A stretch of 40,617 bases of DNA from the NCBI GenBank assembly GCA_947260035.1, contig CAMYOO010000004.1, positions 1-40,617 on the forward strand. The letters run 5' to 3'. Made by a program: the position numbers and the translations under genes. The DNA comes from an uncultured delta proteobacterium. Its GTDB lineage: Bacteria > Myxococcota_A > UBA9160 > JAFDET01. This document shows positions 1 to 40,617 of the stretch, piece by piece (the stretch's first letter is position 1; the number at the start of each line of letters is the position of its first letter). The notes beneath the pieces are model-generated. The model did not search any database. It was not told where the DNA came from and worked only from the letters and a program-made list of their open reading frames with translations.

Positions 1-357
1 GACCTGCGCGCGGCCGGCGTAAAGACCGCGGTGGTCTCGTCCAGCGCCAACTGCGCCACGATCCTGCGCGCGACGGGCCTGGAGAAGCTCTTCGACGTGC
101 GCGTGGATGGGGCGGTGGCGGCCGAGCGGGGCCTGCCGGGCAAGCCCGCCCCGGATACGTTCCTGGAGGCGGCGCGCGAGTTGGGCGTGGAGCCGGCACG
201 GGCCGTGGTGGTGGAGGATGCCATCTCCGGGGTGCAAGCCGGTCGCAGGGGCGCCTTCGGATTGGTGGTCGGCATCGCGCGGCACGATGAGCCCGAGCGC
301 CTGCTCCAGGAGGGCGCCGACGTGGTCGTGACCGATCTCGCAGAAATCCCCTTCTGA
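1..357 (+). CDS. pgmB: Beta-phosphoglucomutase, HAD superfamily (3' part only)
   Basis: The reading frame is already open at base 1, so the N-terminal half, including the nucleophile Asp of HAD motif I, lies outside the window. The visible part has the family's late motifs: a SSSAN stretch (motif II serines), the lysine of the GKPAPDTF motif, and the acidic motif VVVEDAISGVQAG that binds Mg2+. This combination is typical of beta-phosphoglucomutase, which converts beta-glucose 1-phosphate to glucose 6-phosphate in the cytoplasm. The next gene encodes a GH65 phosphorylase-type enzyme and starts 9 bases after the stop, with its ribosome site overlapping this stop codon. That pairing supports the specific call over a generic HAD phosphatase. 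The same pair occurs in mycobacteria (Rv3400–Rv3401, from memory). Confidence 0.85.
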   Translation, partial: DLRAAGVKTAVVSSSANCATILRATGLEKLFDVRVDGAVAAERGLPGKPAPDTFLEAARELGVEPARAVVVEDAISGVQAGRRGAFGLVVGIARHDEPERLLQEGADVVVTDLAEIPF

Positions 358-366
358 GGACCGGCC

Positions 367-2766
367 ATGCTCCAGCGCCAGCTCGAACTTCCGCCGCGTC
401 ACGTCTATCCCCCCGACGAGTGGAGACTCGTCGAGCGGGAGTTCTACCCGCGGCGCATGGCCCAGTTCGAGACGCTCTTTACCACCTCGAACGGCTATCT
501 GGGAATCCGCGGTGCTCACGACGAGGGCGAGCCGGCCTTCCAGAACGCGACCCTGATCAACGGCTTCCACGAGACCTGGCCCATCGCCCACGCCGAAGAG
601 GCCTACGGCTTCGCCAAGACGGGTCAGACCCTGGTCAATGCGCCCGACGCCAAGCGCATGTGCCTGTACGTGGACGACGAACCCTTCTCGCTGCGGCACG
701 CCAGCCTGAAGGGATACGAGCGCGTGCTCGACATGCGCACCGGCATCCTCACCCGGGACATCCTCTGGCAGCTGGCCTCCGGCAAGCTGGTTTCGATCAA
801 GTCCCGGCGGCTGGTATCCCTGGAGCATCGGCATCTGGCCGCGCTGGAGTACGAGGTCACGGTGCTCAACGCCGATGTGCCCGTCGTGATCTCCTCGGAG
901 ATGGTCTACGAGCCTCAGGACTCGCTTCCCGAGAACGCGGACCCGCGGGTGGCGCGCGCCTTCGACGGGCGCGTCATGCACTGCCGGGTCCAACGCTCGA
1001 ACGAGGCGCGGCTGGTGATGGGCTACGAGACCGAACGCAGCGGCATGACCCTGGGCTGCGCCGTGGATCACGTGATCAGCAGCGAGCGGCCCGCGCGGAC
1101 CGAGACGCGGGAGCGCGATGACCACTCCCGCGTGATCGTCTCCGTCGATGCGCGGGCCGGGGAGCCGATCCGCGTCACCAAGTTCATGAGCTACCACAGC
1201 TCACGAACCTCGCGCGCCTCCGAGCTCTGCGAGCGCACGGAGCGGACCCTCGACCGGGCCGTGGCCGGGGGCTTCGAGGCGCTGTGCGAGGGCCAGCAGC
1301 GCTTCGCCCAGGCATTCTGGGAGCGAAGCGACATCCAGGTGCGCGGTAAACCCGACGCGGACATTTCCAACGAGGCGTTGGGCTCCTGGGAGCAGTCGCA
1401 GCAGGTCCTCCGCGTCAACCTGTTCCACATCCTCCAGGCCACCGCCCGGGCCGAGGGCGTCGGTGTGCCCGCCAAGGGTCTCACCGGCATGGGCTACGAG
1501 GGCCACTACTTCTGGGATACCGAGATCTACGTCCTGCCGTTCCTGACCTACACCGAGCCCCGGATCGCCAAGAACCTGCTCCAGCACCGTTTCGGTCTCC
1601 TGGATCACGCCCGCGAGCGGGCCCGCGAGCTGAACCAGAAAGGGGCGCTCTTCGCCTGGCGAACGATCAACGGCGAGGAGGCGTCGGCGTACTACGCCGC
1701 GGGCACCGCGCAATACCATATCAACGCCGACATCGTGTATGCCCTGCGCAAGTACGTGGATGCCACGGGCGACGAGGCCTTCCTCTACGAGTCCGGCGCC
1801 GAGGTCCTGGTGGAGACGGCCCGGCTCTGGCGCGACCTGGGCTTCTTCAGCGAGCCGCGGGGCGGGCGCTTCTGCATCGTCGGCGTGACCGGGCCGGACG
1901 AGTACAACACCGTCGTGAACAACAACACCTTCACCAATCTGATGGCCCGCGAGAACCTGTGGTACGCGGCGCAGGTGGTGGAGCGCATGCGGAGCGACGA
2001 GCCCGAGCGCTACGAGTCGTTGGTCCACCGGACCGGGCTCGTGGAGTCCGAGATCGACGAGTGGCGCAAGGCGGCGGACCGCATGTTCTTGCCGTACGAC
2101 GAGGCTGCGGGGATCCACATCCAGGACGATCACTTCCCGTATCGCAAGCCCTGGGACTTCGAGAACACGCCGCCCGAGAACTATCCGCTCCTGCTCCACT
2201 ACCACCCGCTGGTAATCTATCGGCATCGCGTGATCAAGCAGGCCGACGTGGTGCTGGCCATGTTCCTGCTGGGCGACGAGTTCTCGCTGGAAGAGAAGCG
2301 CCGCAACTTCGACTACTACGACCCGCTGACCACCGGCGACTCGTCGCTCTCGGTCTGTATTCAGAGCATCATGGCGCGAGAAGTGGGGCTCGACGCGAAG
2401 GCCCGCCAGTACCTCAGCTACGCGGCCCTGATGGACTACGCCGATATCGGCGGCAACGTGAACGACGGCTGCCACATCGCCTCCATGGGCGGAACCTGGA
2501 TGGCCGTGGTGCACGGGCTCTCGGGCTTCCGCGATTACGACGGCAGCTTCACCTTCGCGCCGCGAGTGCCTGGTGACATCGAGAGCGTGTCCTTCCGGCT
2601 CACCCTGCACGGCTGCTTGTTGGCGGTGGAGCTGAGCCAGGAGCAGGCGATCTACCGCCTGCTCGAAGGCGACGCGCTCGTGTTCCACCACGAGGGAGAG
2701 AAGGTCGAGCTGCTGGCCGGAGCACCCGCGTGCCTGCCCATCACGCGCCGCCGCGACGCTGCTTGA
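367..2766 (+). CDS. Glycoside hydrolase family 65 protein, probable disaccharide phosphorylase
   Basis: 799 residues, the usual length for GH65. An N-terminal beta-sandwich (about 1–280) is followed by an (alpha/alpha)6 barrel. The family motif TGPDEYN contains Glu512, the expected general acid. Downstream are KQADV (about 622) and TTGDSSLS (about 656), in the region that forms the phosphate pocket in GH65 phosphorylases, and NDGCHIASMGG. Such enzymes split alpha-linked glucose disaccharides (maltose, trehalose, kojibiose and others) with phosphate to give beta-glucose 1-phosphate and glucose. The preceding beta-phosphoglucomutase would then channel the phosphosugar to glucose 6-phosphate. 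The ATG at 367 has GAGGA six bases upstream, overlapping the previous stop. The substrate cannot be read from sequence, and a hydrolase is not excluded. Confidence 0.9.
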   Translation: MLQRQLELPPRHVYPPDEWRLVEREFYPRRMAQFETLFTTSNGYLGIRGAHDEGEPAFQNATLINGFHETWPIAHAEEAYGFAKTGQTLVNAPDAKRMCLYVDDEPFSLRHASLKGYERVLDMRTGILTRDILWQLASGKLVSIKSRRLVSLEHRHLAALEYEVTVLNADVPVVISSEMVYEPQDSLPENADPRVARAFDGRVMHCRVQRSNEARLVMGYETERSGMTLGCAVDHVISSERPARTETRERDDHSRVIVSVDARAGEPIRVTKFMSYHSSRTSRASELCERTERTLDRAVAGGFEALCEGQQRFAQAFWERSDIQVRGKPDADISNEALGSWEQSQQVLRVNLFHILQATARAEGVGVPAKGLTGMGYEGHYFWDTEIYVLPFLTYTEPRIAKNLLQHRFGLLDHARERARELNQKGALFAWRTINGEEASAYYAAGTAQYHINADIVYALRKYVDATGDEAFLYESGAEVLVETARLWRDLGFFSEPRGGRFCIVGVTGPDEYNTVVNNNTFTNLMARENLWYAAQVVERMRSDEPERYESLVHRTGLVESEIDEWRKAADRMFLPYDEAAGIHIQDDHFPYRKPWDFENTPPENYPLLLHYHPLVIYRHRVIKQADVVLAMFLLGDEFSLEEKRRNFDYYDPLTTGDSSLSVCIQSIMAREVGLDAKARQYLSYAALMDYADIGGNVNDGCHIASMGGTWMAVVHGLSGFRDYDGSFTFAPRVPGDIESVSFRLTLHGCLLAVELSQEQAIYRLLEGDALVFHHEGEKVELLAGAPACLPITRRRDAA

Positions 2767-2767
2767 G

Positions 2768-3934
2768 GTGACCCCGCGGGTTCGCAACCCGTGGTGGATG
2801 CCTCCCTTTCTGGGGCGCGTGCCCCAGGATCTGGAGCGCTCCCACGTGTCCCTGCTGGGGCTGATCGCCCTGGGGCTGCTCTTCGAGCAGTACGACCTGT
2901 CGATCATCAACTCGGCCATCAAGCACATCATGTTCCTGCTGGCGCTGGTGGGCATGAGCGTGCTCACTCTGGCGACGGCGTTCGTGATGACACCGCTGCA
3001 GTACGTGCTGGCACAGGTTGCGGCCCGCGCCTTCCTGTTCACCGCATCGGTGCTGGGCGTGGTGATCCTGGTGGAGGAGTTCCCGGCGCAGCACCGGGGT
3101 TGGGGCCTGGGCATGTTGGTTGCGATCTCCGCCTTCGGGTACGGGATCGGCACCGGGCTGTTCGCTGCTGTGGACTCGCTTCCCTTCGGCTGGCGCGCCC
3201 TCTACGCCATCGGCGTGACGCCGCTGGTGCTGCTGCCGCAGTTCCGCCGCCGCCTGGCGGAGACGGCGCGTTTCCGTGCACAGAGTGCGGAAGGAGCAGG
3301 GACGGAGGGCTGGCTGGCTCCCATCGTGAGCCTGGCGCGCACCCACCCGACGCGGGTGGCGGCGGTGGGCACGGCGGCGTTCCTGGGGGCGGTGGGAACC
3401 ATCGGGGTCTTCCAGTACCTGTCGCCGTTCGTGCAGACCGTGCACGGTTGGGAGCCCTGGCAGTTCTCGGCCATGGTGATCGGCGGAGGATTCCTGGGCA
3501 TCCTGGGCAACGTGGTGGCGGGCCGCCTCTCGGATCGCATCGGTCGCCGCAGCGTGGGATTCGTCGCGTACGCCCTCTACCCCGCGGCTGCCTACGCAAT
3601 CTATCACGGCGAGAGCCATTCGCTGGTGCTGGCGTGGATCGCGCTCACGTTCTTCGGAACCGCGGGGGACGTGGTGATGCGGGCGCTCTCGTCGGAGGTC
3701 TTTCCCACCTCCCATCGCAGCACGGCCATGGGCTTCATGATCCTGCTCCAGAGCCTGGGCTGGAGCGTGGGGCTGGTGCTTATCAGCGCCGGGGCCGGCA
3801 CCGGCCGCGAGGTGGCGAGCATGGTGAGCGTCATTTCGCTGACCCTGAGCTTCGGGGCTTTCGCGTTCCTGTTCGTGCCGGAGAGCGGGCGGCGCGAGCT
3901 GGAGGAGGTGGCCCGCGAAGTTCCGCGGTCCTAG
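2768..3934 (+). CDS. MFS transporter, apparently missing the TM2–TM3 loop region
   Basis: 388 residues, rich in hydrophobic helices. The C-terminal half carries the MFS motif A copy GRLSDRIGRRS between TM8 and TM9, and the protein ends with an FLFVPESG segment as in sugar and aromatic-acid carriers. The N-terminal half is unusual: TM1 (GLIALGLLFEQYDLSIINSA) runs within a few residues into FLLALVGMSVLTLATAF, which looks like TM3. The expected TM2 and the DRxGRR loop are absent, a loss of roughly 40–45 residues in frame. The GTG start at 2768 follows the GH65 stop by one base; an ATG at 2798 is an alternative. Linkage suggests uptake of the disaccharide used by the two upstream enzymes. Whether this shortened form transports is unclear. 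Confidence 0.75.
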   Translation: MTPRVRNPWWMPPFLGRVPQDLERSHVSLLGLIALGLLFEQYDLSIINSAIKHIMFLLALVGMSVLTLATAFVMTPLQYVLAQVAARAFLFTASVLGVVILVEEFPAQHRGWGLGMLVAISAFGYGIGTGLFAAVDSLPFGWRALYAIGVTPLVLLPQFRRRLAETARFRAQSAEGAGTEGWLAPIVSLARTHPTRVAAVGTAAFLGAVGTIGVFQYLSPFVQTVHGWEPWQFSAMVIGGGFLGILGNVVAGRLSDRIGRRSVGFVAYALYPAAAYAIYHGESHSLVLAWIALTFFGTAGDVVMRALSSEVFPTSHRSTAMGFMILLQSLGWSVGLVLISAGAGTGREVASMVSVISLTLSFGAFAFLFVPESGRRELEEVAREVPRS

Positions 3935-3943
3935 GCTTCGCCC

Positions 3944-4753
3944 ATGCCGGCAAGGCTGGAACGACCCGAAGCCCATCCCCACGTCGCCCTGGTCACCATC
4001 GATCGCCCCGACAAGGCCAACAGCCTGGATCCGCCCACCCTGATCGAGCTGGCGCGAGCCTGGAAGACCATCGCCGAGGAACCCGAGATTCGTTGCGCCG
4101 TCCTCACCGGCGCCGGCGACCGCGTGTTCTGCTCGGGCATGGACATGACCACGACGATCCCCGCTTCCCAGCGCCTGGCGCGGGGCGAGCGGATCGACGA
4201 CGCAGACTTCCGAGGACTGCGCAGCGTGAGCCGAGCGCTGCTGGCGGGCTACGACCTGCGCACGCCGCTGGTGTGCGCCATCAACGGACACGCCCGGGCC
4301 GGAGGCTTCGACCTGATGCTGCAGTCGGAGCTCCGGGTGGCCGTGCCCGAGGCCAGCTTCGCCCTCGAGGAAGTGGCTCTCGGTCTGTATCCCACCGGCA
4401 ACGCCACCGTGCTGCTTCCCAGACAGATCGGCTGGGTGCACGCCCACGAGCTTCTGCTCACGGCGCGCCCCATCGACGCGGCGCGCGCCTTGGAGATCGG
4501 ACTGGTGAACCGGGTGGTGCCGCGGGACGAGCTTCTGCCCTGCGCCCTGGAGCTGGCCGACGCCATCGCCGGCAACGCACCGCTGGCGGTGAGCCAGACC
4601 CGGCAGGGCGTGCGCGAGCTGCTCTCCCTGCCCCTGGACGAGGCCTGGCGCCGGCAGGAGGAGCTGGGAAGCCCGCTGCGCAGGACCCACGACGCCCGCG
4701 AGGCCCAGCGCGCCTTCGTCGAGCGACGGCGCCCGGTGTGGAAGGGCCGCTAG
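3944..4753 (+). CDS. Enoyl-CoA hydratase/isomerase (crotonase) family protein
   Basis: 269 residues, full length for the crotonase fold. The two oxyanion-hole segments are FCSGMD (62–67) and AINGHARAGG (112–121). Aligning by eye to mitochondrial enoyl-CoA hydratase, the position of catalytic Glu144 is Asp123 here, and that of Glu164 is Glu143. A single acid plus Asp is common among crotonases that are not classical hydratases (isomerases, other hydratases), so the exact reaction on the CoA thioester is open. The ATG lies 9 bases after the MFS stop, and the gene is 4 bases from the next one, so it is probably co-transcribed. No other beta-oxidation genes are nearby. Confidence 0.85.
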   Translation: MPARLERPEAHPHVALVTIDRPDKANSLDPPTLIELARAWKTIAEEPEIRCAVLTGAGDRVFCSGMDMTTTIPASQRLARGERIDDADFRGLRSVSRALLAGYDLRTPLVCAINGHARAGGFDLMLQSELRVAVPEASFALEEVALGLYPTGNATVLLPRQIGWVHAHELLLTARPIDAARALEIGLVNRVVPRDELLPCALELADAIAGNAPLAVSQTRQGVRELLSLPLDEAWRRQEELGSPLRRTHDAREAQRAFVERRRPVWKGR

Positions 4754-4757
4754 TCCC

Positions 4758-6566
4758 ATGAGCCGCGGAAGGATCGCGGGCGTGTGCCTGGCCGCGCTGC
4801 TGGTCGTCGGAATCGCTTTCGGCTGGTCGAGCGTTCGCGGGCGCCCCTGGCGCATCGAGCTGCAGTTCCATCGCGTGCTGGCGCGCTTCCTGCTCGAGAG
4901 CCCGATGCTGCTCTCCCAGCTGCGCATCCTGGAGCCGTGGGGGCTCGACTACCACTCCGACGACCTGGACGATTTCTCCGTCGAGAAGACGCGCCGGCGG
5001 GCCGCCTGGCTGCGCGAGGAGCTGGGAATCCTGCGCAGCTACGACCGCGACGCGCTCTCGCGGGAACAGCGCCGCTCCCAGGACGTGGTCGCCTGGTTCC
5101 TCGAGGTCCTGGCCCAGGGCGAGCCGTACCTGCTGCACGACTATCCGATCAACCAGCTCGAGGGCGTGCAGAGCAGCTTGCCCGACTTCCTGCTCAACGT
5201 GCACCAGGTCAACGACGAGCGGGATGCGCGCAACTACGTGGCGCGGCTACGCCAGGTGGAGCGGGCCCTGGATCAGGTTCTCGACGGCGTGCGCCTGCGC
5301 CGGGACGCCGGCGTGGTGCCGCCGCGCTTCGTACTGGCCCGCGTGCGCGAGGAGGTCGAGGGCTTCGTGGCTCCGGCCCCGGGCGAGCACGAGCTGGTGC
5401 GTCACCTGGACCAGACGCTGGCGGGCATGGAAGACGTCTCCGCCCAGGACAGGGCAGCGTTGCGGGCGCAGGCCGAGGTCGCGTTGGAGGCGGGGGTCTA
5501 CCCGGCCTACCGACGCCTGCTGGCCCTGCTGGCCGAGCTGGACGCGGTGGCCACCGACGAGGATGGGGTCTGGAAGCTCCCCGACGGCCGCGCGTACTAC
5601 GCGTGGCTCTTGCGCCTGCATACGACCACGGACATGGGGCCCGATGAGATCCATGCGCTGGGCCTGGCAGAGACCGCGCGCATCCAGGCCGAGATCCGCG
5701 CGATCCTGGAAGGGGAGGGCATCGGCGCCGGCGACCTGGCCGAGACGCTTCGGCACCTGCACGCCGACCCGCGCTTCCTCTACCCCGACGACGACGCGGG
5801 GCGCGCGGCCATCCTGGCCGACTACCAGGCGATCATCGACGAAACCCAGGGGCGTCTGCCCCGCTACTTCAAGCACCTGCCGCGCGCCGCCGTCGAGGTA
5901 CAGCGCGTGCCGGCCTTCAAGGAGGACGGTGCACCGGGGGCCTACTACCGCCCGGCGCCCCTGGATGGCTCACGCCCGGGGGTCTTCTACGCGAACCTGC
6001 GCAACGTGGACGAGACGGTGCGCTTCGGCATGCGCACACTCGCCTATCACGAGGCGGTGCCCGGGCACCACCTTCAGATCGCACTGGCTCACGAGAATCC
6101 GAAGCTGCCGATGATCCGACGGCTGCTGCCCTTTGGTGCCTTCTCCGAAGGCTGGGCGCTCTACGCCGAACGGTTGGCCGCCGAAGAAGGCTTCCACCCG
6201 ACGCCTCTGGACCGCGTCGGCCAGCTGGTGGCTGAGCTCTTTCGGGCCGTGCGCCTGGTGGTGGACACCGGCATCCACGCGCGCCGCTGGACCCGGGAGC
6301 GCGCCATCGACTACATGCTGCGGAACACCGGAATGCCCGAGAGCGACGTGGTGGCGGAGATCGAGCGCTACATCGTGATCCCGGGACAGGCTTGCGCCTA
6401 CAAGACCGGGCAGCTCGAGATCTTGCGCCTGCGCGGGCGCGCCAGGGGCGCACTGGGCGACGGCTTCGAGCTGCCCGCGTTCCACGAGGCGGTTTTGGGC
6501 GGCGGCGGCATGCCGCTGATGATCTTGTCCCAGGCCGTGGAAGAGTGGCTGCTGGAGGCGGACTAG
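4758..6566 (+). CDS. DUF885 family protein, membrane-anchored metallopeptidase-like
   Basis: 602 residues. A hydrophobic segment at residues 5–22 follows a short basic start, giving a signal anchor or signal peptide, so the body is probably periplasmic. The DUF885 hallmark is HEAVPGHH (431–438), followed about 30 residues later by the segment [12 protein letters not shown]. These are the expected zinc ligands (His431, His437 or His438, and the Glu of EGWALYAE) of this gluzincin-like family. The spacing differs from a classical HEXXH. Some members have been shown to act as dipeptidases or carboxypeptidases, but most are uncharacterised. The stop interleaves with the stop of the facing gene at a CTAG, leaving no room for a terminator between them. 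Confidence 0.85.
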
Positions 6567-6970
6567 CTTGCCAGGACGGCGTGCCAGAAGGCGTCGGTGC
6601 GCTCCTGGTCGGCGGCCACGATCTCGACCTCGTAGATGCGGCCGCCGGCGACACGGAACGAGAGGTGAAACTCGGCGTCCAGGTGGAGTGCGCCGCGTGT
6701 GGCCTCTAGCCGATAGTGGATCAGCGCGCCGTCCTCGCTGCTGTAGATCTCCAGCAGCTCCAAGCGAAGGTCGTCCACCAGCTCGGCGGAGCGAGCGAGC
6801 TGCTCGAGCAGGGCGGTGCTGCCCTTGTACTCGCCGGACATGGGGTTCCGGCCCCGCACCCGCATCACCACGTCGGGAGCGAAGGCCTGGAGCAGGGCGT
6901 CCACGTCGCCGCGAGCCGTCGCATCCCATATGAGCCGGGCCAGCGCTATGTGAGGAGCCGAGATCGGCAT
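6563..6970 (-). CDS. SnoaL-like / NTF2-fold protein
   Basis: 135 residues with the alpha+beta pattern of the SnoaL-like NTF2 fold: an N-terminal helix carrying [24 protein letters not shown], then strands, ending in [21 protein letters not shown]. The family includes small cyclases, ketosteroid isomerase relatives and many proteins without known ligand. Nothing here fixes a substrate. It lies 48 bases downstream of the cytochrome gene on the same strand and may be the last gene of that long operon. Its stop codon overlaps the stop of the converging DUF885 gene by three bases. Probably cytoplasmic, as no signal peptide is seen. Confidence 0.75.
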
Positions 6971-7018
6971 GCGCTCACCCTACACCCTGGCGGGGCGAGT
7001 CGGAAAGTGATGTTCGCG

Positions 7019-9274
7019 TTACGGCCGGTGCGGCGCGTCCAGGGCTTCCAGGCGCCGGGCGTGTTCCGCCGCCCGCTCCGCATGGCCTGCCTGCCCGTGG
7101 AACGCCACCAGGGCCTGCAGCAGGTCGCGATCCCCGGGGCGGCGCTGGGATGCGGCCTCGAGCACCTCCAGGCCCTCCGCCGGCCGTCCGGCTTCGTTCA
7201 GGGCTACGCCCAGGACGTAGGCGTAGCGCGCGACGCTCGGCGCAAGCTCCACCGCACGTGCCAGGTGCGGCAGCGCGTCGTCCAGGCGCCCCAGTCGAAC
7301 CAGTGCGAGGCCCAGGGAGTAGTGGAGGGCGGCCCCCTCGGGAAGCTGGACCAGGCCCCGGCGCAGCACCTGCTCGGCCTCGGCATCCCGGCCCAGGGCC
7401 CGCTCCAGGTCGGCCAGGTTGACCCAAGCCGGCTCCAGGGACGGGTTCAGGCGCAGGGCGGCCTCCAGGTCGCGGCGGGCCGCTTCGGGCTCTCCCAGCT
7501 CGGCATACAGCGAGGCCAGGTTCACCCGGGCCACGGGATCGTCGGACAGGCGGCGCTGGGCGTCTCGCCATTCGGCCAGAGGCGCAGTCAGGGCCGTGCG
7601 GTCGCCGGTTTTCCAGCTCTGAGGCGGGACGCCGACCAGATTGCGAGCCGCCTCCATGCGCACCGCCGCGCGGGGGTCGTCCAGCAGCGGGCGTGCGGCC
7701 GCGATCCGCTCAGCCGGGGGGAGGTCTGCCGAGGCGCCTGCCGCGGCCAGCCTCAGCAGCGGCTCGGGGTCGCGCGCTCCGGCGGCGACCCCGCGCACCA
7801 GCGCCGGCCCTCCCAGGCCGCCGAGCAGACGCAGCGCGCTGGCGCGGACGATGCCGGGCTGTCGGGAATCGGCGGCCAGGTCCAGCAACGCCGAGGCACC
7901 GCCGGGTCGCCCCTCGCGTCCGGCCTGGAGGATCGGGCCGAAGTGGGGACGCGTCGCGCGCGTCCCGCCCCAGTCTGCGATGGCGCGCGCCGCCCACCCG
8001 GGGTCGCGGTCGGCGTGGCACGTCGTGCAGGGATCCGGCGAGCCGATCTGGGCCGAGACGTCCGGGCGGGGCACCCGCAGCGAGTGGTCGTGTCGCGCGT
8101 CCACGCCCATGTAGACGCGCTCCGGCATGTGGCAGCTCACGCAGCGTGCGGCGTCGCTGTCGGGTGGGTGGTGGTGGTGCGCGGGGGCTGCGAACACCGC
8201 GGGGCTGTGGCAGCGGGCGCAGCTGGCGTCGGCGTCCTCGATGCGCAGGGCGTGAGGGTCGTGGCAGTCGCTGCAGGTGACGCCCGCCGCGTACATCGCG
8301 CTCTGCACGAAGGATCCCCATACGTACACCTCGTCGAGGATCTGCCCGTCCGCGAAGTAGAGCGGCTCGTCCAGCAGGGCGGGGCGGTAGGCATCCAGGA
8401 AGCGCGCCCCGTGACGCGAGCCCGGAGCCAAGGGCGCGCGGCGCGAGTGGCAGGGCGCACACGCCTCTACCTGGCTGCGCACGCGGGGCGGCCGATTCTC
8501 GCGGCTGGCGATGGGGGCGTCCGCGGCGCGGGTCCAACGGCCGCGGTTGCGCAGGTCGTTCACCAGGCCGCCGGGCGCGGCGGCGCCGTCGCGCGCCAGG
8601 CGCACGTGCTCGGAGCCGGGCCCGTGGCAGGCCTCGCAGGACACGTCGATCTCGGAGAAGGTGGTGTCGTAGCGTTGTTCGTCGTCGAGCCAGCGGCGCT
8701 GGTAGTTCGTCGAGTGGCACACGCCGCACGAGGCGTTCCAGTTGTGCGCGCGCGCGGTCCAGTGCAGCGCGTCGCCGGGCGGGATGGTCTCGTCCGGGTA
8801 GAGGGAGTACCAACGCTGGCCGCCGGCCTCTTCGCTGCGTGCGTCCCAGGCCACGGTGAAGGCCTGGTAGCGGCCCCCATCGAGCCCGAGCAGGACCTGC
8901 TGCAGCGGATCGACGCCGAAGACCCAGTTCACGGGGAACTCGCCGGGCTCGCCGTCGGGCCCCGGCGCCTCGACCCACCGCCGGCCGTCTCGGCGCGTGA
9001 AGGCTGCGGCGGGCCCGCGCCCGTCGAAATGCTCGCCCTCGAACGGGGCCAGCGCCGCGTCCGCCTCCTGCATGGCCAGATCGTGGTGCGAGCCGCGCCA
9101 GCGCTCGGCTTCGGCGGTGTGGCACTCGGCGCAGACGGCGCCGCCGACGAAAGCGGGCTCCGCGGCGGGAGCCGCTGCGGCGGCGGGTGCAGACACGGGC
9201 TCCGGCGGCGGCTCGCCGGCATCGCCGCACGCGGCCAGCAGGCAGGTCAGGAAGAACAGCAGGGATCGGGTCAC
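7019..9274 (-). CDS. Octahaem cytochrome c lipoprotein with HEAT-like and TPR repeats
   Basis: 751 residues. The N-terminus is a lipoprotein signal with lipobox LAAC (13–16), so the mature protein begins at Cys16, followed by an Ala/Pro linker. Eight CxxCH haem motifs start at residues 48, 183, 213, 272, 334, 352, 378 and 416, with extra His residues (HHHH at 367–370) that could be distal ligands. Residues about 430–560 form HEAT-like helical repeats and about 575–745 form TPRs. This architecture resembles cytochrome c554-like multihaem/TPR proteins thought to move electrons or process small nitrogen or other inorganic species; no reaction can be assigned. The GTG start overlaps the porin stop as GTGA, indicating coupled translation. 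Confidence 0.88.
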   Translation of the reverse strand: MTRSLLFFLTCLLAACGDAGEPPPEPVSAPAAAAAPAAEPAFVGGAVCAECHTAEAERWRGSHHDLAMQEADAALAPFEGEHFDGRGPAAAFTRRDGRRWVEAPGPDGEPGEFPVNWVFGVDPLQQVLLGLDGGRYQAFTVAWDARSEEAGGQRWYSLYPDETIPPGDALHWTARAHNWNASCGVCHSTNYQRRWLDDEQRYDTTFSEIDVSCEACHGPGSEHVRLARDGAAAPGGLVNDLRNRGRWTRAADAPIASRENRPPRVRSQVEACAPCHSRRAPLAPGSRHGARFLDAYRPALLDEPLYFADGQILDEVYVWGSFVQSAMYAAGVTCSDCHDPHALRIEDADASCARCHSPAVFAAPAHHHHPPDSDAARCVSCHMPERVYMGVDARHDHSLRVPRPDVSAQIGSPDPCTTCHADRDPGWAARAIADWGGTRATRPHFGPILQAGREGRPGGASALLDLAADSRQPGIVRASALRLLGGLGGPALVRGVAAGARDPEPLLRLAAAGASADLPPAERIAAARPLLDDPRAAVRMEAARNLVGVPPQSWKTGDRTALTAPLAEWRDAQRRLSDDPVARVNLASLYAELGEPEAARRDLEAALRLNPSLEPAWVNLADLERALGRDAEAEQVLRRGLVQLPEGAALHYSLGLALVRLGRLDDALPHLARAVELAPSVARYAYVLGVALNEAGRPAEGLEVLEAASQRRPGDRDLLQALVAFHGQAGHAERAAEHARRLEALDAPHRP

Positions 9275-10653
9275 AGCAGTGGCAGATCGTAATTGATGAT
9301 GAAGCGGGCCTGGCGCGCGTTGTCCCGTCCCGGGGCCTCGATGGCGGAGAACGAGCCGCGCGCGCGGAACCAGAGGCCCTTCAAGCGCTTCGACTGGAAC
9401 CGGTAGTCGATGGTGAAGTCGAGAGACGTCTCGTCGAGGCCCACCAGGCCCAGCTCGGGAATCTTCGCGCCGCGCCCGACGCCGACCTGCATGAACGCAC
9501 TGAGCCCCTGGATCTCCCAGTGGCTGAAGTCGTAGGAGACGCCGAATAGCGCCGCCTTCTCACCGGCGCTGTTGAAGTCGCTCTGCATCATCGACATGAA
9601 GCCCGCGTAGGTTCCGTAGGGGCTGCGGATGTCCTCCTCGTCGTCGGTGATGGAGAAACCCAGCCACGCGGTGACGCCCGACTTGCTGAACGCCGCGCGC
9701 CCGCCGAAGACCCAGGTCTTGAAGCTCTTGCCGAGCAGGTCCGTGCCGCCGCCGTCGGTCTGGAGGGTGAACTGCCACTGGGTGCGAAAGCCCCAGCCGC
9801 CGCCCAGGTCGCGCCGTACGTCGGTTGCCAGGTAGTGGATGCTGAGCACGTCGGGCACCCAGTAGTTGTAGAACCCCAGTGTGGTTCCCTCGTAGGGCTC
9901 GACATGGGCCCCCAATACGGCCATACCGGCGTTGCTCCCCTCAGCGCCGGCCCGCTCGCCCATGGAGATGAAATCATCCGCCGCACGAGGCCGGATGTCC
10001 GTGATCCAGCCCGCCACCCAGTCCACCAGGTCCGCGCCTGGAACCTCCACGTGCTTGCCGCGCAGGATGGCGCCCTGGAAGCTGTTGGGGGTCATGCGGC
10101 TGTCTTGCTTGTTGACGTAGGGGAGATCCAGCTCGTGGCGGTAGAAGGTTCCCTCGTAGTCGCGCCAGCGAAGCTTGACGAAGGCCTCGCCGGGAACCGT
10201 GTAGCCGACGCCACCCTCGCGCAGCAGGCCGGTCAGGACGTCCGGATCGTCCTGCACGATTCCGTAGGAGCCGTAGAGTCCGAAGCCGACCTGCAGGGTG
10301 TCGGCCAGCCAGCCGGAGCGGAAGCCCAGCTTGCCGCCGGCGGTCCAGGCATAGGCCCGCTCGCCGGTCGAGGTCTTCAGGGGCAGTCCGTAGGTGCGGA
10401 AGTTGAGCGTGACCTCGGTGTCCGCAATGAAAGAGGGCAGGGGCTGGAGCGCGCGCTTCAGGAACGGAAAGAGGATCGCTCTGCGGTCTTCTTCCCGTTC
10501 GGAGCGGTCCAGGGAGCTGTCCAACTCCTTGACGGAGCTGCCGGCCGGGGCGTTCTCGAAGGAGGCCTCGTCGGCGGCCGAGCCGCCGGCGGCAAGCGCC
10601 ACCAGCAGTGTGGCGAGGAGCGGGCGAGTGAGATGTGTGCGCGTGGAGATCAC
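9271..10653 (-). CDS. OprD-like outer membrane porin
   Basis: 460 residues from the GTG at 10653, which overlaps the preceding stop as GTGA. A longer frame runs upstream, but it would lie inside the neighbouring gene. A signal peptide (THLTRPLLATLLVALAAGGSAADE) precedes a barrel of alternating polar/hydrophobic strands. OprD-type landmarks are GLPLKTSTGERAYAW, NKQDSRMTPNSFQG, and the C-terminal INYDLPLL ending in a hydrophobic residue for BAM-dependent insertion. OprD-family porins admit basic amino acids, small organic acids or aromatics. The substrate here is unknown. It lies between a ceramidase-like gene and an octahaem lipoprotein, an unusual place for a porin and the best clue to its role. 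Confidence 0.85.
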   Translation of the reverse strand: MISTRTHLTRPLLATLLVALAAGGSAADEASFENAPAGSSVKELDSSLDRSEREEDRRAILFPFLKRALQPLPSFIADTEVTLNFRTYGLPLKTSTGERAYAWTAGGKLGFRSGWLADTLQVGFGLYGSYGIVQDDPDVLTGLLREGGVGYTVPGEAFVKLRWRDYEGTFYRHELDLPYVNKQDSRMTPNSFQGAILRGKHVEVPGADLVDWVAGWITDIRPRAADDFISMGERAGAEGSNAGMAVLGAHVEPYEGTTLGFYNYWVPDVLSIHYLATDVRRDLGGGWGFRTQWQFTLQTDGGGTDLLGKSFKTWVFGGRAAFSKSGVTAWLGFSITDDEEDIRSPYGTYAGFMSMMQSDFNSAGEKAALFGVSYDFSHWEIQGLSAFMQVGVGRGAKIPELGLVGLDETSLDFTIDYRFQSKRLKGLWFRARGSFSAIEAPGRDNARQARFIINYDLPLL

Positions 10654-11984
10654 GGAAGCTCGGCGAGTAGCTCGGCTGCCGCGTCGATGAAGCTCGGCGC
10701 CAAGTTCCGGCCATGGTAGGCCAGGCACGGCTCGTACCCGCCACGGTCCCAATCCTCGGGCATCAGCAGATACCCCAGCCAGTCGTTGGCATGCGCCGCG
10801 ATGAGCAGCGGCCCGGGGCGGAAGCTACCGGCTCGGATCGCCGCCGCCACCTCGACGCCCAGCTCGAAGGGCGAGGCCAGCAGCCGCAGCTCGCCCAGAC
10901 GCAAAGCCACCAGGGGGGTCGACTCCGGCAGGAAACGCCGCGCGACGACGTGAAGCAGGGGTGCGCCCACGTAGCCGACGCAGGAGGCGCGCACGTCCAC
11001 GGGCGGAAGCTCCAAGTTGTGGTGGATGGCAGTCACCCGGGCGGCAGGGTCGGGCTGTGCGGCGCGGGCGGCGCGCAACACGCGGTCGCCCAGGGCCTCG
11101 CCCAGGAGCCGAGCCGTCTCGACCTGGCGGGTGACGTCCTCGGGCCACCTCGGCTCGCCGGGGAAGTGGGGCTTCTGGTCGCCCAGGGGACCGGCCAGGA
11201 AGAGCGCCACGCCGCCGCGGCGCGCCTCCACGCGCCGGCGCGCCGCACCGGGGTAGTCGGGGGAGAGGCGCAGGTTGGCGGGGGACAGGACGGTGGGGTG
11301 GGCGGCCAGTGCGAAGAGCGTGGCGATGGGGGCGCCGTCGGCTCCGTCCACGCGCAGCACCGGCACCAGCGGGTCCTGGGGGCCGCCCTCGTGACGCCGG
11401 TTTCGCGCCAGGTCCCGGGCCTCTGCCTGGCCGGCGGCGAGGCCTGCCGGCCGCAGCTGCTCAGCGGCTCGTTGCAGCGCGCTCAGCGCCGCGTCGATCA
11501 GGGCCTCGCGGCTTTCGGGCCGGTACCAACCCAGAATGGCCAGCTCGGCCACCCGGTCGTCCTTGTAGGCGCCGGGGCCCGAGTGGGTGTGGGTGGCCGC
11601 CACCACCAGGGCGTCGAGTCCCAGTTCCGCTGCGCCCCCGGTCACCGCGCGCCTCAAGTCGGGGGTCACGATCAGCGCGTCGACGACGACCAGGCCCACG
11701 CGCGTGCCGTCGGGATCGGCGAGCACCAGTGCGCGGGCGGACACGGGCTCGAGCACGCCCTGGGCGCGGTTGCCCGGACCCCGTGCGCCGTAGCCCGCCA
11801 GGGACACTTCGGCGGGGGGCGCGATCTCAACGGCGGCGGCGCCGACGAGAAGGGCGGACGGTTCTGCGCCGGCCGTCGCCGCGGCGAGCAGTGCCAGGCC
11901 CAGCAGCCAGCCGGTGCGCCCCAGGGCGCACAGGCTAGGCGGCGCCGCGCGTCTGCAGCTCGACGAAGCGGCGGTACGCGCCAT
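10650..11984 (-). CDS. Neutral ceramidase-like hydrolase domain protein, atypical active site
   Basis: 444 residues. The ATG at 11984 lies 50 bases inside the upstream ABC gene; a hydrophobic signal segment spans about 24–40, cleaved near AGA. The fold markers of the neutral/alkaline ceramidase N-terminal domain are present: THTHSGPG (His132/His134), AAHPT (His229), PFELG (Glu374), and a Tyr-rich HANDWLGY segment (Tyr405). These match the zinc site of bacterial ceramidase. The amidase hexapeptide GDVSPN of true ceramidases reads GDQKPH here (268–273), replacing the catalytic serine with Lys271. The C-terminal immunoglobulin-like domain of full ceramidases is also missing. The protein is therefore probably secreted to the periplasm, but ceramide hydrolysis is doubtful. 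It is coupled to the following porin by a GTGA overlap. Confidence 0.8.
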   Translation of the reverse strand: MARTAASSSCRRAAPPSLCALGRTGWLLGLALLAAATAGAEPSALLVGAAAVEIAPPAEVSLAGYGARGPGNRAQGVLEPVSARALVLADPDGTRVGLVVVDALIVTPDLRRAVTGGAAELGLDALVVAATHTHSGPGAYKDDRVAELAILGWYRPESREALIDAALSALQRAAEQLRPAGLAAGQAEARDLARNRRHEGGPQDPLVPVLRVDGADGAPIATLFALAAHPTVLSPANLRLSPDYPGAARRRVEARRGGVALFLAGPLGDQKPHFPGEPRWPEDVTRQVETARLLGEALGDRVLRAARAAQPDPAARVTAIHHNLELPPVDVRASCVGYVGAPLLHVVARRFLPESTPLVALRLGELRLLASPFELGVEVAAAIRAGSFRPGPLLIAAHANDWLGYLLMPEDWDRGGYEPCLAYHGRNLAPSFIDAAAELLAELP

Positions 11985-13899
11985 CGGATCGTTCCATGAG
12001 CTCGGTGTGGCGGCCGCGTTCGACGATGCGGCCGTGTTCGAGGAACAGGATCTCGTCCGCCCCCCGGATCGTAGAGAGCCGGTGCGCGATCACCACCACC
12101 AGCCGCGTGTGTGCGGCCTCGCGCAGGGACTCCACCAGGCGGCGCTCGGTCTCCGGATCCAGGGCCGAGGTGGGCTCGTCCAGGATCAGGATGGGGGCCT
12201 CCCGCACCAGCGCGCGTGCGATGGCCAGACGCTGCTTCTGTCCCACCGAGAGCTTGCCGCCCGCCCGGCCCAGCTGCGTGCGGTAGCCCTGGGGCAGGGC
12301 GCGGATGAAGTCGTCGGCGCCGGCCGTCCTCGCTGCGTGACGGACTTCGGTGTCGCTGGCATCGGGCTTCCCGACGCGGATGTTCTGCTCGACGCTGGCG
12401 TCGAAGAGCTGCGTTTCCTGGAATACGAATGCCACCTGGCTGCGCACGGAGTCGATCGCGGCGTCGGCGATGTCCGCTCCGTCGAAGAGCACGCGCCCGG
12501 CAGCGGGCCGCAGGAAGCGCGGGATCAGGTAGGCGAGGCTGGTCTTCCCGGCCCCGGCGGAGCCGGCCAGGGCCACCACCTCGCCGATGCGGGCAGCGAC
12601 GTCCACGCTCTGCAGCGCGGGCGTCCCGTCTTCGTAGCTGAAATCCACGCCTTCGATGCGCAGCTCGCGCTGGAGCCGGGGCAGCGGCGTGGCGTCGGGC
12701 TCGTCTCGCTCGCCGGGCAGGTCCATCAGCAGGAAGACCCGGTGCAGGCCGGCCGCGTTTCCCTGCAGGCGGATCCAGAGCGTTCCCAGAATGGCTGCGT
12801 AGGTCGCGACCTGGATGAAGTACGCCACCAGCAGGGCGAAGTCGCCGGGTGTGAAGACGCCCTGCACCACCTGACTCACGCCGTAGCGCGCGATCCCCAC
12901 GATGAGCGGAATCCCCACGGCGATCACGGCGGTCGTCGCGAAGATCCAGATCTTGATGTAGCGGCGGAACTCGTTGAAGGAGCCTCCGCTGTGGCGGTCG
13001 AAGCGTTCGCGCTCGCGCTCTCCGGCGCCCAGGCTCTGCACCGCCAGCACGTTGCTGACCGACTCCTCGATGGTGGATGCGGTGGTGGCGCCCGCCATCC
13101 GGCTCTCTTCGCCCTGACGGCGGATGCGCGCGGCGAAGGGGAGGGTCGCGAGCAGCGCCAACGGAAGGAACGCCAGGGCCACCCAGCCGACGGCGGTGCT
13201 CTGATAGGTGGTGTGCAGCGTCCAGGCCACCAGCGCGATGCCCAGCGGCGAGTAGAGGGGGATCAGCAGCAGTCGGTAGACCACCTGGGTGATCGCCGGC
13301 GTGTCGTACATCACGCGGTAGATCGCATCGCCGATGCGCTCGTCGTCGAAGGCGGTGATGGGCAGCGAGTGGATGCGTTCGAACAGGCGCGAGCGGTAGT
13401 GGTGGTTCAGGTCCTGGGTCAGGCGCAGGGTCCAGCGGAACTCGAACAGTCCGAGGATTCCGCTGGCGCGGCTGTGTCCGTAGTTGGCGTCGTTCTCGGT
13501 GGTGGTGGCCGTGTCGCGGCCGGACGACAGCCTGGCGTCGGCCTGGTCGCGCTCGGTACCCGTCGAGCCCAGCATGCCGAACGCCACCACGAGCAGAAGC
13601 TGGAACAGCAGGGTGACGACGATGATCTCGGTGGCCGAGGCGCCGACCAGGGCCTCGGCCAGCGGCCGGAAGAAAGCGGGGTAGCCGGCGGGATCGACCG
13701 GTCGCCCCTCGATCACGTGGTCGATCTGCATCTTGATCGGCCAAGGCAGCAGCAGGGGCGGGAAGAGCGAGAGGATCGTCAGCACCGCCTTGACGGCGAA
13801 GCGGCCCCGGAAGGGCGCCACGTATCCGATCGCGCGCCGGAAGATGCGCAGCGTGTCGCGGTGGGTCAGCTCCTGCCGCTGCTCGAAGGTCTCCCTCAC
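11935..13899 (-). CDS. ABC exporter half-transporter (membrane + ATPase domains), partner A
   Basis: 654 residues from the GTG at 13899, which overlaps the stop of the upstream ABC gene as GTGA. The N-terminal membrane domain contains an unusual hydrophilic stretch of about 40 residues (about 107–147, rich in Thr/Ser/Asp) after the second helix, then LTQDLNHHYRSRLFERIHSLP and GDAIYRVMYD. The ATPase domain is intact: Walker A GSAGAGKTS (about 443), Q-loop FVFQETQ, signature LSVGQKQ, Walker B ILILDEPTSALD (about 570) and H-loop IAHRLST. Members of this class export lipids, peptides or drugs. The neighbour is a related but distinct half-transporter, so a heterodimer is likely. The cargo is unknown. 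Confidence 0.9.
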   Translation of the reverse strand: MRETFEQRQELTHRDTLRIFRRAIGYVAPFRGRFAVKAVLTILSLFPPLLLPWPIKMQIDHVIEGRPVDPAGYPAFFRPLAEALVGASATEIIVVTLLFQLLLVVAFGMLGSTGTERDQADARLSSGRDTATTTENDANYGHSRASGILGLFEFRWTLRLTQDLNHHYRSRLFERIHSLPITAFDDERIGDAIYRVMYDTPAITQVVYRLLLIPLYSPLGIALVAWTLHTTYQSTAVGWVALAFLPLALLATLPFAARIRRQGEESRMAGATTASTIEESVSNVLAVQSLGAGERERERFDRHSGGSFNEFRRYIKIWIFATTAVIAVGIPLIVGIARYGVSQVVQGVFTPGDFALLVAYFIQVATYAAILGTLWIRLQGNAAGLHRVFLLMDLPGERDEPDATPLPRLQRELRIEGVDFSYEDGTPALQSVDVAARIGEVVALAGSAGAGKTSLAYLIPRFLRPAAGRVLFDGADIADAAIDSVRSQVAFVFQETQLFDASVEQNIRVGKPDASDTEVRHAARTAGADDFIRALPQGYRTQLGRAGGKLSVGQKQRLAIARALVREAPILILDEPTSALDPETERRLVESLREAAHTRLVVVIAHRLSTIRGADEILFLEHGRIVERGRHTELMERSDGAYRRFVELQTRGAA

Positions 13900-15860
13900 G
13901 GCGCCAGCGCTCGCTGGGGTTCGGGCGACTCGTGCAGGACCAGGCGCCGGTAGACACCGCCGTCCCGGGCCAGGAGCTCCGCGTGGCTGCCGCGTTCGAC
14001 CAGGCATCCGTCCTGGAGCACCAGGATCTCCTCGGCCTGTCGGATCGTGGACAGCCGGTGGGTGATGAGGAAGATGACCCGCCCGCGGCCCCACTCGTGC
14101 AGGTTGAGCATGACCCGCTGCTCGGTCTCCGCATCGAGAGCCGCGGTCGGCTCGTCCAGTACCAGGATCGGCGCGTTCTTCAGCACGGCGCGGGCGATGG
14201 AGAGGCGCTGGCGCTGACCGGTCGAGAGCTTGGTGCCGCGTTCACCCAGGAGCGTCTCGTAGCCTTGGGGGAGACGGTCGATGAACTCGTCGGCGCAGGC
14301 CACCCGCGCCGCCTCGCGCACGGCCGCGTCGTCGGCGTCGGGCACGGCGTAGCGGATGTTCTCGCGCACGCTGGCGCCGAAGAGCACGTTTTCCTGGAGA
14401 GCGATGGAGACGTTCTTCCGCAAGTCGGCCAGCCGGATCCGGCGCAGGTCGAGCCCGCCGATCTCCACCTGGCCTCCGTCGGGATCGAAGAGCCGCAGCA
14501 GCAGCGCCATCAGGGTGCTCTTGCCCGAGCCCGTGGGGCCGACCACCGCGGTGACGCTGCCCGGGCGCGCCTCGAAGCCGACACCCTGGAGCACCGGCCG
14601 GTCCGGCTGGTAGGCGAAGCTCACGTCGCGGAACGTCACGCCATCGCCCAGGGCCGGGAAGTCGACGGCGTCGGGGGCGTCCTGGACCTCGGGCTCCAGG
14701 TCCAACAGCTGGAAGACGCGATCGATCCCGATCGCCATGTCCTGCACCCGGGCCCACATGCGCAGGGTCACCCGGAAGGCCGTGGCGCCCGAGCCCATCT
14801 CGCTCTTGAAGAAGTTGAACTGGCCCAGGGTCCAGCGCTCGATTCCGAACAGCCCCAGCAGGGCGGCGGCGAACACCGCAGCACCGGTGCGCGTGTACTC
14901 CAGGGCGAAGCCCGTGGCGGCGAGCATGGCGGCGCAGATCACCACGAAGGCAATCACGCTGAACAGGCTCACCAGGTAGCGGACCTCGAAGGCCGCGCCG
15001 AAGGCGTCGCGGGAGTGCTGCTCGAAGCTGGCCTGCTCCGTGGCCTCGATGCCGTACGCCTTGACCACCTTGATGCCCGCCAGGATTTCCTGGATGCGCG
15101 ATGTCAGGGCGGCGTTGGCCTCGCGTGCAGCCCGGAAGCCCACGCGCAGGCGCTTCGACACCCACCAGCCCACCGCCAGCATCGGCGGCCAGCACAGCAG
15201 GAAGATCGCGCCGATGAAGGGGTCGATGAGGAACACGATCGTCACGGCGATCAGGTGGCGCCCCAGCTGGAGGAAGGGCGTCAGGAAGAGTGCCTCGATC
15301 AGGTCCGAGACCATGGCGCTGTCCTGGAAGAGCCGATAGATGGCGTCGCCCACGCGATGCTCGGCGTGGAAGCGAAGCGACAGCGTCTGCAGGCGCTCGT
15401 GGAGCTGGAGCCGGAGCGCCTGGTTGATCTGCTGGCAGATCCAGATGTAGTAGTAGGTCAGCCCGCCCACGGCGGGCAGGATCACCAACAGCAGGATTCC
15501 CAGGAAGATGACCGCAAAGCGGTCGAAGGCCTGCATGCGCAGGTCCTGGGAAAGCGCGTCCACGTGGGACACGATCTGCGGGTCGAGGCCCAGAACGCGC
15601 GCCTGGATCTCGGGCAGCGGTTCGCCCGCCAGGACCCCATTCCAGAGCACGCCGTAGCCCATCATCGCCAGGGGCAGGACCAGCAGCAGCAGCACCGCGG
15701 CCGTTCCGGCCAGGGTGAGCAGGTGCCTTCGCACGCCGCGAATCAGCGGCAGACAGCGCAGCAGGATGCGAAGGACCAGACGGAAACGGAGCCGGTCGTC
15801 GTGACCGCCGGAGCCCAGGCTTTGGAGCTCGGTGATCGTGTCCCGATCGGTGCCGGCCAT
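13896..15860 (-). CDS. ABC exporter half-transporter (membrane + ATPase domains), partner B
   Basis: 654 residues, coincidentally the same length as its partner. About six membrane helices include a periplasmic loop of some 50 residues between the first two (LPEIQARVLGLDPQIVSHVD). The coupling segment LRFHAEHRVGDAIYRLFQD parallels GDAIYRVMYD in partner A, supporting paralogy. ATPase motifs are complete: Walker A GPTGSGKST (about 440), signature LSTGQRQ, Walker B ILVLDEPTAALD and H-loop ITHRLST. Both ATP sites would therefore be catalytically competent in a heterodimer. It is the first gene of a five-gene overlapping operon. AAGAGGAGG stands just before the ATG, and a strong intrinsic terminator lies in the leader 25 bases upstream. 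Confidence 0.9.
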   Translation of the reverse strand: MAGTDRDTITELQSLGSGGHDDRLRFRLVLRILLRCLPLIRGVRRHLLTLAGTAAVLLLLVLPLAMMGYGVLWNGVLAGEPLPEIQARVLGLDPQIVSHVDALSQDLRMQAFDRFAVIFLGILLLVILPAVGGLTYYYIWICQQINQALRLQLHERLQTLSLRFHAEHRVGDAIYRLFQDSAMVSDLIEALFLTPFLQLGRHLIAVTIVFLIDPFIGAIFLLCWPPMLAVGWWVSKRLRVGFRAAREANAALTSRIQEILAGIKVVKAYGIEATEQASFEQHSRDAFGAAFEVRYLVSLFSVIAFVVICAAMLAATGFALEYTRTGAAVFAAALLGLFGIERWTLGQFNFFKSEMGSGATAFRVTLRMWARVQDMAIGIDRVFQLLDLEPEVQDAPDAVDFPALGDGVTFRDVSFAYQPDRPVLQGVGFEARPGSVTAVVGPTGSGKSTLMALLLRLFDPDGGQVEIGGLDLRRIRLADLRKNVSIALQENVLFGASVRENIRYAVPDADDAAVREAARVACADEFIDRLPQGYETLLGERGTKLSTGQRQRLSIARAVLKNAPILVLDEPTAALDAETEQRVMLNLHEWGRGRVIFLITHRLSTIRQAEEILVLQDGCLVERGSHAELLARDGGVYRRLVLHESPEPQRALAP

Positions 15861-15884
15861 CGGCCTCCTCTTGCCGCCGAGCGC

Positions 15885-15922
15885 AAAAAAAGAAAGGGTC
15901 GAGCCCCTCGACGGCCCGACCC
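15885..15922 (-). terminator. Intrinsic terminator in the 5' leader of the ABC/ceramidase/porin operon
   Basis: Read on the minus strand, GGGTCG (15922–15917) pairs with CGACCC (15901–15896). The stem extends past one mismatch by GGC/GCC and closes a 7-base loop. It is followed at once by TTTCTTTTTTT. This is a textbook factor-independent terminator for minus-strand transcription. There is no minus-strand gene upstream to end; the ABC start codon is 25 bases downstream. It would therefore stop transcripts that begin in the divergent region before they enter the operon, which suggests attenuation or processive antitermination. Confidence 0.75.
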
Positions 15923-16001
15923 CAACGGACCCGGCGAGTGTGCCGGTCGGCCAGGGCCTTGTCCAGCGGAGCGGAGGCTCCGGCAGGCTGGGCGATTCTG
16001 A

Positions 16002-16007
16002 TAGGGT
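16002..16007 (+). promoter_or_regulatory. Possible extended −10 element for the AtoE-type gene
   Basis: TAGGGT preceded by TG one base upstream (TGATAGGGT) resembles an extended −10 hexamer. The start point would fall only a few bases before the ATG at 16019, implying a nearly leaderless mRNA. No good −35 hexamer is seen. The call rests only on this short match. Confidence 0.25.
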
Positions 16008-16018
16008 AGGCGCCCGAC

Positions 16019-17404
16019 ATGGCTGCTCTCGACGCCCTGCGCGAAGCCGGCGCTGCGCTGTCTCGCATTACCGAACGTTGGGTCCCCGACTCTTGGGTGA
16101 TCTGCATGATCCTGACCACGCTGGCCTTGGCGCTGGCGGTCTTCGGCGCGGGGGCGGGGGTGGAGGACTCGGTGCTGGCGTGGGGCGCCGGGGTCTGGAA
16201 CCTGCTCACGCTGGCGATGCAGTTCACCATCGCCATGGTCGCCGCCCACGCATGCGTGTCCTCGCGGCCGGTCTTCCGCGTGCTCGACCGGCTGGCGGGC
16301 CTGCCCAATCCGGAACGTCCTGCGCAGGCGGTGCTGCTGGTGGGCCTCTTCTCGCTGGCCACCGCCTGGCTCAACTGGGCGTTCAATTTGGTGGCGTGCG
16401 CGCTCTTCGTCCCGTTCGTGCTGCGCCGCAACCCCAAGGTGGACGTGCGCGTGCTGGTGGCCGGCGCCTACATCGGCCTGGGCACCGTCTGGCATGGGGG
16501 CCTGTCGGGCTCGGCGCCGCTGATCCTGGCGACGCCGGGCAACCCGCTGCTCGAGCCCGCCTCGGGCCCGCCCGTCGTGGATCGCCTCTACCCGGTTACG
16601 GAGACGCTCTTCGCTCCCTTCAACCTGGTCTACCTGCTGGTGATCGGGGCGGTGGGCCTGGCCACGGCCGTGGCGCTCCATCCGCGCCGGGGTGCGGTCA
16701 CGCTGTCGCCCGAGCAGGTGGACCTCATCCTGCCCTCAGCGCCCGAGGATCCCGAGCCGCCCGACACGCCGGCCGGTCGGCTGGACCGGTTCCGCGGCTG
16801 GGTCCTGCTGGCGGCGGCGCTGCTGGCGTACCCGCTGGGCCACTCCATCCTCACCAAGGGGTTTGGCGCGAGCTGGACCATCAACGCCTACAACGTGGCC
16901 TTCCTCACCGCCGCGCTGCTGCTCCACGGCCGGCCGCTGCCGTTCCTGGCCGCATGTCGCCAGGGCGTCGCGGCGGCGTGGGGCATCATCGTGCAGTTCC
17001 CGTTCTATGCGGGCATCTTCGGCCTGATCATCCACACCGATCTGGGAACCTGGCTGGGTGATCTGTTCGCACGCTTCGCCAGCACCGGGACCTACCCGTT
17101 CGTGGTGTATCTGTATTCGGGGTTCATGAACCTGTTCGTGCCCTCCGCCGGATCCAAGTGGATGATCGAGGCGCCCTTCCTGATCCCGGCGGGCGAGCAG
17201 CTGGGCGTTTCGGTGCGCACGGTGCTGTTGGCGTATGCCTACGGCGACTCGACCACCAATCTGGTGCAGCCCTTCTTCGCGATTCCCATCCTGGCGGTGA
17301 CGCGGCTGCGCTTTGGAGACGTGGTGGGGTACACATTCCTGATCGCTCTGGCCTGCTTCGCCGTGAGCGCGCTGGCCGTCTTCCTGATTCCGCCCAACCT
17401 CTAG
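16019..17404 (+). CDS. atoE: Short-chain fatty acid transporter, AtoE family
   Basis: 461 residues with about twelve hydrophobic helices. Family landmarks include RITERWVPDSWVICMILT near the N-terminus, TAWLNWAFNLVACALF, and AYIGLGTVWHGGLSGSAPLILATPGN, which matches the conserved AtoE core closely. Late segments PSAGSKWMIEAPF and AYGDSTTNLVQPFF are also typical. AtoE proteins are inner-membrane permeases for acetoacetate and short-chain fatty acids. No acetoacetate CoA-transferase genes are adjacent. The gene is divergent from the ABC operon with 158 bases between start codons, and it precedes trkA on the same strand by 91 bases. Confidence 0.85.
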   Translation: MAALDALREAGAALSRITERWVPDSWVICMILTTLALALAVFGAGAGVEDSVLAWGAGVWNLLTLAMQFTIAMVAAHACVSSRPVFRVLDRLAGLPNPERPAQAVLLVGLFSLATAWLNWAFNLVACALFVPFVLRRNPKVDVRVLVAGAYIGLGTVWHGGLSGSAPLILATPGNPLLEPASGPPVVDRLYPVTETLFAPFNLVYLLVIGAVGLATAVALHPRRGAVTLSPEQVDLILPSAPEDPEPPDTPAGRLDRFRGWVLLAAALLAYPLGHSILTKGFGASWTINAYNVAFLTAALLLHGRPLPFLAACRQGVAAAWGIIVQFPFYAGIFGLIIHTDLGTWLGDLFARFASTGTYPFVVYLYSGFMNLFVPSAGSKWMIEAPFLIPAGEQLGVSVRTVLLAYAYGDSTTNLVQPFFAIPILAVTRLRFGDVVGYTFLIALACFAVSALAVFLIPPNL

Positions 17405-17495
17405 CTCCGCGGTCCCTCCGGGCCGGAGCCGTGCGCCGGGCGGGGGATGATCTACCCTCCGCTGCGCGCCCGGTGGGGCGCCCGCGGGGGGCACG

Positions 17496-18857
17496 ATGAA
17501 CATCGTGATCGTGGGCGGCGGCTTGGTGGGCTCGACCCTGGCCCAGAAGCTGTCCCAGGACGGCCACGACGTCACGCTGGTCGAGAGGGATGCGCACCTG
17601 GTGCGCGATCTCTCCGAGACCCTGGACGCCCAGATCGTCGGGGGCAACGGCACCACGGCCGCCACCCTGCGCAAGGCCGGGATCGAGAAGGCCGCGCTGC
17701 TGGTCGCGACCACCGACTCCGACGAGGCCAACATCGTCGTGGGGCTCGTGGCCGGCTCGATCTTCGAGGTTCCGCGCATCGTGGTGCGCCTGCGCGAGCA
17801 GGATCACGTGGAGGGCTTCGCCGAGGTCAGCAAGGACCACGCCGTGGACTACGCCTTCGTGAACCCCATCGAAGCGGCCGTGGATCGCATCGTGGAGCTG
17901 CTCGAGGTGCCGGGCGCCCTGGACGTGGCCTCGTTCCTGGACGGCCGGCTGCTGGTGGCGGGCTTCCGTATCGGCGAGGGCTCGGACTTCGCCGGTCTGC
18001 TGGTGAGCCACGTGCAGCTGCTGTTCGCCGGAACGCCCACGCTCGTCGCCGCAATCCACCGCGGTAGCGATTGGATCATTCCCTCCGGCGCCGACGAGAT
18101 TCGTGCCGGCGACCTGGTCTACTTTGCGATCGCACGCGAGGACCTGGAGGGCGTGCTCGCGCTGGTGGGGACGTTGCGGGAGGAGCGTCGCCACATCATG
18201 GTGGCGGGCGCCGATCGCATCGGCCTGGCCCTGGCTCGGCGCTTGGAGAACCGCGACGCCAAGGTCATCGTCATCGAGGCCGATTTCGACGTTGCGCGCC
18301 GCGCCGCCGACCAGCTCGAGCACCCGGTGGTGGTGCACGGCGCCGTCACCGACGGAGCGCTGCTCGAAGAAGAAGAGATCGAGCGCGTCGCGACGTTCGT
18401 GTCGCTGACGCCGAACCACGAGACGAACCTGGTGGCCGGCCTGCTGGCGAAGCGGCTGGGCGCGGGCCGTGCCTTCGCCCTGGTGGACCACCCGGCGTTG
18501 GCCGACCTGATCGGCGAGGTGGGAATCGACGCGGTCATCAGCCCGCGCCTGCTGGCCATCGGCCTGATCCTGCGCCACATCCACGGCGGCTCGGTGCACT
18601 CGGTGGCGCCGCTCCTGGAGGACCGCGTGGAGCTGTTGGAGGCCGAGGCCGTGGAGGGCAGCCGTCTGGTCGCCGCCCCCTTGGCCGAGGTGGGCCTGCC
18701 CCGGGGTGTCCTGGTGGTGGCCGTGCGCCGCGGCGCCCAGATCCTGGTCCCGCGCGGCGACGACCGGGTCGAGGTCGGCGACCGCGTGCTGCTGATCACC
18801 GCCGTCGAGAACGCGGCCAAGCTCACCGAGTTCATCGAAGGCAGCGGCCAGACCTGA
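17496..18857 (+). CDS. trkA: Trk potassium uptake regulatory subunit TrkA
   Basis: 453 residues, the standard length for a two-repeat TrkA. The order is RCK_N (GGGLVGS nucleotide loop at 7–13), RCK_C, a second RCK_N (GADRIGLALA near 230), then RCK_C. TrkA is a cytoplasmic peripheral protein that binds NAD(H) and gates the TrkH/TrkG K+ channel. No trkH is visible here, so its partner must be encoded elsewhere. A Gly-rich ribosome-site-like stretch (CGGGGGGC) precedes the ATG. The 3' end abuts a cluster of palindromic repeats. The second nucleotide loop deviates from GxGxxG, which is usual for the second half of TrkA. Confidence 0.93.
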   Translation: MNIVIVGGGLVGSTLAQKLSQDGHDVTLVERDAHLVRDLSETLDAQIVGGNGTTAATLRKAGIEKAALLVATTDSDEANIVVGLVAGSIFEVPRIVVRLREQDHVEGFAEVSKDHAVDYAFVNPIEAAVDRIVELLEVPGALDVASFLDGRLLVAGFRIGEGSDFAGLLVSHVQLLFAGTPTLVAAIHRGSDWIIPSGADEIRAGDLVYFAIAREDLEGVLALVGTLREERRHIMVAGADRIGLALARRLENRDAKVIVIEADFDVARRAADQLEHPVVVHGAVTDGALLEEEEIERVATFVSLTPNHETNLVAGLLAKRLGAGRAFALVDHPALADLIGEVGIDAVISPRLLAIGLILRHIHGGSVHSVAPLLEDRVELLEAEAVEGSRLVAAPLAEVGLPRGVLVVAVRRGAQILVPRGDDRVEVGDRVLLITAVENAAKLTEFIEGSGQT

Positions 18858-18876
18858 AACCGAGCCCCTGCACTCA

Positions 18877-19010
18877 GGGACGTTCCTGCATAACTGCACC
18901 GAGTACCACTCCTGCACGGAGGGACGTTCCTGCGTAACTGCAGCGAGTGCCACTCCTGAGGGCAGGACTGGCACCGAATGCAGTTACGCAGGAACGTCCC
19001 TCCGTGCAGG
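18877..19010 (-). repeat. Palindromic intergenic repeat, three copies (locus 1)
   Basis: Copy A begins at 18877 and copy B at 18921, in direct orientation with a 44-base period. Each starts GGGACGTTCCTGC followed by a TAACTGCA block and a CCACTCCTG block. Copy C is inverted and ends with CGTCCC at 18995–19000. B and C form a huge hairpin: 18911–18942 and 18979–19010 are perfect 32-base reverse complements, and pairing continues inward with two mismatches to a 4-base loop. The cluster fills the gap between the convergent trkA and LLM genes. The same unit recurs near 25786. It resembles REP/BIME-type elements; no transposase lies in the window. Confidence 0.85.
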
Positions 19011-19016
19011 TGGGGG

Positions 19017-19970
19017 CTAGCCGGCCAGGCTGGGGAGCTGCGGGAGGATCTCCGCGCCGACGCGTTCGGCGAACGCCTGGGGATCCGATAGCGGCGAGAG
19101 CACGAAGTGGCGCACGCCGGCTGCGTGGAAGCCGCGCATCTGCTCCAGGCAGTCCTCGGGGCGCCCCAGCAGCACGTAGCGCGGAGCCGCCTCGCGGAAC
19201 TGCTCCACGGGCCGTGCGTAGACCCCCGCCAGGACGGCCGCCGCTCGCTCGAGCGCCTTTTCGTAGACGTCGTCGACGGCGGTGAAAAGGAAGGCTGCGG
19301 TGTCGAAGCGCTGGAGCGTACGTCCAGCCGCTTCGGCGTGTCCGGCAATCGTCTCCAGGTTCGCGCGGTACGTGTCCGTCGCGCACATGTGGGAGATGTA
19401 GCCGTCGCCGAGCCGCCCGGCGCGCCGGAACGCCGGCGGGCGGCGCCCTCCGATCCAGACCGGCGGGCCGCCGGCCTGCACCGGCTTGGGGTTCATGGAC
19501 ACCGGGCCGAACGAGAAGTGGCGACCGCGGTGCTCCACCGTGTCTTCGCTCCAGAGCCGGCGCAGGATCTCGATCCCCTCGTCGGTGCGCGAGCCGCGCT
19601 CGGCCCGGGGCACGCCGCAGGCCTCGAACTCCGGCGGGAACTCGCCGCCCACGCCGACTCCAAAGAGGACGCGTCCGCCCGAGAGCACGTCCAGGGTGGC
19701 GACGCTCTTGGCGGCCACCGCCGGCCGGCGCAGGGGAAGCAGGTAGACGCTGGTTCCGAGCGACACGCGTTCGGTGGCGCCGGCCAGGAAAGAGAGCAGC
19801 GAGAGCGACTCCAGGATCGGCACGTGGAACGCGATGTGATCGCCGGCCCAGAGCGAGTCGAAGCCCAGCTCCTCGCAGCGCCGGGCCAGGGTCCGGGCCG
19901 GCTCTCGCGCCGCCCCTGCCACGACCATCCCGCAGCGGACCCTGTCCGAGACGGGCAGGGGAGCGGGCAT
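19017..19970 (-). CDS. LLM-class (luciferase-like) flavin/F420-dependent oxidoreductase
   Basis: 317 residues forming the bacterial-luciferase-like TIM barrel. Typical segments are RCEELGFDSLWAGDHIAF, SLGTSVYLLPLRRPAVAAKSVATLDVLSGGR, FGVGVGGEFPPEFEACGV and the C-terminal GVRHFVLSPL. Proteins of this type use F420 or FMN to oxidise or reduce small organic substrates. Cofactor and substrate cannot be separated by sequence alone. The gene starts 7 bases after the SH3-domain gene's stop, so the two are probably co-transcribed, although no functional link is obvious. Its 3' end lies 6 bases from the repeat cluster. Confidence 0.85.
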   Translation of the reverse strand: MPAPLPVSDRVRCGMVVAGAAREPARTLARRCEELGFDSLWAGDHIAFHVPILESLSLLSFLAGATERVSLGTSVYLLPLRRPAVAAKSVATLDVLSGGRVLFGVGVGGEFPPEFEACGVPRAERGSRTDEGIEILRRLWSEDTVEHRGRHFSFGPVSMNPKPVQAGGPPVWIGGRRPPAFRRAGRLGDGYISHMCATDTYRANLETIAGHAEAAGRTLQRFDTAAFLFTAVDDVYEKALERAAAVLAGVYARPVEQFREAAPRYVLLGRPEDCLEQMRGFHAAGVRHFVLSPLSDPQAFAERVGAEILPQLPSLAG

Positions 19971-19977
19971 CTACAGA

Positions 19978-20544
19978 CTACAGCCGGATGCGGCGCGAGG
20001 CGCGGCGCCCCGAGGTCTTCGACAGGATTGCGCCCAGCGCCATCCCCACGGCCAGGATCGTTGCGCCGGTGATCCATTCGGGCCAGCGTGCCCCGGCCTT
20101 GAGCTCGCGGTTCTCGGTGTCCAGCCGTTCCAGCTCGCTGCGCTGCCCCGTCTCGCGTTCCTGCAGAGCGGTGTTGCTGCTCTCCAGGCGCGCGTTGGTC
20201 TCCTCCAGCGAGGCCAGGCGCTCGCGCAGACCGGCGGTTTCGCCCTCGAGCTGCTGGAGCCGCCGGGTCGGGGGCGCTTCTGGGGACAGGTAGCCGCCGG
20301 GGATCCAGCCGAGCTTGCCCTCGCCGGTGCGCACCCGGGTCCATTTGTCCTTGCGCTGCATCACCTGCACTTCGTCGCCGGTCTCCACGGCGCCGATGAT
20401 GCGGTGCTCGTTGCTGGGGCCCGTACGGAGGTTCAGGCTCACCTGGGGGCGGATCCACGCCGGTTCGGCATGGGCGATCCCCGTCAACAACAGCCCGGCC
20501 GCGAGTGCCGCTGCCCAGCACCTCCAGGTGCGCAGCTGCCTCAT
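19978..20544 (-). CDS. SH3 domain protein with coiled coil and C-terminal membrane anchor (TIGR04211-like)
   Basis: 188 residues from the ATG at 20544, chosen because MRQLRTWRC followed by a hydrophobic run makes a good signal peptide and GGAGGG lies nine bases upstream. An ATG at 20562 would add six residues. After cleavage near AHA comes a bacterial SH3b domain (LNLRTGPSNEHRIIGAVETGDEVQV through GWIPGGYL), then a coiled coil of about 60 residues rich in Glu, Arg and Leu, then a membrane helix (ITGATILAVGMALGAIL) and a short basic tail. This matches the YgiM/TIGR04211 plan: a periplasmic SH3 domain tethered to the inner membrane, possibly touching the cell wall. A weak −10-like TACACT lies at 20604–20609. 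Confidence 0.8.
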   Translation of the reverse strand: MRQLRTWRCWAAALAAGLLLTGIAHAEPAWIRPQVSLNLRTGPSNEHRIIGAVETGDEVQVMQRKDKWTRVRTGEGKLGWIPGGYLSPEAPPTRRLQQLEGETAGLRERLASLEETNARLESSNTALQERETGQRSELERLDTENRELKAGARWPEWITGATILAVGMALGAILSKTSGRRASRRIRL

Positions 20545-20698
20545 GACGTCGGTCCCTCCCATCCCACGTCCACCCTCCGTCCGCAGGTTCGGGACGGGGC
20601 CGAAGTGTAGCGGCTCCGAGCCCCCGCGGGATGCCGGGAATTCCGCACAGCGGCCGGTATCGCCGAGGCGCTGGGCAAGCTCTAAACTCCGCTCGCGT

Positions 20699-20774
20699 TC
20701 CCCGGTAGCTCAGCTGGCAGAGCAAGCGGCTGTTAACCGCTGGGTCGTAGGTTCGAGTCCTACCCGGGGAGCCA
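20699..20774 (+). tRNA. tRNA-Asn (GTT)
   Basis: A 76-base cloverleaf. The acceptor stem is TCCCCGG (20699–20705) with CCGGGGA (20764–20770), discriminator G, and CCA encoded at 20772–20774. The anticodon stem AGCGG/CCGCT encloses the loop CTGTTAA with anticodon GTT at 20732–20734. The T-arm is GTAGGTTCGAGTCCTAC. A −10-like TAAACT at 20683–20688 is spaced correctly for a start a few bases upstream. No T-rich terminator follows within 45 bases. Confidence 0.97.
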
Positions 20775-20819
20775 CTTCGCTCGCGGCCGCCTGCGTCCGC
20801 CAGGCCGGGGCCGTGGCTC

Positions 20820-22052
20820 TCAGGGTGCAGCTGAGGGGGCCGCGCTGGGGAGAGCGGCCTCCACGACGGCCGAGGCCGGGGCCCGGGTGCCGTCTTCGCG
20901 CTCCAGAACGACGGCATAGTGATAGGTACGGCCGGGCTCGGCCGACGCGTCCACGAAGGCATCGCCGTCGACCCGGGCGAGCTCCGTGCGGCGTAGCCGG
21001 CCCACGCGGTACACGCGCGCCGCCTGGTAGCCCTCCTCGCGCCGCAGGTTCCAGCTCAGGGCGATCCCGCCTTCGGCGGGGCCGGCGGCCAGATGGTAGT
21101 CCTCGCCGTGGACCTCAACCGGATCCGAGGGCGCGCTCTCGAGGCCGTCGGCATCGATCGCGACCAGCCGATACACGAGCGCCTCGCCGGAGGCGACCCG
21201 CGTGTCCTCCGCCGACGACGCGTCGGCCGGCAGCGTGGCCACGGTTGCCACTTCGCCGCCGTCGGCCGGGCCGCGCAGCAGCCGGTAGCCCGCCACGTCG
21301 CGCTCCACGTTGGCGTCCCACGCCAGTCGATTGGCACCCAGGCGCTTCGCTTCCACGCGCAGGCCGATGGGAGGCAACGGCTCGGCCTTGGTCACCGCCT
21401 GGACCGAGGCGCCGGGCTTGCCTTCCACGCCGACGGCGTTGCGCGAGGCCACCCGGTAGTAGAATACCCGTAGATCGTCGAGGTCGCGGTCCAACCACGT
21501 GGTGGAAAAGCGGCCCTCCGGGTGGGCTACCGGCAGGAACGGCCCATCGGCAGCAGGGCTGCGCTGCACGACGTAGCCCATCACCTCCGGGTTGCGTGCG
21601 GCCCGCCACTGCAGGGCCACCTGGCGCGGCAGATGGCTGATGGCCTGGAGGCCCCGCGGCGCGGAGGGCGGGCCCGCGGTTCGCGCCGACGCCACCGGCG
21701 AGACGGGCACGCCCACGCCCCCGTCCGTGGCCAGACTGCGCACCCGGTAGCGATAGCGGCTCTCGTCCAGGAGCTCGCCTTCGTCGACGTGCGATGTCTG
21801 GAAGCGCCCCGTCAGCACGACCACCCGCGTATAGGTCTCTTCGCCGGGGTCGGCGCGCTCGACCACGTACCCCGCGACATCGCGCGACGCGACCGGCTGC
21901 CAGACCAGGGGCACCCGACGAAGCTCGCCGCCCTCGGCGCGCAGCGCCGCCGGCGCCGCCAGATCCCGGCTGGCCCCGTCCTCGGCCCGCATGCCGGCCA
22001 GCCCGGCGCAGCCGGACGCCAGCAGGGTCAGTGCGATTGCCGCAGCCCGCAT
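20820..22052 (-). CDS. Fibronectin type III repeat lipoprotein
   Basis: 410 residues. The N-terminus is a short signal ending in LLASGC, with lipidation at Cys15. The mature part is about four tandem fibronectin type III-like domains. Each has the pattern of a Trp or Leu in the B strand, as in PLVWQPVASRDVAGYVVERA, VALQWRAARNPEVMGYVVQRS, LAWDANVERDVAGYRLLRG and LSWNLRREEGYQAARVYRVG, and a Tyr in the F strand. The family gives no enzymatic role; such lipoproteins usually act as surface or periplasmic binding scaffolds. It begins two bases after the stop of the TPR lipoprotein, so the two should be co-expressed and may interact. The C-terminus is Ala/Pro/Ser rich. Confidence 0.82.
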   Translation of the reverse strand: MRAAAIALTLLASGCAGLAGMRAEDGASRDLAAPAALRAEGGELRRVPLVWQPVASRDVAGYVVERADPGEETYTRVVVLTGRFQTSHVDEGELLDESRYRYRVRSLATDGGVGVPVSPVASARTAGPPSAPRGLQAISHLPRQVALQWRAARNPEVMGYVVQRSPAADGPFLPVAHPEGRFSTTWLDRDLDDLRVFYYRVASRNAVGVEGKPGASVQAVTKAEPLPPIGLRVEAKRLGANRLAWDANVERDVAGYRLLRGPADGGEVATVATLPADASSAEDTRVASGEALVYRLVAIDADGLESAPSDPVEVHGEDYHLAAGPAEGGIALSWNLRREEGYQAARVYRVGRLRRTELARVDGDAFVDASAEPGRTYHYAVVLEREDGTRAPASAVVEAALPSAAPSAAP

Positions 22053-22054
22053 GC

Positions 22055-23131
22055 CTAGGGCATCCCGGAGCCCACCTCGGGCTCGGCGCGCAGGCGTTCC
22101 AGATTGGCCAGCAGGTGCTCCGCGCGCTGGGTCCAGTCGCGCGCCCGTTCGTTGTCGGGGTCGATGAGCAGCGCCAGGCGCCAGCGCTCCAGGGCGCCGT
22201 ACAGGTCCTCGCGGCCGAAGGCGACGCGCCCGCCCTCGATCAGCCCATCCACGCGCGGCGCAAGGCGCTCTCGCAGCATCTTCATGTGCTCGCGGGCGCC
22301 GCGGTGGTCCGGATCGCTCTCCACCGCGGCCAGGTCGTAGCGAAGCGCCTTGTAGGGATCGCCGGAACGCTCCGCCGCCAGCGCGTTGCGGTAGAAGCCC
22401 TCCGCTCGGATCTCCTTGTCGCCGGCGCCCAGCGCCGGCGGGGGCACCGCGGCCCGGGAACGGCCCGACTTCCGCTCGATATCGCGGATGGTCGTGAGGT
22501 AGGCCAGGTTGCCCTGGGCCGATTCGTTGCCCGGCTCGATGATCAGGGCCGATCGAAAGGAAGCCTCGGCGTCGGCCAGATCGCCGGCCGCAAAGTGACG
22601 TCGTCCCTCGCGCAGGCGCCGGGTCACCTCGCCGCTCACCGCCTCGTCCAACGCGCGCTCGTTGCCCTCGCGGCTCGCATCGAACGGATCGAGGGTGCGC
22701 AGCGCGGTCATCTCGCGCCGAGCCGCCGCCAGGTCACCCTTCTCGAAGGCGACCTCGAAGGCCTCTCGGTGGCGCTGCTTGCGCGTGGCCAGGCTGCGCG
22801 ACAGACGCTGCACGCGCTCCAGGGTGGCGCGGTCGTCGGGCCGAAGCTCCAGGGCCAGACGGTAGGAGAGGATCGCCTCGGCCAGTCGTCCGTGATCCTC
22901 GAACCAGGCGCCGCGCTTCTGGTGGCGATCGGCGAGCTTCTCGACGTCGGCCTCCAGCTCGGAGAGGCGTGCTTCTGCGGCCGCGCGGTCGCTGCTGCTC
23001 TCGGGCACCGCGCGCCAGACTTGCAGGGCACCGCGCAGGTCTCCCTGCCGGTACAGGCGGTCGCCTTGCTCCAGCGGGCTGGCGCAGGCCGCCAGCAGCA
23101 GGCTCATCGCGACGAGGAGGCGCCGTCTCAC
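22055..23131 (-). CDS. TPR-repeat lipoprotein
   Basis: 358 residues. The signal MRRRLLVAMSLLLAAC gives a clear lipobox with Cys16. The body is helical with TPR-like units, for example GDRLYRQGDLRGALQVWRAV, HGRLAEAILSYRLALELRPDD, AAGDLADAEASFRSALIIEPGN and GREDLYGALERWRLALLIDPDN, separated by Arg/Glu-rich helices. TPRs mediate protein assembly; no partner can be named. The GTG start overlaps the cyclase stop as GTGA, and the FN3 lipoprotein follows 2 bases after its stop. This places two envelope lipoproteins downstream of a membrane cyclase. Localisation is probably the inner face of the outer membrane, since residue +2 is Ala rather than Asp. Confidence 0.82.
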   Translation of the reverse strand: MRRRLLVAMSLLLAACASPLEQGDRLYRQGDLRGALQVWRAVPESSSDRAAAEARLSELEADVEKLADRHQKRGAWFEDHGRLAEAILSYRLALELRPDDRATLERVQRLSRSLATRKQRHREAFEVAFEKGDLAAARREMTALRTLDPFDASREGNERALDEAVSGEVTRRLREGRRHFAAGDLADAEASFRSALIIEPGNESAQGNLAYLTTIRDIERKSGRSRAAVPPPALGAGDKEIRAEGFYRNALAAERSGDPYKALRYDLAAVESDPDHRGAREHMKMLRERLAPRVDGLIEGGRVAFGREDLYGALERWRLALLIDPDNERARDWTQRAEHLLANLERLRAEPEVGSGMP

Positions 23132-24507
23132 GGAGCCTCCTGGCGCGACGGCGGCTCGGCTTCGACCACGTAGGTGTGCACCGGCTCCTGGCGCCCCGAC
23201 AGCTGGCGTTCGCCCTCGAAGCGCAACCGGAACGAATCGCGCACCCGGCGCTGCACCGCCTCGGAGACCAGGATCTCGCCGGGCCGCGCCAGCTTCTCCA
23301 GGCGGTGGGCCACGTTCACCGCGTCGCCGACGGCCGTGAAGTCGGTGCGCTGCTCGGACCCGATGTTGCCCACCACCACCACGCCCGTGTGGATGCCGAT
23401 GCCCAGCTCGACGGTGGCCAGCGCCGAGTCCGGCCCGCCCGCCCCGCGTCGCTCCGCAAGGGCCGCCTGCATGTCCAGCGCTGCGGCCACCGCGCGACTG
23501 GCGTGATCCTCCTGGGGCAACGGTGCGCCGAAGTACGCCATCACCGAGTCGCCCATATACTTGTCGATGATGCCGCCCCGGGCCAGGATGCGATCCGAGG
23601 CCAGCTGGAAGACCTCATTGAGGAGCGACACGACATCGGTCGCCTTCATCCCCTCCGACAGGCGCGTGAAGCGGCGGATGTCGGCAAACAGCAGCGTCAC
23701 CTCGCGCTCGGCGCCACCCAGCTGATGGTCTTCGCCGCTCTCGAGCAGCTGGGTCAGGACGAAGTCGTTGACGTAGCGACCGAAGGCGCGCTGCAGACGC
23801 TCCTTTTGCTGGAGCGACTCGCCCATCTCGTTGAAGGCCCGCGTCAGCGACCCCACCTCGTCGCGCGAAGTGGGCGGCACCCGCACCGAGAGGTCGCCGC
23901 TGGAGAGCCGCTCGACACCGGCGCGCAGGCGGCGCAGGGGACCGACCAGGAGCGCTACGAACGCGAGCCCCGCGCCCACGCCGACGATCACCACGCCTGC
24001 GGCCACCGCGGCGAGCTGGCGCTGGGTGTGGGCGACGACCGGGGTCACCAGCACATCCAGGTCCAGCTCGACCTGCACCTCGCCCACGCGCACGTCGCTG
24101 TAGATGACCGGCGCACCCACGCGCAGGCGCCGTTCGTCTCCGGTCACCACCGGCGCGAGCGCTTCCGCCGCCAGGGGACGGCCGCTCGAGCCGCGCTCGG
24201 CGCGCTCCAGCGAGGCGGCGATCTGCGCGTCGCGCGTCAGGATCCGCGCGCCCACCACGCCGGCTTCGCTGCGCAGCTCTTGCATCAGGGCCTCCAGCCG
24301 CAGGTCGTCCCCGGCCAACAGCGGCTCCGCGGCGCTGCCGGCCAGGCTGCGCGCCAGGGCGCGTCCGCGCTGACCGACCTCGTTCACCAGCGCCGCGCGC
24401 TCGTGGGCCGTGGCGATCCACGTAAGTCCCAGGCTGGCCCCGATGAGGAGCGCTACCACGAGCGCGCTGAACTTTACCTGGAGAGATCCCACCGCGCGTC
24501 CCCGCAT
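23128..24507 (-). CDS. Membrane adenylate cyclase, HAMP + class III catalytic domain
   Basis: 459 residues from the ATG at 24507; an ATG at 24561 would add 18 residues. The layout is a short cytoplasmic start, TM1 (about 10–32), a periplasmic sensor domain of about 130 residues, TM2 (about 165–187), HAMP (188–240) and the class III cyclase domain. All key residues are present: metal-binding Asp276 (LFADIRRFT) and Asp320 (KYMGDS), purine-selecting Lys316 and Asp389, and transition-state Asn398 and Arg402 (GDAVNVAHRLE). Lys/Asp at the purine site favours ATP over GTP, so cAMP is the expected product. The periplasmic ligand is unknown. It precedes two lipoproteins, the first in GTGA overlap, and follows greA on the same strand. 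Confidence 0.9.
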   Translation of the reverse strand: MRGRAVGSLQVKFSALVVALLIGASLGLTWIATAHERAALVNEVGQRGRALARSLAGSAAEPLLAGDDLRLEALMQELRSEAGVVGARILTRDAQIAASLERAERGSSGRPLAAEALAPVVTGDERRLRVGAPVIYSDVRVGEVQVELDLDVLVTPVVAHTQRQLAAVAAGVVIVGVGAGLAFVALLVGPLRRLRAGVERLSSGDLSVRVPPTSRDEVGSLTRAFNEMGESLQQKERLQRAFGRYVNDFVLTQLLESGEDHQLGGAEREVTLLFADIRRFTRLSEGMKATDVVSLLNEVFQLASDRILARGGIIDKYMGDSVMAYFGAPLPQEDHASRAVAAALDMQAALAERRGAGGPDSALATVELGIGIHTGVVVVGNIGSEQRTDFTAVGDAVNVAHRLEKLARPGEILVSEAVQRRVRDSFRLRFEGERQLSGRQEPVHTYVVEAEPPSRQEAP

Positions 24508-24581
24508 CCCGACGGCGGCGCCGTCCCGAAGAGCGTAATGAGCCGAGCAGGCTCGCCGCAACTTGCGGATTCACCTGGCTT

Positions 24582-25058
24582 TCAGTCGAAGCGGATGTCC
24601 CGGATCTCGAACTGCCGCGTACCCTTGGGGACGCGGACCGTGACCTCGTCGTCGATGTGCTTGCCCAGCAGGGCCCGGGCCACGGGCGAGCTCACCGAAA
24701 TCAGCCCGGCCGCCACGTCGGACTCGTCCTCGCCGACCAGGGTGTAGGCCACCTCTTCGTCCGTCTCGACGTCCACCAGGGCCACGGTGACTCCGAACCG
24801 GACCGCATCCGGGGGTTCTCCACCGATCTCGATGACCTGGGCGCGTGCCAGCCTGTCCTCGAGGGTGGAGATCCGCCCCTCGATATGGCCCTGGCGCTCC
24901 TTGGCAGCGTGGTATTCGGCGTTCTCGGACAGGTCCCCGTGAGCCCGCGCAGTCTCGATTTCCCTCACGATTTCGTGACGATCGTGGGTTCGCAGCCGGC
25001 GCAGCTCCTCCTTGAGGTTCTCGTAGCCGGCGGGGGTCATGGGAAGGCGGTCGGCCAT
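24582..25058 (-). CDS. greA: Transcription elongation factor GreA
   Basis: 158 residues, exactly the normal GreA length. The N-terminal coiled coil carries the loop GDLSENAEY (41–49), whose acidic residues Asp42 and Glu45 enter the RNA polymerase secondary channel to trigger cleavage of backtracked RNA. The C-terminal FKBP-like domain ends in KGTRQFEIRDIRF. The start ATG at 25058 encodes MADRLPMTPAGYENL, the usual N-terminus. The 5' leader carries a hairpin (25110–25139). The downstream cyclase begins about 75 bases after its stop, so a shared transcript is possible but not required. Confidence 0.96.
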   Translation of the reverse strand: MADRLPMTPAGYENLKEELRRLRTHDRHEIVREIETARAHGDLSENAEYHAAKERQGHIEGRISTLEDRLARAQVIEIGGEPPDAVRFGVTVALVDVETDEEVAYTLVGEDESDVAAGLISVSSPVARALLGKHIDDEVTVRVPKGTRQFEIRDIRFD

Positions 25059-25104
25059 GGGGCTCCCGGTGCCTGGGTGGTCCGCTGGGGGGTGGCGGGC
25101 GACC

Positions 25105-25139
25105 AGAAAGGCCGACGCCCTCCGGGGAAGACGTCGGCC
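25105..25139 (-). promoter_or_regulatory. Hairpin in the greA leader, weak terminator-like
   Basis: On the minus strand GGCCGACG (25139–25132) and CGTCGGCC (25117–25110) pair perfectly around a 14-base loop and are followed by TTTCT. The T-run is too short for a confident terminator. It ends about 50 bases upstream of the greA start. In Escherichia coli the greA leader also ends prematurely and yields the GraL RNAs, so a similar leader function is possible here by analogy only. Confidence 0.4.
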
Positions 25140-25167
25140 GAAGGACAGGCTACTGACCTACCGGCCC

Positions 25168-25803
25168 ATGTCAACGCAGCCTCCGATCCCCGCCGCCGCC
25201 CCCGCTCCGCCTCCCGGAGCCCCTCCTGCAGACCGCCTGGTGCGAATGGCCGGGGTCTTCTACGGGCTGCTGCTGGCGGCAGCCTGGATCTGGCGGACGG
25301 GCTGGGCCGGGGAGCCGCTCCTCTACGCCGATGCGCAGGCCGCGGCTCGCGGGGTGGCCTGGCCGGCCGATCTGGGCTGGGGACTGGCGGCCGGCGCCGT
25401 CGTGATCGGGGTCTCCTGGCTGACGACCTCCTGCAGCCGCTGGGGCGAGCGCCTGGCGCGGGCCCTGGCCGAATTGGTGGGCCGACCGAGTGTGGGCCAG
25501 GTCGCGCTCCTGGCCCTGGCCAGCGGGGTAGGGGAAGAGGCGTTCTTTCGCGGAGCGCTCCAGCCCCGGGTGGGTCTGGTGGGCGCCAGCCTGTTCTTCG
25601 CGTTGGCCCACTTCGTGCCGCGCCGCGAGATGCTGCCCTGGAGCGGATTCAGCCTGGTGGCGGGCCTGGCGCTCGGCGCGCTGTTCGAGTGGACCGGCAA
25701 CCTCGTCGCCCCCATCGCCGCCCACGCCCTGATCAACGGCGTAAACCTCACCCTCCTCACCCGCCAATACGGCGACGGTGCAAAGGGGGACGTTCCTGCA
25801 TAA
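25168..25803 (+). CDS. CPBP intramembrane metalloprotease (CAAX/Abi family)
   Basis: 211 residues from the ATG at 25168, the first start beyond the greA leader. About five to six hydrophobic helices are seen. The three CPBP motifs are in order: EEAFFRG (paired glutamates and Arg), a FALAHF segment (FxxxH), and HALINGVN (HxxxN). These supply the glutamate and histidine catalytic or metal-binding residues of the glutamic-type intramembrane protease fold. Substrates of such bacterial proteins are mostly unknown. The last five residues (GDVPA) and the stop codon are encoded by the intergenic palindromic repeat, so the C-terminus appears to have been rewritten by that element. Confidence 0.85.
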   Translation: MSTQPPIPAAAPAPPPGAPPADRLVRMAGVFYGLLLAAAWIWRTGWAGEPLLYADAQAAARGVAWPADLGWGLAAGAVVIGVSWLTTSCSRWGERLARALAELVGRPSVGQVALLALASGVGEEAFFRGALQPRVGLVGASLFFALAHFVPRREMLPWSGFSLVAGLALGALFEWTGNLVAPIAAHALINGVNLTLLTRQYGDGAKGDVPA

Positions 25804-25892
25804 CTGCACGCAGTGCCGCTCCTCCAGGAGTGGTACCCGGTGCAGTTACGCAGGAACGTCCCCGAACGCAGGAGTGGTACTGGGTGCAGTTA
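25786..25892 (-). repeat. Palindromic intergenic repeat, two and a half copies (locus 2)
   Basis: This is the same element as at 18877. A direct copy starts at 25786 (GGGGACGTTCCTGC) and an inverted copy ends at 25863, forming arms of 23 bases with one mismatch (25786–25808 with 25841–25863) and further pairing inward to a CC loop. A third, truncated inverted copy spans about 25868–25892 and stops at TGCAGTTA. The cluster fills the gap between the convergent CPBP and ridA genes. The left copy supplies the stop of the CPBP gene, and the truncated copy supplies the TAA of ridA. Confidence 0.85.
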
Positions 25893-26285
25893 GTTTGGGG
25901 TGTTGTTGAGCGCGATGCAGTCGATTTCGATGCGGGCGGCTTTGGGGAGGGCGGAGACCTGGACGGTCGAGCGCGCGGGCGGCGGGTCGCCGCGAAAGTG
26001 GCGCGCGTAGATCTCGTTCATGCGCGGAAACTCGGCCAGGTCGATCAGGTAGACGGTGGTGCGCACCACGTTGTCGAGCGAAGCGCCGGCCGCGCGCAGC
26101 ACGGCAGCCAGGTTGGCCAGCACCTGCTCGGTCTGGGCCTCGATGTCGCCGTCGACCAGCGAACCGTCAGGGCGCAGCGGAATCTGGCCGGACGCGAAGA
26201 TCCAGTCTTCGCTGACCACGGCCTGCGAGTAGGGTCCGACCGGCGCGGGCGCACCGTCGGTGACGACGGCGCGCGGGTTACTCGT
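25890..26285 (-). CDS. ridA: RidA family enamine/imine deaminase, apparently with an ACG start
   Basis: RidA hydrolyses reactive 2-aminoacrylate and related imines. The C-terminal core is complete, with PPARSTVQVSALPKAARIEI holding the substrate-binding Arg. The first GTG (26219) would remove the essential GPYSQA strand. Homology continues upstream through RAVVTDGAPAPVGPYSQ, where no ATG, GTG or TTG occurs. ACG at 26285–26283 sits exactly where the initiator is expected (xSNPRAVVTD). Numbered from that codon the protein has 131 residues and the key Arg is 105, as in Escherichia coli RidA. The ACG codon overlaps the upstream gene's end by 8 bases. It may be a genuine rare start, a point mutation or a base error. 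The TAA stop lies in a repeat copy. Confidence 0.8.
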   Translation of the reverse strand, partial: TSNPRAVVTDGAPAPVGPYSQAVVSEDWIFASGQIPLRPDGSLVDGDIEAQTEQVLANLAAVLRAAGASLDNVVRTTVYLIDLAEFPRMNEIYARHFRGDPPPARSTVQVSALPKAARIEIDCIALNNTPN

Positions 26286-26532
26286 GGTCCGTCTCGTCGT
26301 CGAGCAGGCGTTCTTCCAGAACGCGCAGCAGGTAGCCGAGGATCAACAAGTTGGGCAGACGCTGACGCGTCGCTCCCTCGACATTCTCGGCCTTGGCGAA
26401 GCTCTCGCCATAGGAGTTGAAGAACTCGAGCGTCTCGAGCGGGACATTCTGCGCGAGCACCTTGTTGATGTCCCCGGTTTCCAGGTCACCAAACAGCTCG
26501 GCGAATTCCCACGCCAATTCCGAATGCGTCAT
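26278..26532 (-). CDS. Small protein of unknown function upstream of ridA
   Basis: 84 residues from the ATG at 26532, chosen because GGAG lies eight bases upstream; a longer frame to 26598 would run through promoter-like sequence. The protein is acidic and helical (MTHSELAWEFAELFGDLETGDINKVLAQNVPLETLEFF through LLILGYLLRVLEERLLDDETDHE). There is one mildly hydrophobic stretch, not a clear membrane helix. No family is recognised. Its stop overlaps the N-terminal coding region of ridA, so the two are likely coupled. Local base composition is a little less GC-rich than its neighbours. Confidence 0.6.
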   Translation of the reverse strand: MTHSELAWEFAELFGDLETGDINKVLAQNVPLETLEFFNSYGESFAKAENVEGATRQRLPNLLILGYLLRVLEERLLDDETDHE

Positions 26533-26588
26533 GCGCGTGCTCCAGCCGTGCGCGGCGTGGGATGTTCCTCGCACGCGACGTGGGCGCC

Positions 26589-26617
26589 ATCCTGACACCG
26601 GGTCGGTGGGCTGTCAA
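26589..26617 (-). promoter_or_regulatory. Sigma70-like promoter for the small gene–ridA pair
   Basis: On the minus strand a perfect −35 TTGACA (26617–26612) is followed by a 17-base spacer and CAGGAT (26594–26589), with TG one base before it as in an extended −10. The predicted start near 26582 gives a leader of about 50 bases before the ATG at 26532. This is the best promoter match seen in the window. Confidence 0.55.
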
Positions 26618-26713
26618 CGCGGTCTCGGACGATCTTTCCGTCGAAGGGGCGCGAGGTTGTGGCGAGTTGCAGCCCTGCGCGCAGACGGCGCGCACGCGTT
26701 GCAGAATGGCCGC

Positions 26714-27292
26714 TCAGTCGATTCCGTCCGGATTCCAGCGTGCAAGCGCCGCTCTTGCCGGTGCAGTGCGCGTCGGCCGCACCTGCTGCTCGGGCGCGGC
26801 GTCGTCGGGCGTCTCGAGCTCGTATTGCACGGCTTCGAAGAGGTTCTCTCGCACGAAGACCGGAGCCGCGGCGCGCAAGGCCAGTGCGATGGCGTCGCTG
26901 GGGCGCGCGTCGATCTCCACGTCGCGTCCGTCGCGCTGCAGTGCGATGACCGCATAGTAGGTTCCGTCACGCAGATCCGTCACGGTGACCCGCTGCACGG
27001 CGCCGTCCAGCTCTTCCACCAGCCGGCGCGCCAGGTCGTGGGTGTTGGGCCGCGGCAGGGAGACCTCCTCCAGGCGCTGAGCGATCGAACGAGCCTCTGC
27101 GATGCCGATCCAGATGGGCAGCCGTCGGGTGCCCTGACGTTCGGCGAGGATCAGCACCGGGCTCTGGGCGCGCGCGTCGAAGGCCACGCTGGCGACGTCC
27201 ACGGGCACATCTGCGGCGATGGGGGGAGTGACCTCGCGGCCGCATGCGGCGACCAGCAGGCTCAGCAGCAGAGCCAGGCCCCGGAACCTCAT
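26714..27292 (-). CDS. Bifunctional nuclease (DUF151) domain lipoprotein
   Basis: 192 residues from the ATG at 27292; a longer frame continues upstream across the tRNA-Pro gene and is not used. A signal MRFRGLALLLSLLVAAC gives a lipobox with Cys17, so the domain should be exported and lipidated. The DUF151 core is clear: RRLPIWIGIAEARSIAQRLE, RPNTHDLARRLVEEL, RVTVTDLRDGTYYAVIAL and VEIDARPSDAIALALRAAAPVFV. A few members have been reported to act as nucleases, but most are uncharacterised, and many are cytoplasmic. Whether an envelope-bound form cleaves nucleic acid is unknown. The C-terminal tail of about 45 residues is Pro/Ala/Arg-rich. Confidence 0.85.
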   Translation of the reverse strand: MRFRGLALLLSLLVAACGREVTPPIAADVPVDVASVAFDARAQSPVLILAERQGTRRLPIWIGIAEARSIAQRLEEVSLPRPNTHDLARRLVEELDGAVQRVTVTDLRDGTYYAVIALQRDGRDVEIDARPSDAIALALRAAAPVFVRENLFEAVQYELETPDDAAPEQQVRPTRTAPARAALARWNPDGID

Positions 27293-27359
27293 CGAGAACC
27301 TCCGCCAGCCCGGAGCGTAGCGGCCTGGGGGCGGGGAAGGCGAGGGTGGAGTTGGGAGC

Positions 27360-27436
<77 letters not shown>

Positions 27437-27447
27437 ACCGAACGCGA

Positions 27448-27475
27448 AGTATGGCGTCTGCGGCCCTCGCCGCAA
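27448..27475 (-). promoter_or_regulatory. Probable tRNA-Pro promoter
   Basis: On the minus strand TTGCGG (27475–27470) and CATACT (27453–27448) are separated by 16 bases. Each matches four of six consensus positions or better. The start would fall about five bases before the mature tRNA 5' end. Confidence 0.4.
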
Positions 27476-27506
27476 CTACGGCCTCCGCTGCGGCTAGACT
27501 GCCCCG

Positions 27507-29858
27507 ATGCCCGCCCCCGAGCCGCTCCTCTTCGTGCTGCTGAGCGGGCTCGGGTTCCTGGCGGCGCTGGGCGTGCTGGCCTGGCGGCCGCGGCTGCCGG
27601 TCCGCTTCCCGATCGCGACCACGGCGCTCCTGGCCGCCGTGTCCATCCTGGCCGTGGCCGCCCTGGTTCGCGTAGAGCCGCTGGGACTGCGCCTGCGCAT
27701 CGACCCCTCAACGGAGCCCCTGCTTCCCACAGGTGACCCCGCACGGGACGACTACGCGGAAGCCATCCGCCACTTCGGCGCCGACGAAATCTTCGTCATC
27801 GCCATGCGCACCCAGGACGTCTTCGCGTACCAGAGCCTGATTGCGCTTCAGCGGGTGAGCGATTCCATCCGCCAGATCGACGGCGTGCGCGGCGTCCGCA
27901 GCCTGATCGACGTCTATTCCTTTCGCTACGTCGCCAGCGAGGATTGGGTCGAAGTGCGGCCCTTCATCGAGGAGGTGCCGCAGGACCCGGCCGAGCTGGA
28001 GATCCTGCGCGCCCGGGCCCTGGCCGACCCGGTGTACCGGCGCACCCTGATCTCCGACGATGCCCGCGCGGCGGGACTCACGGTGTCGTTCCGGGAGATG
28101 AGCGATGCCGAGTTCATCGCACGCGACATCGACGGCCAGATCGCCGCCATCCTGGCGCGGGAGACGACGCAGGAGCGGCGCTTTCACATGGCCGGGCGCC
28201 CGCACGTCAAGACCCGCGTCTTTCACGTGATGATTCGTGACCTGACGCTGCTGATTCCCCTGGCGTTGCTGGCGATGGCGGTGGCCGCGTGGTTTGCGTT
28301 CGGCACGCGCCGCGGCGTGATCCTCACCCTGGGCACGGCCCTGGGCGCGAATCTCTGGACCTTCGCCGCGATGGCCGTGCTGGACTCCGCGCTCACGATC
28401 CTGACGACGCTTCTGGCGCCGACGCTGATCGCCCTGGGATGCGTCTACAGCGTCCACGTCTACGCACGTTGGGAGGAGGAGCTGGCCAGGCTGGGCGACC
28501 CTCGCGCGGCTGCGGGGGACGCCGCCCAGCACCTGCGCGGCCCGGTGCTCGTTGCCGGGCTCACCACCGCGATCGGCTTCGGCGCCCTGATGCTCTCGGA
28601 CGTGCCCGCGGTCTTCGCGCTGGGCGCGTTCTCGGTCTTCGGAGTGGCCTCGATCACGCTCATCGCCCTGGCGGGACTGCCGGCGGCCCTGGCCTTGTTG
28701 CCGGGGCCGAGCCAGGCCAGCCCCTGGCTGGAGCGGCTGGATGCGGCGCTCGACGCCCGGCTGGCCGCCCTGACCGGCGGTGCGGCCCGCCGCCGGCGGG
28801 CCGTGCGGGGGGCGGCGCTGACCGCCGCCGTGTTGGCGGCGGTGGCGATTCCGCGCATCGAGATCGACACCGACTACCTCTCGTTCTTCAGTCCGGCGGA
28901 TCCCGTGCGACGGGACTTCGAGGCGGTCAACGAGGCGCTGGCCGGGGCCGTGCCGATCTACGTTCCGCTCTCGGGTGAGCCGGGAGCGTTCCGCGATCCG
29001 GAGCTGCTCTCTCGCGTGCAGGTCCTGCAGGCGCGGCTCGATGCCGTGCCCGGTGTGAGCCGCACCCTTTCCTTCCTGGACACGCTGCGCGTTCTGAACC
29101 GCGCCGTCGAGGCAGACGACCCGGCCCAGGAGCGGATCCCCGACAGCCGCGCCGGCGTGACCGAGCTGCTCTTCATGATCCCCAAGGGCGAGCTGAGTCG
29201 CTTCGCCAACGTAGACCACAGCCGGGTCAATCTGGTGGTGCGCACCGGTGAGGTGGGCTCCGCGGCGGTGCGCAGCCTGACCGCGCAGTTGGAAGCACAG
29301 GTGCAGGCAACGAAGCTGCCTGCCGGCGTGTCCAGCGTCGTCACCGGGAATGCCATCCTGCTGAATCGCAGCGCGGACGGAATCGCGTCGGGCCAGCCTC
29401 GCACCGTGGGTGTGGCGGCCGCCGCCATCTTCGTGCTGATCGCCATCTCCCTGCGCTCGCTCTCGCTGGGCTTCGTCGCCATGGTGCCGAACCTGCTTCC
29501 GGTACTGCTCTTCTTCGGCCTGCTGGGGGCGGGCGTGGCGCCGCTCTCGCTTCCCACCAGCCTGATCGGCAGCGTCGCGTTGGGCATCGCCATCGACGAC
29601 ACCGCGCACTTCCTGTTCCGCTACCGCCGGGAGCGCGCGGCCGGCCGCGATGAGTTCGAGGCGATCCGCGAGACCGGACGTCGGGTCGGCCGGCCCATCG
29701 CCATCACGTCGCTGATGCTGTGCGTGGGATTCGGCGTCGTGGCCCTGTCGGGCTTCGCCTCGCTGCGCGAGTTTGGGCTGCTGTCGGCGCTGACCATGCT
29801 CTTGTGCGTGGTCGCGGACCTGGTGCTGCTGCCCGCCGTGCTGGCCCGCCGCGGCTAG
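27507..29858 (+). CDS. RND superfamily exporter, MMPL type
   Basis: 783 residues with the duplicated RND plan: TM1 near the N-terminus, a periplasmic domain of about 180 residues, TM2–6, then the same again in the second half (TM7 near 430, TM8–12 at the end). The conserved motif GIAIDDTAHFLFRYRRE after TM10 and the parallel TLIALGCVYSVHVYARWEEE in the first half are typical of MMPL/hopanoid-exporter-like proteins. Proteins of this type move lipids or other hydrophobic molecules using the proton gradient. The facing gene, 27 bases away, encodes a LolA-like outer-membrane sorting protein that often accompanies such exporters, which supports a lipid or lipoprotein cargo. No membrane fusion partner is nearby. 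Confidence 0.88.
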   Translation: MPAPEPLLFVLLSGLGFLAALGVLAWRPRLPVRFPIATTALLAAVSILAVAALVRVEPLGLRLRIDPSTEPLLPTGDPARDDYAEAIRHFGADEIFVIAMRTQDVFAYQSLIALQRVSDSIRQIDGVRGVRSLIDVYSFRYVASEDWVEVRPFIEEVPQDPAELEILRARALADPVYRRTLISDDARAAGLTVSFREMSDAEFIARDIDGQIAAILARETTQERRFHMAGRPHVKTRVFHVMIRDLTLLIPLALLAMAVAAWFAFGTRRGVILTLGTALGANLWTFAAMAVLDSALTILTTLLAPTLIALGCVYSVHVYARWEEELARLGDPRAAAGDAAQHLRGPVLVAGLTTAIGFGALMLSDVPAVFALGAFSVFGVASITLIALAGLPAALALLPGPSQASPWLERLDAALDARLAALTGGAARRRRAVRGAALTAAVLAAVAIPRIEIDTDYLSFFSPADPVRRDFEAVNEALAGAVPIYVPLSGEPGAFRDPELLSRVQVLQARLDAVPGVSRTLSFLDTLRVLNRAVEADDPAQERIPDSRAGVTELLFMIPKGELSRFANVDHSRVNLVVRTGEVGSAAVRSLTAQLEAQVQATKLPAGVSSVVTGNAILLNRSADGIASGQPRTVGVAAAAIFVLIAISLRSLSLGFVAMVPNLLPVLLFFGLLGAGVAPLSLPTSLIGSVALGIAIDDTAHFLFRYRRERAAGRDEFEAIRETGRRVGRPIAITSLMLCVGFGVVALSGFASLREFGLLSALTMLLCVVADLVLLPAVLARRG

Positions 29859-29885
29859 AAGCCCGACCGCATCCCGGGGCGGCTC

Positions 29886-30737
29886 CTAGTGCGCTTCCAG
29901 GGCGCGGATGTCGAAGGTCCGGCGCCTCAGCTCCGGGTCGGGAACGACCCGCTCCACCACCAGGCGCGTCTCCGAGTCGTGGAGCAGGTGGCGCATGCCG
30001 ACCCGGGTCGGCATCCAGACGCCGCCGTACTGGCGGATCGACTCGCGGGCGGCGATCAGTCGCTTGACCGCGACCCCTGCGGTGTCCCAGTAGTGGTTCT
30101 CGACAGGGACGTAGTGCTCCTTCTCGATGTGCATGATGAAGCGCGAGTACTCCGAGTCCTCGCTGAAGCGCGGTGTGGCCTCCACCACGAAGACCGGGAC
30201 CTCCTGGGCGACGGTGTCCGGTAGTCGCCGGTAGGTGGAGTCCTCCAACTCCCGGGGCACCACGTCTTCGAAGCTGAAGTCGGTTCCGAACAGGTTCTCG
30301 CCGCGCAGGTTGATGCGCCGGACGCGACGCCGGCTGGCCAGGTAGACGAACTGGTCGTTGGCGCGATCCAGGTTGTTGAACATCAGGTAGCCGGTGAAGC
30401 GCACCTCGAAGGGGTGCGTGTAGCGAACCAGCGTCTTCGACAAGACGCCCGGGTCGGAGTCTTCCTTCTCGCGGAAGTTCTCCCAGGTGATGGTGAGGCG
30501 GGTCTCCTGCTCGGAGCCGCCCCGGTCGCTGGAGAAGAGTGCGATGTCCTGGATGTAGGAGCGGAAGCGGTTCTCGGCGACGCGAGAGTAGATGTCCTTG
30601 CCGGTCAGGTGGGCGTCGTCGGACGGCAGCGCGTCCTCCATGGGGCCCACGTCGTCGCCCGACGCCGGACGCGCGCCCAGCGCGAATCCTACCGCCAGCG
30701 CCGTCGCCCCGACGCGGATCGACCGCCATCGCACCAT
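29886..30737 (-). CDS. LolA-like outer membrane lipoprotein-sorting protein
   Basis: 283 residues. A signal peptide (RSIRVGATALAVGFALGARPASG) is followed by a beta-rich body: RFRSYIQDIALFSSDRGGSEQETRLTITW, YLMFNNLDRANDQFVYLASRRRVRRINLRGENLFGTDFSFEDV, and a late VENHYWDTAGVAVKRL. This matches the pfam17131 LolA-like domain commonly found beside MMPL-type RND exporters; the MMPL gene indeed lies directly opposite, converging with a 27-base gap. The expected role is periplasmic carriage or outer-membrane placement of a lipid or lipoprotein. The gene starts 27 bases after rpe and may be the last gene of the priA–rpe transcript. Confidence 0.82.
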   Translation of the reverse strand: MVRWRSIRVGATALAVGFALGARPASGDDVGPMEDALPSDDAHLTGKDIYSRVAENRFRSYIQDIALFSSDRGGSEQETRLTITWENFREKEDSDPGVLSKTLVRYTHPFEVRFTGYLMFNNLDRANDQFVYLASRRRVRRINLRGENLFGTDFSFEDVVPRELEDSTYRRLPDTVAQEVPVFVVEATPRFSEDSEYSRFIMHIEKEHYVPVENHYWDTAGVAVKRLIAARESIRQYGGVWMPTRVGMRHLLHDSETRLVVERVVPDPELRRRTFDIRALEAH

Positions 30738-30764
30738 CGCTGCTCCGCCGACCCGTCGGGGCCC

Positions 30765-31439
30765 CTAGACCGCTTCTTCTGCTTCGCGCCGCAGGGCGGC
30801 GACCGCCGCGGCGTAGTCCTCGGCGCCGAAGACGGCGGTGCCGGCCACGAACACGTCGGCCCCGGCGCGCGACGCCTGGCCCACGGTGCCCGCGGCGATG
30901 CCGCCGTCCACCTCGAGGGCCACATTCAGATCGCGCTCGTCGATCCAGCCGCGGATCGTCTCCAGCTTGGGCAGCACCGACTCGATGAAGCGCTGTCCCC
31001 CGAAGCCGGGGTTCACCGTCATCAGCAGGACCTGATCGATATCCCCCAGCATGCCCTCCAGCGCCTGCGCCGGGGTGGACGGATTGAGGACCACGCAGGC
31101 CCGCGCCCCCGTCTCGCGGATCTGCCCCACGGTGCGGTGCAGGTGAGGGCAGGTCTCGGCGTGCACGCCCACGGTGTCGGCCCCGGCCTTCACGTAGTCG
31201 GGGATGCTGCGCTCGGGTGCCTCGATCATCAGGTGAACGTCCAGTGGCAGGTTCGTGGAGCGGCGCACCGCCTCTACGATCGGCGGACCCAGCGTGAGGT
31301 TGGGGACGAAGTGCCCGTCCATCACGTCCACGTGGATCCAGTCCGCGCCCGCCGCCTCCACCGCCGACAGCTCCTCGCCCAGCCGAGCGAAGTCGCAGGC
31401 CAGGATCGAGGGCGCGATGCGCACCGGTCCCCGGCTCAC
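30765..31439 (-). CDS. rpe: Ribulose-phosphate 3-epimerase
   Basis: 224 residues, the usual length. The TIM-barrel motifs are all present: IAPSILACDFARLGEE at the N-terminus, HVDVMDGHFVPNLTLGP with metal ligands, DVHLMIEAPE, LMTVNPGFGGQRFI and LEVDGGI. The enzyme interconverts ribulose 5-phosphate and xylulose 5-phosphate in the pentose phosphate pathway, in the cytoplasm. The GTG start overlaps the rsmB stop as GTGA, so translation is likely coupled. A pentose phosphate enzyme at the end of a translation gene cluster is common in proteobacteria. Confidence 0.96.
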   Translation of the reverse strand: MSRGPVRIAPSILACDFARLGEELSAVEAAGADWIHVDVMDGHFVPNLTLGPPIVEAVRRSTNLPLDVHLMIEAPERSIPDYVKAGADTVGVHAETCPHLHRTVGQIRETGARACVVLNPSTPAQALEGMLGDIDQVLLMTVNPGFGGQRFIESVLPKLETIRGWIDERDLNVALEVDGGIAAGTVGQASRAGADVFVAGTAVFGAEDYAAAVAALRREAEEAV

Positions 31440-32851
31440 GACGTGCGCTCCAGCCGAGCGGCGAAGAAGCCGTCGGTATCGTGGCGGTGCGGCCAGCAGC
31501 GCAAGTGGCCCCGGGGGTCAACCACGCCGGCCACGCAGTCGGGCAGTCGGCCGGGGTCCGCCGGCCGGAAGCCGGCCTCGCTGGCCAGGAAGGCGTCCAC
31601 CACGGCCTCGTTCTCCTCGGGTGCGAAGGTGCAGGTACTGTAGACGAGCGTTCCGCCCGGCCTCAACACCGTCGCCGCGTGGCGCAGGATGGCCAGCTGG
31701 GTGCGGGCCAGCCGCGCGGGATCCTCGGGCGACACCCGCCAGCGCAGGTCCGGGTTGCGGCGCAGGGCCCCCAGCCCCGAACAGGGCGCGTCCACCAGCA
31801 CGCGGTCGAAGGGCTCGCGCCCGGCCGCCGAGAGGTCGCGTGAGGCGTCTGCGACCCGGGTCTCCAGGTTGGGCAGGGCCAGGCGCCGTGCGTCGCGGGC
31901 CACCAGGTCCAGGCGGCGTGCGTGGCGGTCCAAGGCCAGGACGCGGCCCGTCTCGCCCACGCGCTCGGCGATGGCCGTGGCCTTGGTGCCGGGCGCGGCG
32001 CAGGTGTCGAGAATCCGTTCGCCGGGCTCCGGCGCCAGCAGCTCCACGACCAGCTGGGAGGCCTCGTCCTGGACGGTGAAGCTGCCGCCCCGGAAGTCCG
32101 GATCGCGACTCGGATCGCCGGCGCCGCGCAGGCGGATGGCGTCGGGAGCCAGACGCCCGGGCTCGGCGTCGGGAACGCGCTGCTTCAGCGCAAGGAGCAG
32201 CGCGTCGCGGCTGGTGCGCCGCCGATTGGCGCGGACGGTGGTGGGGGCAGGACGGTTGCAGGCTGCGGCCAGGGCTGCGGCCTCTTCGGCTCCCAGGCGC
32301 TCCACCCAGCGCTCGGACAGCCAGCCGGGCAGGGACAGCGCGTGGGTGAGGTGGCCCACGGGGTCCTTGTCGAGCTCCGGCAGCGGGATCCCGGCGGCCT
32401 CGTCCGCCAGCCGGCGCAGTACGGCGTTCACCAGTCCGGACGCGCGCTCCAGGCCGGCGGCCCGTACGCAGCGCACCGCTTCGTCCACGGCGGCGTTGGC
32501 GGGAATCCGGTCCATGAGCAAGAGCTGATAGGCGCCCAGCCGCAACGCGCAGCGAACCGTGGGCTCCAGCTTGGTGAGCTCGCGGTCCAGTACGTGGGAG
32601 AGCGGGTAGTCCAGGCGACCGCGCCAACGCAGGGTCCCATAGACCAGCTCCGTGGCCAGGGCCCGGTCGCTCTTCGCCAGACGGCTGCGTCCCAGCTCCG
32701 CGTGCAGGGCCAGGTCGGCGTAGGCGCCGGTGCGCTCGACGCGCTCCAGCACCCGCAAGGCCAGCCGGCGTGCCTGGGTGGGTGCATCGCGTCCCCTCTC
32801 GCGCGAGCGAGCGTCCGGGCGGCCGCGGCGCGGGCGCGTGGGGGAACTCAT
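31436..32851 (-). CDS. rsmB: 16S rRNA m5C967 methyltransferase RsmB
   Basis: 471 residues. An N-terminal NusB-like RNA-binding domain (about 25–160, ARRLALRVLERVERTGAYADL) is followed by a SAM-dependent methyltransferase domain. SAM motif I is ILDTCAAPGTKA. The catalytic cysteines of the m5C family are in VDAPCSGLGALRRNPDLRW and YSTCTFAPEENE. RsmB methylates C967 of 16S rRNA. The first 25 residues are strongly basic (Arg-rich), as in some RNA-binding relatives. It starts 9 bases after the fmt stop and ends in a GTGA overlap with rpe. Confidence 0.94.
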   Translation of the reverse strand: MSSPTRPRRGRPDARSRERGRDAPTQARRLALRVLERVERTGAYADLALHAELGRSRLAKSDRALATELVYGTLRWRGRLDYPLSHVLDRELTKLEPTVRCALRLGAYQLLLMDRIPANAAVDEAVRCVRAAGLERASGLVNAVLRRLADEAAGIPLPELDKDPVGHLTHALSLPGWLSERWVERLGAEEAAALAAACNRPAPTTVRANRRRTSRDALLLALKQRVPDAEPGRLAPDAIRLRGAGDPSRDPDFRGGSFTVQDEASQLVVELLAPEPGERILDTCAAPGTKATAIAERVGETGRVLALDRHARRLDLVARDARRLALPNLETRVADASRDLSAAGREPFDRVLVDAPCSGLGALRRNPDLRWRVSPEDPARLARTQLAILRHAATVLRPGGTLVYSTCTFAPEENEAVVDAFLASEAGFRPADPGRLPDCVAGVVDPRGHLRCWPHRHDTDGFFAARLERTS

Positions 32852-32860
32852 GCGGGCAGG

Positions 32861-33814
32861 CTAGCCCTTCGCAGCGAAGCGTGCGCCGTCGGAAACGCTG
32901 TGTCCGCGCAGAAACTCAGCGACGGTCAGGGGCCGCTTGCCGGCGCGCTGCAGGATCAGGGGCTCGAGCCAGCCGTCGCCCGTGGCGATCCGCAGCTCTC
33001 CGTCGGTGCGGCGCGCGCTGCCGGGCGCGGCGTCCACCGGGTCGTGTCGAGATCTCGCCCGCAGGATCCGCAGCGGTTCGCCGTCCAGCTCGACGATCGC
33101 GCCCGGGCGTGGCGCCAGCGCGCGCACGCGGCGGACCAGCGCGTCGGCCGGCTCGCGCAAGTCCAGCTGCTGGTCGGCGCGCTCCAGCTTGGGAGCGAAG
33201 CTGGCGGCAGCCGCATCCTGCTCCTCGAAGGTGAGGGTTCCCGCGGCCGCCCGATCCAGTGCTTCGACCACGGCTTCAGCGGCCAGCGTCGCCAGGCGCT
33301 CGCTCAGCGCGCCGCAATCTTCGTCGGGCTCGATGGGGGTGCGCCGCACCAAGGCGACGGGGCCCGCGTCCATCTCGCGCTCGACGCGCATGATGGAGAT
33401 GCCGGTCTCGTCGTGACCCTCGAGCAGCGAGTACGCGATGGGCGCCGCACCGCGCAGCCGCGGCAGCAGGCTTGCGTGGGCGTTGATCAGGTAGCCGAGC
33501 CGGGGCAGCTCGCGGATGCGCTTCGGCAGGAACTGGCCGAAGGCGACCACGACGCCGAGGTCCGGCTCGACCTGGGCCAGCTCTTGCGCCACCTGGGGGT
33601 CGCCGGCGCGGTCGGGCCGCAGCAGGCGAATGCCGGCATCCAGGGCGCGCTGGGCGATAGGGGAGGGCGTTGTCTTCCGCCCGCGACCTCGGCGGCGGTC
33701 GGGCTGGGACACCGCCGCCACGACGGTGTGTCGCCCGGCCAGCAGCGCGTCCAGGGTGGGCACCGCGAACTCCGGCGTTCCGAAGAAGATCAGGCGCAGC
33801 GGTGCAGCGCTCAG
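32861..33814 (-). CDS. fmt: Methionyl-tRNA formyltransferase, probable CTG start
   Basis: The protein has the Fmt signature FGTPEFAVP at its N-terminus and the catalytic triad in NAHASLLPRLRGAAPIAYSLLEG (Asn111, His113) and EMDAGPV (Asp149). These are each five above the Escherichia coli numbers 106, 108 and 144, as expected for a slightly longer N-terminus. No ATG, GTG or TTG lies near the start; the next upstream ATG (33973) adds 53 foreign residues within def. A CTG at 33814 overlaps the def TGA as CTGA and gives 317 residues, a normal length. Six other junctions in this window use GTGA, so CTG by translational coupling is the simplest reading. Fmt formylates the initiator Met-tRNA. Confidence 0.9.
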   Translation of the reverse strand: MSAAPLRLIFFGTPEFAVPTLDALLAGRHTVVAAVSQPDRRRGRGRKTTPSPIAQRALDAGIRLLRPDRAGDPQVAQELAQVEPDLGVVVAFGQFLPKRIRELPRLGYLINAHASLLPRLRGAAPIAYSLLEGHDETGISIMRVEREMDAGPVALVRRTPIEPDEDCGALSERLATLAAEAVVEALDRAAAGTLTFEEQDAAAASFAPKLERADQQLDLREPADALVRRVRALAPRPGAIVELDGEPLRILRARSRHDPVDAAPGSARRTDGELRIATGDGWLEPLILQRAGKRPLTVAEFLRGHSVSDGARFAAKG

Positions 33815-34371
33815 AGCTTCGCGCCGGGCGCCGACGTGCCGCGCTCGTCGGCCTCCTCGGCCTCGCGGCGCAGCGCCTTCTTCCGCTTCTGGATGTAGAG
33901 ATTCCGCTTGAGGCGGCTGATGTGGTCGATGAACAGGATGCCGTCCAGGTGGTCGATCTCGTGCTGGAAGCACACGGCGCGAAGCCCTTCGGCTTCCACC
34001 TCGTGGGTGGCGCCCTCCAGGTCCGTGTAGCGAAGCGTGATCTTCTCGGCGCGTTCCACGTCGGCCGTGAAGTCGGGCACCGAGAGGCAGCCTTCGGTCC
34101 AGGTGATCTTGCCCTCGCGCGAGACGATCTCGGGATTCACCGCCACCATCGGGTTCTTCTCGGCGTCCTCATCGGTCCAGTCCGTGTCCACCACCACCAG
34201 GCGTACGGGCTCGCCGAGCTGGGGCGCGGCCAGTCCGATGCCCGGCTCGTCGTACATCACGTCGAGCATGTCCTGGGCGAGGGTGCGCACCTCGTCGTCG
34301 ATCTCGACGATCGGCTGCGACTTCTGCTTGAGCCGCTTGTCGGGGAATTGCAGGACCGGGCGCAAAGCCAT
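33811..34371 (-). CDS. def: Peptide deformylase
   Basis: 186 residues with all three deformylase motifs: GIGLAAPQ (44–51), EGCLSVP (93–99, Cys95 a metal ligand) and QHEIDHLDG (136–144, His137 and His141 ligands with Glu138 catalytic). It removes the formyl group from nascent proteins in the cytoplasm. A basic tail after about residue 153 (RLKRNLYIQKRKKALRRE) extends beyond the shortest family members and may contact the ribosome. The start lies 12 bases after the priA stop, and the stop overlaps the probable CTG start of fmt. def–fmt pairing is universal in bacteria. Confidence 0.97.
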   Translation of the reverse strand: MALRPVLQFPDKRLKQKSQPIVEIDDEVRTLAQDMLDVMYDEPGIGLAAPQLGEPVRLVVVDTDWTDEDAEKNPMVAVNPEIVSREGKITWTEGCLSVPDFTADVERAEKITLRYTDLEGATHEVEAEGLRAVCFQHEIDHLDGILFIDHISRLKRNLYIQKRKKALRREAEEADERGTSAPGAKL

Positions 34372-34383
34372 AAGTGGCTGGAT

Positions 34384-36834
34384 TCATAGCATGTTCAGCG
34401 GGTTTGGATCCACCACCGCACGCAGCGGCGCGCTCAGCGCGACGGCTGCGTCCGCCATCGCGCGCCCCGCCCGCTGCAGCGCGGGCTCGTCCGCGCTGCG
34501 CACCAGCAGCTGGAAGCGGTAGCGGTCGCGCAGCCGGGCCAGCGGCGACGGCGCAGGTCCCAGCACCTCGACCCGGTCGCCCCCGGCCTCCCCCGCGGCC
34601 TTGGCCAGTCGCTCCGCCGCGCCGCGCACCGCGTCCAGCTCGGGGCCGGAAACACGGCCGTGCACCAGCCGGCCGAAGGGCGGGTAGCCGAGCGGCTGAC
34701 GCTGGCGCAGCTCTTCGGCGTAGAAGGCGGCGTAGTCGTGTCCGCGCACGGCGGCCACTGCGTAGTGCTGGGGCGAAAACGTCTGGACGACCACGCGCCC
34801 GGGAGCGCTGCCGCGTCCGGCGCGGCCGGCCACCTGGGTGAGCAGCTGGAAGGTGCGCTCCGCCGCGCGGAAATCGGGGATGTGCAGCCCCAGATCGGCG
34901 AGCACCACACCCACCAGCCGTACGCCCGGAAAGTCGTGCCCCTTGGCCACCATCTGGGTTCCCACCACGACGTCCAGTAGGCCCTCGCGCAGGCGGCGCA
35001 GGATCGATTCGGTGGCGCCGCGGCGGGTGGCGATGTCGCGATCCAGGCGCGCGATGCGCGCGTCCGGCAAGGCGGCGCGGAGCTCCTCCTCCACGCGCTG
35101 GGTGCCGATGCCCAGCAGCGCGGTGTCCGGCGCACCGCAACCCGAACACACGTCCGGGGGGATCCTCTCGAAGTCGCAGTAGTGGCAGCGCATGCGCTGG
35201 TCCGAGGTGTGGAAGACCAGGGCGATGTCGCAGTGCTCGCAACGCTCGGCGTGGCCGCACTCGAAGCAGAAGACCTTGGTGGAGAAGCCGCGCCGGTTCA
35301 GCAGCAGCAGCGACTGGCCGCCCTGGGCCAGGGTCTCGCGCAGGGCGCGGCGCAACGGGGCGGTGAGGATCAGCTTGCGGCCGCGCGGCGTCGCGGCGCG
35401 CACGCGTTCCAGGTCCACGATCTCCACCGCGGGCAGGGGGCGCCCGCCGATGCGGTGGGGGAGGGTCAGAAGGCGCATGCGGCCCTGGTCCGCCGCGTAG
35501 CGCGTCTCCACGGACGGGGTGGCGGAGCCCAGCAGGACCGGGCAGCCGGCGGCATGGGCCCGGCGCTGGGCCAGGTCGCGCGCGTGGTAGCGCAGGCCTT
35601 CCTCGTTCTTGTAGGCGCCGTCATGCTCTTCGTCGATCACCACCAGACCCAGATCGTCCAACGGCGCGAACAGCGCCGAGCGTGCGCCCACGGCGATCGG
35701 TGTGGAGCCGCGGCGCAGGCGCGTCCACTGGTCCCAGCGCTCGCGGGGCCGCAGGCCGCTGTGGAGCACGGCCAGGCCGTCGCCGAAGCGGGCCCGCAGG
35801 CGCGCCAGGATCTGGTGGGTGAGGGTGATCTCGGGCACCAGCACGATGGCCTGGCGGCCGCTGCGCAGGGCCTCGGCCACCGCGCGCAGGTAGACCTCGG
35901 TCTTGCCGCTGCCGGTGACGCCGTGGAGCAGGAAGGTGTCGGCGCGGCGCTCGCGCACGGCTGCGAGGATCGGGTCCAGGGCGGCGGCCTGATCCGTTGT
36001 GAGCTCGACCGGGGGGCCTGCCGGCTCGAGCGGCGTACCGAGCACATCGGGGGTGACCGCTACCTCCTCGAGGCTCACCCGCCCGCTGCGCTCCAGGGCG
36101 CGCAGAGCCGAGCCCGTACCGCCCACGCGCCGATTGACCTCGGCGGCGGGAAGCCCGCCGGCCTCGGCGAGCAGCCGCAGCGTTGCCGCCTGGCGCGGGG
36201 CGCGCTTCTCCAGCTCGGCGGCCAGCGTCTCTGCGTCGATGCCGTCCGCCAGCCGAGCCATCCGCACCCGGGCCGGACCCGGCGCGGCCGAGTCCTGCTC
36301 GCGGCGCAGCGCCAGGCCGTCGCGGGCCAGGCTGCGCAGGTGGTCGGCGGCTCGCGGGTCCACCCGGCGCAGCGCGTCGGGGCCGGCGTCGCCGCGCAGC
36401 AGGCGCTGCGCCACGGCGCGAAGCGGACCGCGCAGCGCACCGCTCTCCACGGCCGCTCGGCCACGGGGCGTCAGCGCCCAGCGCACCTGCGTTCGCGGCG
36501 CCGTGCCCGCCGGAAGCGCGGCGGAGAGAGCGATGCCCACGGGACAGAACACCTCGACGGCCAGGTCCCGTAGGATCTGGATCAGCGAAGGCGAGACGAC
36601 CGGTTCCGGATCCAGTACACGCTGGAGGGGGCGCAGGCGGTCCGGGTTCTCGGGGAGGCGACGTTCGACGATGACGCCCGTGAGACGCCGCTGGCCGAAG
36701 GGAACCACCACGCGGCAGCCGGGCTGTGCCGCCGCGTCGAGGTCTGCGGGAACGGCGTAGTCGAACAGGCGATCCACGGGCACCGGAAGCGCGACGAGCG
36801 CTGCGCGGTCCGTCGCCCGTTCCGGGTTCGGCAT
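34384..36834 (-). CDS. priA: Primosomal helicase PriA
   Basis: 816 residues from the ATG at 36834, which gives the usual MPNPERATDRAALVALPVPVDRLFDYAVP start; a longer frame to 36933 would run into the divergent gene. The N-terminal DNA-binding domain precedes the helicase core: Walker A HGVTGSGKTE (about 310), DEEH box in VVIDEEHD (about 399), and RRGFSTKVFCFECGH. Eight cysteines in CFECGHAERCEHC, RCHYC and VCSGC (about 520–565) form the two zinc sites. PriA reloads the replisome at stalled forks. The region between Walker A and the N-terminal domain is long and Arg/Ala-rich. The start is only 13 bases from the divergent methyltransferase start. Confidence 0.95.
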   Translation of the reverse strand: MPNPERATDRAALVALPVPVDRLFDYAVPADLDAAAQPGCRVVVPFGQRRLTGVIVERRLPENPDRLRPLQRVLDPEPVVSPSLIQILRDLAVEVFCPVGIALSAALPAGTAPRTQVRWALTPRGRAAVESGALRGPLRAVAQRLLRGDAGPDALRRVDPRAADHLRSLARDGLALRREQDSAAPGPARVRMARLADGIDAETLAAELEKRAPRQAATLRLLAEAGGLPAAEVNRRVGGTGSALRALERSGRVSLEEVAVTPDVLGTPLEPAGPPVELTTDQAAALDPILAAVRERRADTFLLHGVTGSGKTEVYLRAVAEALRSGRQAIVLVPEITLTHQILARLRARFGDGLAVLHSGLRPRERWDQWTRLRRGSTPIAVGARSALFAPLDDLGLVVIDEEHDGAYKNEEGLRYHARDLAQRRAHAAGCPVLLGSATPSVETRYAADQGRMRLLTLPHRIGGRPLPAVEIVDLERVRAATPRGRKLILTAPLRRALRETLAQGGQSLLLLNRRGFSTKVFCFECGHAERCEHCDIALVFHTSDQRMRCHYCDFERIPPDVCSGCGAPDTALLGIGTQRVEEELRAALPDARIARLDRDIATRRGATESILRRLREGLLDVVVGTQMVAKGHDFPGVRLVGVVLADLGLHIPDFRAAERTFQLLTQVAGRAGRGSAPGRVVVQTFSPQHYAVAAVRGHDYAAFYAEELRQRQPLGYPPFGRLVHGRVSGPELDAVRGAAERLAKAAGEAGGDRVEVLGPAPSPLARLRDRYRFQLLVRSADEPALQRAGRAMADAAVALSAPLRAVVDPNPLNML

Positions 36835-36847
36835 GGGGGGAGTGTAG

Positions 36848-37558
36848 ATGGCGCAGAGGCGGGCCGGGAGGCGCAGGCCGCGGGTGAGCGTGCGCCGCCT
36901 GGGCGCGGCGCGGGCACTGCACGTGGACGGCACCTTCGCCTCTCTCTACACACCGGGCCGCGCGCGCAGCGGCCCGGTCTGGGACGCCCTGGCCGCGCCC
37001 CTGGCCTGGCTGCCGCCGGCGCGCCGGCGCTCGGTGCTTCTCCTGGGCCTGGGCGGCGGCAGCGCGGCGCGCCTGGCTCGGGCGCTGGCGCCGTGGGCGC
37101 GCATCGTCGGCGTGGAGATCGATCCGGCGGTGGTGCGGACCGCGCGCCGGGACTTCGATCTGGACGCCCTGGGCCTGGAGGTGGTGGTGGAGGATGCCCG
37201 CCGCTTCCTGCGACGCGACCGGCGCAGCTACGACCTGGTGGTGGAGGACGTGTTCGTGGGCTCTGGGCGCGCGGTGCACAAGCCCGACTGGCTGCCCGAG
37301 CCCGAGCTCGATCGCGTGGCCCGGCGCGTGGCCTCGGGCGGACTGCTGGTCTGCAACGCCCTGGACGAGGCGCCGGCCGTGGCCCGGGCCGTGACGCGTC
37401 GTTTCCGGGGTGCGGTGCAGATCGGCGTCGAGGGCTACGACAACCGCATCGCCGTGGGGGGGCCGGGCACCCTGTGCGCCCGCGGCCTGCGCGCCGCCGT
37501 GGCCGCCAACCCGCTCCTGGCCTCCGCCCTCCGCGACCTCCGCTTCCGCACCCTCTGA
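36848..37558 (+). CDS. Spermidine-synthase-like SAM methyltransferase
   Basis: 236 residues. A Rossmann domain carries motif I LLLGLGGGSAARLA (64–77), the acidic motif VEID (89–92), and VVEDARRFL (113–121). These match the spermidine synthase-like family. The catalytic aspartate segment of true polyamine synthases is replaced by YDLVVEDVFVG (128–138), and the N-terminal beta domain is short, so aminopropyl transfer is unlikely. The first 14 residues are very Arg-rich; a GTG at 36884 (VRRLGAARALHV) is an alternative start. It is divergent from priA with 13 bases between start codons and is followed by a palindromic repeat. Confidence 0.72.
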   Translation: MAQRRAGRRRPRVSVRRLGAARALHVDGTFASLYTPGRARSGPVWDALAAPLAWLPPARRRSVLLLGLGGGSAARLARALAPWARIVGVEIDPAVVRTARRDFDLDALGLEVVVEDARRFLRRDRRSYDLVVEDVFVGSGRAVHKPDWLPEPELDRVARRVASGGLLVCNALDEAPAVARAVTRRFRGAVQIGVEGYDNRIAVGGPGTLCARGLRAAVAANPLLASALRDLRFRTL

Positions 37559-37565
37559 AAGCAAG

Positions 37566-37637
37566 GGCAACTAAAGGGACAGTCCCTTTAGTTGCCGCAT
37601 TCGCTGAGGAACTGGCGGGATTGTCCCTTGGGTTCCG
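37566..37637. repeat. Second palindromic repeat type, one perfect and one degenerate copy (locus 3)
   Basis: 37566–37580 and 37582–37596 are perfect 15-base reverse complements (GGCAACTAAAGGGAC) around a single A. A degenerate direct copy of the right half follows at 37617–37637, matching 15 of 21 positions (GGGATTGTCCCTT). The block fills the space between the convergent methyltransferase and mglA genes and ends one base before the mglA stop. It shares a GGGAC core with the element at 18877 and 25786 but is otherwise different. No T-run follows, so it is not a typical terminator. Confidence 0.8.
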
Positions 37638-37638
37638 G

Positions 37639-38229
37639 TTAGCGGCCCATCTTTTTGAGGTCGGTGAGGACGCCCTTGGCGGTGGCCTTGAGGGTCTCGA
37701 AGACGCCGGTGCCCACGGTGGCGCAGGCCTCGAAGTCGGGCACGCCGCCGGGGTTGAGGAGGTTCTGCAGCTCGTCCAGCGGGGCGGAGTTGGGCAGGTC
37801 ACGCTTGTTGTACTGCACCACGTAGGGCACGCGGTCCAGGTCGTAGCCCTGCTCCTGGAGGTTCACCTTCAGGTTGTCCAGGCTCTCCAGGTTGGCCTCC
37901 ATGCGCTCGATCTGGCTGTCGGCCACGAAGATCACACCGTCCACGCCCTTCAGGATCAGCTTGCGGCTGGCGTCGTAGAAGACCTGGCCGGGCACCGTGT
38001 AGAGGTGAAAGCGGGTGCGAAAGCCGCGGATCTTGCCCAGGGCCAGGGGCAGGAAGTCGAAGAAGAGCGTGCGCTCTGTCTCCGTGGCCAGGGAGATCAT
38101 CTTGCCCTTCGCGTCCGGAGCGGTCTTCCCGTAGATGTGCTGCAGGTTGGTGGTCTTCCCGCACAGGCCCGGACCGTAGTAGACGATCTTGCAGTTGATC
38201 TCGCGCGACGAGTAGTTGATGAACGACAT
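37639..38229 (-). CDS. mglA: Polarity GTPase MglA (Ras-like)
   Basis: 196 residues, nearly the length of Myxococcus MglA. The GTPase boxes are G1 GPGLCGKT (19–26), the switch-1 region with Arg53, G3 TVPGQ (78–82), G4 NKRD (141–144) and G5 ATVGTG. Arg53 and Gln82 fall at the same numbers as the catalytic residues known in Myxococcus xanthus MglA. In that species GTP-bound MglA marks the leading pole and drives gliding and type IV pilus switching. MglB, its GAP, is encoded 9 bases upstream in the same order as in Myxococcus. Whether this organism glides cannot be told here. The gene ends beside the palindromic repeat. Confidence 0.93.
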
Positions 38230-38238
38230 GATCCGGCT

Positions 38239-38730
38239 TTACTCGAACAGGTTGTCGATGTCGTCGTCCGTGATCTCGGCGAAGGGGCTTCCCTCGCTGG
38301 ACGCGGCGCGTTCCGACTTCTTTTGGATCTCTTCGAACGTGCGGGCCAGCTCCGCGCCGGCCTTTTTCACCCGCAGCCTCACCAGTCCCAGCGAGCTGCG
38401 ATCGTCGAAGATCACGACCATGATCAGGCGCTGCGCGATCATCGAGATGTGCAGGTTGTCGCGCTGACCCTGGTGGAAGTGGGTGGGGAACTCTTCCTCG
38501 CCGATGATCTTGGCGAGGCCGCCGGTGGCCGCGATGTTGCCGGCGGTGAGCGAAGCGAGGCTGGTGGTGTCGATGCCTTCCATCTCACCGGCTTCCGCGA
38601 TGAGCTGCCCGTTCTTGTCCACCAGGAAGATGCCCTTCGCGTTGGCGTCGCGGACGAGCTTCTGGATTACCGCGAGGATCCTCTGGAGATCCTCGTCGTA
38701 CATCACGAGCTGCGCGTCGATCATCGGCAC
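38239..38730 (-). CDS. mglB: Roadblock/LC7 protein MglB, GAP of MglA
   Basis: 163 residues with the Roadblock/LC7 fold: LVMYDEDLQRILAVIQKLV, DANAKGIFLVDKNGQLI, DTTSLASLTAGNIAATGGLAK and VVIFDDRSSLGLVRLRVKKAG. The C-terminal tail SPFAEITDDDIDNLF is shared, from memory, with Myxococcus MglB, where it binds MglA. MglB dimers stimulate MglA GTP hydrolysis and mark the lagging pole. The start at 38730 may instead be the Met two codons later. It lies 114 bases from recR, and a candidate promoter in that gap suggests it need not depend on the recR transcript. Confidence 0.93.
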   Translation of the reverse strand: MPMIDAQLVMYDEDLQRILAVIQKLVRDANAKGIFLVDKNGQLIAEAGEMEGIDTTSLASLTAGNIAATGGLAKIIGEEEFPTHFHQGQRDNLHISMIAQRLIMVVIFDDRSSLGLVRLRVKKAGAELARTFEEIQKKSERAASSEGSPFAEITDDDIDNLFE

Positions 38731-38772
38731 GAGCCTCTGTAACCCCCCAGGACAGAAGCGGTTTGCGCGAGC

Positions 38773-38802
38773 ACTCTACCCTGCGCCGGGGTCGCGGGGC
38801 AA
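38773..38802 (-). promoter_or_regulatory. Candidate promoter for mglBA
   Basis: In the 114-base gap between recR and mglB, the minus strand has TTGCCC (38802–38797) and TAGAGT (38778–38773) with an 18-base spacer. Each matches four of six consensus bases. The predicted start gives a leader of about 35 bases. This is only a consensus match in GC-rich DNA. Confidence 0.3.
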
Positions 38803-38844
38803 GCAAACCTTCTGGGGCCTTGTCGGCCCGGCACGCAAAGGGCT

Positions 38845-39444
38845 TTAGTCGATCTCCCGGCGGTTCTCGAGGGAGCGACCGATGGTCACGTGATCCGCGT
38901 ACTCCAGATCGCCGCCCAGGGGCATTCCGTAGGCGATTCGCGTGAGCCGCACACCCCGGCTGCGCAGCCGGTCGGCGATCAGGTGGGCCGTGGCATCGCC
39001 TTCGGCATTGGGGTTGGTGGCCAGGATGACCTCCTGGATCCCACTGTGTTCCAGCCTGGCCTCCAGCTCGGCGATGCGCAGGGCCTCGGGGCCGATGCCG
39101 TCGATCGGCGAGAGCGTCCCGCCCAGCACGTGGTAGCGGCCCCGAAAGCCGCCGGCGCGCTCCACGGCGGCCAGGTCCGCCGGCTCCTCCACCACGCAAA
39201 CCACCCCCGTCTCCCGAGCCGGGTCGCGGCAGATCGCGCACGGGGATTGGTCGGTCAGGTCGAAGCACTCGTCGCACAGGACGATGTCCTTCTTCACGCG
39301 GGCGATGGCGTCGGCCAGCTCCTGGACCTGGGTCTCGTTGGCGCCGAGCAGGTAGAACGCGAGCCGTGTCGCAGACTTCTCGCCGATTCCGGGAAGCCGC
39401 TTCAGGTTGCTGACGAGCCGCTCGATGGGCGGTGCGGTGCGCAT
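38845..39444 (-). CDS. recR: Recombination mediator RecR
   Basis: 199 residues, the standard length. An N-terminal helix-hairpin-helix (LKRLPGIGEKSATRLAFYLL) is followed by a four-cysteine zinc finger (Cys57, Cys60, Cys69, Cys72) and a Toprim domain (VCVVEEPADLAAVE, EVILATNPNAEGDATAHLIADRL). RecR works with RecO and RecF to load RecA on gapped DNA. It starts one base after the ybaB stop. dnaX–ybaB–recR is a common bacterial operon. Confidence 0.96.
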   Translation of the reverse strand: MRTAPPIERLVSNLKRLPGIGEKSATRLAFYLLGANETQVQELADAIARVKKDIVLCDECFDLTDQSPCAICRDPARETGVVCVVEEPADLAAVERAGGFRGRYHVLGGTLSPIDGIGPEALRIAELEARLEHSGIQEVILATNPNAEGDATAHLIADRLRSRGVRLTRIAYGMPLGGDLEYADHVTIGRSLENRREID

Positions 39445-39445
39445 C

Positions 39446-39775
39446 CTACCCCGGACCGGGCATGCCGGGGATGCCCAGGCCCGGCCCGGCCACCCGCGCC
39501 AGCTCTTCCGAGACCGTGCGCTGGGCTTCGCTCAAGGCGGCATTCACCGCCGCCACCACCAGATCCGGCAGCATGCTGGCGTCCGGGCCCTGCAGGAGCT
39601 GAGGCTCGATACGGATCTCGGCGATGCGCAGCTCGCCCGTGGCCACCGCCGTCACCATGCCGCCGCCCGAGGAGGCCTCGACCCGGCGCTGTGCCAGCTG
39701 GCGCTGCACTTCCGCAAGCCGCTCCTGCATCTGGCGCGCCTGCTCGAGGATCTGGTTGAGGTCCGGACCCGTCAC
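39446..39775 (-). CDS. ybaB: YbaB/EbfC nucleoid-associated protein
   Basis: 109 residues. The protein begins with a helix (LNQILEQARQMQERLAEVQRQLAQRRVEAS), then GGGMVTAVATGELRIAEIRIEPQLL and a second long helix, as in YbaB/EbfC dimers, which bind DNA with little sequence preference. The GTG start overlaps the dnaX stop as GTGA, so the two are translated together. The C-terminus is rich in Gly and Pro. It is followed by recR one base after its stop. Confidence 0.93.
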   Translation of the reverse strand: MTGPDLNQILEQARQMQERLAEVQRQLAQRRVEASSGGGMVTAVATGELRIAEIRIEPQLLQGPDASMLPDLVVAAVNAALSEAQRTVSEELARVAGPGLGIPGMPGPG

Positions 39776-40617
39776 GTGTGCGGGCCATCCAAGGGACGGA
39801 TCTCGACGATCTGGCCGCCGAGGATGTCCATGGTGTCATTCACGGCGGGGTGATCCAACGCCTGCTGGCGGCGCCGCCGCGCCAGGTCGGTCTGGGGTGC
39901 GCGCTGCTGCTCGGCCTGGGGCGCCTGGTCCGCGGACTCCACCTCGACGACCAGGCGCGCGCCGAAGAACTGCTGGCACACGGTCTCCATCTCATCGCGG
40001 CGCGCCTCGAGGCGGCGGGCGGCGAAGGCCGCGGGCACCAGCACGCGGAGCGTTCGCTGGTACGCGCCACCAGCCGGCCGCCTTCCAGCGCCGCGAACAG
40101 GCCGCGGTTGCGCTCCTGGGCGAAGCGGCGCAGCTGGTCGTAAACGACGTCCAGGGGGGCGTCGGCAGGAACGGACTGCACGCGCGGGGCCTGGGTGTCG
40201 CTCATCCTTGCGGGGGCCCGCTCTTCGCTCGGCTGCGCCTCGCTGCGCGCCCGGCGTACGGGCTCCGACGTGCTTGCGGCTTCCGGGGCGCCGGGCTTGC
40301 GGGCCTCGGGCTCCGCAGTGGCGGCGCGCGCTTCTGGGGCTGAGGTGTGTTCTTGCTGCGGGGGTTCGCTTCGCTCTTGCTTTGGGGCTTCGGCCTTGCG
40401 GCGCGGCCCGCCGCCACCTCCGCCTCCTCCGGAGCCGCTGCGCGGGGGGGGCGGGCCGCCGCCGGCGGCGAGTTGGCGTTCCAGGGTGTCGAGGCGGGAG
40501 AGCAGGGCGGTTACGTCATCGCCGGAGGGCATGCCGGCCAGGCGGACCAGGGCCATCTCCAGGACGGCGTAGGGCTGGGGGGCCCAGGCCAGGTCTTCCT
40601 GCTCGCGGAGCAGGGCG
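39772..40617 (-). CDS. dnaX: DNA polymerase III subunit tau/gamma (3' part), reading frame broken near 40064
   Basis: The frame is open at the window edge, with AWAPQPYAVLEMALVRLA typical of the end of DnaX domain III, then a Pro/Ala/Gly-rich linker and domain V-like VYDQLRRFAQERNRGLFAALEGGRLVA. At about 40061–40067 the frame must shift −1 to continue into YQRTLRVLVPAAFAARRLEARRDEMETVCQQFFGARL and the TGA at 39772, which overlaps ybaB. Without the shift the protein would end at 39840 after about 70 Arg/Ser-rich residues that look out of frame. A single missing base in the CGCG stretch would explain it. No slippery A-run is present, so programmed frameshifting as in Escherichia coli dnaX is unlikely. 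Confidence 0.85.

Follow-up and report, generated by a model that had tools for sequence, protein, structure and literature searches.

An intergenic 100-base hairpin of an uncultured delta proteobacterium as a very likely non-autonomous dimer of terminal inverted repeats belonging to a resident RAYT element

The window analyzed here is a stretch of 40,617 nucleotides from the genome assembly of an uncultured delta proteobacterium (GCA_947260035.1, contig CAMYOO010000004.1, positions 1 to 40,617). A large hairpin occupies the gap between two converging genes in this window, an upstream gene (17496-18857, plus strand, 453 aa), which we take from reading its sequence to encode a TrkA-like protein, and a downstream gene (19017-19970, minus strand, 317 aa), presumably encoding an F420/LLM-type oxidoreductase-like protein. 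The gap contains three copies of a 44-bp unit. Unit 1 (18869-18912, plus strand) has the structure TGCA-N4-GGGACGTTCC-TGCATAAC-TGCA-N4-GTACCACTCC and lies 11 nt from the stop codon of the upstream gene; unit 2 (18913-18956, plus strand), exactly 44 bp further on, forms the left arm of the hairpin, and the inverted unit 3 (18965-19008, minus strand) forms its right arm, 8 nt from the stop codon of the downstream gene. The hairpin spans 100 bases (18911-19010); direct reading of the sequence gives outer arms that are perfect over 32 bases (CCTGCACGGAGGGACGTTCCTGCGTAACTGCA at 18911-18942 and its exact reverse complement at 18979-19010), and pairing continues inward as far as a 4-base loop. An inverted-repeat call at this position (I2) comprises arms of 53 nt with 87% complementarity and a spacer of 4 nt. 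Folding yielded -107.4 kcal/mol (z -11.3) for the RNA of positions 18858-19016 and -62.2 kcal/mol (z -12.2) for the DNA of positions 18867-19010, values that were equalled by none of 200 shuffled sequences in either case. A first-pass annotation of this DNA had described a near-perfect 100-base hairpin with perfect 32-base arms and extended inner pairing, accompanied by an extra direct copy 44 bases upstream, and both sequence and folds bear this out; the direct copy lies at 18877, at an offset of exactly 44 bp to position 18921.

A second element of the same family is located at 25779-25888 of the window, with units at 25787-25808 (plus strand) and 25841-25862 (minus strand) and an outer 18-nt module. 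An Rfam scan of the window recovered two tRNAs only and no match at the hairpin. A promoter and terminator scan of positions 18400-19500 called no terminator at the window element, and the single terminator-like site it reported is situated within the downstream gene.

The unit is dispersed in the genome of this organism (hereafter G000; an assembly of 4.58 Mb in 480 contigs, 92.9% complete), where 89 units in 35 clusters were found with up to three mismatches, and a reversed-pattern control gave no match at the same threshold; the unit, which the first-pass annotation had proposed to count across the genome and its relatives, is thus not confined to two loci. In the congener G002 (3.7 Mb) we found 102 units in 43 clusters, and in the congener G001 the unit was not found. 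Among 40 relatives searched it was present in two, both of the same genus. When no more than one mismatch was allowed, three of 90 genomes of the class gave a match: G000, G002 and a third with just one hit, which we take as a chance match. A literature search with the repeat strings gave, among the matches listed, no paper whose title concerned bacterial repeats.

The 191 units of the two genomes define the 44-bp consensus TGCA-N4-GGGACGTTCC-TGCRTAAC-TGCA-N4-GT(A/G)CCACTCC, which is punctuated by TGCA and includes two variable segments of 4 bases each. The second module of the unit is variable (GTACCACTCC, GTGCCACTCC, GGGTCAGTCC and others), and many elements carry an additional outer 18-bp module. 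Elements consist of one or two units on the plus strand, a short centre and one or two inverted units: both strands are represented in 65 of 78 clusters and one strand only in the other 13, with a minus unit preceding a plus unit in none. Neighbouring units on the same strand are spaced by 44 bp in all 48 cases, and the spacing from plus to minus in the 65 two-strand clusters is 53-60 in 50, 76-77 in ten, 93 and 98 in one each, and 950-958 in three. The consensus contains no GTAG (GT[AG]G) tag, and a single unit forms no significant palindrome (the consensus was matched by 30 of 200 shuffles, its complement by 22 of 200). On the other strand the conserved linker, TTATGCAGG, fits six of the eight fixed letters of the DnaA-box consensus TT[AT]TNCACA as quoted in PMC6006769; this resemblance was set aside because a match of such quality somewhere in a 44-mer is expected about one time in three by a rough hand estimate.

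Among 62 short dimers of the family, the window hairpin ranks fourth in energy per base, and the median of the longest perfect run over the short dimers is 23 pairs, so that it sits toward the more perfect end of its family. High fidelity is not a trait of the family as a whole. When the two arms of an element were compared in 65 pairs (three long elements included), the outer N4 and the core were neutral relative to shuffled pairings, but the inner N4 segments were less alike than shuffled ones (0.412 versus 0.496, z -2.9) and so were the inner B modules (0.718 versus 0.760, z -2.8). This is the opposite of what concerted arms, made more alike through hairpin selection, would show, and that idea was rejected. 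Perfection of the stem is therefore not preserved across the family, in which heterotypic inner arms are favoured instead, as likewise reported for some REP dimers in PMC3733652.

The first-pass annotation had also suggested looking for the gene of a REP-associated tyrosine transposase (RAYT), and such a gene exists, flanked by the very units that build the hairpin. A profile search of G000 with PF01797 gave six Y1 matches at an E-value of 1 or better, the best of which, on contig C47, is a gene of 269 aa (RAYT-1) bracketed by a direct pair of units of the window's repeat family (family 1) on one side and an inverted pair on the other (++ / --). The arrangement in G002 is identical, with shared neighbours and a protein 88% identical, and the gene is single copy in both genomes at a shared chromosomal position. 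No relative of RAYT-1 was found in G001 at an E-value of 1e-10; the same search gave two more distant relatives in G003. In both G001 and G003 the two neighbour genes of RAYT-1 are parted by other sequence without a RAYT match. Thus, across three congeners the repeat is present together with the RAYT (G000, G002) and absent without it (G001), a pattern that may represent one evolutionary event. Another cluster, on contig C86 (L079), was considered as a second copy of the RAYT and rejected; the stretch of about 1 kb between its ++ and - units (653-1692) holds neither a RAYT frame nor a Y1 match. This stretch is absent in G001 (L253), and one of its frames (1381-1635) ends in a tail that we presume to be PEP-CTERM-like; the repeats at this site may have brought a cargo gene along or captured one.

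RAYT-1 matches the Pfam profile Y1_Tnp above cut-off (4.8e-10), scores 64 and 71 bits against NCBIfam REP_Tyr_transpos (under its cut-off of 80), and has a tail that matches Pfam Bac_DnaA_C below cut-off (E 0.0046). The residues H60, H62, Y119, N123 and P124 are invariant in 35 aligned sequences (of 90 frames listed), and a pattern search over the 90 frames found HuH in 89 and Y---NP in 88. With a dN of 0.067 and a dS of 0.571 (NG86), or 0.059 and 0.765, respectively (YN00), RAYT-1 is under purifying selection. Since phmmer found no match in the PDB at an E-value of 0.001, folds were compared instead. The AlphaFold2 model (pLDDT 90, pTM 0.67) consists of two domains: residues 1-182 resemble the E. 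coli RAYT on its REP hairpin (4er8; Z 16.0, 154 aligned residues, 2.8 A), and residues 186-269 resemble domain IV of DnaA on a DnaA box (1j1v; Z 12.1, 84 aligned residues, 1.9 A). The predicted RAYT-1 thus combines an HuH domain like that of the E. coli RAYT with a domain that resembles domain IV of DnaA.

Terminal inverted repeats (TIRs) are found around many other RAYT genes. We examined 99 RAYT loci, set 23 of them aside because flanks were absent or short, frames were short or one place was represented more than once, and compared the remaining 76 with 222 control placements elsewhere in the same loci. A TIR score of at least 16 was reached by 53 of the 76 loci and two of the 222 controls, and GGGACG lay within the best inverted segment of the upstream and downstream flanks in 55 of 76 and none of 222, respectively; 19 of the 76 loci were without a clear TIR (score under 14). 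These loci are not independent, because the genes are related and include those of close relatives such as G000 and G002. The other Y1 genes of G000 (on C345, C144, C58 and C307) showed no TIR in the flanks tested, with best scores of 8-9.

A second RAYT of G000 (RAYT-2, on C66) is flanked by a different palindrome, similar to AAAGGGACAGTCCCTTTAG, which is likewise dispersed in the genome: this family 2 matched 65 times in forward and 66 times in reverse orientation in G000, 23 and 22 times, respectively, in G002 and not at all in G001 or G003, counts in which one place may appear twice because the motif is near-palindromic. The window itself contains a copy of AAAGGGACAGTCCCTTTAG at 37573-37591. 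The RAYT homolog of G019 has its own dispersed TIR family with 74 matches (one match with two mismatches in G003, none in G006), and that of G006 has another with 53 matches (none in G019 or G003). Hence, each of the four RAYTs whose copies were counted, which were chosen for their clear TIRs ahead of the other RAYTs of these genomes, has a repeat family of its own. In G019, the two sides of the RAYT carry short dimers (+-) rather than single or doubled units (C30, 6011-6068 and 7071-7128).

The size and fidelity of the hairpin had been read as a sign of recent or maintained activity. The comparison of the two species does not bear out 'recent': for 25 of the 35 sites of G000 there is an orthologous cluster in G002, and the flanks are on average 90.8% identical, so that most sites predate the divergence of the two species. 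Ten of the 25 orthologous sites do not have the same number of units, among them L098, which lies at a contig end. Where the architecture is equal, 36 units were compared; their constant core shows 98.3% identity between orthologs, which equals its identity to random other copies. The outer 4-base segment is 72% identical between orthologs versus 47% for random copies, and the inner 4-base segment 64% versus 51%; the identity of both variable segments between orthologs thus falls below that of the flanks. Whole units are therefore gained and lost in steps of 44 bp, and turnover of the variable modules is rapid. The same core identity could also result from gene conversion, or from selection if the repeat had a role in the cell.

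At five sites a relative is without the element, as judged by visual inspection of the junctions: L056, L075, L073, L079 and the second element of the window. Ten sites of G000 without an ortholog in G002 were queried, and four gave a relative that spans the junction. The site of L056 (C154) holds a family-2 dimer and no family-1 element in G002 (L246, C116); in G000 a family-2 monomer adjoins the family-1 element there, so that this is a shared landing site. The site of L075 is element-free in both G001 and G002, and in G002 (L243, C207, about 1655-1696) it holds a third GGGGAC palindrome, AAGAAAGGGGACGGTCCCTTTTCTT; this intergenic site is used by different repeat families. L073 and L079 are element-free in G001, with other sequence at the L073 site in G003, and G003 has about 45 bp of other sequence at the place that matches the second window element. 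For the window hairpin no junction-spanning match was found in G001 or G002, and G003 is without the upstream gene at that place. A target-site duplication could not be defined from the five element-free sites, because their flanks are too diverged.

The proposed association with gene ends is supported by the positions of the elements. In G000, 30 of the 35 clusters could be placed (three at contig edges and two long ones left out): 14 lie between convergent genes, 13 between genes of the same direction and three between divergent genes, compared to 29, 151 and 34, respectively, of 214 gene pairs that are free of the repeat (Fisher p 7.0e-5). For G002, with 34 of 43 clusters placed (eight at contig edges and one long left out), the respective numbers are 17, 15 and two versus 27, 142 and 35 of 204 pairs (p 4.7e-6). 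Gene calls were made with a home-made, unvalidated gene finder, and the counts of the two genomes are not independent because sites are shared. Elements thus favour gene 3' ends between convergent genes. The distance from element to gene 3' end is 2-25 nt in 66 of 90 cases measured and negative in 11 of the 90, where the gene ends within the element and the element supplies the stop codon, as does the second window element (TAA, 25801-25803). In the genes at 2686-4560 of L066 and 25246-25803 of the window, the last codons and the stop codon lie inside the repeat; insertion therefore rewrote the C-terminus of the gene. Convergent gaps in the background are short (478 bp in total over 27 pairs in G002 and 2098 bp over 29 pairs in G000), so that abutment alone is no proof of function.

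The closest counterpart is the TIRtron, for which Di Nocera 2013 (PMC3733652) describes TIRYT genes flanked by TIRs, some of which are dispersed as dimers or clusters in some genomes. As in that description, a Y1 HuH transposase lies here within terminal inverted repeats rather than GTAG REPs, and the TIRs recur as dimers and clusters (35 and 43 in the two genomes). In contrast to the TIRtrons described there, the arms consist of one or two 44-bp units of 18-bp TGCA-punctuated modules, and the tag is GGGACG(T) rather than GGGGWSAS, a motif presented in that account for some TIRs and not as a requirement; the RAYT-1 TIR N-GGGACGTT departs from it at positions 7-8, and the minor module GGGTCAG fits its last seven letters. 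The protein resembles TnpA-Y1 subclass 2.1 as characterized in PMC6006769 in its Y---NP and HuH motifs and, according to the predicted model, in its C-terminal DnaA domain IV-like fold. In that 2018 survey, subclass 2.1 contains 291 of 292 sequences of Bertels RAYT group 1 and 20 of 26 TIRYTs, with DnaA_C/HTH tails. No REP-like sequences were found beside genes of this subclass in the survey, which leaves the link to TIRs open, whereas each of our four counted RAYTs is flanked by its own dispersed family. CGTC-tagged REPs, as presented in PMC3733652, share the GACG/CGTC letters of the tag and the position of dimers near gene 3' ends; they are described there with stems of 8-9 bp and a CCA-like tail and as having no dedicated transposase, whereas the family-1 unit flanks a transposase and its consensus has no such stem. 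An identity with CGTC REPs was ruled out on stem and tail.

Taken together, the hairpin is very likely a non-autonomous TIR dimer of a TIRtron, the resident RAYT element. A conserved, single-copy transposase very probably copies it as a passive mobile element, which makes it an ordinary member of a family of mobile repeats. The best reading of this family is a TIRtron (TIRYT; TnpA-Y1 subclass 2.1-like) repeat rather than a canonical GTAG REP. That the cluster is REP-like, as initially suggested, stands insofar as the family is dispersed and associated with a RAYT; it does not stand for a canonical REP. Such an identity (a GTAG-tagged REP/REPIN of a group 2 or 3 RAYT) is very improbable: dispersed inverted dimers, a RAYT and the location at gene 3' ends described for REPs would all fit, but it is refuted by the tag and by the single unit, and in addition RAYT-1 has a predicted DnaA-like C-terminal domain as reported for subclass 2.1. 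Compared with REPIN/BIME systems as portrayed in PMC3116915 and PMC8049555, the single-copy, vertically kept RAYT and the extragenic inverted dimers agree, but GTAG is missing, a single unit forms no significant hairpin, and arms can be double units. Somewhat less improbable, though still a weak candidate, is the reading that an active insertion sequence, represented in full length by the RAYT, gave rise to the hairpin as an ordinary MITE. The gene-carrying copy and the short copies do have terminal inverted repeats in common, and C86 holds another insert of about 1 kb between ++ and - units, but there is one full-length RAYT-1 per genome at a locus shared by two species, and the ends are doubled 44-bp arrays.

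It had further been suggested that such a stem could stop convergent transcripts or stall replication. A possible, if rather unlikely, alternative is that the hairpin is a bidirectional terminator or mRNA 3'-end stem maintained by the host, for which the link to the RAYT concerns origin only. The very stable stems, the short distances to gene 3' ends, the convergent enrichment and a core conserved at 98.3% compared to about 91% for the flanks would be consistent with such a role. However, a T tract (five Ts within 15 nt) is found beyond only one of 143 element ends, so that the elements are not canonical intrinsic terminators; in addition, 13 of 30 and 15 of 34 elements are flanked by genes of the same direction and three and two by divergent genes, the two arms resemble each other less in their inner segments than shuffled arms do, and the short gaps of background convergent pairs mean that abutment needs no function. 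Least probable of all is a site of replication arrest or chromosome organization. Large perfect inverted repeats are able to stall replication forks, and RAYT-1 carries a predicted DnaA-like domain, but the congener G001 has no copies.

Under the preferred reading of a TIR dimer mobilized by RAYT-1, a mechanism can be proposed. The HuH/Y1 single-strand nuclease and the DnaA domain IV-like domain of RAYT-1 would together recognize the GGGACG-tagged arms; the HuH domain would perhaps do so on the folded single strand and the DnaA-like domain on duplex DNA. RAYT-1 would copy or move dimers in trans at a low rate, probably while an arm is single-stranded at replication; low-rate copying in trans via single-stranded DNA is what PMC8266576 and PMC8049555 describe for E. 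coli and other REPtrons. Insertions might survive chiefly in small gaps by gene 3' ends, above all between convergent genes, where surviving elements would abut or even supply stop codons, and the transcribed stem may serve neighbouring genes as a 3'-end structure. A broader proposal, for which we see about equal reason for belief and doubt, is that RAYTs with a DnaA domain IV each keep their own GGGACG-tagged dispersed dimers. The whole subclass would then be REPIN-like, its tag would be its own and recognition would have two parts (HuH for folded single strand, DnaA-like for duplex arms), and the window family would have doubled its arms into 44-bp TGCA-punctuated arrays whose variable modules outpace the flanks.

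What is new here are the doubled modular arms of 44 bp, the GGGACG tag, the heterotypic inner arms and the clear genome-wide populations of dimers. The four RAYT families provide clean, testable pairings of a RAYT with its repeat, two in one genome and two more in other genera, with GGGACG as a candidate tag and the arms as substrates for binding and cleavage tests. In the predicted architecture of RAYT-1, a nuclease of the REP type would be combined with the DNA-binding portion of the replication initiator, and the pairing of such genes with dispersed TIRs bears on the link between subclass 2.1 and TIRs that the 2018 survey, in its account of the subclass (PMC6006769), left open.
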